Assembly: GCF_900096585.1 (NCBI RefSeq)
Contig: NZ_FMYH01000005.1
Span: forward strand, 186,001 to 250,000
Direction of reading: 5' to 3'
Length of the DNA stretch: 64,000 nt
Source of the DNA: Sanguibacter gelidistatuariae
GTDB lineage: Bacteria; Actinomycetota; Actinomycetes; Actinomycetales; Cellulomonadaceae
The translations under genes and the position numbers were made by a program. Position 1 is the stretch's first letter. The number at the start of each line of letters is the position of its first letter. Below are positions 1-64,000 of this stretch, one piece after another. The notes under the pieces were generated by a model, which saw nothing but the letters and a program-made list of their open reading frames with translations, made no database searches and had not been told where the DNA came from.

Positions 1-2
1 GG

Positions 3-596
3 GTGACGGTTCTGGACGGCAAGGTCGTCGAGGTCGAGGGCATCCGGATCCTCGGCGACTCTGACCCCAACGAGACCCGCATCGGCCAGGGCTCGACGTC
101 GGTCACGGGAGAGACATACACCCAGGCCGGGGAGCGGCTGCGGGACGTCGCCTGCGAGGCGAAGGATCCCGTGGATCTGCTGCTCATCCACACCCCCGCG
201 GTCGGTGACCCGGTGCTGGCCTCCGGGTGTGTCCCGATCCAGCTCTCCGGGCACAAGCACGTGCGGATCGGCCCGCAGGTCGTGGGTCAGGGCATCCGTT
301 ACGTGAGCTCGACGACCGCCGGCGCGGTCGAGGGCGCCGCGACGATCGGCCCGCTCAACGGGGTGGCCCAGATGACGGTGTTCCGCTTCGACACCGAGCG
401 CCGGGTCATGCTCGACTACCGGGTCGTCGCGGTCTACCCGGACGGGAGCGTCGAGGTCGGCGCGCCGATGACCTTCCCGCTGGTCCCCACGGTCGTCGAG
501 TCGCTCACAGGTCAGGCACCGGAGACGGTCACGGACACGCCCGCGGACACCCCCGTGGACACGGACACGCCCAGCACCGACCCGGCCGGGCCGTGA
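3..596 (+). CDS. Metallophosphoesterase family protein, C-terminal part (5' end outside window)
   Basis: The reading frame is open from the window edge, so the true start lies upstream and only about 197 C-terminal residues are seen. The motif SGHKH, preceded by LLLIHTP, looks like the last metal-binding block (GHxH type) of a calcineurin-like metallophosphoesterase. The catalytic N-terminal motifs would be upstream and cannot be checked. The last 30 or so residues are a low-complexity Thr/Asp/Pro tail (TDTPADTPVDTDTPST), typical of an exposed or wall-proximal C-terminus. The substrate is unknown. Family assignment rests on the one motif and the beta-rich context, so confidence is moderate. 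Confidence 0.6.
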   Translation: MTVLDGKVVEVEGIRILGDSDPNETRIGQGSTSVTGETYTQAGERLRDVACEAKDPVDLLLIHTPAVGDPVLASGCVPIQLSGHKHVRIGPQVVGQGIRYVSSTTAGAVEGAATIGPLNGVAQMTVFRFDTERRVMLDYRVVAVYPDGSVEVGAPMTFPLVPTVVESLTGQAPETVTDTPADTPVDTDTPSTDPAGP

Positions 597-685
597 CGGA
601 CGGGTAGCCGGTCCGGCAGGTCGAACGTGACGCGCGCCTCGCCGCGTGTGCCTGGACGGGCTGATCGGCGGCCATACCTGTGACC

Positions 686-691
686 TAGGCT
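686..691 (+). promoter_or_regulatory. -10-like TAGGCT six bases before the dtxR-family GTG
   Basis: TAGGCT is followed by exactly six bases and then the GTG at 698. There is no Shine-Dalgarno sequence before this start. This is the spacing expected if transcription begins at the start codon (leaderless mRNA). No clear -35 is seen. Confidence 0.5.
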
Positions 692-697
692 TGAGCC

Positions 698-1390
698 GTG
701 ACCGACGAACTCGAGCCGACCGCCGTGGCCCAGGACTATCTCAAGGTGGTCTGGAGCCTGCAGGAGTGGTCGACCGAACCGGTCACGACCAAGCTGCTCG
801 CCGAGCGTCTGGGTGTGGGAGCGTCGACCGTCTCGGAGACCGTGCGCCGCCTGACCGGGCAGGGTCTGCTCTCCCACCCCCGCTACGGCGCGATCGAGCT
901 GACCGACCTGGGTCGCGGCCACGCCCTGAAGATCGTGCGTCGGCACCGCCTCATCGAGACCTTCCTCGTCTCCGAGCTCGGGTACACCTGGGACGAGGTG
1001 CACGACGAGGCCGAGGTGCTCGAGCACGCCGTCTCCGACCTCATGGTCGACCGGATCGACGCCCGCCTCGGTCACCCCCACCGCGACCCGCACGGTGACC
1101 CCATCCCCAGCCCCGATGGAACCGTCCCGACGCCGCCCGCGGTCACCCTCGCCGTGCTCGACGCCGGCGCGCACGGCACGGTGGCCCGGATCTCCGACGC
1201 GGACGCGGAGGTGCTGCGGTACTTCGCCGACCTCGGGTTCGGCCTGGACGCCCAGCTGCGCGTCGTCGAACGCCGCGACTTCGCCGGGGTGATCTGCGTG
1301 GAGTGGGCCCCGGCCGACGCCCCCGCCGCGACCACCCGGATCGACTTCGGCCTGCGCGCGGCCGACGCCGTGTGGGTGGTCACCCAGTGA
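698..1390 (+). CDS. DtxR/IdeR/MntR-family metal-dependent transcriptional regulator
   Basis: This 230-residue protein is probably a metal-responsive repressor of iron or manganese genes. The N-terminus (AQDYLKVVWSLQEW, then LAERLGVGASTVSETVRRLTG) is the winged helix-turn-helix of DtxR-type regulators. It is followed by the dimerisation/metal-binding region (EHAVSDLMVDRIDARLGHP) and a C-terminal SH3-like segment, giving the full-length rather than the short MntR form. The GTG start follows a -10-like hexamer at leaderless spacing. The gene overlaps the downstream MFS gene by 4 bases (GTGA), so the exporter is translationally coupled and may be metal-regulated or itself linked to metal stress. 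Iron versus manganese specificity cannot be read from the sequence. Confidence 0.9.
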   Translation: MTDELEPTAVAQDYLKVVWSLQEWSTEPVTTKLLAERLGVGASTVSETVRRLTGQGLLSHPRYGAIELTDLGRGHALKIVRRHRLIETFLVSELGYTWDEVHDEAEVLEHAVSDLMVDRIDARLGHPHRDPHGDPIPSPDGTVPTPPAVTLAVLDAGAHGTVARISDADAEVLRYFADLGFGLDAQLRVVERRDFAGVICVEWAPADAPAATTRIDFGLRAADAVWVVTQ

Positions 1391-2595
1391 GCAGAAGTGC
1401 AGTGAGTGCCCGCACCCACCCGGGCGCCGCCCTGCTCGCCCTCGCGCTTGGCGGGTTCACGATCGGCACGACCGAGTTCGCCACCATGGGGCTGCTCACC
1501 AACATCGCGACCGACCTCGACGCGAGCATCCCGGCGGCCGGGCACACGATCACCGCCTACGCCCTCGGCGTCGTCATCGGTGCGCCGCTGATCACCGTCC
1601 TGGCGGCCAAGGTCGAGCGCAAGGCGCTCATCGTGTGGCTGATGGCCGCGTACGCGATCGGGAACCTGCTGTCCGCCGCGGCCCCGAACCTCGAGCTGCT
1701 CCTGCTGGGTCGGTTCATCACGGGCCTGCCGCACGGGGTGTTCTTCGGCGTCGGGGCGGTCGTGGGGACCGCCGTCGTCGGCGCGTCCCGCCGCGGCTAC
1801 GCGGTGGCCATGATGATGGCCGGGCTCACGGTCGCCAACATCATCGGCGTGCCGTTGTCCTCCTGGGCCGGGCAGGCCCTGGGCTGGCGGACGGCTTTCA
1901 TCATGATCGGCGCCCTCGGCCTGGTCACGGTGGCTAGCCTGCTGCTGCTCCTGCCGCGCACCCCCGCGCCGCAGAACGCTAGCGTGCGCGGGGAGATCGG
2001 CGCGCTGCGCAACGGCCCGCTGTGGATCGCCTTCGCGGGCAGCGCGATCGGCTTCGGCGGGATGTTCGCGGTCTACTCCTACATCAAGCCCACGCTCATG
2101 GAGGTGACCGGGCTGTCCGAGGGCACCGTGCCGATCATCCTCGCGCTCTTCGGGGTGGGCATGACGATCGGGGTGCTGATCGGCGGGCGGCTCGTCGACA
2201 TGCACGTCATGGGCACCCTCTACCTCGGCTTCGCGAGCACGGCGGTCGCGCTCATGGTCTTCGCGCTCGTGGGGGAGAGCCCGGTCCCGGCAGTCCTGGC
2301 TCTCGTCGGCATCGGCGTGACCTCTCAGGTGCTCGGCATCGCGCTGCAGTCGCGGCTGATGGACCTGTCCCCGGCCGCGCCGTCCCTCGGCGCGTCGCTG
2401 TGCCACTCCTCACTCAACGCCGCGAACGCCAACGGCGCATTCCTGGGCGGGCTCGTCATCGCGGCGGGCTGGGGCTACCTCTCCCTCGCGTGGACCGGCG
2501 CCGCACTCACCCTCGTCGGGCTCGCCGGCATGCTGGCCTTCGGGCGGCACAAGACCACCCGTGTGCCCGACGGCGTGCTGGCGCCGCTGACGTAG
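1387..2595 (+). CDS. MFS transporter, DHA1/AraJ-Cmx-like efflux permease
   Basis: A protein of about 402 residues with 12 predicted hydrophobic spans. It begins with the segment GGFTIGTTEFATMGLLTNIA, characteristic of the AraJ/Cmx-like drug and sugar efflux branch of the major facilitator superfamily. The GTG at 1387 overlaps the dtxR-family stop by 4 bases, so this start is preferred over upstream GTG/ATG codons inside the regulator gene. The likely role is proton-coupled export of a small molecule across the plasma membrane. The substrate is not evident; neither arabinose nor chloramphenicol export should be assumed. Coupling to a metal regulator is the only contextual clue. Confidence 0.85.
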   Translation: MSRSAVSARTHPGAALLALALGGFTIGTTEFATMGLLTNIATDLDASIPAAGHTITAYALGVVIGAPLITVLAAKVERKALIVWLMAAYAIGNLLSAAAPNLELLLLGRFITGLPHGVFFGVGAVVGTAVVGASRRGYAVAMMMAGLTVANIIGVPLSSWAGQALGWRTAFIMIGALGLVTVASLLLLLPRTPAPQNASVRGEIGALRNGPLWIAFAGSAIGFGGMFAVYSYIKPTLMEVTGLSEGTVPIILALFGVGMTIGVLIGGRLVDMHVMGTLYLGFASTAVALMVFALVGESPVPAVLALVGIGVTSQVLGIALQSRLMDLSPAAPSLGASLCHSSLNAANANGAFLGGLVIAAGWGYLSLAWTGAALTLVGLAGMLAFGRHKTTRVPDGVLAPLT

Positions 2596-2613
2596 GTGGC
2601 GTGAGATGACAGC

Positions 2614-2638
2614 CTGTCAGGCAACTGTCAGAGTTGAC
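2614..2638 (+). promoter_or_regulatory. CTGTCAG direct repeats with a -35-like TTGACG upstream of the VKOR gene
   Basis: CTGTCAG occurs at 2614-2620 and 2625-2631, 11 bases apart, which is one helical turn. TTGACG follows at 2633. No good -10 lies 17-18 bases downstream, so this is only a candidate operator/promoter region for the gene starting at 2708. Confidence 0.25.
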
Positions 2639-2707
2639 GGTTACGGTATGGCAGCCGTGACTGCGGGGCTAGAGACCGCGGGACCTACCCGGACATGGGA
2701 GAACGCA

Positions 2708-3388
2708 GTGAACGCCGCGAACGACACGAGGCCCGAGACCCCCGACGGTCACGACGACGACCTCGACCCTGACGACCTCGACCTTCCTGTCGCCAACCGC
2801 GACATGTCCGGGCCGGCCATGGGCTGGCTGCTCATCGCGTTCGGGCTGGTCGGGTTTGTCGCCTCGATCGCCCTGGCCATCGAGAAGTTCCTCAAGCTGA
2901 GCAACCCGAACCACGTGGCGAGCTGTTCGATCAACATCTTCCTCGACTGCGCCGACGCCATGGCGTCCTGGCAGGGCGCCCTGCTCGGCTTCCCCAACCC
3001 CTTCATCGGGGTTGCGGCCTTCCCGGTCGTGGTGACGACCGGCGTCGTGCTGCTCCTGGGTGTGACGCTCCCGCGGTGGTACTGGCTGTGCCTCTTCGCC
3101 GGCACGGTGGCCGCCCTCGGCCTGGTGATCTTCCTGATCTACACGTCTGTCTCGGTCCTCGGCAAGCTCTGCCCCTACTGCATGGTCGTGTGGGCCGCGG
3201 TCATCCCGCTGTTCTGGTTCACCCTCGTCTACGCCGTCCAGGAGCGCGTCATCACCGTCTCTGACGGCCTGCGCTCGGCTCTCGTGCGCAACCGGGTGGT
3301 GCTGCTGGTGGGGCTGTACGCCGTCGTCGTCGCCTGGGTGCTCATCGTCATGGGACCGGCGATCGCCGACCACATCCGGATGTCCTGA
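2708..3388 (+). CDS. Vitamin K epoxide reductase (VKOR) family membrane thiol oxidase
   Basis: A 226-residue membrane protein with an acidic cytoplasmic N-terminus (DGHDDDLDPDDLDLP) and about five transmembrane spans. The loop cysteine pair (CSINIFLDC, then ADAM) and the CPYCM active-site CXXC near the third/fourth helix are the hallmarks of bacterial VKOR. Such proteins reoxidise a periplasmic DsbA-like oxidase using menaquinone, supporting disulfide formation in exported proteins. GTG at 2708 is chosen because a purine-rich site (GGGAGA) precedes it and the acidic leader fits the family; the frame also stays open upstream. No DsbA-like partner gene lies next to it here. The next gene, leuS, is unrelated. 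Confidence 0.9.
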   Translation: MNAANDTRPETPDGHDDDLDPDDLDLPVANRDMSGPAMGWLLIAFGLVGFVASIALAIEKFLKLSNPNHVASCSINIFLDCADAMASWQGALLGFPNPFIGVAAFPVVVTTGVVLLLGVTLPRWYWLCLFAGTVAALGLVIFLIYTSVSVLGKLCPYCMVVWAAVIPLFWFTLVYAVQERVITVSDGLRSALVRNRVVLLVGLYAVVVAWVLIVMGPAIADHIRMS

Positions 3389-3449
3389 CTCAGGTCTTCT
3401 CTCTGGCCGGCGCTGCGGGCCGCGCATCGGGTGATCGAGCAGGTCACGG

Positions 3450-3455
3450 TAAAGT
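3450..3455 (+). promoter_or_regulatory. -10-like TAAAGT six bases before the leuS GTG
   Basis: TAAAGT, then six bases (GGGCAG), then the GTG at 3462. No ribosome binding site at proper distance is present, which is consistent with a leaderless leuS transcript. Confidence 0.45.
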
Positions 3456-3461
3456 GGGCAG

Positions 3462-6389
3462 GTGACCGATGCCTCTTCCCCCCACGTCCCAACCGCCGCT
3501 CCCACCGGACCGGCGGACCCGTCGCTGCGCTACACGGCCGCCCTCGCGACCGACATCGAGCTCAAGTGGCAGCAGCGCTGGGCCGAGCGCGGCACGTTCT
3601 ACGCGGCCAACCCCTCGGGTGAGCTGACGGACGGCAAGGGCCGCAACGCCGACCCAGCGAGCCCGAGCTTCTTCGTCATGGACATGTTCCCCTTCCCCTC
3701 CGGAGCTGGGCTGCACGTGGGGCACCCGCTCGGCTACATCGCGACCGACGTCGTCGGGCGCTTCCGGCGCATGTGCGGGGACAACGTGCTGCACGCGCTG
3801 GGCTTCGACGCCTTCGGCCTGCCGGCCGAGCAGTACGCGGTCCAGACCGGGCAGCACCCGCGCGCCACGACCGAGGCGAACATCACCAACATGCGCCGCC
3901 AGCTGCGCCGCCTGGGCCTGGCCCACGACGAGCGCCGCACCTTCGCGACGACCGACTCGGAGTACGTGCGCTGGACGCAGTGGATCTTCCTGCAGGTCTT
4001 CAACTCCTGGTACGACGCCGACGCCGAACGCGCCGGTGGTGGCGCCGGCCGGGCCCGTCCGATCGCCGAGCTCGAGGCCGCCTACGCCGCGGGCACCCGG
4101 GCGACCCCGGACGGGCGCCCGTGGACGGAGCTGTCCGCCCTCGAGCAGCGCACGGTCGTCAACGACCAGCGCCTGGCCTACGTCTCCAACTCCCCGGTCA
4201 ACTGGTGCCCGGGCCTGGGGACCGTGCTCGCGAACGAGGAGGTCACCTCCGAGGGACGCTCCGAGCGCGGCAACTTCCCCGTCTTCCAGCGCAACCTGCG
4301 CCAGTGGAACATGCGGATCACCGCCTACGCCGACCGCCTGGCCGACGACCTCGAGCTCATCGACTGGCCGGACAAGGTCAAGGCCATGCAGCGGAACTGG
4401 ATCGGGCGCTCCGAGGGTGCGCACGTCACCTTCGACGTGACCGGCGCCTCGCCGGTGACGGTGTTCACGACGCGTCCGGACACCCTGTTCGGGGCGACCT
4501 TCATGGTCGTCGCCCCGGAGCACCCCCTCCTCGACGAGGTCCCCGCGGCCTGGCCGGACGGCACCCGTGCCGCGTGGACCGGTGAGCACGCGAGCCCGAT
4601 CGAGGCCGTCGCCGCCTACCGCGCCGGCGCCGCTGCGAAGACGGCCGTCGAGCGGCAGGCCGACGCCGGGAAGAAGACCGGTGTGTTCACCGGTCACCTG
4701 GCCACGAACCCGGTCAACGGCATGGCGATCCCCGTGTTCACCGCGGACTACGTCCTCATGGGCTACGGGACCGGCGCGATCATGGCCGTCCCGGGCGGAG
4801 ACGCGCGTGACTTCGCCTTCGCCGAGGCCTTCGAGCTGCCCGTGATCTACACGGTCGCCGTGCCCGAGGGCTTCGAGGGCGGGGCGTACACCGGCGACGG
4901 CGCGATCGTGGCCTCAGCCAACGACGACGTCAGCCTGGACGGGCTGAGCGTCACCGAGGCCAAGGCCATCATCACCGCCTGGCTCGAGGCGAAGGGCTTC
5001 GGCTCCGCCACGGTCACCTACCGCCTGCGCGACTGGCTGTTCAGCCGACAGCGCTACTGGGGCGAGCCGTTCCCGATCGTCTACGGCGACGACGACCAGC
5101 CGATCGCGCTGCCGAAGGAGATGCTGCCGGTCGACCTGCCCGACGTCCCCGACTACTCCCCGCGCACCTTTGCCTCGGACGACGCCCAGTCTTCCCCGGA
5201 GCCGCCGCTGGGCCGCAACGAGGACTGGGTCAACGTCACCCTCGACCTCGGCGACGGGCCGCGCACCTACCGCCGCGACACGAACACGATGCCCAACTGG
5301 GCCGGGTCGTGCTGGTACTACCTGCGCTACCTGGACCCCTTCAACAACGGCCCCGAGGCGCTCGTGCCGGTCTCGCCAGAACTTGATGAGTACTGGATGG
5401 GCCCGAACCACAACGAGACCTCCGGCGCGGCCGGCGGCGTGGACCTGTACGTGGGCGGCGTCGAGCACGCGGTGCTGCACCTGCTCTACGCGCGGTTCTG
5501 GCACAAGGTGCTCTTCGACCTGGGCTACGTCTCGAGCGTCGAGCCGTTCCACAAGCTCTTCAACCAGGGCTACGTCCAGGCCTACGCCTACACCGACTCC
5601 CGCGGGCAGTACGTCCCCGCGGAGGAGGTCGAGGAGATCCTCGCCGGCGACGGCTCGGCCATGTACCTGTGGAAGGGCGAGGTCGTCAACCGCGAGTACG
5701 GCAAGATGGGCAAGTCGCTCAAGAACGTCGTGACCCCGGACGAGATGTACGAGGCCTACGGCGCGGACACCTTCCGGGTGTACGAGATGTCGATGGGCCC
5801 CCTCGACGTGTCCCGCCCGTGGGACACCCGCGCGGTCGTCGGCTCGCAGCGCTTCCTGCAGCGGCTGTGGCGCAACGTGCTCAGCGAGGACACGGGGGAG
5901 CTCAACGTCTCCGACGAGCCGGCTTCGGTCGAGACCCTGCGCCATGTGCACCGGGCGATCGTCGACGTGCGCGTGGAGATGGAGAACATGCGCGCCAACA
6001 CGGCGATCGCGAAGCTCATCACCCTCAACAACCACCTCACCAGCCTGCCCGTGGTGCCCCGCGAGGCGGCGGAGGCGATCGTGCTGATGACCGCCCCGGT
6101 GGCCCCGCACATCGCCGAGGAGCTGTGGGAGCGCCTGGGCTACGAGGAGTCCCTGGCTCACGCGCCGTTCCCGGTCGCCGACGAGCAGTACCTCGTCGAA
6201 GACACCGTGACGTGCATCATCCAGGTCCAGGGCAAGGTCCGCTCCCGCCTGGAGGTCGCCCCCGACATCACGGCGGAGGCCCTGGAAGCGGCCGCCCTGG
6301 CCGACCCCACCCTCCTCCGCTTCCTCGACGGCGCCCCCATCCGCAAGCTCATCGTCAAAGCCCCCAAGCTAGTAAACGTCGTCATCTAG
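3462..6389 (+). CDS. leuS: Leucyl-tRNA synthetase
   Basis: Class I aminoacyl-tRNA synthetase that charges tRNA-Leu in the cytoplasm; 975 residues, a little longer than the E. coli enzyme. The HIGH-type motif is seen as LHVGHPLG near residue 84. The KMSKS loop appears as KMGKS near residue 748. Between them lie a large CP1 editing domain ([20 protein letters not shown], with [12 protein letters not shown] later) and the catalytic segment [16 protein letters not shown]. The C-terminal part carries the anticodon-binding domain. GTG at 3462 is supported by its position next to a -10-like hexamer and by MTDASSP-type N-termini that add only a short tail. The gene stands alone. Confidence 0.98.
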
Positions 6390-6405
6390 CCCCACCCCCC
6401 ACCAG

Positions 6406-6483
6406 CCCGCCCCCTTCCGCTGAGTGTACGAAAATGCGCGTGTCGCCCCGGCGTGTCGCGTACAAGATCGTGCACTCAGCGGA
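6406..6483. repeat. Palindromic repeat copy A, inverted partner of 7438-7514
   Basis: A 78-bp segment after leuS. Its ends form a perfect 10-bp inverted repeat, CCGCTGAGTG at 6417 with CACTCAGCGG at 6473. The stem extends five more pairs inward (one G-T wobble) and then continues imperfectly to the middle. GCGTGTCGC also occurs twice inside it (6438 and 6451). The reverse complement of 7438-7514 matches this copy at about 76 of 78 positions, including the flanking CCCGCCCCCTT; the differences are one substitution and one missing base. It lies at the 3' end of leuS and could also act as a terminator. Confidence 0.9.
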
Positions 6484-6533
6484 GGTTGTCCACAGCAGGT
6501 GGGGCAGGTCTCCCGGGGTGGATCGGGGAGGCA

Positions 6534-6539
6534 CAGGAT
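6534..6539 (+). promoter_or_regulatory. -10-like CAGGAT six bases before the DUF559-type gene ATG
   Basis: CAGGAT is followed by six bases and the ATG at 6546. It fits the leaderless pattern seen elsewhere in the window except for its first base, and helps choose this start. Confidence 0.3.
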
Positions 6540-6545
6540 CTGGGG

Positions 6546-7445
6546 ATGGATGTTCCTGAAGGTGGCCCGTTCCTGAGTCGGGATGCCCTCGCGCGGGGTG
6601 TGTCTCGACGCGTGCTCGACAGTCGGTTGTTTGCCAAGCCGTTTCAAGGCGTGAGGGTGCCGGCCGGGGTCGATCTCGGTCTCGCAGAGGAGTGCGCCGC
6701 TGCGCAACAGTTCCTGCCCGACGTCGCAGCATTCAGCCATGTGACTGCCTTGCGCTTGCTCGGGGTCGAGATTCCGTGGCGTCTCGAGCGGGACCGGCGC
6801 ATCCACGTCGTCGTTCCCAGGCGGGACTTCCGTCGTCCTCGGACCGGTGTCGTCGCTCACATATGCACGCAGCTTCGGCCCGAGGTGTGTGTTGTCGACG
6901 GGCTGCGTGTCACATCGGCAGCCCAGACCTGGCTGCAGTTGTCACACGGGATGCTGATCGACGACCTGGTTGTGCTCGGCGACGCGATGCTGCGCCGAAA
7001 GGATCCAGTGACGACGAGCGAGGCCCTTCTCGTGCGGACCGAGGCGACCCACAAGATGCGTGGCCTCGCTACATGCCGGTCAGCCGTCGACTTGGTGCGC
7101 CCAGGAACCGACTTAAGTATGGAAACTCGGGCTCGGCTGTTGCTGATCACCGCAGGGCTGCCGTGCCCGGAGGTCAATCAGCCTGTCCATTCGAGCAGTG
7201 GTGCGTTCCTGGCGTTGCCGGACATGCAGTATCGGGACCTCAAGATCGCCATCGAGTACGACGGAGACGTGCACCGTACCGACCCTGCCACCTGGCGCCG
7301 TGACGTCGAGCGCCGCCAGCGTCTCGAGGACGACGGCTGGTTGATCATCACCGCCACGGCAGATGATGTCCTCCGTCATCCCGACCGCTTCCTCCGCCGA
7401 GTTCGCGCTGCCCGAGTTGCCCGCCGCCACCTCACCTTCCGCTGA
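6546..7445 (+). CDS. AbiEi-like winged-helix plus DUF559/Vsr-like endonuclease-fold protein
   Basis: A 299-residue protein. The N-terminus (FLSRDALARGVSRRVLDSRL, then a KPFQGVRVP strand) resembles the small winged-helix domain called AbiEi-like antitoxin domain. The C-terminus (IAIEYDGDVHR, then WRRDVERRQRLEDDGW) has the E-x-D and R-x-x-x-L-E-x-x-G-W pattern of DUF559, a Vsr-like PD-(D/E)XK nuclease fold. Such proteins are numerous and uncharacterised in actinobacteria, and no antitoxin/toxin partner is adjacent. Base composition is visibly less GC-rich than in leuS or the DUF853 gene, and codon use is less biased, suggesting acquisition. The TGA stop lies inside palindrome copy B, so repeat and gene end are fused. 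Nuclease activity is an inference from the fold. Confidence 0.75.
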   Translation: MDVPEGGPFLSRDALARGVSRRVLDSRLFAKPFQGVRVPAGVDLGLAEECAAAQQFLPDVAAFSHVTALRLLGVEIPWRLERDRRIHVVVPRRDFRRPRTGVVAHICTQLRPEVCVVDGLRVTSAAQTWLQLSHGMLIDDLVVLGDAMLRRKDPVTTSEALLVRTEATHKMRGLATCRSAVDLVRPGTDLSMETRARLLLITAGLPCPEVNQPVHSSSGAFLALPDMQYRDLKIAIEYDGDVHRTDPATWRRDVERRQRLEDDGWLIITATADDVLRHPDRFLRRVRAARVARRHLTFR

Positions 7446-7514
7446 GTGCACGATCTTGTACGCGACACGCCGGTGCGACACGCGCATTTTCGTACACTCA
7501 GCGAAGGGGGCGGG
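7438..7514. repeat. Palindromic repeat copy B, inverted partner of 6406-6483
   Basis: A 77-bp segment that is almost the exact reverse complement of copy A. It begins inside the last codons of the DUF559-type gene and supplies its TGA stop (within CCGCTGAGTG). It sits between two convergent genes. Together with copy A it bounds a unit of about 1.1 kb holding only that gene. Confidence 0.9.
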
Positions 7515-7524
7515 GCGGGGTGGG

Positions 7525-9426
7525 TTAGCGGCGGCGGGTGCCGAAGATGGATCTGGTGATCTCTCGGCCCAGGGCTGAGCCGGCGGACTTGAGGAGGGAG
7601 TCCAGGCCGCCCTGGGCGCCGCCGGTCGAGCGGCGGGAGGTGGCCGTCCTCGCGGGCGGACGGGCGGCGTCGCGCTCGAGCTTGGCCTGCATCTTGGCGA
7701 GCTCGTCGGCGTGCTTGGCCGCCTCCTTGTCGGCCGCTGCGCGGACCTTCGCGGCCTCCTTGGCCGTCGCGGCGTCGGCCTGGGCCTGCTGGGCGGCGGC
7801 CTGGTCTGCGGCCGCCTGCGACGCCGACGCCGCGACCCGGGCGGTGAGCAGCTCGTATGCGCTCTGGTTGTCGACCGGTGTGCCGTACCGCGCCAGCGAC
7901 GGCGACGCAGCGATGACTTCATTCATGGTCGCCTCGGGGGCGGGGTCCATCGACGACTGCGGAGCCCGCACCCGGGTCCAGGCGACCGGCGTCGGCGCGC
8001 CCTTCTCGGTGAGGACCGTGACGACGGCTTCGCCCGTGCTCAGCGACTGCAGCAGCTGCTCCAGGTCGTAGGGCGACGTCGGGAAGGTGCGCACCGCGGC
8101 CTTGAGTGCCGCGGCGTCGTCGGGGGTGTAGGCGCGCAGCGCGTGCTGGACCCGGTTGCCGAGCTGGGCGAGCACGTCCGCGGGCACGTCCTTGGGGCTC
8201 TGCGTGATGAAGAAGATCCCGACCCCCTTGGACCGGATCAGCCGCACGGTCTGCACCACCTGGTTGGTGAAGTCCTTCGACGCGCCGCGGAACAGCAGGT
8301 GCGCCTCGTCGAAGAAGAACACAAGCTTGGGCTTGTCGAGGTCGCCCACCTCGGGCAGGTCTTGGAACAGGTCCGCGAGCAGCCACATGAGGAAGGTCGA
8401 GAACAGCGCGGGCCGGTCGGCGACCGCGGGCAGCTCTAGTGCGGAGACCACGCCGCGGCCGTCAGCCGCCAGCCGCAGCAGGTCCGACGACGCGAAGGCC
8501 GGCTCCCCGAAGAACACGTCCGCGCCCTGCGCCTGCAGCGTGATGATCTCCCGCAGGATCACCCCGGCGGTCGCGGCCGACAGCCCGCCGATCCCCTTGA
8601 GCTGAGCCTTGCCCTCGTCGGACGTGAGGTAGGCGATGACGGACTGCAGGTCCTTGAGATCGAGCAGGGCCAGGCCCTGCGTGTCCGCCCAGTGGAAGAC
8701 GAGCCCGAGGCTCGACTCCTGCGTGGGGTTGAGCTCGAGCACCTTGGAGAGCAGCATCGGACCGAAGTCGGAGACGGTCGTGCGGATCGGCACGCCCGTG
8801 CCCAGCCCGCCCAGCGAGTAGTACTCGACCGGGTAGGCGGTCGGCTCCCAGTCCTGGCCGATGCTGTGGGACCGCTCGAGGATCTTCTCGCCGCTGGCCC
8901 CCGGCACGGCCAGCCCGGACAGGTCGCCCTTGACGTCGGCCAGGAAGACGGGCACCCCGGCGCCGGAGAGCCCCTCGGCCATGCCCTGGAGCGTCTTCGT
9001 CTTGCCGGTCCCGGTGGCCCCGGCCACCAGCCCGTGCCGGTTGAGCATGGACAGCGCAAACCCCACCTGCGCGCCCGACGCCGCGACAGGCTCCCCGCCG
9101 ATCTCACCCTCGAGCAGCGCACCCAGGGCAAGCGCCCCGCCTGGCGCGGCGTAGGCCGCGGCGACCTGGGCGGCGTACTCGGACAGGGTGCCGGTCTCGG
9201 GTGGGATTGGGGACTCGGGGAGCGGTTCGGGCTGGGTGGGTGCCGGAGCGGATGCCGGTGCAGATGCCGGTGCGGCGACCTGCCCCGCGGCCGCGAGGGC
9301 GGCGTCGAGGGCGGCCTGAGCAGCGACCGCCCGTGCGTCGGCGGCGTCGGCGGCCGCCTGGGCTGCCGCGGCGCGCAGGGCCGCGAGGTCGGGAGCGGGG
9401 CTGGGGGAGAGAGCGTCGTCGGCCAT
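7525..9426 (-). CDS. DUF853 / HerA-like (YjgR-type) ATPase
   Basis: A 633-residue P-loop ATPase of the HerA/FtsK-related DUF853 family, of unknown cellular role, possibly a DNA helicase or translocase. Walker A is GATGTGKT near residue 139. Walker B is LVFFFDEAHLLF, followed by the sensor-like stretch GIFFITQSPKDVP. An Ala-rich N-terminal coiled coil with a Pro-rich linker (about 70 residues) and a Lys/Ala-rich C-terminal coiled coil (KEAAKVRAAADKEAAKHADE) surround the ATPase core; these are longer than in the E. coli homologue as I remember it. The ATG at 9426 follows TAAGAT by six bases, consistent with leaderless expression. It is divergent from degV across only 63 bases. Confidence 0.88.
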   Translation of the reverse strand: MADDALSPSPAPDLAALRAAAAQAAADAADARAVAAQAALDAALAAAGQVAAPASAPASAPAPTQPEPLPESPIPPETGTLSEYAAQVAAAYAAPGGALALGALLEGEIGGEPVAASGAQVGFALSMLNRHGLVAGATGTGKTKTLQGMAEGLSGAGVPVFLADVKGDLSGLAVPGASGEKILERSHSIGQDWEPTAYPVEYYSLGGLGTGVPIRTTVSDFGPMLLSKVLELNPTQESSLGLVFHWADTQGLALLDLKDLQSVIAYLTSDEGKAQLKGIGGLSAATAGVILREIITLQAQGADVFFGEPAFASSDLLRLAADGRGVVSALELPAVADRPALFSTFLMWLLADLFQDLPEVGDLDKPKLVFFFDEAHLLFRGASKDFTNQVVQTVRLIRSKGVGIFFITQSPKDVPADVLAQLGNRVQHALRAYTPDDAAALKAAVRTFPTSPYDLEQLLQSLSTGEAVVTVLTEKGAPTPVAWTRVRAPQSSMDPAPEATMNEVIAASPSLARYGTPVDNQSAYELLTARVAASASQAAADQAAAQQAQADAATAKEAAKVRAAADKEAAKHADELAKMQAKLERDAARPPARTATSRRSTGGAQGGLDSLLKSAGSALGREITRSIFGTRRR

Positions 9427-9432
9427 GATCGG

Positions 9433-9438
9433 ATCTTA
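9433..9438 (-). promoter_or_regulatory. -10-like TAAGAT six bases before the DUF853 gene ATG
   Basis: Read on the minus strand: TAAGAT, CCGATC, ATG. There is no ribosome binding site. This is one of the clearest leaderless candidates in the window. Confidence 0.55.
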
Positions 9439-9477
9439 GGGCGCGTGTGACGTGCGCGCCCGACCCCCCGCGCCGCC

Positions 9478-9483
9478 TAGGGT
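9478..9483 (+). promoter_or_regulatory. -10-like TAGGGT six bases before the degV-family GTG
   Basis: TAGGGT, then GGTCCG, then GTG at 9490. It is divergent from the TAAGAT element of the DUF853 gene 39 bases away, so the two leaderless-type promoters are nearly back to back. Confidence 0.55.
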
Positions 9484-9489
9484 GGTCCG

Positions 9490-10383
9490 GTGAGTCCCGC
9501 TCAGAGCAACCGTGCCCCGACGTGGGACATCCATGTCGTCACGGACTCCACGGCCTCGCTGCCGCCCGACCTCGCCGAGCGCTGGGGGATCCGGATCGTC
9601 GCGCTCCAGGTCGTGATCGACGGCACTGCTTATCAGGAAGGCGTCGACCTTACGACGGACGACCTCACCGCCGCCCTGGACCGCCACGCGGTGCTCACCA
9701 CCTCCCAGCCCACCGCGCACGCCTTCGCCGAGGCATACCGCCAGGCCGCCGCAGCCGGTGCGAAGCACATCGTCTCGATCCACCTGTCCGGGGCGCTGTC
9801 CGGGACTGTGCACGCCGCGGCGCTCGCTGCCCGGACCAGCCCGGTCCCGGTCGAGGTGGTGGACTCGCGCACGGTCGCGATGGGCCTCGGATTCGCGGTG
9901 CTCGCCGCGGCACGCGTGGCGGCGCAGGGGGCCTCGAGCGCCGTGGTGGCCCGGGCGGCCATGACGACGGCGACGTCGTCGCAGGCGGTCTTTGTCGTGG
10001 ACTCCCTCGACCACCTGCGGCGCGGCGGACGGCTCAGCGCGGCGGCGGCCGCTGTCGGCACGGCCCTGGGCCTGCGCCCGGTCCTCGGCGTGCGGGGCGG
10101 CCGGGTCGAGGTGGTGCACAAGATCCGCACGCGCGCGGCGATGGCCGCCCGGCTCGTCGAGTCCGGGATCAGCGCGGCCCGGCGCAGCGACGACGTCCGC
10201 TTCGCCATGCACTACCTGGGTGACGACGCTGCGGTCCGGGCATGCGCCGCCCAGATCACAGAGGCGACCGGGCGCGAGGTGCTCATCACACCGGTCAGCG
10301 CGGTCCTCGGCGCGCACGTGGGACCGGGTCTGCTTGCGCTCATCACGACGGAAGACGTCGCCCACAGTCCCACCACCGGGTAG
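9490..10383 (+). CDS. DegV family protein (fatty-acid binding, FakB-like)
   Basis: A 297-residue soluble protein. The start VVTDSTASLPPDLAERWGI and the central DSLDHLRRGGRLSAAAA are the signature blocks of DegV proteins. Family members bind a fatty acid in a deep pocket; in Firmicutes the FakB proteins present it to the kinase FakA. No fakA-like gene is in this window, so the partner is unknown. GTG at 9490 sits six bases after a -10-like hexamer and gives a normal family N-terminus. DegV next to comEA-comEC is a common actinobacterial arrangement from memory, without a known functional link. Confidence 0.93.
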   Translation: MSPAQSNRAPTWDIHVVTDSTASLPPDLAERWGIRIVALQVVIDGTAYQEGVDLTTDDLTAALDRHAVLTTSQPTAHAFAEAYRQAAAAGAKHIVSIHLSGALSGTVHAAALAARTSPVPVEVVDSRTVAMGLGFAVLAAARVAAQGASSAVVARAAMTTATSSQAVFVVDSLDHLRRGGRLSAAAAAVGTALGLRPVLGVRGGRVEVVHKIRTRAAMAARLVESGISAARRSDDVRFAMHYLGDDAAVRACAAQITEATGREVLITPVSAVLGAHVGPGLLALITTEDVAHSPTTG

Positions 10384-10446
10384 GCCCGTCCCCGCCGGGC
10401 CTACCCGGCTCGATCGCGTATCGGTGGGTCGTGCCAGGGTCCGAGG

Positions 10447-11373
10447 GTGAGAAGAATCCCCGGAGACCTGGACGAGCCCGACGACGAGTCCGACGGCGAG
10501 CCACCCGATGAGCTCGCGCCCGCGCCCGGCGCGCCGCCGGACCGCCTGGCGTCGGTGTCCGGGCTGATGGCGTCGGTGTCGACCGCGTACACGGCCGCGC
10601 ACGGCCATCCGCTCGAGCACGACGGCCTGATCTCCCGGCAGGTACGGCGCCGCCGGTGGTCGGTCGGTGTCCGCACGGCGGTGATCGCGTCCCTAGCGGT
10701 CGCCCTCGTCACCGGCGTGGTCGTGGTCAGAGACCTCGCGCGGACGTCGGGCACACCGATGTCGCTCGCACAGGTCGACCCCGGGTCAGCGGGTGCGGCC
10801 ACCGGACCTGGCGCGGAGGGCACCGACCCAGGGTCGGCGTCCGGCGGGCAGGCGTCCGGCAAGGAGACGACCGCAGATCCGCAGACCACGGACCCGCCCG
10901 CCGGCGCCGCGCTGGTTGTCCTCGCGGTCCACGTCGTCGGCCAGGTCAACAGCCCCGGTGTGGTCGAGGTCGCCCCGGGATCACGGGTCATCGACGCGAT
11001 CACCGCGGCGGGCGGGCTTACCGCGGGGGCCGACCCTGGGGCGGTCAACCTCGCTCGGCCGGTCGTCGACGGCGAGCAGATCTACGTCCCCGCGCCGGGG
11101 GAACAGGTCCCCGTCGCTGCGGGGCAGCCGGCCGCCGCCCAGCCCACGGTCGGCGCCGCACCCGGTGCAGCGCAGGGCACCGCGGCGATCAACCTCAACA
11201 CCGCCGACGCCGTCGCCCTCGACGCGCTCCCGGGGATCGGACCCGCGCTCGCCGGACGGATCGTCGCCTGGCGTGAGCAGAACGGCGGCTTCGGTGCGAT
11301 CGACGACCTGCTCGAGGTGTCCGGGATCGGCCCGGCCGTGCTGTCCAAGATCCGTGACCTGGTCACGGTCTGA
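10447..11373 (+). CDS. comEA: ComEA-like helix-hairpin-helix DNA-binding membrane protein
   Basis: A 308-residue competence-type DNA receptor anchored in the plasma membrane. An acidic N-terminus is followed by one transmembrane span near residues 75-95 (VIASLAVALVTGVVVV), a low-complexity Gly/Ala/Thr linker, an SLBB-like domain (VHVVGQVNSPGVVEVAPG), and two C-terminal helix-hairpin-helix motifs (LPGIGPALAGRIVAWR and VSGIGPAVLSKIRDL) that would bind double-stranded DNA outside the membrane. It lies 2 bases upstream of comEC, so the two form an operon. A CAGGGT hexamer precedes the GTG by six bases. Whether the organism is naturally transformable cannot be judged from this. Confidence 0.93.
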   Translation: MRRIPGDLDEPDDESDGEPPDELAPAPGAPPDRLASVSGLMASVSTAYTAAHGHPLEHDGLISRQVRRRRWSVGVRTAVIASLAVALVTGVVVVRDLARTSGTPMSLAQVDPGSAGAATGPGAEGTDPGSASGGQASGKETTADPQTTDPPAGAALVVLAVHVVGQVNSPGVVEVAPGSRVIDAITAAGGLTAGADPGAVNLARPVVDGEQIYVPAPGEQVPVAAGQPAAAQPTVGAAPGAAQGTAAINLNTADAVALDALPGIGPALAGRIVAWREQNGGFGAIDDLLEVSGIGPAVLSKIRDLVTV

Positions 11374-11375
11374 CC

Positions 11376-13967
11376 GTGCGGGTCCTGGACCTGCGCCTGG
11401 CGCCGGCCGCCGCGACCGGGTGGATCGCAGCGATCGTCCTCGTGGGCCAGCCCGCCTCGACCGCGCGGTGGGCCGTGCTCGTCGTCCTCGGGCTGTGCGC
11501 GGGGTGCAGCGCGGGCCTGGTCGCGGCTGTCCGGCACGGGCAACCGACCCGCTTCCGCGGGGCCGGTCAGGTGGCGCTGACGATCGGGGTGCTCACTTGC
11601 GTCAGCGTGGCCGTCGCCGGGCAGCTGACGGCGCGTGAGCAGGGGATCATGCCCTCGCTGCTGGCCCGGGGTGCCCACGTCGAGCTTGCGGGCGCCGTCG
11701 TCTCCGAGCCGCATGCCATGGCCACCGGTCTGGGCGGCGAGCAGCGGTTTCGCCTGACAGTGCGGGCCGCGTCCGTGACCGCAACGGTGGACGCCACGCC
11801 CACCCGGGGGCCAGTGCACGGTGACGTGCTCCTGATCGGGGGAGCCGAGCTGCTCGACGTCCCCTACGGATCGACCGTGATGGTCGACGGTCGGCTGCGC
11901 CCGGTCGATCCCGGCTCCGCCACGTCGGCCATGCTTCTTGTCGACACATCGACCGCGGGCAGCTCAGCGGTCACCGTCACGTCCCCGCCCGGTCCGGTGA
12001 TCGGCCAGGTCAACGCGATCCGAGCGGCCTTCATGGAGGTCTGCGCGCGCCTGCCAGACCAGGCCCGTGGGCTGGTCCCCGGGATCGCGATCGGCGACAC
12101 CTCGATGCTCGACCCCGACCTCGACCAAGCCCTCGTGACAACAAGCCTCACGCACATGACAGCCGTCTCCGGGTCGCACTTCGCGATCATCGCGGCCGCG
12201 ACGTTCTGGTTGTGCGCGCTGATCCGCCTGCCCCGCTGGGGCAGGGCCGTGGGCGCCGCGCTCGTCCTGACCGGGTTTGTACTCCTTGTCCACCCGGAAC
12301 CGAGCGTCCTGCGCGCGGGGGTCATGGGCGCCCTCGCCCTGCTCGCCGTCCTCCTCGGGCGGACCGCCCAAGCCATCCCGGCCCTGTGCACCACGGTCGT
12401 CGTCCTGCTGGTGATCGACCCGTTCCTGGCGCGTTCTTTCGGGTTCGCGCTCTCCGTGCTGGCGACCGCGGGCCTCGTCGTCGGCGTGGCGCCGATCACC
12501 CGCGCCCTGGAACGGTGGCTGCCGTCCTGGCTCGCGCTCGCCCTGGCCGTGCCGCTCGCAGCCCAGCTCGCCTGCGCGCCGGTCATCGTCCTGCTCGACC
12601 CGTCCGTCTCGCTCTACTCCGTGCCGGCCAACCTGCTCGCGGCCCCCGCGCTCGTCAGTGCGACGGTCCTGGGTGTGCTCGGCGCACTGTGCGCACCCTG
12701 GTGGCCGGCGGCGGCCTGGTTGCTCGCCCAGGTCGCCGGGTGGTCGACCTGGTGGATCGCCGAGGTCGCCACGACCTTCGCGGCGGCCCCCGCCGCGCGC
12801 CTGCCCTGGCCCGGTGGGGGAGGCGGTGCCCTGCTGCTCGCCGTCCTCACCCTGGCCGCGATCGCGGCGGCCGCCGGCTGGCCCGCGATCATCTGGGAGC
12901 TACGGACGCGGCTCTTTGTCCTCGGGCTGGCCCGCTCGCCCTCGGTCCCGCGTCGCGGACGGACGCTGCACGATGTCATGGTCCGCAGCGACTCCGCGGT
13001 CTTGCGCGCGGCATGGGCGCCGGTGCGGGTGGCCGTCATCGTCCTCGCCGTCGTGGTTGCGGCCGCCGTCGTCGCGTTCTTCGCACGGCCGCCATGGCTC
13101 GCCGAGCTGGCCGGTGGGAACCCGGCCGGCCCCGCGGGCTGGCCCGCGGACTGGGAGGTGGCGATGTGCGACGTCGGGCAAGGCGACGCGATGCTGGTGC
13201 GGACCGGCCCCGGGCGGGCGCTCATGGTCGACGTCGGCCCGGCCGGCGGCGGGGTGGGGCGGTGCCTGGCCGAGCTGGGCATCACGGACCTCGACCTCCT
13301 GGTCCTCACCCACTTTCACGCCGATCACGTCGGCGCGCTCGACGAGGTCCTCGCAGCCACTCGGGTGGAGTCTGTGCTGGTCAGCCCGGTCCTGGACCCA
13401 GGTGAGCAAGCGGCGGCGGTCGCCGCGGAACTTGACGACGCCGGTGTCGAGTGGTCGACGGCGCAGGTCGGCGCGTCGGGCGAGGTGCCCGCGGGTGGCG
13501 CCGAGGTGGCGTGGCAGGTGCTCGCCGCGGGCGGGGGGAGCAGCGTAGTCAAGATCGCTGCAGCCAAGACCGCCGCCGACGACACCGGCACCGGCGGCGC
13601 CAACGACGGTAGCGTCGTCCTGGCCATCACGACCGAGCACCTGTCCGTGATGGCGCTCGGCGACCTGGAGAGCGCAGGCCAGGCCGAGCTGCTCGCGACC
13701 CTCAAGGCCGCCGGCGCCGGGGAGGTCGACGTCGTGAAGATGGCCCATCACGGCTCCCGCACCCAGGACGCCGGTCTCGCACGGTTCCTCTCGCCCGAGG
13801 TCACGCTGGTCAGCTCGGGCGCCGGGAACACATATGGCCATCCCACGCAGTCAGCCCTGGACCTCTACCGCAGCACCGGGTCGGCGATCGTGCGGACCGA
13901 CACCTGCTCGACCTTCGCGCTCGTGGTCCGCGACGGCCAGACGTTGGTCGCGGGCACTTGCCCATGA
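11376..13967 (+). CDS. comEC: ComEC/Rec2 family DNA-uptake channel
   Basis: An 863-residue polytopic membrane protein that would carry single-stranded DNA across the plasma membrane after capture by ComEA. The N-terminal third has a soluble OB-like region (GEQRFRLTVRAASV). The central competence domain starts with HMTAVSGSHFAIIAAATF and has many transmembrane spans. The C-terminal third is a metallo-beta-lactamase-like domain (MCDVGQGDAMLV, LTHFHADHVGALDEV, KMAHHGSRTQD) with the metal-binding histidines intact, as in ComEC proteins proposed to degrade the non-transported strand. The GTG at 11376 begins 2 bases after the comEA stop. holA follows within 12 bases. Confidence 0.95.
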   Translation: MRVLDLRLAPAAATGWIAAIVLVGQPASTARWAVLVVLGLCAGCSAGLVAAVRHGQPTRFRGAGQVALTIGVLTCVSVAVAGQLTAREQGIMPSLLARGAHVELAGAVVSEPHAMATGLGGEQRFRLTVRAASVTATVDATPTRGPVHGDVLLIGGAELLDVPYGSTVMVDGRLRPVDPGSATSAMLLVDTSTAGSSAVTVTSPPGPVIGQVNAIRAAFMEVCARLPDQARGLVPGIAIGDTSMLDPDLDQALVTTSLTHMTAVSGSHFAIIAAATFWLCALIRLPRWGRAVGAALVLTGFVLLVHPEPSVLRAGVMGALALLAVLLGRTAQAIPALCTTVVVLLVIDPFLARSFGFALSVLATAGLVVGVAPITRALERWLPSWLALALAVPLAAQLACAPVIVLLDPSVSLYSVPANLLAAPALVSATVLGVLGALCAPWWPAAAWLLAQVAGWSTWWIAEVATTFAAAPAARLPWPGGGGGALLLAVLTLAAIAAAAGWPAIIWELRTRLFVLGLARSPSVPRRGRTLHDVMVRSDSAVLRAAWAPVRVAVIVLAVVVAAAVVAFFARPPWLAELAGGNPAGPAGWPADWEVAMCDVGQGDAMLVRTGPGRALMVDVGPAGGGVGRCLAELGITDLDLLVLTHFHADHVGALDEVLAATRVESVLVSPVLDPGEQAAAVAAELDDAGVEWSTAQVGASGEVPAGGAEVAWQVLAAGGGSSVVKIAAAKTAADDTGTGGANDGSVVLAITTEHLSVMALGDLESAGQAELLATLKAAGAGEVDVVKMAHHGSRTQDAGLARFLSPEVTLVSSGAGNTYGHPTQSALDLYRSTGSAIVRTDTCSTFALVVRDGQTLVAGTCP

Positions 13968-13979
13968 CACCCTGAGACC

Positions 13980-14987
13980 ATGGCAGCCCCTCGTACCTCA
14001 GCCAAGCGCGCGACCATTCCCGGACTGTCCTGGGAGGAGGCGCGGCTCGCGCCCGTCGTCCTGGTCCAGGGCAGCGAGGGCCTGCTCGTCGACCGGGCGG
14101 TCGACCGGCTCACCCAGCTCGCGCGCGCCGAGGACCCGGCCATGGAGAAGACCGAGATCCTGGCGGCCGGCTACCAGTCGGGCATGCTGTCCGTGCTCAC
14201 CAGCCCGTCGCTCTTCGCCGAGCCTCGCCTGGTTGTCATCGACGGGGCCGAGGCCACGACCGAGGCGCTCATCACCGACATCATCGAGTACCTGCGGTCG
14301 CCGGCCGAGGAGGTCTGGCTCGTCGTCGCGCACCGGGGCGGGGTCCGCGGCAAGAAGATGCTCGACGCCATCCGGGCGAGCGGCGCCCCCGCGGTGGCCT
14401 GCGAACCGATCAAGAAGGACACCGACAAGGTGGCCTTCGCCGCGGCCGAGTTCAAGCGCGGTGGCCGGCGGGCCAGCGTGGGCGCCGTGCGCGCCCTCGT
14501 CGAGGCGGTCGGCAGCGACCTGCGCGAGCTCGCCGCGGCCTGCTCCCAGCTCATGGCGGACTCCGAGCGGGCCATCGACGAGCCCGCGGTGACCAAGTAC
14601 TACGGCGGACGCGTGGAGGCGACCGGCTTCCGGGTGGCCGACGCCGCGATCGCCGGCGACGCCGGCCAGGCCGTGTCGTTGCTGCGGCACGCCCTAGCCA
14701 CCGGCGCGGACCCGGTCCCGGTCGTGGCGGCGCTCGCGATGAAGCTGCGCACGCTCGCGAAGGTGGCGGCGCTGCGCGGGCGCGGGCTGACCCCCGCCGA
14801 CCTCGGCCTTGCGCCGTGGCAGGTGGACCGCGCGCGCAAGGACCTGGCGAACTGGACGCCGGAAGGCCTCGCCACGGCGATCACCGCGACGGCCGCGGCC
14901 GACGCGGAGGTCAAGGGAGCTGGCCGCGACCCCGTCTTCGCGGTCGAGCGAGCCGTCCTCCTCGTCGCCGCCAGCGCGGGCCGCTGA
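13980..14987 (+). CDS. holA: DNA polymerase III delta subunit (clamp loader)
   Basis: A 335-residue clamp-loader delta subunit that opens the beta sliding clamp during replication. The N-terminus after a short basic leader (APVVLVQGSEGLLVDRAVDRL) and the AAA+-like body (EPRLVVIDGAEA, VWLVVAHRGGVRGKKMLDAI) fit HolA. The C-terminal helical collar (ADPVPVVAALAMKLRTLAKV) is typical. It follows comEC, the usual position in actinobacteria and many other bacteria. The ATG at 13980 is 12 bases after the comEC stop, and a CACCCT hexamer six bases before it could give an extra leaderless start. A terminator-like hairpin follows at 15013-15051. Confidence 0.95.
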   Translation: MAAPRTSAKRATIPGLSWEEARLAPVVLVQGSEGLLVDRAVDRLTQLARAEDPAMEKTEILAAGYQSGMLSVLTSPSLFAEPRLVVIDGAEATTEALITDIIEYLRSPAEEVWLVVAHRGGVRGKKMLDAIRASGAPAVACEPIKKDTDKVAFAAAEFKRGGRRASVGAVRALVEAVGSDLRELAAACSQLMADSERAIDEPAVTKYYGGRVEATGFRVADAAIAGDAGQAVSLLRHALATGADPVPVVAALAMKLRTLAKVAALRGRGLTPADLGLAPWQVDRARKDLANWTPEGLATAITATAAADAEVKGAGRDPVFAVERAVLLVAASAGR

Positions 14988-15012
14988 CCCGGGGCGCAAC
15001 ACTCCGGGTACG

Positions 15013-15051
15013 ACAAAGGCGCCACCCCGACACGGGAAGTAGCGCCTTTGT
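15013..15051. terminator. Hairpin between convergent holA and rpsT
   Basis: ACAAAGGCGC at 15013-15022 pairs with GCGCCTTTGT at 15042-15051 over a 19-base loop. On the + strand the stem ends in CCTTTGTT and on the minus strand in the same way, so it can serve both holA and rpsT. Confidence 0.6.
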
Positions 15052-15054
15052 TGC

Positions 15055-15082
15055 GATCGGTCACGCCGAGGCGTGACCGATC
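15055..15082. terminator. GATCGGTCACGCC hairpin immediately downstream of rpsT
   Basis: A perfect 13-base inverted repeat (GATCGGTCACGCC with GGCGTGACCGATC) separated by 2 bases, starting 7 bases after the rpsT stop on the minus strand. There is no U tract, so it may act together with the neighbouring hairpin or stabilise the 3' end of the mRNA. Confidence 0.55.
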
Positions 15083-15089
15083 AGGAGAC

Positions 15090-15350
15090 TCACAGGCCGT
15101 TGACGGCCTTTGCAAGAGCCGACTTACGGTTCGCGCCCTGGTTGGAGTGAATAACTCCCTTGGACACGGCCTTGTCGAGCTTCTTGGACGCGCTGACCAG
15201 TGCAGCGTTAGCGGCATCCTTGTCGCCTGAGGCGACAGCATCGCGAACACGGCGAACGTGCGTGCGAAGCTCGGATTTGACGGCCTTGTTGCGAAGGCGC
15301 GCCTTTTCGTTGGTGCCGATACGCTTGATCTGAGACTTGATGTTAGCCAC
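15090..15350 (-). CDS. rpsT: 30S ribosomal protein S20
   Basis: An 86-residue, Lys/Arg/Ala-rich helical protein that binds 16S rRNA. The start [20 protein letters not shown] and the end [20 protein letters not shown] are diagnostic of bS20. The GTG at 15350 is chosen because translation then begins at the conserved ANIKSQ; the frame stays open further upstream but without homology. It is transcribed alone, convergent with holA, and ends at two hairpins. The 140 bases upstream probably hold its promoter and leader, in which I could not fix a -10. Confidence 0.98.
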
Positions 15351-15555
15351 GTGAGGACTCTCTTGTAATTTCGCCGGAGCGAGTGAACAGGTCGTAGAAG
15401 GCGTTTCCAGGACCGGGACTGGGGTGGGGAACCCGTGGAGAGGTACTGGAATGGTGCCCGCCGACCCTGACGGAGCACGCAATCGGTAAGGCTACCAGGA
15501 GAACTGTCGTCCTGCCGGTGGCGTGACGCGAAACATGGCGCCCTCGGCGGTGGGC

Positions 15556-16143
15556 TCACGCGATCGCGCGGGTGACCTTCTGGAACAGGGCCTTGTCCAT
15601 GATCGCGCCCTCGCGGCGCACCGCCGTCGGGTCCAACCGGAGCACTCGGTCCAGGCGCACCTCGGAGTCGCGGCCCTGGGAGTCCCACAGCCCGGAGCCG
15701 ATGTCGAGCCACCGTGGGCCGTGGAGGTCGTCGCGAGCAGCACTGCCGGCCGAGTCGGCCCCGTCGCGGGTGTGGTCCTTGCTTGAAAGCATGAGCCCGA
15801 GCAGCCAGTAGCCGTCGCGGCCGACGACCAGCACCGGGCGGTCCTTGCCCCGGGTGTAGTCCTCCTCATAGGGGACCCACGTCCACACGACCTCACCGGG
15901 GTCGGGGTTCCCGTCGAGGGAGGGGGAGTACTGCGCGTGCACGGTGCCGGTGAAGTCGCCCGGGTAGCCGCCGCTGCGGGGGACACCGGTGCTCGGGCGA
16001 GGGGCCGGTGCCGGCCGCGGTCCGCGTGCTGCGGGGGCCTCGGCGCCCGGCCGCGTCGCCGTCGGCGTGCCGCTCTTCGACAGCGTCGACAACGCCGAGC
16101 GCGCGACGTCGGCTAGCCCGGACATCCATCGATTGATCGCCAC
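15556..16143 (-). CDS. PemK/MazF-fold protein, solitary
   Basis: A protein of about 195 residues. After an N-terminal Ala/Pro/Arg-rich linker of about 60 residues comes a MazF-like SH3-barrel domain: [20 protein letters not shown], then [20 protein letters not shown], and [20 protein letters not shown]. Classical MazF toxins are mRNA interferases, but no antitoxin gene adjoins it; the neighbours are rpsT and lepA. The GTG at 16143 is preferred because TAGATT lies 7 bases before it and GAAGG abuts it; ATG at 16125 (MSGLADV) is a reasonable alternative. Its placement among housekeeping genes suggests a non-toxin role or a very old domestication, which is inference. Confidence 0.75.
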
Positions 16144-16150
16144 CTTCGAC

Positions 16151-16156
16151 AATCTA
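16151..16156 (-). promoter_or_regulatory. -10-like TAGATT seven bases before the PemK-fold gene
   Basis: Minus strand: TAGATT, GTCGAAG, GTG (16143). This is consistent with transcription starting at or next to the start codon. The promoter is divergent from lepA. Confidence 0.35.
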
Positions 16157-16291
16157 CCGGCGCGCCGGACAGCAGGCGGCAGGCGTGCGACACGATCTGC
16201 AGTTCCACCCGGTCGTAGACCGGTCCCCGCTCGGCCGCCGCGCAGTCGCCCCCGGTCCCCGTCCGGCCGCGTTCGTGGGAGAATCGACCCC

Positions 16292-18175
16292 GTGACTCCT
16301 ATCCCTTCAGCGGCCAATCTCGCCCGCATTCAGCCCGCGGCCACTGCTCCGGAGCTGCTCCGCAACTTCTGCATCATCGCCCACATCGACCACGGCAAGT
16401 CCACCTTGGCCGACCGCATGCTCCAGCTGACCGGCGTCGTCGACCCGCGCGTCATGCGCGCGCAGTACCTCGACCGCATGGACATCGAGCGCGAGCGTGG
16501 CATCACCATCAAGTCCCAGGCCGTGCGCATGCCCTGGGAGGTCGACAACGCCGACGGCGTCCCCACCGGGTACGCGCTCAACATGATCGACACCCCCGGG
16601 CACGTCGACTTCACCTACGAGGTCTCCCGGTCCCTCGCGGCCTGTGAGGCCGCGGTGCTGCTGGTCGACGCCGCGCAGGGCATCGAGGCCCAGACGCTCG
16701 CCAACCTGTACCTCGCCATGGAGAACGACATGGCGATCGTCCCGGTCCTGAACAAGATCGACCTGCCGGCCGCCCAGCCGGAGAAGTACGCCGAGGAGCT
16801 CGCGAACCTGGTGGGCTGCGAGCCCGAGGAGATCCTCAAGATCTCCGGCAAGACGGGCGTGGGCGTGCCGGAGCTGCTGGACCGCATCGTGCTCAAGACA
16901 CCGCCGCCGACCGGGGACCCGAACGCCCCCGCCCGCGCGATGATCTTCGACTCGGTCTACGACACCTACCGCGGCGTGGTCACCTACGTCCGCGTGGTCG
17001 ACGGTCACCTCAGCCCGCGCGAGCGCATCGTCATGATGTCGACCCGGGCGACCCACGACCTCCTGGAGATCGGCGTCTCCTCACCCGAGCCCATCCCGAC
17101 CAAGGGGTTGGGCGTGGGCGAGGTGGGCTACCTCATCACCGGCGTCAAGGACGTCCGTCAGTCCAAGGTCGGTGACACGGTCACCAACGCGCACAAGCCT
17201 GCCGAGGAGGCCCTGGGCGGCTATTCCGACCCCAAGCCGATGGTGTTCTCGGGCCTGTACCCCGTCGACGGCTCGGACTACCCGATCCTGCGCGACGCCC
17301 TCGACCGGCTCAAGCTCAACGACGCGGCCCTCATCTACGAGCCCGAGACCTCCGTCGCCCTGGGCTTCGGCTTCCGCGTCGGGTACCTCGGCCTGCTGCA
17401 CCTGGAGATCGTCCGGGAGCGCCTTGAGCGCGAGTTCACCCTCGACCTCATCTCGACCGCGCCCAACGTCATCTACGAGGTGACGATGGAGGACAAGTCC
17501 ATCGTCACGGTGACCAACCCGAGCGAGTTCCCCGGCGGCAAGATCGGCGAGGTGCGTGAGCCGATCGTCAAGGCGACGATCATCGCCCCGGCCGAGTTCA
17601 TCGGCGCGGTCATGGAGCTGTGCCAGGGCCGGCGCGGCGAGCTGCAGGGTATGGATTATCTCTCGGCCGATCGGGTGGAGATGCGGTACATCCTGCCCCT
17701 GGCCGAGATCGTCTTCGACTTCTTCGACCAGCTCAAGTCGAAGACCCGTGGGTACGCCTCCCTCGACTACGACGTGATCGGTGAGCAGGCGGCCGATCTG
17801 GTCAAGGTCGACATCCTGCTGCAGGGCGAGCAGGTCGACGCGTTCAGTGCGATCGTGCACAAGGACAACGCCTACGCCTATGGCCTGTCGATGGTCGGCA
17901 AGCTCAAGAACCTCATCAACCGCCAGCAGTTCGAGGTGCCCATCCAGGCGGCCATCGGCGCCCGCGTGATCGCCCGCGAGACCATCCGCGCGATCCGCAA
18001 GGACGTGCTCGCGAAGTGCTACGGCGGTGACATCTCCCGCAAGCGCAAGCTGCTCGAGAAGCAGAAGGAAGGCAAGAAGCGCATGAAGACCATCGGGTCC
18101 GTCGAGGTCCCCAAGGAAGCGTTCATCGCCGCCCTGACGTCGGAGCAGACGGAGTCCAAAGACAAGAAGAAGTGA
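16292..18175 (+). CDS. lepA: Elongation factor 4 (LepA), ribosome back-translocase GTPase
   Basis: A 627-residue translational GTPase. G1 is [14 protein letters not shown], switch I contains [16 protein letters not shown]3 is DTPGHVDF and G4 is NKIDLPAA. The C-terminal domain specific to LepA ([11 protein letters not shown] start; [20 protein letters not shown] near the end) is complete. The GTG at 16292 is used: GGGAGAA or the -10-like GAGAAT lies just upstream and the family N-terminus follows after about 25 residues. The longer open frame upstream overlaps the divergent PemK-fold promoter and is not needed. hemW follows after 13 bases and may be co-transcribed. Confidence 0.97.
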
Positions 18176-18188
18176 CAGGTACAGCGAC

Positions 18189-19445
18189 ATGAGCCCGGCA
18201 CTTCCCGAGGGCGACCCCGCCCCCGACGACGGCGCCCTCCCCGCGTGGGTGACCGCCGGAGCCGCAGACCGCGGCTTCGGCGTGTACCTGCACGTCCCGT
18301 TCTGCACGGTGCGCTGCGGATACTGCGACTTCAACACGTACACCGCGAGCGAGCTCGGGGGAGGGGCAAGCCAGTCCTCCTACGCCACGACCGCGCTGTC
18401 CGAGATCGCCTTCGCGGCCGACGTCATGGACCGCGCGGGCCTGCCGGCCCGTGAGGTGGCCACCGTCTTCGTCGGCGGCGGCACCCCGACTCTGCTCCCG
18501 GCGGGCGATCTCGCCAGGATGCTCGACGGCGTCCGTGCAGCCTGGGGGTTGGCCCCCGGCGCCGAGGTGACGACCGAGGCGAACCCCGACTCGGTCACCC
18601 CCGCGTCCCTGCAGGTGCTGGCCGACGCCGGGTTCACCCGGGTGTCCTTCGGGATGCAGTCCGCGGTGCCGTCCGTGCTCGCGACCCTCGAGCGCACCCA
18701 CGACCCTCGCCGGATCCCCGACGTCGTACGCTGGGCCCGCGAGGCCGGCCTCGAGGTGTCCCTCGACCTCATCTATGGCACTCCGGGGGAGAGTCTCGAC
18801 GACTGGCGGGTGAGCGTGGAGACCGCGCTCGCGACCGGCGTCGACCATGTCTCGGCCTACGCGCTCGTCGTCGAGCAGGGCACCAAGATGGCCGCCCAGG
18901 TGCGCCGGGGGGAGCTGGCGCTGCCGAGCGAGGATGACCAGGCGACCAAGTACGAGCTCGCCGACGACCTGCTCACCGCGGCCGGGCTCGAGTGGTACGA
19001 GGTGTCCAACTGGGCCCGCACGGTCGACGGCGCGCCGCGTGCGTGCCGTCACAATCTTGCCTACTGGCGTGGGGACGACTGGTGGGGCATCGGCCCCGGC
19101 GCCCACTCCTACATGGGCTCCGACGAGCCCGGGACCAGGGGCATCAGGTGGTGGAACGTCAAGCACCCGCTGCGCTACGCGAAGATGCTCGGCGAGGGCC
19201 ACAGCCCGGCCGCCGGACGTGAAGTTCTCGACGACGCCTCGGCCCAGCTCGAGCGCGTTATGCTCGGTCTGCGCCTGCGGGAGGGGCTGGATCTTTCGGT
19301 GCTCTCACCGCCTGCGCGGCAGCGGGTCGCGGTCCACGTGGCCAACGAGCTCCTCGACGGACGGTCCGCGCTCACCGGGCGGGCGGTGCTGACCCGCAAG
19401 GGCCGGCTCCTGGCAGACACAGTGGTACGCGACCTCACAGATTGA
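18189..19445 (+). CDS. hemW: HemW, radical SAM heme chaperone-type protein (HemN-like)
   Basis: A 418-residue radical SAM protein. The cluster motif is CTVRCGYCDFN (CxxxCxxC plus the extra residue pattern typical of HemW), in HVPFCTVRCGYC near residue 40. GGGTPTLL and EANPDSVTP follow, with the HemN C-terminal domain near the end. It is often annotated as oxygen-independent coproporphyrinogen III oxidase, but the sequence lacks the N-terminal features of true HemN, and the lepA-hemW position is typical for HemW, which is implicated in heme trafficking. The ATG at 18189 lies 13 bases after lepA. The next gene begins 2 bases after its stop. Confidence 0.92.
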   Translation: MSPALPEGDPAPDDGALPAWVTAGAADRGFGVYLHVPFCTVRCGYCDFNTYTASELGGGASQSSYATTALSEIAFAADVMDRAGLPAREVATVFVGGGTPTLLPAGDLARMLDGVRAAWGLAPGAEVTTEANPDSVTPASLQVLADAGFTRVSFGMQSAVPSVLATLERTHDPRRIPDVVRWAREAGLEVSLDLIYGTPGESLDDWRVSVETALATGVDHVSAYALVVEQGTKMAAQVRRGELALPSEDDQATKYELADDLLTAAGLEWYEVSNWARTVDGAPRACRHNLAYWRGDDWWGIGPGAHSYMGSDEPGTRGIRWWNVKHPLRYAKMLGEGHSPAAGREVLDDASAQLERVMLGLRLREGLDLSVLSPPARQRVAVHVANELLDGRSALTGRAVLTRKGRLLADTVVRDLTD

Positions 19446-19447
19446 CG

Positions 19448-21595
19448 ATGACTTCAGGCTCCTCCTCTCACCCCGCCGCAGCAGCGCGGCAGACCGCCCG
19501 ACCGGGCCTGGCCGTGACGACCGGCTCGGTCGGCACGGTCCGCAAGCCCTCGGTCCCACGAGCGGCAAGCTCACGCCCGCCGCGGATCCACGGACTCGAC
19601 TCGCTGCGTGCCCTCGCGGTCCTGGCGGTCGTGACCTACCACCTGGCGCCGGGCCTGCTGCCTGGCGGGTTCGTCGGGGTGGACGTCTTCTTCGTGCTCA
19701 GCGGCTTCCTCATCACGACCCTGCTGGTCCGCGAGCGGGTGCAGACCGGGCGGGTGTCGCTGCGACGCTTCTGGACCCGGCGGGCTCGCCGGCTGCTGCC
19801 GGCGATGGTCACGGTCGTCGTTGCCTGCACGGCGACCGCCGGGCTGCTCGGCGGCGACGTGCTCGTGGGGATCCGCTCGCAGGTCATGGGCGCGCTGACG
19901 TTCGCGAGCAACTGGGTGTACATCGCCCAGGGCGCCTCCTACTCGAGCGACCTCAGCCCACAGCTCTTTGCGAATTTCTGGTCCTTGGCGGTCGAGGAGC
20001 AGTTCTATCTGTTCTGGCCACTGGTCCTGCTCGCCGTGTTCACGATCCGCCGGTCCCGCACCGCGGGCCTCGTGGTCACCGGCACCTTCGCGGTCGCCTC
20101 GGCCGTCTGGATGGCCGTCCGCTACGACCCGCTCTTCGATCCGTCCCGGGTGTACTTCGGCACAGACACCCACCTGTTCGGGCTCATGGCCGGGGCGTTC
20201 TTCGCGCTGTGGTTCGCCCCGCGCAGCCCGCTCGTGCGGGACGTCGCCGGGGCGGCGGAAGTGCTCGACGATGCCCCGCGCGCCGAGCGCACGGGGGCGC
20301 GCTGGACCGCGCCCCTGGCTCGCCTGTTCGCCGTTCCTGCCCGACGCCGGGGCGCCCGGCTCGCGCTCGGCGCGGCGAGCGCGGTCGGCCTGGTGTGGCT
20401 GTCTTTCACGCTGTCGGTCGACGCGCCGTCCGCCTACCGGGGAGGTCTCGTCCTCGCGTCGCTCTTCACGGTCGGCCTGATCGCTTTCGTCGTGCGCAGC
20501 CAGCCTCTCACGCGTCGGTGCGAAGTCGCGCCGCTCCGGTGGGTCGGCGTGCGGTCCTATGGGCTGTACCTGTGGCACTGGCCGCTGCTTGTGCTCGTCT
20601 CCCAGGTCATGGGAGCAGACCACCCCGGGCACGGTTCGCCGTGGCTCGTCGTCGCCGTGACGCTCGCCCTGACCGTGGCGGCCGCCTGGGCGTCGTACCG
20701 GTTCATCGAGCGTCCGGTGATGGTCCGGGGGATCGGAACGCTGCTCCGTACGGCCTGGGACCGGGTCCGTCGGATGGCCCTCGTCGCATGGGCCGAACGC
20801 CGGTCCCCGGCCCGCACCGCACGGGGCAGGGTGCGCCTCGCCGTGGCCATCGCCGGGACCCTGCTCGTGGTCTCCTCGGTCACGGCCGCCTTCGTGCGGG
20901 CACCCGAGGTCTCCGAGCTCGAGGCAGAGATCGAGCGGGGAGCCCAGGCCGCCGCGGACGGTCAGACGAGCGCCCCGGTCACCGTGCCGACAGCGCCTGC
21001 CGCCGATCCGACTGTGCCCACCGGCGCCACTCCTGACGCGCCGCCCAGCGCGCCGGCCGTGACCGAACCCGCACCCCCGACGGCGGGCGTCGCGGCCGCA
21101 CCCGCGGGGGACCAGGTCACCGTGATCGGTGACTCGGTAACGCTCATCAGTGCAGCCTCCCTCCAGGCTGCGCTGCCTGGGGTCTACATCGACGCCGAGG
21201 TGTCCCGGCAGATGTCCACGGCGCCAGAGGTGGCTGCCGCCTTGAGCGCAGGAGGCGCGCTGCGGCCCTACGTCGTCCTGTCGCTGGGGACCAACAGCAC
21301 GGTCAACGAGCGGGTCATGGACGCCGCGATCGCCGCGATCGGCCCCGACCGCACGATCGTGCTGGTCACCGGATACGGGGACCGCCCGTGGATCGGTCCG
21401 ACCAACGACCAGATGCGCTCTGCCGCGGCGCGGTTCCCCAACGTGGTCGTGGCGGACTGGCAGACGACTATCGCCGCCCACCCGGAGAGTCTCGGCAAGG
21501 ACGGCGTGCACCCGCAGGCCTCGGGACAGGAGCTCTACGCCCAGATGCTGGTGGCCGGTCTCGCCCAGGCGCAGGCGCACCGCTCCGGGCAGTAG
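19448..21595 (+). CDS. OatA-like membrane acyltransferase with C-terminal SGNH domain
   Basis: A 715-residue protein. The N-terminal half is an acyltransferase-3 domain with about ten membrane spans (IHGLDSLRALAVLAVVTYHL, then GVDVFFVLSGFLITTLL, and FWSLAVEEQFYLFWPLVLL). After a Pro/Thr/Ala-rich linker comes an extracellular SGNH hydrolase-like domain: VIGDSVT near residue 560, SLGTNST, and DGVHP near residue 685, giving the Ser and the Asp-His pair. This is the architecture of OatA peptidoglycan O-acetyltransferases, which confer lysozyme resistance; other surface-sugar acyltransferases share it, so the acceptor is uncertain. The ATG at 19448 is nearly fused to the hemW stop. It interrupts the usual hemW-DUF3097 neighbourhood. 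Confidence 0.85.
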   Translation: MTSGSSSHPAAAARQTARPGLAVTTGSVGTVRKPSVPRAASSRPPRIHGLDSLRALAVLAVVTYHLAPGLLPGGFVGVDVFFVLSGFLITTLLVRERVQTGRVSLRRFWTRRARRLLPAMVTVVVACTATAGLLGGDVLVGIRSQVMGALTFASNWVYIAQGASYSSDLSPQLFANFWSLAVEEQFYLFWPLVLLAVFTIRRSRTAGLVVTGTFAVASAVWMAVRYDPLFDPSRVYFGTDTHLFGLMAGAFFALWFAPRSPLVRDVAGAAEVLDDAPRAERTGARWTAPLARLFAVPARRRGARLALGAASAVGLVWLSFTLSVDAPSAYRGGLVLASLFTVGLIAFVVRSQPLTRRCEVAPLRWVGVRSYGLYLWHWPLLVLVSQVMGADHPGHGSPWLVVAVTLALTVAAAWASYRFIERPVMVRGIGTLLRTAWDRVRRMALVAWAERRSPARTARGRVRLAVAIAGTLLVVSSVTAAFVRAPEVSELEAEIERGAQAAADGQTSAPVTVPTAPAADPTVPTGATPDAPPSAPAVTEPAPPTAGVAAAPAGDQVTVIGDSVTLISAASLQAALPGVYIDAEVSRQMSTAPEVAAALSAGGALRPYVVLSLGTNSTVNERVMDAAIAAIGPDRTIVLVTGYGDRPWIGPTNDQMRSAAARFPNVVVADWQTTIAAHPESLGKDGVHPQASGQELYAQMLVAGLAQAQAHRSGQ

Positions 21596-21728
21596 CGGAG
21601 CGCCCGGTTGCCACGGAGCGCCGGGCCGCTGCGGGGTGGGTTGCCGTCTGGGGAGCGCCCGCGCGTCTGAGGTGTAACGATGCTTGTGAGCGCGATTGCG
21701 CGGATCCGTCGGACGACTTGGAGACGCC

Positions 21729-22745
21729 ATGAGTGAGAACCACCCCGAGGAGCCAGACCGACCGACCCCGTCGGATCCCCAGGTACCCGCACCACCGCCG
21801 GCCCAGCCGCCGTTCCAGCCGCCCGCCCAGCCGCCGGTTCAGCCGCCCGTTCAACCGCCGGGTGCGCCGCCTGCTGGCGGCTACCCACCACCTGGTGCCC
21901 CGCCCACGCCCGGTGGCTACCCGCCACCCGCCCAGCCCAACCAGCAGCCCAACCAGCAGCCCTACGCCCAACCCGGGTATCCGCCGCCCGCTCAGCCCCA
22001 ACAGCCGTACCAGCAGCCCTACGCGCAGGCCGGCTACCCGCCGCCTCCGGCCGCCTACGGACCCGGGGCAGCCATGAACCAGGTCCCGGTCGGTGAGGCA
22101 TTCACCTACGGCTGGAACAAGTTCACCCAGAACGTCGGCGTCATCCTGCTCGCGGCCCTCACCTACATCGCGATCTTCACGGTCGTCACGATCATCTTCT
22201 TCACGATCCTCGTCGGCACGGCGGCAGCAACCACGGACGCCTACGGGAACATCAGCGGCGGTGGGGCCGTCGGCTTCGGCTTCGGCATGATCGTGTTCAT
22301 CATCATCGCGGTCGTCCTCGCCTCCCTCGTCCAGGCGGGGATCATCCGGGGCTCGCTCATCGCCACCCAGGGGCGCCCGCTCGTCTACCAGGACTTCTTC
22401 AGGTTCGCGAATGTCGGAACCGTGATCCTCACGGCGTTGCTCGTGGGCCTGGCGACCGCGATCTTGTCGATCACCTTCATCGGCGGGATCGTCTTCGCGT
22501 TCTTCGCGCAGTTCGCCCTGTTCTTCGTGATCGACAAGCAGCTCGGAGCGATCGACTCGATCACGGCCAGCTTCCGGCTGGTCTACGCCAATCTCGCGAC
22601 CGCCGTGCTGCTGTTCATCGGCGTGTACATCGCGGAGTTCATCGGCAGCCTGCTGTTCGGGGTCGGCCTGCTCATCGCGATACCGGTGGCCATGATCGCC
22701 TCCGCCTACGTCTACCGCCGCCTCATCGGCGAGCACCCGGTCTAA
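21729..22745 (+). CDS. Proline/glutamine-rich membrane protein of unknown function
   Basis: A 338-residue protein not recognised at family level. About 115 N-terminal residues are a Pro/Gln/Tyr repeat tract (units like [20 protein letters not shown]). After [19 protein letters not shown] come four to six hydrophobic spans with amphipathic loops, ending in a short [11 protein letters not shown] tail. The layout resembles actinobacterial membrane proteins of the YciC/DUF975 type, in which a cytoplasmic P/Q-rich tail precedes a helical bundle. A good ribosome site (TTGGAGACGCC) precedes the ATG at 21729; 133 bases separate it from the acyltransferase gene. It is convergent with the DUF3097 gene, with only a weak hairpin between them. 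Confidence 0.7.
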
Positions 22746-22768
22746 GCCGCTCGCCTCAGCCGCTGCCT

Positions 22769-23626
22769 TCAGCCAGCGGTCGTGAAGTCGATGAGCTCCT
22801 CGACCCGGGAGAGCAGCGACGGCTCGAGGTCCGCGTAGGACCGCACCGTGCCGAGGATCTTCTTCCACCCCATGGCGACGTCGGTCTGGTTCTGCGCGGG
22901 CCAGCCGAGCTCGCGCAGGATCCCGTACTTCCACTCCGTGCACCGCTCGATCACGGGCCACTTCTCCAGGCCGATCCGCGCGGGGCGGACGGCCTGCCAG
23001 ACGTCGATGTACGGGTGTCCCAGGACGAGGACGTTCCCGCCGGGGAACTGTCGCAGCACGTCGTCGGTGATCCGCTGCTCCTTGCTGCCGCGGACGAGGT
23101 GGTCGACGAGCACCCCTACCCGCCGACCGGGCGACGGCTTGAACTCCGCGAGGGCCGCGGCGAGGTTGTCCACGCCGTCGAGCAGCTCGACCACGACGCC
23201 CTCGACGCGCAGGTCATCGCCCCACACGCGCTCGACGAGCTCGGCGTCGTGGCGTCCCTCGACCCAGATCCGGCTGCCACGGGCCACCCGGGCCCTCGCG
23301 TCGGCCACCGACCGGGACCCGCTCGCGGTGCGAGCCGGCGCCTGAGGCGCCCGCGCCGCGACCGGTGGGGTGAGCTCGACCGGGGCGCCGTCGATCCAGA
23401 ACCCGGGGCCGAGCGGGAAGGTGCGCGTGCGCCCTGCCCGGTCCTCGAGCACGACGACGTGCATCCCACCCGACTTCTCGGTACGGACGACCGCGCCGAC
23501 CCACCCGGACGTGACCTCCTCCACCACGAGCCCGCGATCGGCGGGAACCGGCTTGGAGACGGGCCGCCGGGAGGCCGGGTGGGGACCGGAGGACAGGACG
23601 TCGGAGGAGTATCGATCAGCGCTCAC
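22769..23626 (-). CDS. DUF3097 family protein with Toprim-like motif
   Basis: A 285-residue actinobacterial protein of unknown function, recognised as DUF3097 by the segments [20 protein letters not shown] and [18 protein letters not shown] and by its position before hrcA. The N-terminal 90 residues look like a small beta-barrel ([20 protein letters not shown]). The segment [10 protein letters not shown] followed by [14 protein letters not shown] resembles the Glu and Asp motifs of Toprim domains, which would suggest nucleic-acid or nucleotide chemistry; this is my inference. The GTG at 23626 lies six bases after TAGCCT on the minus strand, pointing to a leaderless mRNA divergent from hrcA. 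Confidence 0.85.
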
Positions 23627-23632
23627 CGCGCA

Positions 23633-23638
23633 AGGCTA
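23633..23638 (-). promoter_or_regulatory. -10-like TAGCCT six bases before the DUF3097 gene GTG
   Basis: Minus strand: TAGCCT, TGCGCG, GTG. There is no ribosome binding site. The hexamer and spacing are the same as at the HIT gene (26797). Confidence 0.55.
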
Positions 23639-23684
23639 GCCCGCCGGGAATTGCCGGCCGTGGAACCGCCGGCGGGGTGTCGCG

Positions 23685-23690
23685 TAGAAT
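23685..23690 (+). promoter_or_regulatory. -10 element TAGAAT of hrcA
   Basis: TAGAAT directly abuts and overlaps by one base the CIRCE operator, so bound HrcA would block it. Transcription would begin near 23697, inside CIRCE, giving a leader of about 40 bases. A matching -35 is not evident. Confidence 0.5.
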
Positions 23691-23716
23691 TAGCACTCAC
23701 CTACTTCGAGTGCTAC
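23690..23716 (+). promoter_or_regulatory. CIRCE operator (HrcA binding site)
   Basis: TTAGCACTC, nine bases, GAGTGCTAC: the classic CIRCE inverted repeat (TTAGCACTC-N9-GAGTGCTAA) with only the last base changed. It lies 22-48 bases before the hrcA ATG, implying autoregulation of hrcA and co-regulation of dnaJ downstream. Confidence 0.95.
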
Positions 23717-23737
23717 GTCCGGGCGGGAGGAACTCAC

Positions 23738-24763
23738 ATGGCGTCGAGCGACGACCGCAGGCTGGATGTGCTCCGCGCCATCGTCGAGGACTACGTCCAC
23801 ACGCGCGAGCCGGTGGGCTCCAAGGTGCTCGCCGAGAGGCACGGGCTGGGCGTCTCACCCGCCACGATCCGCAACGACATGGCGGTCCTGGAAGAAGGCG
23901 GCTACATCGCCCAGCCGCACACCTCGGCCGGCCGGGTGCCGACCGACAAGGGCTACCGGATGTTCGTCGACCGCCTCGCCCAGGTCAAGGCGGTCTCCCC
24001 GGCGGAGAAGAACGCGATCGAGACCTTCCTCGCGGGCGCGGTCGACCTGGACGACGTCATGTCCCGCGCGGGACGGCTGCTCGCCCAGCTGACCGGGCAG
24101 GTCGCCGTCGTGCAGTACCCCTCGCTGCGCCGGTCCGGGCTGCGTCACCTCGAGCTCGTCGTGCTGGGCGACCGCCGGCTGCTCGTGGTCATCATCACCG
24201 ACACCGGCCGGGTCGAGCAGCGGACCATCGAGGTGGACTCCCCGCCCGACGAGCAGACCCTGCTCGAGCTGCGGACCCGGTTCAACGTCGCCGCGGCCGG
24301 CCGCCGCCTGCCGGAGCTGCGCGCGGCGCTCGAGGATCTCACTGAGGCCTTCCGACCCGGCGACCGGCCCATGGTGGCCCGGATCGCGGAGGTCGTCACC
24401 GACACGCTCTCCCAGGAGAGCGAGGAGCGGATCGTGCTCGCCGGGACGGCGAACCTCGCCCAGGCGAACATGCGGTTCGAGCACGCGCTGCGGCCGGTCC
24501 TGGAGGCGCTCGAGGAGCAGGTAGTGCTGCTCAACCTGCTCACCGAGATGGTCGAAGACTCCGCCGGAGTCACGGTACGGATCGGCCACGAGACCCAGCT
24601 CAGCGGGCTCTTCGAGACCTCGATCGTGACGACCGGCTACGGCGGAGGCGGTGACGCCGTCGCCACGATCGGCTCGATCGGACCCACCCGGATGGACTAC
24701 CCGGCCACGATGGCGGCCGTCCGGGCCGTCGCCCGGTACCTCTCCAGGATCCTCAGCACGTGA
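23738..24763 (+). CDS. hrcA: Heat-inducible transcription repressor HrcA
   Basis: A 341-residue repressor of class I heat-shock genes that binds CIRCE and is folded by GroEL. The N-terminal winged helix is clear ([38 protein letters not shown], then [16 protein letters not shown]). The GAF-like effector domain and the C-terminal segment ([17 protein letters not shown]) are complete. The ATG at 23738 has an excellent ribosome site (GGGAGGAACTCAC) and lies just after CIRCE; an upstream open frame is antisense to the DUF3097 gene and is disregarded. dnaJ follows 111 bases downstream, probably in the same heat-shock unit. Confidence 0.98.
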
Positions 24764-24874
24764 GATGCCAGCGGATGGAATCACTGAGGGCCCCGGCGGC
24801 GTTGTCGCACGTGACCTGACCGAGCTCGACCTGACCCGAGAATCCCCTAAACCCCGATCGGCAGAGAGTATTCA

Positions 24875-25987
24875 GTGAGCGACTACTACGACGTGCTTGG
24901 TGTAGCCAAGGACGCAAGCCAGGAACAGATCAAGAAGGCTTATCGCAAGCTTGCGCGTGAGTTCCACCCCGACGTCGCCGGCCCCGGCGCGGAGGACAAG
25001 TTCAAGGACGTGGGCCGCGCCTACGAGGTGCTCTCCAACGCGGAGAAGCGCCGCTCCTACGACATGGGCAACGATCCTTCCGCCCCCGGTGGCGGGATGG
25101 GCGGAGGCTTCGGCTTCCAGGACATCTTCGAGACGTTCTTCGGCGGCGGGCAGGCCCAGCGTGGCCCGATCCCGCGCGCGCGCCGCGGCCAGGATGCCTT
25201 GATCCGCCTCGACATCGACCTCGCCGACGCCGCCTTCGGGGTGCGCCGCGAGATCCAGGTCGACACCGCGGTCGTCTGCGGGACCTGCTCGGGTTCGTGC
25301 TGCCGTCCGGGCACCTCACCCCGTACCTGCGACGTCTGCAACGGCCGCGGGACCGTGCAGAAGGTCGCCCGCTCCTTCCTCGGTCAGGTCATGACGACCG
25401 CGCCCTGCGCTGCCTGCCAGGGCTTCGGTACCACGATCCCCGAGCCGTGCGCCGAGTGCGCCGGCGAGGGCCGCGTCCGCAGCCGCCGCACGGTCGTGGT
25501 CGAGGTGCCCGCAGGCGTGGAGACGGGCAACCGGATCAAGCTCACCTCCCAGGGTGAGGTCGGACCAGCCGGCGGACCGGCTGGTGACCTCTACTTCGAG
25601 ATCCGTGAGCGCAAGCACGAGATGTTCCTGCGCCGCGGGGACGACCTGCACGCCACGCTCGAGGTCCCCATGACCGCGGCCGCCCTCGGCACAGTCATCG
25701 AGCTCGAGACCCTCGACGGTCTCGAGTCCGTCGACCTGCGCCCCGGCACCCAGCCCGGGCAGATCATCACGCTCAAGGGGCTGGGCATCGGACACCTGCA
25801 CGTGGGCGGACGCGGTGATCTCAACGTCCACGTCGAGATCCAGATCCCCACCGCGCTCTCGGAGGAGCAGTCCGACCTGCTCCGTCAGCTCTCGGTGCTG
25901 CGCGGGGAGGAACGCCCCGAGGGCCGTGTCTCCGCGGCGCACCCCGGCGTCTTCACCCGCCTGCGCGACAAGCTCTCGGGCCGCTAG
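24875..25987 (+). CDS. dnaJ: Chaperone DnaJ (DnaJ2 type)
   Basis: A 370-residue co-chaperone that stimulates DnaK ATPase. The J domain is [20 protein letters not shown] with HPD retained (REFHPDVAG). A Gly/Phe-rich linker, four zinc-binding motifs and the C-terminal substrate domains follow. Zinc motif 1 reads CGTCSGSC, where the usual last glycine of CxxCxGxG is cysteine and another cysteine follows (CCRPGTSP); the other three ([24 protein letters not shown]) are normal. The GTG at 24875 is the only sensible start. hrcA-dnaJ linkage is the usual actinobacterial layout for the second dnaJ gene, separate from dnaK. rsmE overlaps its stop by one base. Confidence 0.96.
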
Positions 25988-26766
25988 TGAGCGCTCCGGT
26001 CTTCCTCGCCGCGCCGGGTGCGCTGTTCGCCCTCGCGCCGGGGGATACGTACGTGCTCGACGGCGACGAGGGCCGCCACGCCGGCGTCGTGCAGCGTCGC
26101 GGCGCCGGTGAGCGCATCGACGTGGTCGACGGCGCGGGCCTGCGCCTGGAGACGGTCGTCGCCGCGGTCGACGCCGGCCGTCTTGAGCTCACGGTCACAG
26201 CCACGCGCACCGAGGCACCCGATGGCGTGGAGCTGGTGCTCGTGCAGGCCCTCGCCAAGGGGGACCGGGACGAGCTTGCGATCGAGGCCGCGACCGAGGT
26301 CGGCGTGGACGCGGTCCAGCCGTGGCAGGCCGAACGCTCGGTTGTGGTGTGGCGCGGGGACCGCGCCGCGAAGTCCCGCGCCCGCTGGGTGACGACGGTC
26401 CGGGCCGCGACCAAGCAGGCCCGCCGGGCCAGCCTGCCAGCGGTCGGACAGGTCATCGACGGCAAGGGGCTCGCGGCCACGGTCGCCGAGGTTCACGCCG
26501 CGGGCGGGCTGACGGTCGTGCTGCACGAGGATGCGGAGCTCCCGCTCGCTGGCCTCGACCTCCCCGCGGCGGGCGGCGCCGGTGCGCCGGTCCGCCGGGT
26601 GCTGATCGTCGTCGGGCCCGAGGGCGGGATCAGCGACCGCGAGGTGGCCGCGCTCACCGACGCCGGGGCCGTGCTGGCCCGGCTCGGGCCGCACGTGCTG
26701 CGCACGTCGACGGCGGGGCCGATCGCGATCGCGTTGCTGAGCCAGCGGCTGGGCCGCTGGGGCTGA
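25987..26766 (+). CDS. rsmE: 16S rRNA (uracil-1498-N3)-methyltransferase
   Basis: A 259-residue SPOUT-class methyltransferase that modifies U1498 of 16S rRNA. The N-terminal PUA-like part contains GRHAGVVQRRGAGERIDVVDG. The catalytic knot shows RVLIVVGPEGGISDREVAAL and LGPHVLRTSTAGPIA, the SAM-binding loops of RsmE. The GTG at 25987 shares its first base with the dnaJ TAG stop, so the two are translationally coupled, as in many bacteria. Length and motifs are normal. Confidence 0.96.
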   Translation: MSAPVFLAAPGALFALAPGDTYVLDGDEGRHAGVVQRRGAGERIDVVDGAGLRLETVVAAVDAGRLELTVTATRTEAPDGVELVLVQALAKGDRDELAIEAATEVGVDAVQPWQAERSVVVWRGDRAAKSRARWVTTVRAATKQARRASLPAVGQVIDGKGLAATVAEVHAAGGLTVVLHEDAELPLAGLDLPAAGGAGAPVRRVLIVVGPEGGISDREVAALTDAGAVLARLGPHVLRTSTAGPIAIALLSQRLGRWG

Positions 26767-26796
26767 GCTGCTGGGGCCCAGCCGCGGGAACTGGGT

Positions 26797-26802
26797 TAGC
26801 CT
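26797..26802 (+). promoter_or_regulatory. -10-like TAGCCT six bases before the HIT gene ATG
   Basis: TAGCCT, CGGCCC, ATG (26809). There is no ribosome binding site. It gives the HIT gene its own leaderless-type promoter inside the rsmE-era series. Confidence 0.5.
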
Positions 26803-26808
26803 CGGCCC

Positions 26809-27183
26809 ATGACCTCATCGCAGTCGACCGAGCCGATCCGCACCGATCCGGAGTGCCTGTTCTGCAAGATTGTCGCCGGCACGGTGCCGGCCACGATCGT
26901 GGCGCAGACACCCGAGGCGATCGCCTTCCGGGACATCAACCCGCAGGCGCCGATGCACGTCCTTGTCGTGCCGCGCGAGCACTACGGCGACATCGCCCAG
27001 CTCGCCGCGGGCGACCCGGGCCTGCTCGCCGGGGTCGTGGCGCTCTCCGACCAGATCGCCGGCGACCTGGCCGACGGCCAGTACCGACTGATCTTCAACT
27101 CCGGCCCGCATGCCGGCCAGAGTGTCTTCCACGTGCACGGCCACGTCATCGGCGGCGCTCGGCTGGGGTGGTCCCCGGCCTGA
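26809..27183 (+). CDS. HIT family nucleotide-binding protein (HinT-like)
   Basis: A 124-residue histidine-triad hydrolase. The N-terminal CLFCKIVAGTVPAT and the triad HVHGHVIGG (H-x-H-x-H) are clear. HinT-type enzymes cleave aminoacyl- and phosphoramidate-linked AMP; the physiological substrate in bacteria is not settled. The ATG at 26809 follows a -10-like hexamer at six bases. It lies between rsmE and phoH, the usual place in actinobacteria. Confidence 0.95.
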   Translation: MTSSQSTEPIRTDPECLFCKIVAGTVPATIVAQTPEAIAFRDINPQAPMHVLVVPREHYGDIAQLAAGDPGLLAGVVALSDQIAGDLADGQYRLIFNSGPHAGQSVFHVHGHVIGGARLGWSPA

Positions 27184-27210
27184 GCGGCGGGTGCTGGGTG
27201 GGTCGCTCGA

Positions 27211-27216
27211 TAGAAT
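27211..27216 (+). promoter_or_regulatory. Candidate -10 TAGAAT upstream of phoH
   Basis: TAGAAT 50 bases before the phoH ATG. A purine-rich site (AGAAGGAG) follows near 27242, so unlike its neighbour this gene would have a 5' leader. Confidence 0.35.
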
Positions 27217-27265
27217 GTGCAGATCCATCCACGAATACCCATAGAAGGAGCGGGCGCACCGCCAT

Positions 27266-28324
27266 ATGGCAACTCCAGAGAGCATGACCGGTTCCGGTCG
27301 GGGCGACGTCGAGCACCGCATCATCGTGCCCGCTGAGGTCTCCCTCGCGCGGCTGCTGGGTCCGGTGGACTCGGTCCTGCGGGCGATCGAGGAGGGATTC
27401 GACACGGTCGACGTGCGCGTCCGCGACAACCAGATCATCTTGCGCGGACCCGTCGGCGACGTCGCGCTGGCCGCCCGCCTGGTCGACGAGCTCATCGAGG
27501 TCGCCGAGTCTGGCACGGCCCTGACGGCCGACGTCGTCAAACGCTCGATCACGATGCTCACCGCTGCTACGGAGACCCGCCCGGCCGAGGTGTTCACCCT
27601 GAACATCCTGTCCAACAAGGGCCGCACCATCCGCGCCAAGACGGTCGGGCAGAAGCACTACGTCGACGCGATCGACGCGAATACCGTGACCTTCGGGATC
27701 GGCCCGGCCGGAACCGGCAAGACGTACCTCGCCATGGCGAAGGCCGTCCAGGCGCTCCAGGCCCGACAGGTCAACCGGATCGTGCTGACCCGCCCGGCCG
27801 TCGAGGCGGGGGAGCGGCTCGGCTTCCTGCCCGGGACGCTCTCGGAGAAGATCGACCCGTACCTGCGCCCGCTCTACGACGCCCTCCACGACATGATCGA
27901 CCCGCAGTCCATCCCCAAGCTCATCGAGGCGGGGACGATCGAGGTCGCGCCGCTCGCCTACATGCGAGGACGGACCCTCAACGACGCTTTCATCATCCTC
28001 GACGAGGCGCAGAACACCTCCGTCGAGCAGATGAAGATGTTCCTCACCCGGTTGGGCTTCTCCTCCAAGATGGTCATCACCGGTGACGTGACCCAGGTCG
28101 ACCTGCCAAGCGGGACAGCCTCGGGGCTGCGCGTCGTCGAAGACATCCTCACCGGCGTCGACGACATCGAGTTCTGCCGGTTGGGCTCCTCCGACGTCGT
28201 CCGGCACCGGCTCGTCGCAGACATCATCGACGCGTACGCCCGCTGGGACACCGCAGTGACCACACCCGCCGGCGGCTACCGCCCGTCGCGCGACCACACC
28301 CACGAGAAAGGCCACCACCGGTGA
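27266..28324 (+). CDS. PhoH-like ATPase
   Basis: A 352-residue cytoplasmic P-loop NTPase of the PhoH family. Walker A is [19 protein letters not shown]. The motifs [20 protein letters not shown] and [20 protein letters not shown] (Walker B, DEAQ) and GDVTQVDLP follow. The N-terminal 100 residues are a KH-like addition ([16 protein letters not shown]). PhoH is commonly paired with the endoribonuclease YbeY, as here, where the genes overlap by 4 bases (GTGA), which suggests a shared role in RNA processing or ribosome quality control. The ATG at 27266 has a purine-rich site upstream, though at a longish distance. Confidence 0.95.
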
Positions 28325-28782
28325 GCATCGAAGTAAACAACGAGTCCGGCTACGAGGTCGACGAGGCCGAGTTCGCTGCGCTGGGCCGGTTCGTGCTCGA
28401 CGAGATGCACGTCCACGCACAGACCGAGCTGTCGATCCTCTTTGTCGACACCGAGGTGATGACCGAGCTGCACATCCAGTGGATGGACGAGCCGGGACCC
28501 ACGGACGTCCTCTCCTTCCCGATGGACGAGCTCCGCCCGGGCCGCGACGGCGACGTGACCCCCGCCGGCCTGCTCGGCGACGTCGTGCTCTGCCCCGAGG
28601 TGGCCGCAGCGCAGGCGGTCACGGCCGGGCACTCCACGGTCGAGGAGATGCTCCTGCTGACCACCCACGGGATCCTGCACCTGCTCGGATACGACCACGC
28701 CGAGCCGGAGGAGGAGAAGGAGATGTTCGCGCTCCAGCGCAAGCTGCTCCTCACCTTCCTCGCCGGCCGCCCGACCCGGTGA
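28321..28782 (+). CDS. ybeY: Endoribonuclease YbeY (rRNA maturation factor)
   Basis: A 153-residue metal-dependent endoribonuclease involved in 16S rRNA 3' end maturation. The metal site [11 protein letters not shown] (H-x3-H-x5-H) is intact, and the conserved DVLSFPM and [11 protein letters not shown] blocks are present. It overlaps phoH upstream and the CBS-domain gene downstream by 4 bases each, so the three are translationally coupled. Confidence 0.97.
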
Positions 28783-30125
28783 CCGTCTCCGGCCACGCGC
28801 CGGTCGGCCTCCTGATCTTCCTCGCGGTCCTGGGCATCGCTCTCGCCGCGATCCTCAGCGCGGGCGAGGCCGCGGTCATCAGGATCTCCCGCTCCGCGGT
28901 GGGCGAGATCGTCGAGAACAGCAAGAACAGCGCCGCGCGGATCCAGCGCGTCACGGCCGACCCCGGGCAGACGGCGGCCTCGGCGGCCTTCGTGCGGGTG
29001 TTCGCCGAGATGCTCGCCACGGCCTGCATCACCGTCTCCCTCGCCTCGGTCGTGGAGCAGTGGTGGCTCGTGCTGATCCTCGCCGTCCTGATCAGCGCGA
29101 TCGTCTCCCTCGTCATCGTGCGGATCAGCCCGCGCAGCCTGGGCCGCAACCGACCGGCGCAGACCCTCGTGCTGCTCAGCCGGGTGCTGGCGGCTGTGCT
29201 GACGGTGGCCGGCGGGGTCACCCGGCTGACAAGCTCGGCCCGGGCCAACCTCGAGGCCGACGACTCCCACGAGCTGCGCGACATGGTCGACCGGGTCAAC
29301 GACTCCGACGTCATCGAGGACGAAGAGCGGATGATGCTCCGCTCCGTCTTCGAGCTCGGCAGCACGCTCACCCGCGAGGTCATGGTCCCGCGCACCGACA
29401 TGGTCACCTGCGCGGCCTACACCCCGCTGCCCAAAGCGCTCGCGCTGTTCCTGCGCTCGGGGTTCTCCCGGGTCCCGGTGATCGGAGACTCCGTGGACGA
29501 CCTGCTGGGCGTCGTGTACTTCAAGGACGTCGTGCGGGTGCTCAACGACGCCGAGGGTGGGGAGAACCGCACCGTGGCCACGGTCATGCGCCCGGCGACG
29601 TTCGTGCCCGAGTCCAAGCCGGTCGACGACCTCATGCGCGAGATGCAGGTCTCGTCCTCGCACATGGCCCTCGTGGTCGACGAGTATGGCGGCATCGCCG
29701 GGCTGGTGACCATCGAGGACGCGATCGAGGAGATCGTCGGCGAGGTCACCGACGAGCACGACACCGCAGCCCCCGAGGTCGAGGAGATCTCGTCCGGCCT
29801 GTTCCGGGTGCCCTCACGGTTGCCGATCGACTCCCTCGGGGAGCTCTTCGACCTGGAGATCGACGACGACGACGTGGACACCACGGGCGGGCTGCTCGCC
29901 AAGACGCTGGGCAAGGTCGCGCTCCCGGGCGCGACCGCCGACGTCCACGGCCTGCACCTGGTGGCCGAGCACGTCGAGGGCCGACGCCGTCAGCTCGCCA
30001 CAGTCCTGGTCTCGCGCAGCGCCGAGGGCGAGCCCGAGACCACCCAAGAACGACGAGTACTTGATGACCACCGCGCGAGCGAGGATCGCCGCGTGTCCGC
30101 AGACCAGCAGGAGACTGACTCATGA
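28779..30125 (+). CDS. Hemolysin/CorC-family CNNM-type transporter with CBS domains
   Basis: A 448-residue membrane protein. The N-terminal CNNM (DUF21) domain spans residues 1-170 with 3-4 helices ([20 protein letters not shown]). A CBS pair ([32 protein letters not shown]) and a C-terminal CorC/HlyC domain ([20 protein letters not shown]) follow. The family is linked to magnesium or cobalt export; hemolysin is a historical label. The GTG at 28779 overlaps ybeY by 4 bases and era overlaps its stop by 4 (ATGA). The last 30 residues are a charged tail ([20 protein letters not shown]). Confidence 0.92.
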
Positions 30126-31072
30126 CCCCCACCACCTCACCGGACGCTCAGGGCGCCGCAGGGACGTACCGATCGGGCTTCGCCTGCCTGGTCGGGCGGC
30201 CCAACGCCGGCAAGTCGACGCTCACCAACGCGCTGGTCGGGCAGAAGGTCGCGATCACCTCCGACCGTCCCCAGACCACCCGCCACACCATCCGTGGCAT
30301 CGTCAACCGCCCCGACGCCCAGCTCATCCTCGTGGACACCCCGGGGCTGCACCGCCCGCGGACGCTCCTCGGTGAGCGGCTCAACGACCTCGTGCGGGAG
30401 ACTCTCACCCAGGTCGACGTCATCGTCTTCTGCCTCCCGGCGGACCAGAAGATCGGTCCGGGCGACCGCTACATCGCCGAGCAGCTCGCCCAGCTGAGCT
30501 CCGGCCGTCACAAGACGCCCATCATCGCCGTGGTCACCAAAGCCGACCTGGTCACCCGGGACGAGCTCACCAAGCACCTGCTCAAGGTCAACGACCTGGG
30601 GGAGTGGGCGGATATCGTCCCGGTCTCGGCCACGGGCGAGTTCCAGGTCGACGTGCTCGAGAACGTCCTCGTCGGGCACCTGCCCGAGGGCGTCGTGCTC
30701 TACCCGGACGGCGAGCTCACCGACGAGCCCGAAGCCATCATGGTCGCTGAGCTCGTCCGCGAGGCTGCCCTCGAGGGCGTCCGCCAGGAGCTGCCGCACT
30801 CTCTCGCCGTCGTGGTCGAGGAGATATCCGAGCGTGAGGGCAGCTCGGGCGCGAACCCGCTGCTCGACGTGCGGGTCAACCTCTACGTCGAGCGCGACAG
30901 CCAGAAGGCGATCATCATCGGCCGTGGTGGGTCACGGCTTCGGCACGTGGGCACCGAGGCGCGGAAGGGGATTGAGGCGCTGCTCGGCAACCGGATCTAC
31001 CTCGACCTGCACGTCAAGGTCGCCAAGGACTGGCAGCGCGACCCCAACCAGCTGCGCAAGCTCGGGTTCTGA
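30122..31072 (+). CDS. era: Era GTPase
   Basis: A 316-residue ribosome-assembly GTPase. G1 is GRPNAGKST, G2/G3 are TTRHTIRG and VDTPGLHRPR, and G4 is TKADL. The C-terminal KH domain (IIIGRGGSRLRHVGTEARK) that binds the 16S rRNA 3' end is complete. It is coupled to the CBS-domain gene by an ATGA overlap and ends the housekeeping series. The neighbouring convergent gene is the first of the type VII secretion island. Confidence 0.98.
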   Translation: MTPTTSPDAQGAAGTYRSGFACLVGRPNAGKSTLTNALVGQKVAITSDRPQTTRHTIRGIVNRPDAQLILVDTPGLHRPRTLLGERLNDLVRETLTQVDVIVFCLPADQKIGPGDRYIAEQLAQLSSGRHKTPIIAVVTKADLVTRDELTKHLLKVNDLGEWADIVPVSATGEFQVDVLENVLVGHLPEGVVLYPDGELTDEPEAIMVAELVREAALEGVRQELPHSLAVVVEEISEREGSSGANPLLDVRVNLYVERDSQKAIIIGRGGSRLRHVGTEARKGIEALLGNRIYLDLHVKVAKDWQRDPNQLRKLGF

Positions 31073-31091
31073 CGGGCTTCTGACTGGCGTG

Positions 31092-32099
31092 CTACCGGGC
31101 GGGCCGGGCGGTGAACTGCCGCTGGCCAACCCGAACGCTGCCGTCCGCGGGCACGTAGACACGCACGCCGACGACGACGTCGAGCGGCTCCCCGTGCGGG
31201 GTCAGGACGGACGTGCCGTTCGTCGAGCCGAGGTCGCTGACCCAGAATCCCTGCTCGTCGACCCCGAACTGCAGGTGCGTCTTGGAGACGGACCGGTCCT
31301 CGTCGACGATCTCGAGCAGCTGGGCGTCGGGGGCCCCGGGCAAGGCCTGCGGGCTTCGGCCGACGAGCCCGGCGCCGACGACCGTGAAGGACTGACCGTT
31401 GTCGAAGGAGAGCAGGTGGGCCCCCTGGCCGGTCTGTGCGGCTGCTCGGGCCGCAGCCCGGGTGGGCGGCGTGGCGGCCGCAACCGGGACCGGAGCCTCG
31501 ACCGGGGCCTCGGGTGCTCCCGTGGCCGCGGCGGGCTGCGCCGGCGCGTGAACGAGCCGGACGTGCTGCTGGCCTGGCTGCGGGACAGGCTGTAGCGCCG
31601 CTGCGGGCGACGGCTGCACCCACTGTTCAGGGGCCTGCGGCTGGGTCGGCCGCTGCACCCACGGCTGAACCGGCTGCGGTTGGCGGGCCACGTCGATCAT
31701 CACGGTGTTCGCCACGGCGTCGTGCCAGCCCTGCTTGAGCTGGCGCCGGTCCCAGACGCCCGAGGACACCACGACCCACTGGCCCAGCCCGGCGCCGAGG
31801 AATCCCGCCCCGACGACCAGTGCCCGCAGCGCGCCGCGCCGGATGCCCGGGGCGTAGGGCCCCTCGACGCGCACCGTGCGGATGCGGCACGCCGCGTTCC
31901 CGACGGTCAGGCCGGTGCGAGACTCCCACACGCAGAGCGCGACGGCCACCTGGACCAGGGCGAGGCCGGCGAGAACCGGCTCGCCGGTGGCTGCCCACAC
32001 GCCGCCCGCGACCGCCGCCGCGACGGCGAGGTCGATCGCGAAGGCACCCACGCGCCGCGCGACGGGGGCGATGCGGGGCTGCACTGGTGTGGTGGTCAT
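31092..32099 (-). CDS. RDD-domain plus FHA-domain membrane protein of the type VII locus
   Basis: A 335-residue protein. The N-terminal RDD domain has about three membrane spans (APVARRVGAFAIDLAVAAAV, GLTVGNAACRIR). A Pro/Gln/Val-rich linker (VQPWVQRPTQPQAPEQWVQ) follows, then a C-terminal FHA domain with its signature residues (GRSPQ, SVSKTHLQF, DLGSTNGT). FHA domains bind phosphothreonine, so this is probably a membrane receptor for a kinase-phosphorylated partner. It lies 107 bases after eccD1 on the same strand, beside eccC. FHA proteins accompany some Firmicutes and actinobacterial ESX loci, so a regulatory or assembly role is plausible but inferred. Confidence 0.85.
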   Translation of the reverse strand: MTTTPVQPRIAPVARRVGAFAIDLAVAAAVAGGVWAATGEPVLAGLALVQVAVALCVWESRTGLTVGNAACRIRTVRVEGPYAPGIRRGALRALVVGAGFLGAGLGQWVVVSSGVWDRRQLKQGWHDAVANTVMIDVARQPQPVQPWVQRPTQPQAPEQWVQPSPAAALQPVPQPGQQHVRLVHAPAQPAAATGAPEAPVEAPVPVAAATPPTRAAARAAAQTGQGAHLLSFDNGQSFTVVGAGLVGRSPQALPGAPDAQLLEIVDEDRSVSKTHLQFGVDEQGFWVSDLGSTNGTSVLTPHGEPLDVVVGVRVYVPADGSVRVGQRQFTARPAR

Positions 32100-32206
32100 A
32101 CGGTTCCCTCGGCGGCTGCGCTCGGTGTTGGACGGCGTGCTGGACGGTCCCGGTCCACGGATCGGGCCGATGCTAGCAGGGGGTCGGCGGCCTTTTCCTC
32201 ACGCGC

Positions 32207-33631
32207 TCACCTCGAGAATGCGCTGCGGACAAGCTCGATCGCGCCGATGCTCGCCAGCGCGGCAGGCAGCGCGAGCATGACCGCGAGCCCTTCGACGGCG
32301 TCGATCAGCCGGGAGAACGCGACGGAACGGTGCCCCCGGGCCACCGGGATGGCCAGGAAACCTAGGCCGAGCCCGACGACGATCGCGGCGACGGCGAGGC
32401 CGACCAGGTTCGCCTGTCCGTCCAGCACCACCCGGACGACGAGCGTGAGCAGCATGGCTCCGGCGGCGGCCCGCGGCACGGTCTTGGACGTCACGTTCCG
32501 GGCGTTGCGCGGGATGCACACGAGGGCGACGGCCACGGCGACCACAAGGATCAGCGCCGCAGTGTGGGCGAGGCCGGTCGGCGCGGCGCCGAAGAGCACC
32601 ACGGGCGTGGCGATCGCGGCGACGACCGCTTGCGTGACGATCCCCGAGCCGAGCAGGCGGTCACCGCGCCGCACGGCCGCCAGCACGACGGCGTTGCGCA
32701 GCGGCGGGGTCGGCTGCGGTCGCGCGCCGCGCACCGACAGGGCCGCCCGGGTGACGTGCTCGGCGTCGACCAGGTACGTGTCGGGGACCTGAAGCGACCA
32801 CGAGGGCAGCGCCCGCAGCGCGGGCGGGACACACCCCAGGGCGAGGGCCGCGAAGGCCCAGGCGGGCAGCACCAGGAACAGTGCGCCGAGGGCAAGGACA
32901 GCGCACCAGCCGAAGACGACCGCGAGGACCAGGGCCATCTGCAGCCCGTCACCGCCCGCGCGCCGGGTCGAGACGGCGCCCACGGCGCTCACCGCCCCAG
33001 CGCACAGGAGACCGGTGGCGAGGGCGAGCTGGTGGCTCTGGGCGAGCGCGGCGTCGATCGCGCTCGCGCCGCCGGCGCAGGCGAGGAAGGCCGCGATGAC
33101 GAGGCACATCTCGTTGCGGCCGTCCTGGAACACCCGTGGGCGCAGGGCGAGGCCCAGGCCGGCACCGAGGAAGGCCGTCGCGACGATCGCCTGCTGAGTC
33201 GAGCTGAGGATGTCGTCCGTGGCCAGGGAACCGAAGACCGAGGTGGTCATGACGAAGAGCGCACACACCCCGGCCAGGACCATGAGAACGATCTGTGGGA
33301 GCAGGGCGGTCGCCCGGACGGCGTCGCCGATCCCGTCGCCGGAGCCGTCCGCGCCGGGCGCGACCGGAGCGGGAGGGGAGCCCGCGCGGCCCCGGGGCGG
33401 GCGGGCGCTGATGTGCAGGACCGTCCCGTCCTCCAGGACGTCGACCGCCGACCGGGAGGTGTCCACGGGTGTCCCGTCGGAGGCCACCACGACGACGCCG
33501 GGGTCCCCGGGGTCGACGCCGACGGACCGCAACGCGTCGCTGAGCCGCAGGTGAGCCGGGACCAGCACGTCCACGTGGTGCTCGGCGAACTGCAGCACGA
33601 CGCGCCGGGTCGTCGCGATCGTGTCGCTCAC
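32207..33631 (-). CDS. eccD: Type VII secretion integral membrane protein EccD (paralogue 1)
   Basis: A 474-residue protein. The N-terminal 75 residues have the ubiquitin-like fold of EccD/YukD (VVLQFAEHHVDVLVPAHLRL, then TPVDTSRSAVDVLEDGTVLH). A disordered Gly/Pro linker and about eleven transmembrane helices follow. EccD forms the membrane ring around EccC in ESX systems, with two copies per protomer. The GTG at 33631 (MSDTIATTRR) is chosen for its purine-rich site (GGGGAGATGGC) and for starting directly at the ubiquitin-like domain. It is divergent from eccC. A second, clearly different EccD is encoded at 40537-41892. Confidence 0.87.
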   Translation of the reverse strand: MSDTIATTRRVVLQFAEHHVDVLVPAHLRLSDALRSVGVDPGDPGVVVVASDGTPVDTSRSAVDVLEDGTVLHISARPPRGRAGSPPAPVAPGADGSGDGIGDAVRATALLPQIVLMVLAGVCALFVMTTSVFGSLATDDILSSTQQAIVATAFLGAGLGLALRPRVFQDGRNEMCLVIAAFLACAGGASAIDAALAQSHQLALATGLLCAGAVSAVGAVSTRRAGGDGLQMALVLAVVFGWCAVLALGALFLVLPAWAFAALALGCVPPALRALPSWSLQVPDTYLVDAEHVTRAALSVRGARPQPTPPLRNAVVLAAVRRGDRLLGSGIVTQAVVAAIATPVVLFGAAPTGLAHTAALILVVAVAVALVCIPRNARNVTSKTVPRAAAGAMLLTLVVRVVLDGQANLVGLAVAAIVVGLGLGFLAIPVARGHRSVAFSRLIDAVEGLAVMLALPAALASIGAIELVRSAFSR

Positions 33632-33747
33632 GCCATCTCCCCCCGTGCTCGATCCGCTGCGTGCCTGCCGACCGCTCGCGGTGCACACGTGGTTGCGTGC
33701 ATATCCCTACTATTGTGTGGGCTGACTCGTGCCGGTTCGACCACCGG

Positions 33748-33790
33748 TCCATCATGCACAGATCCATCATGCACAGGTCCATCATGAGAG
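33748..33790 (+). repeat. Three tandem 15-bp repeats in the eccC leader
   Basis: TCCATCATGCACAG(A/G) occurs at 33748-33762 and 33763-33777, and the third copy, truncated after TCCATCATG, starts at 33778. The repeats lie 45-87 bases before the eccC ATG, in the gap between divergent eccD1 and eccC. Each unit carries ATG triplets in frame with eccC, but the ribosome site at 33820 favours the downstream start. Confidence 0.7.
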
Positions 33791-33834
33791 CGCGCCGCGC
33801 GCGCCCCCTCGACACGCAGCCTAGGAGACGGCAC

Positions 33835-36800
33835 ATGACGACCCCGCACTACCGGGACGCCCGCGTGCCGCAACCCCCGCTGCCGTCGGGCCGGGTCGTC
33901 CTGCAGACGCCCCCCGAGCTCGTGCCCTCCGACGGGATCAGCGGGCTGCTCACGTCCTTGGTCCCGATGCTCGGGAGCGTCGGGTCCATCGTCTTCGTGG
34001 CGATGGCCTCACCGGGTCCCAAGGGGATGATCGCCGGCGGCATGTTCCTCGTCGCGTCCCTCGGCTTCGTCGTGGTCAACGGGTGGCGCCAACGCTCCCA
34101 GCACCAGGCAACCGTGCTCGGCAGCCGCCGCGAGTACCTCGCCTACCTGACCGACCTGCGCTCGACCGTCCGCCAGGCGGCCCGCCAGCAGCACCGGCAC
34201 GCCCTGTGGAACAACCCCGACCCGACCTCCCTGGCGGCCCTCGCCGAGCAGGGGCAGCGGGTCTGGGAACGTGCCCCGGGCCAGGGGGATCACCTGCACG
34301 CTCGGGTGGGCGTCGCGACCCAGCCGCTGTGCCTGGCGCTCGAGGCGCCGGACGTCCCGCCGCTCGCCCAGCTCGACACGGTCGCCTCCTCCGCGGCTCA
34401 CCGCTTCCTGGTGACCCACCAGCTCCAGCCCGACCTGCCCGTCTCGGTCGACTTCACGCACTTCTCCCGGATCGAGGTGACCGGCCCCGAGGGGGAGGCC
34501 CGCGCTCAGGCCCGTTCCATGGTCGCCCAGCTCGCGACCTTCCACTCCCCGGCGAACCTGCAGATCGCGATCGTCGCCTCCGCCCAGGCGCTGCCGCAGT
34601 GGGAGTGGGCCAAGTGGCTCCCGCACACGCACTCCACGCGGGCCAAGGACAGCGTCGGCCCCGCACGGATGATCGGGGAGTCCCTCGACGACCTCCAGGA
34701 CATGCTCCCCGAGGGCATCGAGGCGCGTCCCCGCTTCTCCCCGAACGGGCCGGAGTCCGCCCCGCACCTGCTCATCGTGCTCGACGGCGGCCACGTCGGC
34801 CCCGGCAGCGCCTTCGCCCCCGAGGACGGCGTCATGGGCGTCACGGTCCTGGAGATCCCGGCGTCCTGGGACAACCTCGACGACCCGCTCCGCCTGCGCC
34901 TCGCCGTCGGCCCCACGGCCCAGGCCGGGGCGCACCGCGGGCGTGCTCAAATGCAGATCCTCAGCGTCAGCAACGCCCCGATCGACGCTTTCGCCGACTG
35001 CGCCTCGATCCCCGACGTCGAGGCGCTCGCCCGCCGCCTCACGCCGCTCTTCGTCGGCTCTGCGGACTCCCCGGCCGACTCTGATGCGGTCTCGGCCGAG
35101 CTCGTCGACCTGCTCGGCATCGGTGACATCCGCGACCTCGACCTCGACGTCACCTGGCGTCCGCGCCTGCAGCGCGACCGGCTCCGGGTGCCGATCGGGC
35201 TGACCGAGCAGGGCCAGCCGATCTCCCTCGACATCAAGGAGTCCGCCCACCAGGGCATGGGCCCGCACGGCCTCGTCATCGGGGCGACCGGGTCGGGCAA
35301 GTCCGAGGTGCTGCGCACGCTCGTGCTCGCCCTCGCCCTGACCCACTCGCCCGAGGACCTCAACTTCGTCCTCGTCGACTTCAAGGGTGGTGCGACGTTC
35401 GCGGGCATGGCCGATATGCCCCACGTCTCGGCGATCATCACCAACCTCGGGGAGGAGCTCACCCTCGTCGACCGCATGCAGGACGCGCTCCAGGGGGAGA
35501 TGACCCGGCGCCAGGAGCTGCTGCGCGCCTCGGGGAACTTTTCCAACGTCACCGACTACGAGAAGGCCCGCCTGGCCGGGCGGACCGACCTGGCCCCGCT
35601 GCCCGCGCTGCTCATCGTCGCCGACGAGTTCTCCGAGCTGCTCGCCGCCCGGCCCGACTTCGTCGACCTCTTCGTCGCGATCGGTCGGCTCGGCCGCTCG
35701 CTGCAGATGCACCTGCTGCTGTCCTCCCAACGGCTCGAGGAAGGGCGCCTGCGCGGCCTCGAGTCGCACCTGTCCTACCGGATCGGCCTGCGGACGTTCT
35801 CGGCTGCGGAGTCGCGCGCGGTCATCGGCGTGCCCGATGCCTACACGCTGCCACCGATCCCCGGGGTGGGCTTCCTCAAGCCGGACACCTCGACCCTGAT
35901 CCAGTTCCGCGCCTCCTACGTCTCCGGCCCGCCCAAGGGACGTCGCGGCCCGCGCCGCGGGATCGAGCAGTCCGGGGGCACGACCCTCGAACCGTTCACC
36001 GCCGCGCCGGTGGCCCGTCGCGCGGTCGAGGCCCCCGATGTCGCCGACGAGGCCGCGCCGGTCGAGGACGAGGGTGTGACCTTCGACATCGCTGTGCGTG
36101 CCATGGCCGGGCGCGGGCCGGCCGCGCACCGGGTCTGGTTGCCGCCGCTGATCACCCCGCAGACTCTCGACCAGCTCATGCCCGACCTCAGCGTCGACCC
36201 CGCGCTCGGCCTCGTGTCGCCGTCCTGGCGGGCCGCGGGCGACCTCGTCGTGCCGCTCGGCATCGTCGACCGCCCGCTCGAGCAGCGCCGCGAGAACATG
36301 ATCGTCTCCCTCGGTGGTGCGGCCGGCCACATGGCCATCATCGGCGGGCCGCGCACCGGCAAGAGCACGCTCGCACGCTCGGTCGTCACGGGCCTCGCCC
36401 TCACCCGCACCCCGCTCGAGGTGCAGTTCTACGTGCTCGACTTCGGCGGGGGAACCTTCAGCCCGCTCGCCTCCCTCGCCCACGTGGCCGGTGTGGCCAG
36501 CCGCTCCGAGCCCGACGTCGTCCGGCGCATCGTCGCCGAGCTGCGCGGCATCGTCGACACCCGTGAGCAGTACTTCCGCGCCCAGGGCATCGACTCGATC
36601 GAGACCTACCGCCAGCGCCGCCGTGAGGGGCGTGCTGACGACGGCTACGGCGACGTCTTCCTCGTCGTCGACGGCTGGAGCACCATCCGGTCCGAGTTCG
36701 ACGAGCTCGAGCCGCTGATCCAGGCCCTCGCGGGGCGCGGGCTGACCTTCGGCCTGCACCTGCTCGCGACCGCGACCCGGTGGATGGACTTCCGCAGCCA

Positions 36801-37845
36801 GGTCAAGGACGTCTTCGGGACGAAGGTCGAGCTGCGGATGGGCGACCCGATGGACTCAGACATCGACCGCAAGATCGCCGTGAATGTGCCCAAGGACCGC
36901 CCCGGGCGCGGGATCGTCGCCAGCAAGCACCACATGCTCGGTGCCCTGCCACGCATCGACTCCGACCCGCAGTCGGCGACCCTGGGCGCGGGCGTCGAGC
37001 ACCTCATCAACACCGTCAACGCGAGCTGGCACGGGCCCACCGGCCCCAAGCTCCGCCTGCTGCCCGACGACGTCACGCTCGACCAGGTGCGCAAGCTCGG
37101 GGAGGGCGCTGTCGCCGCGCAGGCGGCGGTCACCGGCAGGGCGCCCGGCCGGATGATCTGGCTGGGAGTCGACGAGTCGAACCTCGGCCCGGTGGGCCTG
37201 GACCCGATGGTCGAGTCTCACCTCTACGCCTTCGGCGACGGCGGGTCGGGCAAGTCCGGGCTGCTGCGCGGGTACGCCCGTGAGGTCATGCGGCAGTTCA
37301 CCCCGGCCCAGGCCCAGTTCTTCGTGGTCGACTACCGCCGGTCCCTGCTCGGGGAGATCCCCGACGAGTACATGGCGGGCTACCTCACGACCCACGAGAC
37401 CGCCAGCACCCAGCTGACCGACGTCGCGGCATACCTGCGCGCACGGCTGCCCGGTCCGGACGTCACCGCCGAGCAGCTGCGCTCGCGGACGTGGTGGACC
37501 GGCGCCGAGGTGTTTGTCCTCGTCGACGACTACGACCTGGTCGCCACGTCGATGGGCAACCCCGTCGCCGCGCTCGCCCCGCTCGTGGCGCAGGCCGGCG
37601 ACGTGGGCCTCCACCTGATCGTCGCGCGGCGCTCCGGCGGGGCCAGCCGGGTGCTCTTCGAGCCGGTGCTCCAGTCGTTGCGGGACACCGCCGCACCGGG
37701 GATGCTGCTCTCGGGCAGCCCCGAGGAGGGCCAGCTCATCGGCTCGGCACGGCCGATCGCGAGCGTCCCTGGGCGCGCGCAGATGGTCACCCGTGAGCGC
37801 GGGCGCGAGGTCATCCAGGTCGCCTCGACGGTGGCCGTGCACTGA
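33835..37845 (+). CDS. eccC: Type VII secretion ATPase EccC (fused EccCa/EccCb, three FtsK-like ATPase domains)
   Basis: A 1336-residue motor of the ESX-type secretion machine, membrane-anchored and recruiting WXG100 substrates. Two transmembrane spans lie near residues 40-85 (GSVGSIVFVAMASPGPKGMI and following). Three FtsK/SpoIIIE ATPase domains follow, with Walker A GATGSGKSEV (near 483), GGPRTGKSTL (near 837) and GDGGSGKSGL (near 1134); the first has LIVADEFSELLAARP as Walker B. EccCa and EccCb are therefore one chain, as in ESX-4-like or simple actinobacterial systems. The ATG at 33835 has AGGAGA at a proper distance. It converges on the mycosin gene, leaving 20 bases between stops. Confidence 0.97.
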   Translation: MTTPHYRDARVPQPPLPSGRVVLQTPPELVPSDGISGLLTSLVPMLGSVGSIVFVAMASPGPKGMIAGGMFLVASLGFVVVNGWRQRSQHQATVLGSRREYLAYLTDLRSTVRQAARQQHRHALWNNPDPTSLAALAEQGQRVWERAPGQGDHLHARVGVATQPLCLALEAPDVPPLAQLDTVASSAAHRFLVTHQLQPDLPVSVDFTHFSRIEVTGPEGEARAQARSMVAQLATFHSPANLQIAIVASAQALPQWEWAKWLPHTHSTRAKDSVGPARMIGESLDDLQDMLPEGIEARPRFSPNGPESAPHLLIVLDGGHVGPGSAFAPEDGVMGVTVLEIPASWDNLDDPLRLRLAVGPTAQAGAHRGRAQMQILSVSNAPIDAFADCASIPDVEALARRLTPLFVGSADSPADSDAVSAELVDLLGIGDIRDLDLDVTWRPRLQRDRLRVPIGLTEQGQPISLDIKESAHQGMGPHGLVIGATGSGKSEVLRTLVLALALTHSPEDLNFVLVDFKGGATFAGMADMPHVSAIITNLGEELTLVDRMQDALQGEMTRRQELLRASGNFSNVTDYEKARLAGRTDLAPLPALLIVADEFSELLAARPDFVDLFVAIGRLGRSLQMHLLLSSQRLEEGRLRGLESHLSYRIGLRTFSAAESRAVIGVPDAYTLPPIPGVGFLKPDTSTLIQFRASYVSGPPKGRRGPRRGIEQSGGTTLEPFTAAPVARRAVEAPDVADEAAPVEDEGVTFDIAVRAMAGRGPAAHRVWLPPLITPQTLDQLMPDLSVDPALGLVSPSWRAAGDLVVPLGIVDRPLEQRRENMIVSLGGAAGHMAIIGGPRTGKSTLARSVVTGLALTRTPLEVQFYVLDFGGGTFSPLASLAHVAGVASRSEPDVVRRIVAELRGIVDTREQYFRAQGIDSIETYRQRRREGRADDGYGDVFLVVDGWSTIRSEFDELEPLIQALAGRGLTFGLHLLATATRWMDFRSQVKDVFGTKVELRMGDPMDSDIDRKIAVNVPKDRPGRGIVASKHHMLGALPRIDSDPQSATLGAGVEHLINTVNASWHGPTGPKLRLLPDDVTLDQVRKLGEGAVAAQAAVTGRAPGRMIWLGVDESNLGPVGLDPMVESHLYAFGDGGSGKSGLLRGYAREVMRQFTPAQAQFFVVDYRRSLLGEIPDEYMAGYLTTHETASTQLTDVAAYLRARLPGPDVTAEQLRSRTWWTGAEVFVLVDDYDLVATSMGNPVAALAPLVAQAGDVGLHLIVARRSGGASRVLFEPVLQSLRDTAAPGMLLSGSPEEGQLIGSARPIASVPGRAQMVTRERGREVIQVASTVAVH

Positions 37846-37865
37846 CTGGTGGCGTGCACCGACTC

Positions 37866-39149
37866 TCAGGACGTCGGAGGGGTCCGCCGCCCCGGGCGGG
37901 CCCGGTGCCTCGTGACAGCCAGCTGGCCCGCCAGGACGGTGGCCAGTGCGGCGACGACCCCGCCGAGCGTCCACCACATGGCGACCCGGTGGGTCTCATC
38001 GAGCGGTGACACCACCTGGTCCAGGTCGAGGGCCTGCGGCTGGGCCGCCGGCGGGGCCGGCCTGGGGTGGACGGGGCTGTCTGGGCCGCGGGCCGAGCCG
38101 TCGTCGACGAAGGCGAGCGCCTCCGCGGGCCGGATCGTTCCCCAGCCGGTCACGTCGTCGCGGCGGTCCAGGATGGTCCGGGAGGCGGTGACCTCGAGCC
38201 GGAACGCCCACTGCGCGGGGGTCTCCCGGGGGTGTTCTTGGGCGATCAGGGCCGCCGCCGCGCTCACGTAGGCCGTTGCGTAGCTGGTCGAGGGCAGGCC
38301 GCTCGAGAGCATGCAGTCCCCGGCGGCGAGGAACGTGGTCAGGACGTCGGTTCCGGGGGCTGCGACGTCGACATGCGGTCCGTGGATCGCGTCGGCGGTC
38401 CCGATGCCTGCGGCGTCGACCGAGGTCACCGACAGCACCTCGGGGTAGGCCGCCGGATAGCGGGGGGAGTCGGACTGGTCGTCCGTGGTGTTCCGGTTGC
38501 CCGCGCTGGCCACCACGAGCGAACCGAGCCCGGTTGCGTAGACGACCGCATCGCGCAGCTCTGGGGTGTCCTCGGCGGTGCTCATGGAGACGTTGATGAT
38601 CTGCGCGCCGCCGTCGGCCGCGGCGCGGATCCCCGCGGCCAGGCGGTCGCTGCGCGGACCGTTCCCTGTGTCGGCGACCTGTTGGTCCTGGGAGAAGTAC
38701 ACCCGGACCGGCAGGATCTTGGCGTCGGGCGCCAAGCCCACGACCCCCGATCCGTCGACGGGCCGCGCGGCGATCTGACCGGCCACGGCCGTGCCGTGGG
38801 CCATGACGTCGGTCGTGGCGGAGTTGTCAGCCCCCGGCGTGTCGGTCAGGGAGATCCCGGGCAGGACCGCGCTCGTCAGGTGGGTGTTCGCGGCTGCGAC
38901 GCCGGAGTCCACCACGGCGACCGTCACCCCCTTGCCGGTCGCCGTGCGCCAGGCGAGCTCGGCGTTGAGGGTTGCCAGGGCCGCAGGCGCGGCGGGGGAG
39001 TAGCTGGTCACGTCGGGAGAGCAGGTCTCGTTCGCGGTCGGCAGCACGGTCAGTCCGGAGGCCAGTGCCTGCGCCGGGGCTAGCAGCAGCTGCCCGCCGA
39101 GCTGCGCGGCGAGGAGGGGGACGAGCAACCAGCCGCGGGGACCGATCAC
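37866..39149 (-). CDS. mycP: Type VII secretion-associated serine protease, mycosin (MycP)
   Basis: A 427-residue subtilase. A signal peptide (WLLVPLLAAQLGGQLLLAPA, ending ALAS) precedes the S8 domain: Asp in VTVAVVDSGVAAANTHL, His in DVMAHGTAVAGQIA, Asn in VVASAGNRN, and Ser in GLPSTSYATAYVSAAAALI. A C-terminal transmembrane helix (TLGGVVAALATVLAGQLAV) anchors it to the membrane, as in mycosins, which act in ESX assembly and substrate processing. The active-site serine context (STSYATAYV) departs somewhat from the common GTSFAAPYV. The GTG at 39149 overlaps the eccB stop by 4 bases (GTGA), so the two are coupled; longer upstream frames overlap eccB and are rejected. Confidence 0.95.
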   Translation of the reverse strand: MIGPRGWLLVPLLAAQLGGQLLLAPAQALASGLTVLPTANETCSPDVTSYSPAAPAALATLNAELAWRTATGKGVTVAVVDSGVAAANTHLTSAVLPGISLTDTPGADNSATTDVMAHGTAVAGQIAARPVDGSGVVGLAPDAKILPVRVYFSQDQQVADTGNGPRSDRLAAGIRAAADGGAQIINVSMSTAEDTPELRDAVVYATGLGSLVVASAGNRNTTDDQSDSPRYPAAYPEVLSVTSVDAAGIGTADAIHGPHVDVAAPGTDVLTTFLAAGDCMLSSGLPSTSYATAYVSAAAALIAQEHPRETPAQWAFRLEVTASRTILDRRDDVTGWGTIRPAEALAFVDDGSARGPDSPVHPRPAPPAAQPQALDLDQVVSPLDETHRVAMWWTLGGVVAALATVLAGQLAVTRHRARPGRRTPPTS

Positions 39150-40525
39150 GAGCCGCTCGTGCCGGCCGGCGCCATGGACGCGGCGGCGACGGTCAGCTCG
39201 GGACCGGCGGGCAGGAACGCGAGCCACGACTGGGGGACGGGGGAGATGTCGGCCGCGGTGTAGCCGAGCTGGGCGAGGACCTCGGTCGAGGGGTCGGGCA
39301 CCGCGAAGACGGTCCCGGACTGGTCGATGATCGCGACGGTGCCCTGGTCGGTGAGCTGGTCGCCGGTGGCCCGGACGAGGGCACCCTTGCCGGCATCCAC
39401 CTCGACCTCGGCGCGGCCCGTCGTGGGCAGGGCATCGGTCGTGGTGGTGGCGGCGAGGGCGAAGTGGGCGACGGGCTGGGCACCCGGGGCGCTTCCGGGG
39501 GGAACCTGCAGGACCGCGCACATCGGGTCGAGGCCGTCGAAGGCCGCGGCCGGTGCCTGCGGCCAGGTCGGCGGTGCAAGCTCGGGGGCGGTCCGCACGT
39601 CCCGGATGTCCGCGCTGCTCACCTGGATCGGGGCGCCCAGCTGGGCGCCGCTGCCGAGCTGGTAGAGCTGGTAGCCGATCTCGGTGAGCGGCGCGAGCTC
39701 GCCCGCGGCGGTCACCACGTAGCGTCGCGCTTCGGTCCCCGACCCCGTCTGCTCGACGACGGACCCCACGACCGTCCCGCTCGGCAGCGTGCTGGTGACC
39801 AGCGGGTCGCCTGCCGTGGGCAGGAACAGCGGCGCGAGGTCGTCGCCGGGGGTGAAGACGTTGAGCCAGGGTCCGGTCACGGCCCGCACGGGAGCGGATT
39901 CGAGCTGGAGCGCGCGGAGCACCGCGGTGACGTCCTTCTTCGGGACGAGGTATCGGTAGGAACCGTTGACGACGTAGGTCTGATCCGCGACGGTGACGAC
40001 CGCGCTGTCGGTCGTGGCTTCCCCGGCGGGGGCCTGGGTGATCTGGATGCGGCTCGCGCCGTCGTCGCCCACGCACGCCAGCCAGCCGGAGCCGACGAGG
40101 TGTGCGGGCGAGGGCAGCTCGTCCGGGGCGCCGGTGATGCCGATCTGCTTGCCGCGGGGGACGTCGGAGATCTTGGACTCGGCCACCTCGACCACCTCGA
40201 AGCTCTCTGACGGGATGACCAGCCGGGCGCTCGTGGTGTTGAGGACCGGGTAGAGCGTGCCCTTGATCGAGACGAAGCGGGCGCCGCTGCCCTTGGTAAG
40301 GACCAGCTTGTTGTTGTCCCAGCCGGTCGGCAGTCCTGGCTTGAGCAGCCCGTAGCCGAGGCTGCCCAGCACGAGCAGGACGGACAGCGCGACGCCGGCG
40401 ACGACCGCGCGCATCGGCTTCTGGGGCTCGATCTCACGTCCGCCGGGGGAGCCGCTGACAAAGGCGGTGAGCAGACGGCGTCGACCGAAGGTCTGCGCCT
40501 CGACAAGCTCCTTCTTGGATGCCAT
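39146..40525 (-). CDS. eccB: Type VII secretion protein EccB
   Basis: A 459-residue protein with a short cytoplasmic start (ASKKELVEAQTFGRRRLLTA), one transmembrane helix near residues 43-62 (VVAGVALSVLLVLGSLGYGL) and a large extracytoplasmic domain of repeated beta modules (GTLYPVLNTTSARLV, YVVNGSYRYLVP). EccB is the periplasm-facing part of the ESX membrane complex. The ATG at 40525 is the first sensible start and has GAAGGAG-type purines upstream. It is 11 bases after eccD2 and coupled to mycP. Confidence 0.94.
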   Translation of the reverse strand: MASKKELVEAQTFGRRRLLTAFVSGSPGGREIEPQKPMRAVVAGVALSVLLVLGSLGYGLLKPGLPTGWDNNKLVLTKGSGARFVSIKGTLYPVLNTTSARLVIPSESFEVVEVAESKISDVPRGKQIGITGAPDELPSPAHLVGSGWLACVGDDGASRIQITQAPAGEATTDSAVVTVADQTYVVNGSYRYLVPKKDVTAVLRALQLESAPVRAVTGPWLNVFTPGDDLAPLFLPTAGDPLVTSTLPSGTVVGSVVEQTGSGTEARRYVVTAAGELAPLTEIGYQLYQLGSGAQLGAPIQVSSADIRDVRTAPELAPPTWPQAPAAAFDGLDPMCAVLQVPPGSAPGAQPVAHFALAATTTTDALPTTGRAEVEVDAGKGALVRATGDQLTDQGTVAIIDQSGTVFAVPDPSTEVLAQLGYTAADISPVPQSWLAFLPAGPELTVAAASMAPAGTSGS

Positions 40526-40536
40526 GACCGGGCCTC

Positions 40537-41892
40537 TCAGACCAGCCCGGCGGCGGCGACGCCGAGCGGGAGCAGCAGGGCGAGGCTGAGCAGCTCGACG
40601 GAGTCGGCTACCCGGCCGAACGCGGCCCGGGGGCGCGGGGCGATGAGGCAGGCGCCCACGACGACCGCGGCCACGACTGCGACGGCGACCATGAGCGACC
40701 CGCGCCACTGGGGGTGGGCCAGCGCGGCGATGAGGGTGGTGAACGTCAGCCCGACGATGCCGGTGGCCATGACGACGAACACGTCGGCCCGGGAGAAGGT
40801 CTGCCGGACGCTGAGCAGCATGCCGGTGTAGCACAGGACCATGAGCAGCACGCCGGTCAGACCGAGGGAGGCGACGGTGGGCGTCGCGATGATCGTGATG
40901 ATCGCGACGGCGGCCCGCAAGCCGAACTGCAGCCGGTAGCCGCGCTGGTAGCTGCGGCCCACGGCCTCGGGGTCGATCGGCGCCGGGTCCGCGAAGACGT
41001 CCTCGTCGCTCTGCGCGGACACGACGCGCAGGTGTGTGGTCGACAGCGCCAACCAGGGGATGCCGTTGCTTGCGGTCACCGCGACGGCGACCGTCATGGC
41101 CAGCACGTTCCCGGGGGACAGGTCCGTGGTCGCCACGACCGTCCCGGCGGCCGCGAGGATGAACCCCGCCGCGAGCGGGACGACGCAGATCTCTTGGGTG
41201 CGGGGGAGGAGGGCGAGGCCGGCCGCGCCGGCGAGGACCGCACCGCCGCCCGCGGCGGCGAGCGGCCAACCCCACAGGCTCACGGCGTCGGGAGCGGTGA
41301 ACAGCAGTCCGGCGACGGCCCAGAACACGGCGCCGCACAGCACCATCGCCTGCGCACCGCTCGGGTGCACCTCGCGACGGGCGATCACGGCCGCGCTGAT
41401 GAGCACCAGTGCGCCGACGCAGGCGGCGATGACCGGGGGCACGACCGACTGGCTCCCGGCCCCGAGCAGCATGATCGCCCCGGCGAGCAGGAAGGCCGCG
41501 GCGGCTCCGACCGCGGCGCGCGAGCTGTCCTGCTGCGTCCAGGGGGCAAAGTCCTTCTCGACGGCGTCCGAGACGGCCTCGACGACGTCGTCGTAGACGC
41601 GCGGTCCCGGTGCGTGCGCCCCGACCTCCATGGTGAGGACCTCGCCGTCGGACACCGACTGGGCGATCAGCGACACGCTCGTGCTCAGCGCGGACCCGTC
41701 GGAGCGGAGCAGCCGGTACCCGCCGTGGACCGAGGAGGCGTCCAGGAGGCGCAGGGTGCGCGCGAACCCTGGGATGATCTCGGCGACCGGGATGCTTCCG
41801 GGCGCACCGACGTCGAGGCGGCGGTCGCCGGCGACCACGGAGATCCGGAGCAGCGTGCCCAGCGTGGTGGGAGCGGGTGACGCCTCGACCAT
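40537..41892 (-). CDS. eccD: Type VII secretion integral membrane protein EccD (paralogue 2)
   Basis: A 451-residue protein with an N-terminal ubiquitin-like domain (LLRISVVAGDRRLDVGAPGS, then YRLLRSDGSALSTSVSLIAQ), a linker (VYDDVVEAVSDAVEKDFAPW) typical of canonical EccD, and about eleven transmembrane helices. It is a paralogue of the 32207-33631 protein, but similarity is visible only in layout, so the two diverged long ago. ATG at 41892 is preceded by AAAGGATCGCC, a good ribosome site, and heads the eccD2-eccB-mycP operon. Confidence 0.92.
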   Translation of the reverse strand: MVEASPAPTTLGTLLRISVVAGDRRLDVGAPGSIPVAEIIPGFARTLRLLDASSVHGGYRLLRSDGSALSTSVSLIAQSVSDGEVLTMEVGAHAPGPRVYDDVVEAVSDAVEKDFAPWTQQDSSRAAVGAAAAFLLAGAIMLLGAGSQSVVPPVIAACVGALVLISAAVIARREVHPSGAQAMVLCGAVFWAVAGLLFTAPDAVSLWGWPLAAAGGGAVLAGAAGLALLPRTQEICVVPLAAGFILAAAGTVVATTDLSPGNVLAMTVAVAVTASNGIPWLALSTTHLRVVSAQSDEDVFADPAPIDPEAVGRSYQRGYRLQFGLRAAVAIITIIATPTVASLGLTGVLLMVLCYTGMLLSVRQTFSRADVFVVMATGIVGLTFTTLIAALAHPQWRGSLMVAVAVVAAVVVGACLIAPRPRAAFGRVADSVELLSLALLLPLGVAAAGLV

Positions 41893-42200
41893 GGCGATCC
41901 TTTGGTGCTCGACGACAAAACGGGGACGCCGACAGCATAGTGAACCCGCGCGGGGCGGATGAGGATCCGGGGTGGATCGTCCCCGGAAGGCCGTCGAGGC
42001 GCGTCGGCACTGGGCCGTGTTGTTGGCCTGAACACTGGCTTCTTGGTGCTCATGGGTACCTCTACCCACGTCAGAAGGGTGCACAAACTCATCCTGTGGA
42101 CATAGTGTCCAACCTGTCACCCGGTACTCAGACCAGGTGGGACATCGGTCAGTCGTCGATGTCTGATGATCCGGCCCCTGGGCCTGTTAAGGAGTTCATT
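41893..42200. other. Divergent intergenic region between eccD2 and the first WXG100 gene
   Basis: 308 bases without a gene. It must hold the promoters of the eccD2-eccB-mycP operon (leftward) and the two WXG100 genes (rightward). Visible structure: the inverted repeat TGGGTA-CCTC-TACCCA at 42053-42068 and GGACA-TAG-TGTCC at 42098-42110. The second contains TAGTGT, a possible -10 for the rightward genes. AAGGAG at 42189 is the ribosome site of the next gene. Confidence 0.5.
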
Positions 42201-42512
42201 GTGGCAGGTGAAGTTTCTGCAGTTGATGGCGCGCTCAAGCAGGGTGCCCAGGCCGTCAGTCAGTCACGGAGCGAGCTCCAGAGCGAGCTGAAGAGCCTCG
42301 AGGGCAAGCTCGCCTCGATCGGTCAGGCGTGGACGGGCCAGGGCGCGGTCGCGTTCAACCAGCTCATGACCCGGTGGCGTGAGGACGCGACCAAGATGGT
42401 CAGCGCCCTCGACGAGTTCGAGCGCAACCTCACCGACTCGGGCGCGTCCTACGACACGTCGGACGACCAGCAGTCCGCCGGCCTGAGCGCGCTCACCGCG
42501 CGTCTCGGCTGA
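42201..42512 (+). CDS. WXG100 family type VII secretion substrate (EsxA-like)
   Basis: A 103-residue helical-hairpin protein. The turn motif is AWTGQG (W-x-G) near residue 43, with flanking Gln/Ser/Ala-rich helices. The C-terminus carries YDTSD, matching the YxxxD/E export signal. Such proteins pair as dimers and are recognised by EccC. GTG at 42201 is fixed by the ribosome site AAGGAG at 42189-42194, six bases away; the preceding open frame is noncoding. A second WXG100 gene begins 33 bases downstream, the normal pair layout. Confidence 0.93.
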   Translation: MAGEVSAVDGALKQGAQAVSQSRSELQSELKSLEGKLASIGQAWTGQGAVAFNQLMTRWREDATKMVSALDEFERNLTDSGASYDTSDDQQSAGLSALTARLG

Positions 42513-42545
42513 ATCACCCTCAACGGACCAGGAAGGACAGACACG

Positions 42546-42830
42546 ATGAGCGATCTCAAGGTCAACTTCGGAGCACTCTCCACCGCAGCAGCAGACATCC
42601 AGTCGAGCTCGACCAAGCTCGAGCGCATCCTCGATGACATGGACCGTTCCCTCGCGCCGTTGCGGGCGAGCTGGGACGGCGAGGCATCCTCGGCCTACAC
42701 CTCCGCCAAGGCCAAGTGGACGACCGCCATCACGGACATGAAGGCGCTGCTCAACGACGTCGGACGCCGTGTCGACTCGAGCAACAGCGAGTACCAGGCC
42801 GCAGAGCGCCAGAACACCGGACGCTGGTAG
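42546..42830 (+). CDS. WXG100 family type VII secretion substrate (EsxB-like)
   Basis: A 94-residue protein with the W-x-G turn as SWDGEA near residue 43 and helical arms (LSTAAADIQSSSTKLERILD). The C-terminus has YQAAE, again a YxxxD/E signal, so both partners carry the motif. It has a strong ribosome site (AGGAAGGACAGACACG) and lies 33 bases after the first WXG100 gene; they are expected to form a secreted heterodimer. A terminator-like hairpin follows at 42859-42897. Confidence 0.94.
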   Translation: MSDLKVNFGALSTAAADIQSSSTKLERILDDMDRSLAPLRASWDGEASSAYTSAKAKWTTAITDMKALLNDVGRRVDSSNSEYQAAERQNTGRW

Positions 42831-42858
42831 TCCTCGACTGCTGGCAACGTTGACGGTC

Positions 42859-42897
42859 GTGCCGAGGGTGCCCACAGAGGTGGCACGCCCTCGGCAC
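42859..42897 (+). terminator. Terminator-like hairpin after the WXG100 pair
   Basis: GTGCCGAGGG at 42859-42868 pairs with CCCTCGGCAC at 42888-42897; the inner TGCC/GGCA adds pairs with a 2-base bulge. There is no U tract, as is common in high-GC actinobacteria. Confidence 0.6.
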
Positions 42898-43083
42898 GTG
42901 CCGTGAACGTTCCCGCAGCATCAGTCGGGCCGCGTCACCAGGTGACGCGGCGCGCATGGATGGTATATGCACGACCCGTGTGATGTGGATAGGTTGTGAC
43001 CGGCATCCACGTGGCAGGACCGTGGCGTGGCACTCGGGCGGTACCCGGGTTCGCGCAGAGACGGTAACGACGAGAGGGAGATC

Positions 43084-45153
43084 ATGAGTTACGAAGGTCA
43101 GGCTCCGCCACCCGGTGGCTTCCCGCCGAACGGTGAACCGCAGCAGTCCCCGCAGGTTCCCGGCGAGGGCGCCCAGGGTGGTCAGGCTCCCCAGGGTGGC
43201 TACGGCCAGCCGGCGCAGTACCCGCAGCAGCCCCAGCAGGGCGGTTACGCACCCGCGCCTGGTCAGTACGCTGCCCAGCCCGGCCAGTATGCTCCGCAGC
43301 CCGGCCAGCAGGGCTATGTCCCGCAGCAGGGCCAGTACGCTCAGGGCCAGTACCCCCAGGCGCCGACCGCGCCGAGGCCCAACCCCTTCACAGGGATCCC
43401 CGTCTCGGACTTCGTCCGGGACGGCCTCGCTGCGCTCCTGCTCCTCGTCTCCTTCGCGCTGCCGGTCACCTTCGGTCGTGGCTACGAGGGAATCGGTGAC
43501 CGATTCCACTACGTGGTCACCTTGGTGACGATCCTCTCGGTCCTCTCCCTCGCCCTGCCCTACCTCGCCCGGGCGAGCGTGTTCCCGCCGAGCTGGACGG
43601 TGCACACCACGCGCCTGGTCCGGATGCTGGCCAACGCGCCCTACGTCGTCGTCGTCCTCGTCTACGTCGTCCTTGACGCCGTAACCAGCGACGAGACGAC
43701 GGGAGTCGGCACGATCTTCGCGCTCGGCCTCGCCGGCGCGATCCTGGCTGCTCAGCCCCGCCAGTGCGAGATGGGTCCCGAGGACCTCGACCGCGGGGTG
43801 AGCAAGCTGTGGTGGACCATCACGGCCGCGATCGGTGCGTTCATCGCGCTCACCTACCTCGTCTCCTTCGTCCTCTTCCTGATCGATGTCGGTGACTACT
43901 CCGACTTCTACGGAGGGGTTGCCGTTGTCGGCACGATCCTGGCGTGGCTCTTCGCCGTCGCCTTCAGCCTGTGGGCGATCTACGGAACCGTCATCCAGCG
44001 CTCGCCGAGCTGGCGCCTGGTGCTGATCGGGCTGGGCACCATCCTGGTGTGCGTCTTCGTCTTCGGCGCAGGCGACGGCTCGTCGCTGCTCAAGCTCGAG
44101 TCGCTGCGCAACACCGGTGGGACGTTCCTCTTCCCGCTGTCCCTGCAGGACGGTCTCGGTGCGATCTTCGTTCCCGCTGCTGCTGCCGCGGCCGCTGCAC
44201 CGGCGACGCTTCGCGCTCTGACGCGCGAACCCCGTGCCAAGACGTGGATCTCCACGGCCGTCCACGGATTCGACTACCTCGCCCTCGTCGGGGCGGCCAC
44301 CGTCGTCAGCACCGCGATGTGGTTCTTCTTCGACAAGATCGAGCGCCCCACAGGAGTGGTGGTCACGACCATCATCCTGGGAGTTCTCATCACCGGCGCG
44401 GCCGTCTACGCCCGCCTCGCCCTCGCCAAGGACCCGGCATCCAACCGGATCCTGGCGCTCGGAGCAGCGGGAGGTGCCTTCGTCCTCGGACTGGTCATCG
44501 TCATCATGGTGCCGAGCGACACGATCTTGACGGGGAAGTACATCACCGTCGGGCACCTGCTCCTCGCCTTCGGGCTGCCGGCCCTCATCGCGATCGCGCT
44601 CACCGCGCCGAAGGAGGTCCGCGAGTACTTCGCGGCGAACCGTCCCGCACCGCGCGGCGTGAACAACGCCGCCTACCAGTGGTCCGCGCCGCCGGTCCAG
44701 GCCCCCGGGTACCAGTACCCGGGCCAGCAGGGGGCTCCCGCTCCCTACGGTTCGGCGCCCGTCGCGCAGCAGCCCTACGGCGCACCCGTGCAGGCGGCTC
44801 CGTGGCAGACCCAGGCCTCGTCCCCCGCCCAGGCGCCGGCTCCGACCTACCCGGGTCAGCAGGCGCCCCAGCAGGAGCAGGCTCCGGCCGCGCCGCAGCC
44901 GGTAGCTCCTCAGCCGGTCGCCGCGCAGCCGGAGGCCCCGGCCGCTGAGGCACCGACGTCGAGCGGCTTCACCGCCGCGCAGGCGCTCGACCCGGGCACC
45001 CCGGGTGCGGTCCTGGCGCAGATCGTCCAGGACGCCCCCGAGCTTCGCGCGCAGGTTGCTGCGAACCCGTCGACCTACCCGGCTCTGCTCGGGTGGCTCG
45101 GCCAGCTGGGCGACCCCGAGGTCGACGCGGCACTGCGTAACCGCCAGGGCTAG
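43084..45153 (+). CDS. P/Q-rich polytopic membrane protein with C-terminal LRV-like module
   Basis: A 689-residue protein of unknown function beside the type VII genes. Residues 1-115 are a low-complexity Pro/Gln/Gly/Tyr tract with repeated units (QPGQYAPQPGQ, QQGQYAQGQYP). The next 400 residues have roughly ten transmembrane helices. A second P/Q-rich stretch leads to a C-terminal module of about 56 residues (AQALDPGTPGAVLAQIVQ, then ANPSTYPALLGWLGQLGDPE) that resembles leucine-rich-repeat-variant (LRV) proteins of actinobacteria. The same module opens the next protein. The ATG at 43084 has GAGGGAG upstream. Its location suggests a link to secretion, but there is no direct evidence. Confidence 0.8.
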   Translation: MSYEGQAPPPGGFPPNGEPQQSPQVPGEGAQGGQAPQGGYGQPAQYPQQPQQGGYAPAPGQYAAQPGQYAPQPGQQGYVPQQGQYAQGQYPQAPTAPRPNPFTGIPVSDFVRDGLAALLLLVSFALPVTFGRGYEGIGDRFHYVVTLVTILSVLSLALPYLARASVFPPSWTVHTTRLVRMLANAPYVVVVLVYVVLDAVTSDETTGVGTIFALGLAGAILAAQPRQCEMGPEDLDRGVSKLWWTITAAIGAFIALTYLVSFVLFLIDVGDYSDFYGGVAVVGTILAWLFAVAFSLWAIYGTVIQRSPSWRLVLIGLGTILVCVFVFGAGDGSSLLKLESLRNTGGTFLFPLSLQDGLGAIFVPAAAAAAAAPATLRALTREPRAKTWISTAVHGFDYLALVGAATVVSTAMWFFFDKIERPTGVVVTTIILGVLITGAAVYARLALAKDPASNRILALGAAGGAFVLGLVIVIMVPSDTILTGKYITVGHLLLAFGLPALIAIALTAPKEVREYFAANRPAPRGVNNAAYQWSAPPVQAPGYQYPGQQGAPAPYGSAPVAQQPYGAPVQAAPWQTQASSPAQAPAPTYPGQQAPQQEQAPAAPQPVAPQPVAAQPEAPAAEAPTSSGFTAAQALDPGTPGAVLAQIVQDAPELRAQVAANPSTYPALLGWLGQLGDPEVDAALRNRQG

Positions 45154-45170
45154 GTCAGCCACCTGCCACG

Positions 45171-45220
45171 ACGGGGGCAGAAGGCGCATTCGCTCGACGG
45201 ATGCACCTCCTGCCCCCGTT
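45171..45220 (+). terminator. Terminator-like hairpin between the two LRV-module genes
   Basis: ACGGGGGCAG (45171-45180) pairs with CTGCCCCCGT (45210-45219), followed by TT; partial pairing continues inward. It lies 17 bases after the upstream stop and suggests that the next gene can be expressed separately or at a different level. Confidence 0.6.
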
Positions 45221-45257
45221 TGCCGTCTCCCACGAAATTCACAGAAGTTAGGTTGCC

Positions 45258-47084
45258 ATGACGAATCCGAGCGAGTACACCCTCGCGCAGGCCGCAGATC
45301 CCTCGACCCCGGCCGCGCTCCTCGGCGAGATCGCGACGCACCGCCCGGACCTGCGCCCGGCCATCGCCTCGAACCCGACCGCCTACCCGGAGCTGCTCGA
45401 CTGGCTCCGATCCTTCGCGGACCCAGCGGTCGACGCCGCGCTCGCGGCCCGCGGCGCAGCGGCGCCGGGTGCGCAGACGACCCAGGCGATTCCGGCGCCC
45501 GGCTACCCCGCCCAGACCCAGCAGCTCCCGACCGACCCGAGCCAGGGGGCGTACGCCTTCGGTCCTGGGGCTGCAGCGGCCGCTCCGGCAGGCCAGTGGA
45601 CCCCGTACGGCACCGTCCAGGAGCCCGCTCAGCAGCCCGGTCAGCCCGGTCAGTGGACCGGCAGCCAGCAGAACGCGTGGGGGCCGCCGGTCGTCGGCGG
45701 TCCGAGCGGCTGGGGCCAGCCGCAGCAGGCCGCCAAGAAGTCCCGCAAGGGGATGTGGATCGGCATCGGTGTTGCCGGAGCGCTCGTGGTGGGTGGCGGG
45801 GCCTACGCCGCCAACGCGCTGTGGTTCTCCAAGGTGGGCGGGGCCAAGACGCCTGAGGCGGCCGCGACGCAGATGATCGAGGCGGCCGTGGCCAAGGACC
45901 TGGTCGGGGTGTACGGGGTCACCTCGCCTTCGGAGTTCGACAACCTGTCGACTGCCCTCACGCTGTTCTCTGACCGGCTGGAGTCCACCGGCGGCGTCGA
46001 CGCGGGCGCCGTGACCGACGCCTACAAGGAGTACTTCGACGCCTTCGACCTCGAGCTGACCGATCTTGAGGTCGAGGTCGAGGAGCTTGAGGACGGGCTC
46101 GCGAAGGTGAACATCGTCGGCGGTCAGCTGACGATCGACGCGGATGCCGACAAGCTCTCCGACGCGACGATCACGCTGCTCGCAGACCTCGAGAAGGGTC
46201 CGCTTGCGGAGCTGCTCGACATGTCAGGCACGACGCTGCCCTCGGACACCGAGGTCCGCGACGCGGTCGAGACGACGATCGAAGACACCTTCCCCGTCGA
46301 CGTCGCCGCTGAGGACCTCCAGCTCGACCCCTCCGAGATCGGCGCCGAGCTGGGCCTCGACCTCGGGGACGAGCCGATCGACCCGTTCCTCATCGTCGTC
46401 CAGGAGGGGGACAGCTGGTACGTGAGCCCGACCCTGACCATGCTCGAGTACGGCGCGATCTCACAGGGTATCGAGCGTGGCTCGATGCCCTCCGACGACC
46501 TCGCGGGCCACTACGACAGCCCCGAGGCCGCGGCCGAAGGCCTGGTCACAGGACTCAAGGAGTACGTGGAGACGAGCGACCAGGATGCGTTCCTCTCGGC
46601 GCTGCCGCTGGCCGACCGCCGGGCCATGACGCTCTACGGGAACAGCGACGAGCTCGACATGGACGGCCTCGCCGAGCTGCAGGAGGTCCTCGCTGCGAGC
46701 GATCTCACGGCCTCCTTCTCGGTCAGGGAGGAGAAGGACGGAGTCGCCTGGCTCCAGATCGACTCGCTGACCTTCTCCGGTGAGTTCGAGGGGACGACGG
46801 GCAGCATCGAGCTCGACGCCGAGTGCTTCTCGGCCGATCTCGACGGTGAGCAGGTCAAGGGCTGCCTCGACGACATCCCGGCGCTCAAGGAGCTCGGGAT
46901 CGGGGATCTCTCGTTGATCGCCGTCGAGGAGAACGGCAGCTGGTACGTCAGCTACGCCGGCACGATGGGTGACTCCGCGGGGATCCTGGTAGCCAACGCC
47001 GTGCGCCTGTTCGACGAGGGCAAGCTCACGGACCAGCAGTGGTGGATGGACAACCTGGGCGTGCTCGGGGACGAGCTCTTCTGA
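45258..47084 (+). CDS. LRV-module membrane protein with duplicated extracytoplasmic domain
   Basis: A 608-residue protein. Residues 5-60 are an LRV-like module (AQAADPSTPAALLGEI, ASNPTAYPELLDWLRSFADP), about 30 of 56 positions identical by eye to the C-terminal module of the previous protein. A Pro/Gln/Gly linker, a Lys/Arg stop-transfer and one transmembrane helix near residues 172-190 (GMWIGIGVAGALVVGGGAYA) follow. The remaining 410 acidic residues face outside and form two similar halves, ending in GDSWYVSPTLTM (near 388) and NGSWYVSYAGTM (near 561). The ribosome site AGGTTGCC precedes the ATG at 45258. Function unknown; it may be a surface receptor or secretion accessory. Confidence 0.8.
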   Translation: MTNPSEYTLAQAADPSTPAALLGEIATHRPDLRPAIASNPTAYPELLDWLRSFADPAVDAALAARGAAAPGAQTTQAIPAPGYPAQTQQLPTDPSQGAYAFGPGAAAAAPAGQWTPYGTVQEPAQQPGQPGQWTGSQQNAWGPPVVGGPSGWGQPQQAAKKSRKGMWIGIGVAGALVVGGGAYAANALWFSKVGGAKTPEAAATQMIEAAVAKDLVGVYGVTSPSEFDNLSTALTLFSDRLESTGGVDAGAVTDAYKEYFDAFDLELTDLEVEVEELEDGLAKVNIVGGQLTIDADADKLSDATITLLADLEKGPLAELLDMSGTTLPSDTEVRDAVETTIEDTFPVDVAAEDLQLDPSEIGAELGLDLGDEPIDPFLIVVQEGDSWYVSPTLTMLEYGAISQGIERGSMPSDDLAGHYDSPEAAAEGLVTGLKEYVETSDQDAFLSALPLADRRAMTLYGNSDELDMDGLAELQEVLAASDLTASFSVREEKDGVAWLQIDSLTFSGEFEGTTGSIELDAECFSADLDGEQVKGCLDDIPALKELGIGDLSLIAVEENGSWYVSYAGTMGDSAGILVANAVRLFDEGKLTDQQWWMDNLGVLGDELF

Positions 47085-47090
47085 CGGGTC

Positions 47091-47129
47091 GGCCGGTGCG
47101 TGCGGGCAGGCCTCCCGCACGCACCGGCC
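47091..47129 (+). terminator. Strong hairpin after the type VII island
   Basis: GGCCGGTGCGTGCGGG (47091-47106) pairs perfectly with CCCGCACGCACCGGCC (47114-47129) over a 7-base loop, six bases after the stop of the LRV-module gene. It separates the island from leuA. Confidence 0.8.
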
Positions 47130-47187
47130 CCAGGTAGGGGGAGGTCCGGATGGACTTCACCCGATGCCGCCCGGCAGGAGGGGTACA

Positions 47188-47253
47188 GTGTTTGACGTGC
47201 AACACGTTCAGCAGGTCTCCCTGCTCCTTCTGTGCCGCGACGAGGCCTCGTAG
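47188..47253 (+). CDS. leuA leader peptide (leucine attenuator)
   Basis: A 21-codon frame ending in four consecutive leucine codons, CTG CTC CTT CTG (47221-47232), then CRDEAS and TAG. AGGAGGGG lies at a proper distance before the GTG at 47188. An alternative is GTG at 47197, seven bases after TACAGT, which would be a leaderless start. Both include the leucine run. The frame's end overlaps the left arm of a hairpin (47236-47270), the classical arrangement for ribosome-mediated attenuation of leuA by charged tRNA-Leu. Confidence 0.85.
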   Translation: MFDVQHVQQVSLLLLCRDEAS

Positions 47254-47270
47254 GCCGGTCCCTCGTCGCG
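47236..47270 (+). promoter_or_regulatory. Attenuator hairpin in the leuA leader
   Basis: CGCGACGAGG (47236-47245) pairs perfectly with CCTCGTCGCG (47261-47270) over 15 bases. The left arm begins 4 bases after the last leader leucine codon and the leader stop is in the loop. A ribosome stalled on the leucine codons would cover or leave free these arms, deciding the fate of the transcript or the access to leuA. Confidence 0.7.
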
Positions 47271-47293
47271 GTGGTTGGTGTGCCGGCTTGTAG

Positions 47294-49093
<1,800 letters not shown>

Positions 49094-49111
49094 TGCGCTC
49101 CCGCGATGGCG

Positions 49112-49117
49112 GACAAT
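49112..49117 (+). promoter_or_regulatory. -10-like GACAAT six bases before the recO GTG
   Basis: GACAAT, GGACCC, GTG (49124). It supports the shorter recO start. Confidence 0.3.
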
Positions 49118-49123
49118 GGACCC

Positions 49124-49918
49124 GTGGTCCTGTATCGAGACGAAGCGTTGGTCCTGCGCACCCATAAGCTGGGCGAGGCAGACCGCATCATCACGTTCCT
49201 GACCCGTGAGCACGGCAAGGTGCGGGCGGTGGCCAAGGGCGTGCGCCGTACTTCCTCGAAGTTCGGCGCCCGCCTCGAGCCGTTCATGTTCGTCGATGTC
49301 CAGCTGCACGTCGGGCGCAGCCTCGACATCGTCACTCAGGCGGAGACGGTCGAGCCCTACGCCCGCGCGATCTGCGAGGACTACGGCCTGTACACCGCGG
49401 GTGCGGTCATGCTCGAGACCGCCGACCGCTTGGTCGACGCCGAGCGCGAGCCGGCCGTGCAGCAGTTCTGGTTGCTCGCGGGTGCGCTGCGGGCGCTGTC
49501 CTCGCGCGCGCACGCCCCCGGCCTCGTGCTCGACTCCTACCTGCTGCGCGGGCTGGCCGTGGCCGGGTGGGCCCCGACGTTCTCCGACTGTGCGCGCTGC
49601 GGTGAACCCGGGCCGCACCGGGCCTTCTCGGTCGCTCAGGGTGGGACGGTCTGCCCGCGCTGCCGCCCGCCCGGTGCGACTGCCCCGGCTCCGGAGACGA
49701 TCGACCTGCTCGCGGCCCTGCTCAGCGGTGACTGGTCGGTCGCCGACCTCGCCGGAGAGCGGAACCGTCGCGAGGCCAACGGTCTCGTCGCGGCATACAG
49801 CCAGTTCCACCTCGAACGGTCCCTGCGGTCCCTGCGGATGGTCGACCGAAGCGAGCCCGCCGTGCCCACCCCCGCCGTGCCCACCCCCGTCACGCCCGAC
49901 GTCCCTGTCGCCCACTGA
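49124..49918 (+). CDS. recO: DNA repair protein RecO
   Basis: A 264-residue recombination mediator that loads RecA with RecR and anneals DNA. The OB-fold N-terminus ([40 protein letters not shown]) and a zinc finger ([16 protein letters not shown]) match actinobacterial RecO. GTG at 49124 is chosen because mycobacterial RecO begins at the equivalent LYRD; ATG at 49106 would add six residues with an AAGGAG at a poor 15-base distance. The last residues are a Pro/Thr/Val repeat ([13 protein letters not shown]). It sits between leuA and uppS, a conserved actinobacterial order. Confidence 0.95.
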
Positions 49919-49930
49919 GAGGTCCCGCCC

Positions 49931-50791
49931 ATGGTCCGCGGCCGCAGAGCTGCTCTAGGTGCCGCCACGGCGCCCGCCCTCCCCGTGCCCCCGCCGGCGC
50001 ACCCGTCGGGCGCCGTGGCGCCGGCGATCCCCCTGGAGTTCGTGCCCAAGCACGTCGCCGTCGTCATGGACGGCAACGGGAGGTGGGCGAACGCCCGTGG
50101 ACTTCCGCGCACCGCGGGCCACGAGGCGGGGGAGGCGGCCCTGCTCGACGTCGTCGCCGGCGCGATCGAGGTGGGCGTCACGCATGTGTCCGCCTACGCC
50201 TTCTCGACCGAGAACTGGAAGCGCTCTCCCGAGGAGGTGCGCTTCCTCATGGGTTTCAGCCGCGACGTGCTGCGACGCCAGCGGGACACCATGAGCTCGT
50301 GGGGCGTGCGGGTGCGGTGGGCCGGGCGTCGGCCGCGGCTGTGGCGCTCGGTGATCAAGGAGCTCGAGACCGCGGAGGAGATGACCGCTGCGAACACGGT
50401 CTGCACGCTGACCATGTGCATCAACTACGGTGGCCGGGCGGAGATCGCCGACGCCGCGAAGGCCATCGCGCACGAGGTCGCCGCGGGACGGCTTGACCCC
50501 GACCGGATCACCGAGAAGACCGTCGCGCGATTCCTCGATGAACCCGAGCTGCCCGACGTCGACCTGTTCCTGCGGTCCTCGGGCGAGCAGCGGATCTCGA
50601 ACTTCATGATCTGGCAGTCCGCCTACGCCGAGCTCGTGTTCCTGCCCGAGCCGTGGCCCGAGGTCGACCGGCGGAGCCTGTGGCGCGCCGTCGAGGAGTA
50701 CGCCAGCCGTGACCGGCGCTACGGTGGCGCGGTCGACATGGCCGACGCTGCGGAGACCGACGACGGGCCCGACCCGCTGGTCGAGTCCTGA
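49931..50791 (+). CDS. uppS: Polyprenyl diphosphate synthase (UppS-type cis-prenyltransferase)
   Basis: A 286-residue enzyme that makes the long cis-polyprenyl diphosphate lipid carrier for cell-wall synthesis. The catalytic Asp lies in [12 protein letters not shown], with the GHEAG and STENWKRS motifs and [21 protein letters not shown] for pyrophosphate binding. An extra N-terminal extension of about 35 Ala/Pro-rich residues precedes the core, so the start at 49931 is tentative; GTG at 50042 or other later starts are possible but shorten the conserved [12 protein letters not shown] little. The product length (C50 or C55) cannot be read directly. It is 12 bases after recO. Confidence 0.95.
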
Positions 50792-50803
50792 CCGAGCCGG
50801 TGC

Positions 50804-51346
50804 TCAGGCCTGCGGGCCGTCGGTGCCTCCGGACGCCGCGGTGACGCGTGCGCGGGTTCGGGCGCTGCGGCGTCGGGCCAGCGTGATGAGGGCCGCGGTG
50901 GCGAGCAGCAGGGCTGCGAGGACCGCGATCCCCCAGGGGGAGCCAGCGGCGGCCGCCAGGGCTACCTCCCAGGCGGCCCAGCCGACGGTCGCATAGATCG
51001 TCGCGTGGATCATGCAGCCGAGGAGCATCGCAGGCAGGTAGCGCCGGAAGGGCATCTGGGTCAGGCCGGCGGCGGCGTTGACGACCGACTTGAATCCAAC
51101 GGTGAAGAAGCTCAGCGGGACCGCGAGGACGCCCCAGCGGTTGAGCGCGGTGTTGCCCCGGGCCGCCGACGGGCTCTGGGACCAGGCCTGGGCACGGGCC
51201 AGCACCCGGTTCTTCGGCGCGGACCGGCCCACGGTCTGGGCCGCGACGAGACGGGCCAGCCAGTAGGTGGCCTGGGTGCGCACGATGACGATCGCGAAGA
51301 AGAAGCAGAAGATCGCGACGAAGGGCGCGCCGTCCAGGTCGGGCAT
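50804..51346 (-). CDS. DedA-type (VTT-domain) membrane protein
   Basis: A 180-residue protein with about five hydrophobic spans, including AIFCFFFAIVIVRTQATYWL and RWGVLAVPLSFFTVGFKSVV (an F-x3-G-x-K-type loop) followed by AAAGLTQMPFRRYLPAMLLG, which matches the VTT/SNARE-associated (DedA) family. Members are linked to lipid flipping and membrane homeostasis. It lies 6 bases after the zur stop on the same strand, so it is the last gene of the zinc operon; whether its role concerns zinc is unknown. It is convergent with uppS. Confidence 0.72.
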   Translation of the reverse strand: MPDLDGAPFVAIFCFFFAIVIVRTQATYWLARLVAAQTVGRSAPKNRVLARAQAWSQSPSAARGNTALNRWGVLAVPLSFFTVGFKSVVNAAAGLTQMPFRRYLPAMLLGCMIHATIYATVGWAAWEVALAAAAGSPWGIAVLAALLLATAALITLARRRSARTRARVTAASGGTDGPQA

Positions 51347-51352
51347 GGAGCG

Positions 51353-51742
51353 TTACCGCCGCGCGGCGCAGTCGGCGCAGGTGCCGAAGAGCTCGATCGT
51401 GTGCTCGATGTCGATGAAGCCGTGGGTCGCCCCGACCAGGGAGGCCCACGCCTCGACCGTGGGGCCGTCGATCTCGATCGTCGCGCCGCACGAGCGACAC
51501 ACGAGGTGATGGTGGTGCTCGGTGCGTTCGCAGCGGCGGAAGAGGTTCTCTCCCTCCGCGGTGCGCAGCACGTCGACCTGGCCGGCGTCGGCCATGGTCT
51601 GCAGGGTCCGGTACACGGTCGCCAGTCCGGTGGTCTCCCCACGTGCGCGGAGCACCTCGTGCAGCTGCTGGGCGCTGCGGAAGTCCTCGGTCGCTGCCAG
51701 CAGGTCCGCGATGCTTGCGCGCTGGCGCGTCATTCGCTGCAT
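51353..51742 (-). CDS. zur: Fur-family regulator, probably Zur
   Basis: A 129-residue metal-sensing repressor. The winged helix (MTRQRASIADLLAATEDF, LATVYRTLQTMADAGQVDVL) and the metal-site motif HHHHLVCRSCG with a second CADCAARR zinc pair match Fur/Zur. Position inside a znu-like operon whose promoter has a Zur box makes zinc the probable ligand. ATG at 51742 has AAGGAG seven bases upstream and overlaps the end of the permease gene by 13 bases; the longer upstream frame overlaps the permease and is not used. Confidence 0.92.
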   Translation of the reverse strand: MQRMTRQRASIADLLAATEDFRSAQQLHEVLRARGETTGLATVYRTLQTMADAGQVDVLRTAEGENLFRRCERTEHHHHLVCRSCGATIEIDGPTVEAWASLVGATHGFIDIEHTIELFGTCADCAARR

Positions 51743-52665
51743 GGCTGAGCTCCTTGCTCGAGTGAGACGTCGTCCAGCATATCGGGGTGGGGGTCCTGAC
51801 CGGCCCTGCGCCGGCGCATGACGAGCGGGCGCGCGGCCGCCACGACCGCATAGACGGCGATGGCCAGCACGACGATCGTCGCGCCGGGGGACTGCGGCTG
51901 CCAGTACGTGATCGACAGCCCGACGACGCATACGGTGACGCCGACCGCCACGGCCACCACCATGGTGCGCCGGAAGGACGTGGTGACCAGCTGGGCGACC
52001 GCGACCGGGATCACCATGAGCGCGCTGACCAGCAGCAGCCCGACGACGCGCATCGACACGGTGACCGTGAGCGCGGCGATCACCGCGATGGCGATGTTGA
52101 GGGTGCGGACCGGCAGGCCCGAGGCCCGGGCGAACTCCTCGTCGTGGGAGACGGCGAACAGCGCGGCGCTCAGCCCGACCCCGACGGCCAGGATGACCGC
52201 GCCGAGGCCGAGGGTCAGGAAGAGGTCGGTCGTCGTGACGGTCGAGATCGACCCGAAGAGGTAGGACATGAGGTTGGCGTTCGTGCCGCCGGCGAAGCCG
52301 ATGATGAGCACGCCGCCGGCCATGCCGCCGTAGAAGAGCAGGGCGAGGGCCACGTCGCCGCTCGTGCGGCCGCGCTCGCGGACCAGCTCGATCGTGATCG
52401 ACCCGGCCACGGCCGCGACGACGGCGCCGGGAACCGCGAGCGCGTCGTTCTGGACGAGCCCCATCGCGGAGCCGACCAACCAGCCCAGGGCCACCCCGGT
52501 CAGGGCGACGTGCCCGATCCCGTCCCCGAGCAGGGAGAGCCGGCGCTGAACGAGGTAGGTCCCCATGACCGGGGCGGTGAGCCCGACGATGACGGCCGCG
52601 GCGAGGGACCGTTGCATGAAGGGGTCGGTGAGCATGCCGAGGAGCTCGGAGAAGATGGTGGTCAT
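51730..52665 (-). CDS. znuB: Zinc ABC transporter permease (ZnuB-like)
   Basis: A 311-residue protein with about nine transmembrane helices of the ABC-3 family that imports zinc or manganese (FMQRSLAAAVIVGLTAPVMG, LLGDGIGHVALTGVALGWLV, SMRVVGLLLVSALMVIPVA). The ATG at 52665 overlaps the ATPase gene stop by 4 bases (ATGA), so the two are coupled. Zinc is inferred from the neighbouring Zur and His-rich loops. Confidence 0.94.
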   Translation of the reverse strand: MTTIFSELLGMLTDPFMQRSLAAAVIVGLTAPVMGTYLVQRRLSLLGDGIGHVALTGVALGWLVGSAMGLVQNDALAVPGAVVAAVAGSITIELVRERGRTSGDVALALLFYGGMAGGVLIIGFAGGTNANLMSYLFGSISTVTTTDLFLTLGLGAVILAVGVGLSAALFAVSHDEEFARASGLPVRTLNIAIAVIAALTVTVSMRVVGLLLVSALMVIPVAVAQLVTTSFRRTMVVAVAVGVTVCVVGLSITYWQPQSPGATIVVLAIAVYAVVAAARPLVMRRRRAGQDPHPDMLDDVSLEQGAQPCSE

Positions 52666-53453
52666 GATCCGAACCCTGCGTTGTGGATGAGCGGTGAGCC
52701 CTCTTCGGGGCTCTCGTGCGGGTGGACGTGGTCGTGCCCGGGGGTGGCGTGGGCCGCCGACGGCGGCAGCGCCCCGCCGTCGTGCACCTTGCGGCCGTGC
52801 TGGAGCACGACCGTGCGAGAGATGAGCGGGGCGAAGGTACCGAGCTCGTGGAGCACGACGAGGATCGTGGTGCCCAGCTCGACCAGACCTGTGAGAGTCA
52901 CGGCGAAGGACTCCTGGCTCTGCTGGTCGACGCCGGCGACGGGCTCGTCGAGCACGAGCAGGTCCGGGTCGCGCACGAGCGCGCGGGCGATGAGCACGCG
53001 CTGCTGCTGCCCGCCGGAGAGCTCGCTCACCGCGCGGTCGGCACGGTCGGCCAGGCCTACGCGGTCGAGCGCGTCCATCGCGCTGGCCCACGCGCCCCGG
53101 GGCATCCGGATCCGCCGGCCGTAGAGCAGGCCCGAGGAGACCACCTCGAGGGCGGTCGAGGGAACCCCGGTCGTCGCGCTCACCCGCTGGGGCACGTATC
53201 CCACCCGCTGCCAGGGCACGGTCCGCCCGAGCGGTGTGCCGTAGAGGGTGACAGAGCCCGACGCGATGGGCAGGATCCCGACCAGGGTGCGCACGAGGGT
53301 CGACTTGCCCGAGCCGTTCGCCCCCAGCAGCGCGACGACCTCGCCTGCGGTCACGGACAGGTCGACGCCGCGCAGGATGCGGCTCCCGTCGAGGGTGACG
53401 TGCAGGTCACGAGCCTCGATGACCTGCTCGGGGGTGGTGGGGCGGCCGCTCAT
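52662..53453 (-). CDS. znuC: Zinc ABC transporter ATPase (ZnuC-like) with His-rich C-terminus
   Basis: A 263-residue ABC ATPase. Walker A is GANGSGKSTL, the Q-loop region is VGYVPQR, the signature is LSGGQQQRVLIARAL and Walker B is LLVLDEPVAGVD with the switch His (VVLHEL). After the core, the tail SAAHATPGHDHVHPHESPEE holds six histidines, unusual for ATPase subunits and possibly a zinc sensor or buffer. The ATG at 53453 overlaps the znuA stop by 4 bases. Confidence 0.94.
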   Translation of the reverse strand: MSGRPTTPEQVIEARDLHVTLDGSRILRGVDLSVTAGEVVALLGANGSGKSTLVRTLVGILPIASGSVTLYGTPLGRTVPWQRVGYVPQRVSATTGVPSTALEVVSSGLLYGRRIRMPRGAWASAMDALDRVGLADRADRAVSELSGGQQQRVLIARALVRDPDLLVLDEPVAGVDQQSQESFAVTLTGLVELGTTILVVLHELGTFAPLISRTVVLQHGRKVHDGGALPPSAAHATPGHDHVHPHESPEEGSPLIHNAGFGS

Positions 53454-54400
53454 GCGCAACCGAGCCCGGTGCGCAGCGCCTCGAGATTGGAGAGCATGAC
53501 CGAACGGTAGTCGCCGCCCGAGTCGTTCAGGCTCTCGAGAGGGTCCAGGACGGTCGCGGTGATGCCGAGGTCGCTCGCGAGGGTCTGGGCGACCTTCGGG
53601 CTGATCAGCGTCTCGAAGAAGATCGTGGAGACGCCGCGGTCGCGGATGGTCGCCGAGACCTCCTTGATCCGGGCCGGTGACGGCTCGGCCTCGGGGTCGA
53701 TCCCGGAGATCCCGACCTGCTCGAGGCCGTAGCGGTCGGCCAGGTAGCCGAAGGCCTCGTGCGTAGTCACCAGGAGCTTGCTCGAGCACTGGGACAGGCC
53801 GGCGGTCAACTGGGCGTCGAGGTCGGTCAGGGACGCGACGAGCTCGGCCCCGCGGGCGGCGTACGTCTCGGCGTTGTCCGGGTCGATCGCCGAGAGCTCG
53901 GCGACGACGTCCTCGCTCACCGCAGCGAGCCGGGTGGGGTCGAGCCAGAAGTGGGGGTCGAGGACTCCGTGGTCGTGGCCGTCGTCGGCGGAGTGGCTGT
54001 CCTCGTCATTCTCGTCCGTGCCTTGGAGCTCGTGCGCCTGGAGGTTCGCGGAGTCGGCGGCGTCGACGACGTGCGCGGGCTCGCGGGCGTCGATCGCGGC
54101 GTCGACGGCCGGCTGGAAGTTGGACAGGAAGACCACGAGGTCGGCCTCGCCGACCTGGCGGGCCTTCGCGGGGGACAGCTCGAGGTCGTGCGGCTCTGCC
54201 CCGGGCGGGGTCAGCGAGGTGACGTCGACGAGGTCGCCGCCGATCTCCTCGGTGATGTACTGCAGGGGGTAGAACGAGGCGAGGACCTGGAGCCGGCCGT
54301 CGTCCGCTGCGTCGGAGCTGGCGCAGCCGGTGAGGGCGAGCGCGGCGCACAGGGCGCCGCCCGCGAGGGTCGCCAGGGTGCGACGTGAGGCGATGTACAT
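53450..54400 (-). CDS. znuA: Zinc-binding lipoprotein of the ABC importer (ZnuA-like)
   Basis: A substrate-binding protein of about 316 residues. The N-terminus ([20 protein letters not shown], then ALTGCASS) is a lipobox with Cys as the lipidated residue. Metal-ligand regions are [11 protein letters not shown], a His/Asp-rich flexible loop ([12 protein letters not shown]) and [24 protein letters not shown] completes the cluster A-I pattern. ATG at 54400 is preferred because it lies 7 bases after GATAAT, so the mRNA may be leaderless; two other ATG codons at 54406 and 54409 lie inside the Zur box and would require an earlier transcription start. Same operon as znuC-znuB-zur. Confidence 0.94.
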
Positions 54401-54414
54401 GAACATCATTATCA
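54400..54414 (-). promoter_or_regulatory. Zur box on the znuA promoter
   Basis: Read leftward TGATAATGATGTTCA, 13 of 15 bases identical to the Zur box consensus TGAAAATGATTTTCA as I remember it from Streptomyces. It overlaps the -10 element and the start codon, so zinc-loaded Zur would shut the operon. Confidence 0.8.
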
Positions 54415-54437
54415 ATTAACGCGTTTGGTGGTGTCAA
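54408..54437 (-). promoter_or_regulatory. Promoter of the znuA-znuC-znuB-zur operon
   Basis: Perfect -35 TTGACA (54437-54432), 18-base spacer, -10 GATAAT (54413-54408). Transcription should begin near 54400-54402, at the ATG of znuA. It is the best-formed promoter in the window. Confidence 0.8.
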
Positions 54438-54562
54438 CCGAGCGCGCTGTCTGCTGGGTCACCTCCGCCCCGAGTAACCTGGGTGGTTGGCGCACGACGT
54501 GCGCCAGTCACCTCTGCCCCACGAGCCACGTGCGGGCACCGAAGTCTCTTGGAGTGATCACC

Positions 54563-55951
54563 GTGGCCCAAGCGCCGTCCCACCTCGATTCCGTCATCTC
54601 CCTCGCGAAGCGTCGCGGCTTTGTGTTCCAGTCCGGTGAGATCTACGGAGGGTCGCGGTCCGCCTGGGACTACGGGCCCCTCGGTGTTGAGCTCAAGGAG
54701 AACATCAAGCGCCAGTGGTGGCGCACGATGGTCACGAGCCGCGACGACGTCGTCGGCCTCGACTCCGCGGTCATCCTGCCGCGCAAGATCTGGGAGGCCT
54801 CCGGCCACGTCGGGGTGTTCACCGACCCGCTGACCGAGTGCCTGTCCTGCCACAAGCGGTTCCGCGAGGACCAGATGCTCGAGGAGTTCGAGGAGAAGAA
54901 GGGCCGCGAGCCGGTCGGCGGCCTCGCCGAGATCGCCTGCCCCAACTGCGGGAACCGCGGGCAGTGGACCGAGCCGCGCGACTTCAACATGATGCTCAAG
55001 ACATACCTCGGCCCCGTCGAGGACGAGTCAGGCCTGCACTATCTGCGCCCCGAGACCGCCCAGGGCATCTTCGTGAACTTCGCCAACGTGCTCGGCGCGA
55101 GCCGCAAGAAGCCGCCGTTCGGCATCGGCCAGATCGGCAAGTCCTTCCGCAACGAGATCACGCCGGGGAACTTCATCTTCCGCACCCGTGAGTTCGAGCA
55201 GATGGAGATGGAGTTCTTCGTCGAGCCCGGCACGGACAAGGAGTGGCACCAGTACTGGATCGACCTGCGCACCAACTGGTACGTCGACCTGGGCATCGAC
55301 CGCGACAACCTGCGCCTCTTCGAGCACCCGCAGGAGAAGCTCTCCCACTACTCCACCCGCACGGTGGACATCGAGTACCGCTTCGGCTTCCAAGGGAGCG
55401 AGTGGGGCGAGCTCGAGGGCATCGCGAACCGCACCGACTTCGACCTCAAGACGCACAGCGAGCACTCCGGCAAGGACCTCAGCTACTTCGACCAGGGCAA
55501 GAACGAGCGCTGGGTGCCCTACGTCATCGAGCCCGCGGCCGGCCTGACCCGCTCGGTCATGGCGTTCCTCGCCGACGCGTACACCGAGGACGAGGCCCCC
55601 AACGCCAAGGGCGGGGTCGACGTGCGCACCGTGCTCAAGCTCGACCCGCGCCTGGCCCCGGTCAAGGCTGCGGTCCTGCCGCTCTCGCGGAACGAGCAGC
55701 TCTCCCCGAAGGCCCGCGACCTGGCCACCGAGCTGCGCAAGAACTGGAACGTCGACTTCGACGACGCCGGTGCGATCGGACGCCGCTACCGTCGCCAGGA
55801 CGAGGTGGGTACCCCGTTCTGCATCACGGTCGACTTCGACACCCTCGACGACCAGGCAGTCACGATCCGTCACCGCGACGACATGTCCCAGGAGCGCGTC
55901 GCACTCGACCAGGTCACCGCGTACCTGGCCGCCCGCCTGATCGGTTCCTGA
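54563..55951 (+). CDS. glyS: Glycyl-tRNA synthetase (dimeric, single-chain type)
   Basis: A 462-residue class II synthetase of the eukaryote/archaeal-like homodimeric type, common in actinobacteria. Motif-bearing segments are [55 protein letters not shown] and [14 protein letters not shown], with a C-terminal anticodon domain ([20 protein letters not shown]). Zinc-type cysteines ([14 protein letters not shown]) are present. GTG at 54563 has TTGGAG upstream; a longer open frame reaches back across the divergent znuA promoter and is rejected. A terminator hairpin follows at 55993. Confidence 0.97.
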
Positions 55952-55992
55952 GCTGACCTGACCCGGGAAACCTGCCCGACGACGCGTTCTCC

Positions 55993-56023
55993 GGAGCCGC
56001 TCACGCCTCGCGTGGGCGGCTCC
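55993..56023 (+). terminator. Terminator-like hairpin after glyS
   Basis: GGAGCCGC at 55993-56000 pairs with GCGGCTCC at 56016-56023; inner CACGC/GCGTG extends the stem with one mismatch, leaving a 3-base loop. Confidence 0.65.
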
Positions 56024-56120
56024 GCGCGTTCGCAGGACGGCGGCTCCGCGGCCGGGCATGTCGCCGCTCGGGTCGAGGGTGGGCCGCCTCGCTTGTCAGC
56101 TCGTGGCCAGACTGCGGTGG

Positions 56121-56126
56121 GATACT
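56121..56126 (+). promoter_or_regulatory. -10-like GATACT six bases before the dusB ATG
   Basis: GATACT, GGTGGG, ATG (56133). It could give a leaderless dusB; GGTGGG alternatively resembles a weak ribosome site at a very short distance. Confidence 0.35.
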
Positions 56127-56132
56127 GGTGGG

Positions 56133-57362
56133 ATGAGTTCCCCTTCTCCTGTCTTGAGTGCGCCCGCAGTCGGCCCGGCGCGCGGTGACCGGGCCACCTC
56201 CGGGCTGACCGCGCCCCTGCTGCCGCCCCTGCGCATCGGCCCGCACACGGTCCGAACTCCCGTCGTGCTCGCGCCCATGGCAGGTGTGACGAACACCGCC
56301 TTCCGCAAGCTGTGCCGCGAGCACGGCCCGGGTGGGCTCTACGTCGCGGAGATGGTCACGTCCCGGGCGATCGTGGAGCGCAACGTCGAGGCGCTGCGGA
56401 TCGTCACCTTCGAGGAGGGCGAGTCGCCCCGCTCGGCCCAGGTGTACGGCGTCGACCCGGCGACCGTCGCGGCCGCTGTGAAGATCATCGCGGGGGAGGA
56501 TCGCGCCGACCACGTTGACCTCAACTTCGGCTGCCCCGTCCCCAAGGTCACCAAGAAGGGCGGCGGCGCCGTCCTGCCCTGGAAGCGTGAGCTGTTCACC
56601 CGGATCGTCTCGGCGGCCGTGGAGGCCGCCGCGCCCTTCGGCGTGCCGGTCACGGTCAAGATGCGCAAGGGTATCGACGACAACCACCTCACGTACCTCG
56701 AGGCGGGCCTCATCGCCGAGCAGGCCGGGGTCGCGGCTGTCGCGCTGCACGCGCGGACCGCGGCCGACTACTACTCCGGGACGGCCGACTGGTCGGCGAT
56801 TCGCCAGCTCAAGGAGACCGTCACGACCATCCCGGTGCTCGGCAACGGTGATATTTGGTCCGCCGAGGACGCTCTGGAGATGGTTCGCCAGACCGGGTGC
56901 GACGGCGTCGTCGTCGGGCGTGGGTGCCAGGGGAGGCCCTGGATCTTCGCCGACCTCGCGGCGGCCTTCAACGGTTCCGACGTGCGGATGAAGCCTGGGT
57001 TGGCCCTCGTCGCCGAGACGATCTACCGGCACGGCGAGCTCATGGCGGACTTCTTCGAGGACGAGGACAAGGGCACCCGTGACCTGCGCAAGCACATGGC
57101 CTGGTACCTCAAGGGCTACGCGGTCGGGGGCGACGCCCGCCGCGGTCTGGCGCTCGTCTCCTCGCTCACCGAGCTGCGCGAGCGCCTCGACGCTCTTGAC
57201 CTCGACCAGCCCTACCCGGGCAAGGACGCCGAAGGTCAGCGCGGCCGCCAGGGCACGCCCAAGCAGCCGCACGTCCCCTACGGCTGGCTTGACTCCCGCG
57301 AGCTGAGCGACGAGCACCGAGCCAAGCTCCTCGAAGCCGAGCTGAGCGTCTCCGGCGGCTGA
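56133..57362 (+). CDS. dusB: tRNA-dihydrouridine synthase DusB
   Basis: A 409-residue FMN enzyme that reduces uridines in the tRNA D-loop. After about 40 variable residues comes VVLAPMAGVTNTAFRKLCRE, then LNFGCPVPKVTKKGGGA with the catalytic Cys, and DGVVVGRGCQGRPWIF. A C-terminal extension carries a helical tRNA-binding domain (LRKHMAWYLKGYAVGGDARR). A Lys-rich tail (QRGRQGTPKQPHVPYG) is longer than in E. coli. ATG at 56133 is close to a -10-like hexamer. It is followed by a very stable palindrome. Confidence 0.96.
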   Translation: MSSPSPVLSAPAVGPARGDRATSGLTAPLLPPLRIGPHTVRTPVVLAPMAGVTNTAFRKLCREHGPGGLYVAEMVTSRAIVERNVEALRIVTFEEGESPRSAQVYGVDPATVAAAVKIIAGEDRADHVDLNFGCPVPKVTKKGGGAVLPWKRELFTRIVSAAVEAAAPFGVPVTVKMRKGIDDNHLTYLEAGLIAEQAGVAAVALHARTAADYYSGTADWSAIRQLKETVTTIPVLGNGDIWSAEDALEMVRQTGCDGVVVGRGCQGRPWIFADLAAAFNGSDVRMKPGLALVAETIYRHGELMADFFEDEDKGTRDLRKHMAWYLKGYAVGGDARRGLALVSSLTELRERLDALDLDQPYPGKDAEGQRGRQGTPKQPHVPYGWLDSRELSDEHRAKLLEAELSVSGG

Positions 57363-57414
57363 CCTCGCCCAGGCCGTCCACCCGACCCCGTCCCAACCTC
57401 CCTGCCCACATACG

Positions 57415-57479
57415 CCGATAGGTGCACGAGTTCCGCCCTGCTTCGGTGAGAAACAGGGCGGAGCTCGTGCACCTATCGG
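57415..57479. repeat. 26-bp-stem palindrome between dusB and the alpha-glucosidase gene
   Basis: The arm at 57415-57440 (beginning CCGATAGGTGCACGAG) pairs with 57454-57479 with a single mismatch (G-T in RNA) over a 13-base loop. It lies between convergent gene ends and will act as a bidirectional terminator. The GTGCACGA core recurs in the palindrome at 7438 (GTGCACGA) and, as GTGTACGA, in the one at 6406, which hints at one repeat family with variable ends. Confidence 0.85.
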
Positions 57480-57498
57480 TGGGTGACCGGGGTTTGGG

Positions 57499-59283
57499 TC
57501 AGACGGTCAGCCAGACCGTCGTGTCCTGGGGGACTCCGGCGCCCGTGAGCGGGCCGCTCGCGACGAGGACCTCGGCGCCGGCCGGCAGGGCCACCGGGGT
57601 CTCGCCGAAGTTCGTCAGGACGAGCACGCCGTTGTTGACGAAGGCGAGCACAGAGTCGGCACCGGCGAAGTCATCGACCCAGGCGAGAGAACCGAGGCCG
57701 AGGTCGTTGGCCTTGCGCAGGGCGAGGGCAGAGCGGTACATCGCGAACGTCGACCCCTCCGTCGAGCGCTGCACATCGGCCGCGCACGCCTTGTACGAGT
57801 CAGGCTGGGGGAGCCAGGACTTGCCGGTCGGGCCGAAGCCGTAGCCGGGCTTGTCCGCCTCCCAGGGCAGCGGCACGCGGCAGCCGTCGCGGCCGGCCTC
57901 GGTGTAGCCGGAGCGCCACCAGGCCGGGTCCTGACGCAGGTCGTCGTCCAGGTCGGTGTGCTCGGGCAGGCCAAGCTCCTCGCCCTGGTAGACGTAGGCG
58001 GAGCCGGGCAGGCCCAGCATCTGCAGGCTGGCGGCGCGCGCACGGCGCAGGCCGAGCTCGGCGTCGGGCTGGGGGTCGTTCGTGCCGATCCCGTTGGGAC
58101 GCACGGCGGCGCCGGTCAGGCCCATCCGCGAGGCGTGGCGGATGACGTCGTGGTTGGAGAGCACCCAGGTGGTCGGGGCGCCGACCTCGTCGGAGGCCTC
58201 GAGCGAGGCTGTGACGACGCCGCGGAGCGCTGCCGCGTCCCAGGCCGTGGTGAGGTAGGAGAAGTTGAACGCCTGGTGCATCTCGTCGCTGCGGACGTAG
58301 CGGGCCAGCCGGCTCAGCGGCTCGACCCAGGCCTCGGCGACGAGCGCGCGGTCGCCGGTGTACTCGGCGAGGACCTTGTGCCACGCACGGTAGATGTCGT
58401 GCACGCCGTCCTGGTCGAACATCGGGCCGGAGTTGCCGGCGCCGGTCGAGCCGTCCTCGGCCGCCTCGTGGGCCTCCGTCGCGCCCTCGACCATGGACGT
58501 GTCACCGTCCCAGTCGGGCAGGCCGGGTGCCTTGACCATGCCGTGCGCGACGTCGATGCGGAAGCCGTCAACCCCACGGTCGAGCCAGAACCGCAGCACG
58601 TCCTCGAACTCCGCGCGGACCTCGGGGTGCTCCCAGTCGAGGTCGGGCTGGCGGGTGTCGAACATGTGCAGGTACCACTCGCCGTCGGTGACACCGTCGG
58701 AGGCGAGGGGAGAGGTGCGATCGCTCACGCGGGTCCAGGCAGGTCCGCCAAAGATCGACTTCCAGTTGTTCGGGGGAAGCTCGCCGGCCGCGCCCTTGCC
58801 CTCGCGGAAGAGGTAGCGGGCGCGCTCGGGGCTGCCGGGGCCGGCAGCGAGGGCGTCCTTGAACCACTCGTGGTCGTCGGAGGTGTGATTCGGGACGAGG
58901 TCGGCGATCACACGCAGGCCGCGGCTGCGGGCCTGGGCGAGGAGCTCCTCGAAGTCGGCGAGGGTGCCGAAGAGCGGGTCGACGTCGCGGTAGTCGGCGA
59001 CGTCATATCCGGCGTCGGCCTGGGGCGAGCGGTAGAACGGCGAGAGCCACACGGCGTCGACGCCGAGCTCGACCAGGTGGTCCAGGCGCGAGGTGATGCC
59101 GGGGATGTCGCCGATCCCGTCGCCGTTGCCGTCGGCGAAGGAGCGCGGGTAGACCTGGTAGATCACGGCGGTCCGCCACCACTCGCGGGCGGACTCGCTC
59201 GCGGGATGGATGACGGTCGCCGCCGGGTTGGTCGAGGTCAGCTCGAGGGCGGGGGAGGCCACGGTCGAATCGATATGAGTCAC
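57499..59283 (-). CDS. Alpha-glucosidase, GH13 family (oligo-1,6/maltase type)
   Basis: A 594-residue glycoside hydrolase that splits maltose or maltodextrins in the cytoplasm. Conserved regions: YQVYPRSFADGNGDGIGDIPG, LRVIADLVPNHTSDDHEWF, nucleophile Asp in DGFRIDVAHGM, acid/base Glu in ALVAEAWVEP, and LSNHDVIRHASRMG. There is no signal peptide after the chosen GTG at 59283, which has AAGGA upstream. It lies 58 bases after the LacI-type regulator gene on the same strand and acts with the divergent malE-malF-malG uptake system. Linkage specificity (alpha-1,4 or 1,6) cannot be fixed from motifs alone. Confidence 0.93.
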   Translation of the reverse strand: MTHIDSTVASPALELTSTNPAATVIHPASESAREWWRTAVIYQVYPRSFADGNGDGIGDIPGITSRLDHLVELGVDAVWLSPFYRSPQADAGYDVADYRDVDPLFGTLADFEELLAQARSRGLRVIADLVPNHTSDDHEWFKDALAAGPGSPERARYLFREGKGAAGELPPNNWKSIFGGPAWTRVSDRTSPLASDGVTDGEWYLHMFDTRQPDLDWEHPEVRAEFEDVLRFWLDRGVDGFRIDVAHGMVKAPGLPDWDGDTSMVEGATEAHEAAEDGSTGAGNSGPMFDQDGVHDIYRAWHKVLAEYTGDRALVAEAWVEPLSRLARYVRSDEMHQAFNFSYLTTAWDAAALRGVVTASLEASDEVGAPTTWVLSNHDVIRHASRMGLTGAAVRPNGIGTNDPQPDAELGLRRARAASLQMLGLPGSAYVYQGEELGLPEHTDLDDDLRQDPAWWRSGYTEAGRDGCRVPLPWEADKPGYGFGPTGKSWLPQPDSYKACAADVQRSTEGSTFAMYRSALALRKANDLGLGSLAWVDDFAGADSVLAFVNNGVLVLTNFGETPVALPAGAEVLVASGPLTGAGVPQDTTVWLTV

Positions 59284-59341
59284 GTCGACAAAGTCCTTGT
59301 CAGAGAGGGTGTGCTGGTCTGGAGTGGAGAGTTTGAGGGTG

Positions 59342-60418
59342 TCAGCCGTTGCGGAGCGCCGCGTGCAGGCGCATGTCCGGGGAGGCTCCGGTCGAGTTGC
59401 GAACGATGAGCTCAGGGTGGAACAGGAGTTCCGAGCGCGGCGTCGGTGCACCCGAGATGACGGCCATGAGCGCGCTGATCGCCGCGTGGCTCATGGCCGA
59501 GACGGGTTGGCGCACGGTGGTCAGGGGTGGGTCGGTGAAGGCGATGAGCGGGGAGTCGTCGTAGCCGATGATCGACACGTCCTCGGGGACGGCGAGCTTG
59601 CGCTGGTGCGCGGCGCGGACCGCGCCCAGGGCCATGAGGTCGGAGCCGCAGACGATCGCGGTGTGGCCTGAGTCGATGAGGTCCCCGCCGGCCGCCTGAC
59701 CACCCTCGACCGTGAACAGCGAGGTGGAGATGTGCTCCGTGGCGTCCTCGATCCCGAGGTGACGGGCCATCGCCTCGCGGAAGCCGTCGACCTTGCGCTT
59801 GGCCGTGATGAACCGGTCGGGCCCGGTGGCCAGGCCGATCTTCTGGTGACCGAGGGAGACGAGGTGACGGACCGAGAGCTCCATCGCGGCGACGTCGTCG
59901 GCCGAGACAAAGGGGGCGTCGATCTCGGCGGCGTAGCCGTTGATGAACACGAGTGGGATACCGCGGCTGCGCAGCTGGTCGTAGCGGGTGCGGCTGGCCT
60001 GGGTGTCGGCGTGCAGGCCCGAGAGGAAGATGATCCCGTCGATCGAGTGGTCGAGCAGCATCTCGATGTACTCGTCCTCGGTCGTCCCGCCGGGGGACTG
60101 GGTGCACAGCAGCGGGGTGTAGCCGCGCTGGGAGAGCATGCTCTCGATGGTCTGCGCGAAGGCCGGGAAGACGGGGTTGGTGAGCTCGGGGACGATCAGC
60201 CCGACGAGACCCGCGGACCGGTTCCGCAGCTTCTCGGGGCGTTCGTAGCCGAGCACGTCGAGGGCGGCGAGAACGGCCTGGCGGGTCTCGGAGGCGACCC
60301 CGACCTTGCCGTTGAGAACCCGGGAGACGGTGGCCGTGCTCACGCCGGCCTGCTTGGCGAGATCGGTCAGTCGGGTCTTCGGTCCCAGCGCTTCGGATGG
60401 GAATTGAGTCAGGGACAC
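59342..60418 (-). CDS. malR: LacI-family transcriptional regulator, MalR-like
   Basis: A 358-residue repressor. The N-terminal helix-turn-helix is TRLTDLAKQAGVSTATVSRV, followed by the hinge and the sugar-binding domain (RSAGLVGLIVPELTNPVFPA, VSIIGYDDSPLIAFTDPPLT). It is adjacent to alpha-glucosidase and divergent from malE, with CTTGCAG repeats between them, which I recall as the recognition motif of Streptomyces MalR/Reg1 at amylase and mal promoters. It likely represses both units and is released by maltose or maltodextrin. GTG at 60418 has AGGAGG upstream. Confidence 0.9.
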   Translation of the reverse strand: MSLTQFPSEALGPKTRLTDLAKQAGVSTATVSRVLNGKVGVASETRQAVLAALDVLGYERPEKLRNRSAGLVGLIVPELTNPVFPAFAQTIESMLSQRGYTPLLCTQSPGGTTEDEYIEMLLDHSIDGIIFLSGLHADTQASRTRYDQLRSRGIPLVFINGYAAEIDAPFVSADDVAAMELSVRHLVSLGHQKIGLATGPDRFITAKRKVDGFREAMARHLGIEDATEHISTSLFTVEGGQAAGGDLIDSGHTAIVCGSDLMALGAVRAAHQRKLAVPEDVSIIGYDDSPLIAFTDPPLTTVRQPVSAMSHAAISALMAVISGAPTPRSELLFHPELIVRNSTGASPDMRLHAALRNG

Positions 60419-60480
60419 ACCAGACCTCCTCGTCTCGTGCCGGGCTACGTCGAGCCGGGTTCTGTGTTCGCGGGAACGTT

Positions 60481-60620
60481 CTTGCAGGGACTTGCAGATT
60501 GCCTGTCAGCGTCAGATGCTACGGCAGATCCTAGTGAACTCCTACGATCTGACGGAAGACTTGCAACGCAAACTGTCTCACAGTCGATCGTTGCATGAAA
60601 GTTACTGTAACGGCTTGCAG
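60481..60620. promoter_or_regulatory. CTTGCAG operator repeats and palindromes between malR and malE
   Basis: The 300-base gap between the divergent genes (60419-60718) holds CTTGCAG at 60481, 60491 (10 bases apart) and 60614, CTTGCAA at 60560 within the inverted TTGC-AAC-GCAA (60561-60571), TTGCAT at 60591, and the perfect palindrome GTTAC-T-GTAAC at 60601-60611. The 60614 copy overlaps TTGCAG, a -35-like hexamer 18 bases before TAGGGT (60639). These are probably MalR binding sites. Confidence 0.7.
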
Positions 60621-60644
60621 ATCGTGGGGACTTCGGTTTAGGGT
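60615..60644 (+). promoter_or_regulatory. Candidate malE promoter
   Basis: -35-like TTGCAG (60615-60620), 18 bases, -10-like TAGGGT (60639-60644), giving a leader of about 70 bases before malE. The -35 is part of a CTTGCAG repeat. Confidence 0.4.
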
Positions 60645-60718
60645 CGTTCTCATCAGGGCCAACGTCGGTGCTCAGCCAACGACGGCGGACTCAAACCACC
60701 TACTTTGGAGAAGACACA

Positions 60719-61960
60719 ATGCGACGGAGCATTCTTCTTGCTGGCGTCCTCGCCAGCAGCCTCGCCCTCGGGGCATGCAGTTCGAGCTCGGACGACACCG
60801 CCAAGGAAACGCCCAAGCCGAGCGACTCCGCTTCGGCCGCGGCAGGCGGAAGCCTGACGATGTGGGTCGACGAGACCCGCTTGCCCGCCGTCACGGCAGC
60901 GGCTAAGGAGTACGAGAGCGCGACGGGCAACAAGATCGAGCTCGTGCAGAAGAACTTCGATGACATCCGCGCCGACTTCCTCGCCCAGGTCCCGACCGGT
61001 GAGGGCCCCGACATCACCGTCGGCGCCCACGACTGGCTCGGCGAGCTGACGTCCAACGGAGTTGTCGAGCCGATCGAGCTCGGAGACCTGGCCAGCGGGT
61101 TCGAGCCTGTCGCGCTGCAGGCCTTCACCTTCGACGGCTCGGTCTACGCCCTTCCGTACGCGATCGAGAACATCGCCATCATCCGCAACACGGCGCTCGC
61201 CCCCGAGGCCACTCCGGCAACCTTCGACGAGATGATCGCCGCAGGCCAGGCCACCGGTGCCACGTACCCCTTCCTCATTCAGGTGGACGAGAAGGGGGAC
61301 GGCTACACCATGTACCCGTTCCAGACGTCCTTCGGTGCCCCGGTCTTCAAGCAGAACGACGACGGTTCCTACACCTCCGAGCTCGCGCTCGGCGGTGAGG
61401 CCGGCAACAACTTCGCCACCTGGCTCGCCACGCAGGGCACGGCAGGGATCTTCAAGACGACGATGACCTACGACATCGCCACCGCAGCCTTCGCCGCGGG
61501 AGAGTCCCCGTACATCCTGGGCGGTCCGTGGATGGTCGACATGTTCAAGGAAGCTGGCATCGACGTCGCGATCGACCCGATCCCGAGCGCGGGTGGCGAG
61601 GAGGCTCGCCCCTTCACCGGTGTTCAGGGCTTCTACATCAGCGCCCAGAGCAAGAACAAGATCCTTGCCGCTGACTTCCTGACCAACTACATGTCCACCC
61701 AGGAGGCCCAGGTCGCCCTGTTCAAGGCCGGCAACCGTACTCCTGCACTCATCGCCGCCGCCGACGAGGTCTCCGCAGACCCGATCGCAGCAGGGTTCCG
61801 CGCGGTCGGCAAGAACGCTGTCCCGATGCCGTCCATCCCCGAGATGGGTTCGGTCTGGTCCTTCTGGGGCGTGACCGAGGCAGGAATCATCTCCGGAACC
61901 CTGGACCCGGTCACGGGCTGGGAAAAGATGGTCTCAGACATCCAGGCGGCAATCGGCTGA
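60719..61960 (+). CDS. malE: Maltose/maltodextrin ABC transporter substrate-binding lipoprotein (MalE-like)
   Basis: A 413-residue lipoprotein. Signal and lipobox: RRSILLAGVLASSLALGACS, with Cys lipidated. The mature part has the MalE fold pattern (LTMWVDETRLPAVTAAAKEY, PDITVGAHDWLGELTSNGVV, LPYAIENIAIIRNT, TFDEMIAAGQA, ILGGPWMVDMFKEAGIDVAI), typical of maltodextrin-binding proteins. ATG at 60719 has TTGGAGAAG upstream. It is the first gene of the malE-malF-malG unit; a hairpin before malF probably keeps it more highly expressed. Confidence 0.95.
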   Translation: MRRSILLAGVLASSLALGACSSSSDDTAKETPKPSDSASAAAGGSLTMWVDETRLPAVTAAAKEYESATGNKIELVQKNFDDIRADFLAQVPTGEGPDITVGAHDWLGELTSNGVVEPIELGDLASGFEPVALQAFTFDGSVYALPYAIENIAIIRNTALAPEATPATFDEMIAAGQATGATYPFLIQVDEKGDGYTMYPFQTSFGAPVFKQNDDGSYTSELALGGEAGNNFATWLATQGTAGIFKTTMTYDIATAAFAAGESPYILGGPWMVDMFKEAGIDVAIDPIPSAGGEEARPFTGVQGFYISAQSKNKILAADFLTNYMSTQEAQVALFKAGNRTPALIAAADEVSADPIAAGFRAVGKNAVPMPSIPEMGSVWSFWGVTEAGIISGTLDPVTGWEKMVSDIQAAIG

Positions 61961-61986
61961 TCGTCGTCGACTACACCTGATCCGAG

Positions 61987-62021
61987 TGACGTGCAGCCGA
62001 CATCACGTCGGTTGCACGTCA
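61987..62021 (+). terminator. Intercistronic hairpin between malE and malF
   Basis: TGACGTGCA-G-CCGAC (61987-62001) pairs with GTCGG-T-TGCACGTCA (62007-62021) over a 5-base loop with one mismatch. A TTT run follows at 62031. It may terminate part of the transcripts or protect malE mRNA. Confidence 0.65.
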
Positions 62022-62100
62022 TTCGGTCATTTTGCCCGTAGTCTCAGTTTGTCCATCGCTGCGCCGCCGACGAGGCTGCGTGGATTGCACGGAGGTCCCG

Positions 62101-63747
62101 ATGAGTTCGCCCAAGCCGCCGAAGGTGGAATCCCACCAGAACAGTGACGACCCCGCGGATGTGCTGGTACCGGCAGAGCCGGTCAGGAAGCGCCCATACC
62201 GTGAGTCTCACGCTCGCAACTATTCCGCAGGGTTCTTCGCCAAGCTGGCGCTGCTTGCGATCATCGACGCCCTAGGCGTCTACGTCGTCATGGCGGCCTG
62301 GGGGCAGGACAACGCGCTCATCGCATGGAGCATGGTCGCGCTGCTCCTGGTGACCAACTACGTGTACTTCTCCAAGCGCGCACTGCCCATGAAGTATCTG
62401 CTTCCTGGGCTCGCCTTCCTGCTCATCTATCAGATCTTCACGATCGGCTACACCGGCTACATCGCGTTCACCAACTACGGCGACGGCCACAACTCCAACA
62501 AGGAGCAGGCCATCGAGGCGCTGCTCATCCAGAACGAGAAGCGTGTCGAGGGCTCGTCCGGCTACAAGCTGTCCGTCGTCGAGCAGGACGGCACCCTCGG
62601 CTTCGCGATCGTGGACGACGGCGTGGTCCTCGTCGGAACCGCCGAGACCCCGCTGGAAGAATCCGCAGGAGCCGTCATCGAGGGTGGCCGGGTCGTGTCC
62701 GTCCCCGACTTCACGGTGCTGGGCATCAACGACATCGTCACCCTGCAGAAGGAGGTCTCGAACCTCCGCGTCCCGTTCTCCGAGGACCCCGAGGCCGGCT
62801 CGATCCGCACGCAGGATGCCAGCAACGGCTACGTCTACCACTCGATCCTCGAGTACGACTCCGAGGCCGACACCATGACCAACGTCCAGACGGGCGTGGT
62901 CTATCAGCCCAACGACGTGGGGCAGTTTGAGTCTCCGGACGGTGACGTGCTGCCCGTCGGTTGGCGTGTTGTGGTCGGCTTCGACAACTTCAAGACCGCC
63001 TTCGGTGACTCCCGATACTCCGAGCCATTTGTCAAGGTTCTCGTGTGGACGATCGTCTTCTCGGTCCTCTCGGTGATCACGACGTTCGCGCTCGGACTCT
63101 TCCTCGCGGTCGTGCTCAACGACGAGCGGGTCAAGGGGCGCAGGATCCTGAGATCGGTGATGATCCTGCCGTACGCCTTCCCGGCGTTCATGAGCTTCTT
63201 GCTCTGGCGGGGGATGCTCAACACCGACTACGGATTCATCAACACGATCCTGCTCGGCGGTGCCGACATCCCGTGGCTGTCGGATCCGAACCTGGCCAAG
63301 CTCGCGGTGCTCGGCGTCCAGCTGTGGGTGGGCTTCCCCTACATGTTCCTTATCTGCACGGGAGCCCTGCAGTCCATCCCGGGCGATGTCATCGAGGCGG
63401 CGAAGATCGACGGAGCCGGTGTCGCGCGGATCTGGAAGTCGGTCACCATGCCGTTGCTTCTCATCGCCGTCGCGCCGCTGCTCATCTCGTCCTTCGCCTT
63501 CAACTTCAACAACTTCAACATCATCGAGATGCTCACGGGAGGTGGTCCACGTTTCGTCGACGCCTCCGTGCCGGTCGGGCACACGGACATCCTCATCACC
63601 ATGGTCTACGCGATCTCCGGGCTCGACGGCGGAGCCGCGAAGAACTATGGACTCGCCAGTGCACTGTCGATCGTCATCTTCATCATCGTGGCGACGATCT
63701 CGGTGATCGGCTTCCGCAGGACGCGCTCGCTCGAGGAGATCATCTGA
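62101..63747 (+). CDS. malF: Maltodextrin ABC transporter permease (MalF-like)
   Basis: A 548-residue permease. Three helices near residues 45-130 are followed by a large extracytoplasmic domain of about 150 residues (from FTNYGDGHNSNKEQAIEA to PVGWRVVVGFDNFKTAFGD), as in E. coli MalF, then five helices. The EAA loop EAAKIDGAGVARIWKSVTMP contacts the ATPase. The ATPase gene (msiK/malK type) is not in this window and may be shared, as in Streptomyces. ATG at 62101 has CGGAGGTCCCG upstream. malG follows within 2 bases. Confidence 0.95.
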   Translation: MSSPKPPKVESHQNSDDPADVLVPAEPVRKRPYRESHARNYSAGFFAKLALLAIIDALGVYVVMAAWGQDNALIAWSMVALLLVTNYVYFSKRALPMKYLLPGLAFLLIYQIFTIGYTGYIAFTNYGDGHNSNKEQAIEALLIQNEKRVEGSSGYKLSVVEQDGTLGFAIVDDGVVLVGTAETPLEESAGAVIEGGRVVSVPDFTVLGINDIVTLQKEVSNLRVPFSEDPEAGSIRTQDASNGYVYHSILEYDSEADTMTNVQTGVVYQPNDVGQFESPDGDVLPVGWRVVVGFDNFKTAFGDSRYSEPFVKVLVWTIVFSVLSVITTFALGLFLAVVLNDERVKGRRILRSVMILPYAFPAFMSFLLWRGMLNTDYGFINTILLGGADIPWLSDPNLAKLAVLGVQLWVGFPYMFLICTGALQSIPGDVIEAAKIDGAGVARIWKSVTMPLLLIAVAPLLISSFAFNFNNFNIIEMLTGGGPRFVDASVPVGHTDILITMVYAISGLDGGAAKNYGLASALSIVIFIIVATISVIGFRRTRSLEEII

Positions 63748-63748
63748 C

Positions 63749-64000
63749 ATGGCACACACAACTGTCACGGCACCCAGTTCACAAGCGCTGCGCACGTCGC
63801 TCAAGGGCAAGCGGTGGTGGCGTGAGCTGGGATGGCGCTACGTCGTCATCGCCTTCGCGATCATCTATGCCATCTTCCCGATCGTGTACATCTTCTCCGC
63901 GTCGCTCTCCACGAGCGGGACCCTGACCGGATCGAACCATCTGTTCGCGACGGTGACGGGTGCGAACTACGCAGCCCTGGGGGACACGAAGTTCTGGACC
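63749..64000 (+). CDS. malG: Maltodextrin ABC transporter permease (MalG-like), 3' end outside window
   Basis: The first 84 codons are present. After a hydrophilic start (AHTTVTAPSSQALRTSLKGK) comes the first membrane span (RYVVIAFAIIYAIFPIVYIF) and SASLSTSGTLTGSNHL, typical of MalG. The start ATG lies 1 base after the malF stop region (TGACATGG). The remaining helices and the EAA loop lie beyond the window. Confidence 0.92.
   Translation, partial: MAHTTVTAPSSQALRTSLKGKRWWRELGWRYVVIAFAIIYAIFPIVYIFSASLSTSGTLTGSNHLFATVTGANYAALGDTKFWT

Follow-up and report, generated by a model that had tools for sequence, protein, structure and literature searches.

The closest described systems are the REP and REPIN elements with their RAYT (TnpA-REP) transposases, together known as REPtrons. 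RAYT transposases, encoded by single-copy genes that pass vertically, have been described as duplicating the non-autonomous REPINs (PMC8049555), and the REPs of some REPtrons cluster close to the gene (PMC8266576). The unit discussed here resembles REPtrons (PMC8049555, PMC8266576, PMC3733652) in its many short extragenic palindromes and in the association of these palindromes with one mostly vertical gene that is itself sometimes flanked by them. It differs in the enzyme, which is a predicted AbiEi plus Vsr/EDxHD-fold protein, whereas RAYT is a Y1 HUH transposase. Further, REPs span 20–40 bp and carry a GTAG tag, whereas the palindromes here are ~64 bp long with CGCTGAGTGC-type feet.

Three other protein groups invite comparison. 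The nuclease fold is that of the EDxHD homing endonuclease I-Bth0305I, which, according to a review, forms a dimer on a target just under 60 bp long, about the length of the present palindromes (PMC3943268). Unlike EDxHD homing endonucleases, the gene here is free-standing between two whole palindromes and does not lie in an intron, an intein or its own target, and the DNA-binding half is AbiEi-like. The protein also resembles the Vsr-like DUF559/MTES_1575 REase family, as most aligned homologues match both Pfam models; no palindrome partnership for these REases was found in the searched literature, including PMC3710099. Residues 1–185 have the fold of AbiEi, the antitoxin of the AbiE toxin–antitoxin system. 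The protein departs from AbiEi in its additional nuclease domain and in the absence of a toxin gene next to it. The searched literature, outside which most subscription papers and preprints lie, contains no account of such a nuclease–palindrome pair, although this does not prove its absence.

In the window, the whole stretch of 64,000 nucleotides of Sanguibacter gelidistatuariae DNA analysed here, one gene, for a 299-aa protein (6546–7445, forward strand), is enclosed by two copies of a palindrome of subfamily A. Copy A, on the leuS side (6418–6481, forward strand), ends 64 nt 5' of the start codon. Copy B (7440–7503, forward strand) is inverted relative to copy A, and its foot provides the stop codon TGA (7443–7445). 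The first-pass annotation noted neither this overlap nor the tens of additional palindrome copies elsewhere in the genome. Adjoining copy A is a TTGTCCACA box (6486–6494, forward strand), which we take by resemblance to be DnaA-box-like and which recurs upstream in many homologue loci. The left neighbour leuS (TIGR00396; 3462–6389, forward strand) and the converging HerA_C gene on the right (PF05872; 7525–9426, reverse strand), the DUF853 of the first-pass annotation, provide context and are not part of the unit. No inverted repeat in the window is longer than the one formed by the arms 6397–6488 and 7433–7524 (92 nt, 89% complementary). The first-pass annotation described two near-identical inverted copies, matching at about 76 of 78 positions. 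This holds for the 64-base cores, which match at 63/64 positions when inverted and at 44/64 when compared directly, but over the 78-base frame the ungapped match is 73/78. Each core is itself an imperfect palindrome (22/32 pairs). The enclosed gene is, as annotated, the only one between the copies and poorer in GC than its neighbours (65.1%; leuS has 70.3% and the HerA_C gene 73.0%), with a GC3 of 74% against 96% and 93%, respectively. A scan of window positions 5500–9000 returned no Rfam family.

The winged helix and Vsr-like nuclease proposed at first pass agree with a confident AlphaFold2 model of the 299-aa protein (pLDDT 95.4, pTM 0.90) and with fold matches. These fold assignments come from a second comparison of the candidates suggested by Foldseek, which by itself gave no match under an E value of 0.001. 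In structure alignments, residues 190–295 matched I-Bth0305I (3r3p; Z 12.7, 97 residues, 2.8 Å), a Neisseria endonuclease-like protein (Z 12.0) and Vsr (Z 10.5), and a profile match to 3r3p had an E value of 0.0025. TnsA of Tn7 was discarded as a relative, its Z of only 6.1 being within the chance range. Residues 1–185 matched the AbiEi antitoxin (Z 11.9, 172 residues, 5.0 Å) and Rv2827c (Z 9.4), and the PADLOC AbiEi models match the N-terminal half. Pfam matches of the window protein alone to MTES_1575 and DUF559 both fall under the cut-offs, and at E ≤ 0.01 the two models match 42/43 and 38/43 aligned homologues, respectively. In the alignment of these 43 proteins, E193, E237, D239 and D253 do not vary, and D226 and H243 hardly vary. 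The unit lacks a transposase, as had been annotated: Pfam and NCBIfam scans of the protein found no transposase family. No AbiEii-type partner gene adjoins the locus, the neighbours being leuS and the HerA_C gene. By these models, the protein is composed of an AbiEi-antitoxin-like half and a Vsr/EDxHD-nuclease-like half.

The palindrome belongs to a family dispersed through the genome. A 73-base query retrieved 15 near-full-length relatives at E ≤ 1.2e-11, both window copies included, and the pattern GCTGAGTG-N36-56-CACTCAGC occurs at 55 exact places, compared with none for the reversed control. The 58 copies catalogued here are those in fetched loci and not all copies of the genome, and by their cores they sort into 14 of type A (the window type), 6 of B, 30 of C and 8 of D. 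Types A and C have almost constant CGCTGAGTGC feet but differing inner blocks. By the gene calls of a home-made caller, 56 of the 58 copies lie between predicted genes, with 27 at convergent, 22 at tandem and 7 at divergent junctions; one more is in a predicted gene and one at a locus edge. Convergent junctions are enriched, at 27/56 intergenic copies compared with 50/281 background junctions (p 6e-6). One lone copy, of family D, lies between converging genes in the window (57416–57478, forward strand) and is missing from the orthologous site of S. suarezii; D palindromes also stand on both sides of the paralogue with 54% identity, on contig C12. Around the 58 copies, C-rich sequence precedes the palindrome and G-rich sequence follows it, and the last outer base is C or T in ~95% of the pooled flanks. 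Such flanks may reflect a preference for certain targets or belong to the unit itself. The TTGTCCACA/TTATCCACA box adjoins only 3 of the 58 copies. A C-type palindrome elsewhere in the genome (G000:C15:133721-133782, L080) stands next to a TTGTCCACA box without a detectable gene, and is possibly a relic of a lost unit.

Folding of single-stranded DNA was far beyond that of shuffled sequences for copy A (z −6.1) and less so for copy B (z −2.5). Watson–Crick cells numbered 254 in the 13 copies of subfamily A used, against a shuffle maximum of 255, and 689 in the 30 copies of subfamily C against 687 in shuffles, with 27 double changes against 26. As compensatory changes in A and C hardly rise above shuffles, which is not decisive, no claim is made for recognition of a folded hairpin. 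A duplex reading is favoured because it is sequence blocks that are conserved, and not compensatory pairs.

Gene and palindrome go together within this genome and beyond it. The genome encodes five homologues, the paralogues of the window protein sharing 59%, 54%, 31% and 27% identity with it. The 59%-identical paralogue (contig C11) has a C palindrome upstream only, and the 54%-identical one has D palindromes on both sides. Among six congeners compared, the only genome with family D is the one with the D-flanked paralogue (7 matches, against 0 in the other five). The S. suarezii orthologue, at the same leuS site, has B-type palindromes on both sides. In a set of 94 unique homologue loci (105 actinobacterial loci less 11 duplicates), a strong palindrome, defined by a score of at least 16, was found upstream of 46/90 homologues compared with 6/211 control genes, downstream of 40/93 compared with 4/245, and at both ends of 30/89. 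At 42% identity or above, the counts were 35/44 upstream and 31/46 downstream, and below it 11/46 and 9/47. These counts are conservative because the window copies themselves score below 16 (13.5 and 11.5). In many loci the upstream palindrome ends ~60 nt from the start codon, and the stop codon often lies within a palindrome foot. An upstream TTGTCCACA or TTATCCACA box, on either strand, occurs in 35/90 loci compared with 0/211 controls.

The palindrome sequence is locus-specific, and the copies within a locus agree. In the 32 loci with both copies, upstream and downstream copies score a median of 0.74 against each other (lowest 0.17), compared with 0.13 against other loci. The first-pass annotation had regarded the copies as terminal inverted repeats. 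They are instead near-symmetric sites, with the direct orientation fitting better in 14 of the 32 loci and the inverted in 11, the others being ties. Palindrome similarity tracks protein identity only above ~60–70%. No single domain could be singled out as setting specificity, the middle and C-terminal parts performing about equally. Some distant homologues have other, often weaker palindromes nearby (L107 and L118, both from Microbacterium paludicola, and L119 and L123, both from Propionibacteriaceae), and the distant homologue of Mycobacterium sp. GA-2829 (L139) has a nearby palindrome CGCGAGAC...GTCTCGCG.

Across 150 genomes of the family, at least three CTGAGTG palindromes were found in 19/21 genomes with a homologue below E = 1e-79, the threshold for a gene-bearing genome (G061, at 8.0e-80, counts as gene-bearing), and in 10/129 without; the reversed-pattern control gave 8 matches, in 7/150 genomes. 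The association persists within five genera (49 genomes; permutation p 2e-4, Mantel–Haenszel odds ratio 28), statistics that correct for genus and not for full phylogeny. The weakest within-genus contrast was in the Promicromonospora-like group g7 (4/5 against 3/8). Palindromes, 3 to 16 per genome, also occur in seven genomes that have no homologue at E ≤ 1e-30, two of these being incomplete assemblies, and two genomes with a close gene fall below three palindromes (G050 with 0, G096 with 2). More distant genera repeat the pattern with palindromes of their own. The gene-flanking palindrome of Jiangella has 10, 8, 40 and 9 copies in four Jiangella genomes and none in five other genomes (control 0), and that of Kribbella has 5 and 3 copies in two Kribbella genomes and none in seven other genomes (control 0). 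In Jiangella aurantiaca (G152), 13 of the 20 fetched copies (L228–L240) share common flanks and seemingly sit inside a larger repeat, and the flanks of the other 7 (L241–L247) are unrelated from the palindrome edge outwards.

Collectively, flanking palindromes, locus-specific copies and co-occurrence support the first-pass view that palindrome and nuclease gene belong together. Of the two observations that were said at first pass to refute this view, the first, palindromes scattered without DUF559 genes, is half true: most dispersed copies have no adjoining gene, yet they occur mainly in close-gene genomes. The Y1/RAYT transposase family PF01797, the only one covered by the transposase search across the genus, gave no match at E ≤ 0.01 in six genus genomes (0/6), whereas 6/14 control genomes were positive. 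With dispersed copies, a flanked gene, co-occurrence and no Y1 transposase in these six genomes, the analogy to REP-associated transposases is apt. Carriage of the gene by phages or plasmids was rejected on the scarcity of matches, which comprised 5/72,556 plasmid records (all ≤34% identity), 1/50,697 phage records and two partial viral contigs.

Comparison of related genomes separates the behaviour of the lone palindromes from that of the gene. Over 216 kb aligned with S. suarezii, 4/5 lone palindromes have no counterpart at the orthologous position and 1/5 has a decayed one, while the gene and its flanking palindromes are common to both genomes. Similarly, a pair of Oerskovia-like genomes (339 kb aligned, 92% identity) share both gene-flanking palindromes, and the sole credible lone palindrome of one, left after 3/6 pattern matches in the G074 stretch had been dropped as coding-like, is missing from the other. 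Flanks at such present/absent sites are too diverged for a target-site duplication to be read. Among 30 genomes, picked mostly for absence of the close gene, G001 and G116 have an open leuS/HerA_C junction (6 and 10 bp, respectively), and six others have one palindrome there, in a gap of 71–91 bp (G027, G066, G097, G105, G111 and G123). The G027 junction consists of the outer flanks of a loaded Oerskovia locus (L085) around one palindrome, and the G097 and G111 junctions of those of C. cellulans (L091) around one palindrome. At the G067 junction (L283), two palindromes lie ~150 bp apart with the gene internally deleted, which is a MITE-like form of the unit. The remaining junctions were unclear, rearranged, without a HerA_C gene nearby, or occupied by other sequence.

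The gene occupies the leuS/HerA_C junction at 26 loci, 17 without duplicates. It is co-directional with leuS in 8/17 (both Sanguibacter, four Oerskovia, one Cellulosimicrobium and one Promicromonospora) and inverted in 9/17 (four Cellulosimicrobium, four Promicromonospora and O. flava). Both orientations are real, yet they track palindrome type and clade, and free, coin-flip inversion of the gene was rejected. In a gene tree of 42 rows, leuS-site genes cluster mostly by genus. The co-directional L090 groups with four inverted Promicromonospora genes (support 100/100) and is nested inside them with lower support (88/91). From the tree and the junction states it follows that inheritance of the gene is the rule, with occasional loss from between its palindromes, and that a change of orientation tends to come with a change of palindrome type. 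The first-pass suggestion of a spreading cassette is therefore too strong for the gene, which at leuS is common to several genera and mostly follows them; being mostly vertical there, it is not a frequently jumping cassette. It is the palindrome that is scattered. The second observation that was said to refute the first-pass view is likewise half true: relatives do carry the same gene at the same site, mostly by descent, but losses, solo palindromes and changed orientation also mark its history.

These data show a stereotyped layout of palindrome, often a TTGTCCACA box, gene, and a palindrome often overlapping the stop codon; palindromes that differ between loci and agree within them; extra intergenic copies of the cognate palindrome; palindromes and a close gene occurring in the same genomes; and gene-less sites with a single palindrome. 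On balance, the gene and its palindromes appear to form one co-evolving unit, REP/RAYT-like but built on an unrelated enzyme, although the evidence is correlative. Against this reading stand the seven gene-less genomes with palindromes, the few strong flanks below 42% identity, and the contig C11 paralogue with its palindrome upstream only. Mechanistically, a protein dimer would use its AbiEi-like domains to read both palindrome feet as a dyad in duplex DNA, and the Vsr/EDxHD domains would cut within or beside the palindrome. Repair of the break could then copy palindromes, and occasionally the whole gene unit, to other places, and such copying would allow the gene to sit either way round at a symmetric site. 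The gene would thereafter be kept mostly by vertical descent, with the palindromes as non-autonomous copies of the gene unit. A more specific and decidedly tentative proposal is that the system did not evolve from REP/RAYT. Here, a homing-endonuclease-like AbiEi–Vsr dimer might recognise the ~60-bp double-stranded palindrome, cut it and, via double-strand-break repair, spread palindromes and on rare occasions its own gene, facing either way, with one symmetric site serving as target, end and non-autonomous copy.

AbiEi represses its own promoter. The palindrome could accordingly be the operator of an autoregulated gene, with the downstream copy as a terminator and the dispersed copies as selected regulated targets or terminators. 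The AbiEi-like N-terminal fold, the distance of ~60 nt between upstream palindrome and start codon at many loci, and the preference of dispersed copies for convergent junctions would all fit. We nevertheless consider this explanation unlikely, as it gives no reason to expect an intact nuclease-type active site in 43/43 aligned homologues, a palindrome at both gene ends, lone copies present or absent between species, or 8–40 copies in Jiangella. If, instead, another enzyme moved the palindromes, the gene would be a passenger that enters them or uses them as landing sites, which would account for the orphan palindromes of seven gene-less genomes and for solo and loaded states of one site. However, palindrome type tracks the gene of the same genome, and the PF01797 search of six genomes gave no Y1 transposase in the genus; a passenger gene is distinctly unlikely.

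Matches of the PADLOC AbiEi models to the N-terminal half could also point to a defence or toxin–antitoxin component, with the palindromes arising as a by-product, for instance as marks or as scars of recombination. With leuS and the HerA_C gene as neighbours in place of an AbiEii-type partner, and with the cognate dispersed palindromes left unexplained by a defence role, this is very improbable. An ordinary insertion sequence, in which this protein would be the transposase and the whole unit would spread between terminal inverted repeats, is scarcely credible: a gene does lie between inverted repeats with its stop codon within one end, but the protein has no transposase domain, the ends are near-symmetric palindromes, the genome has five homologues compared with tens of palindromes, and the leuS-site gene is mostly vertical.

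REP elements have been tied to one enzyme class, RAYT, and a second, unrelated enzyme showing the same pattern in genomes would show that palindrome/nuclease partnerships are convergent. If the co-evolving unit is real, it would provide a function for part of a common and unexplained actinobacterial family, namely DUF559/MTES_1575 proteins with an AbiEi-like half. The partnership is directly testable pair by pair because each gene names its own palindrome. It would also explain the intergenic palindromes of Sanguibacter, Oerskovia, Cellulosimicrobium, Promicromonospora, Jiangella and Kribbella.
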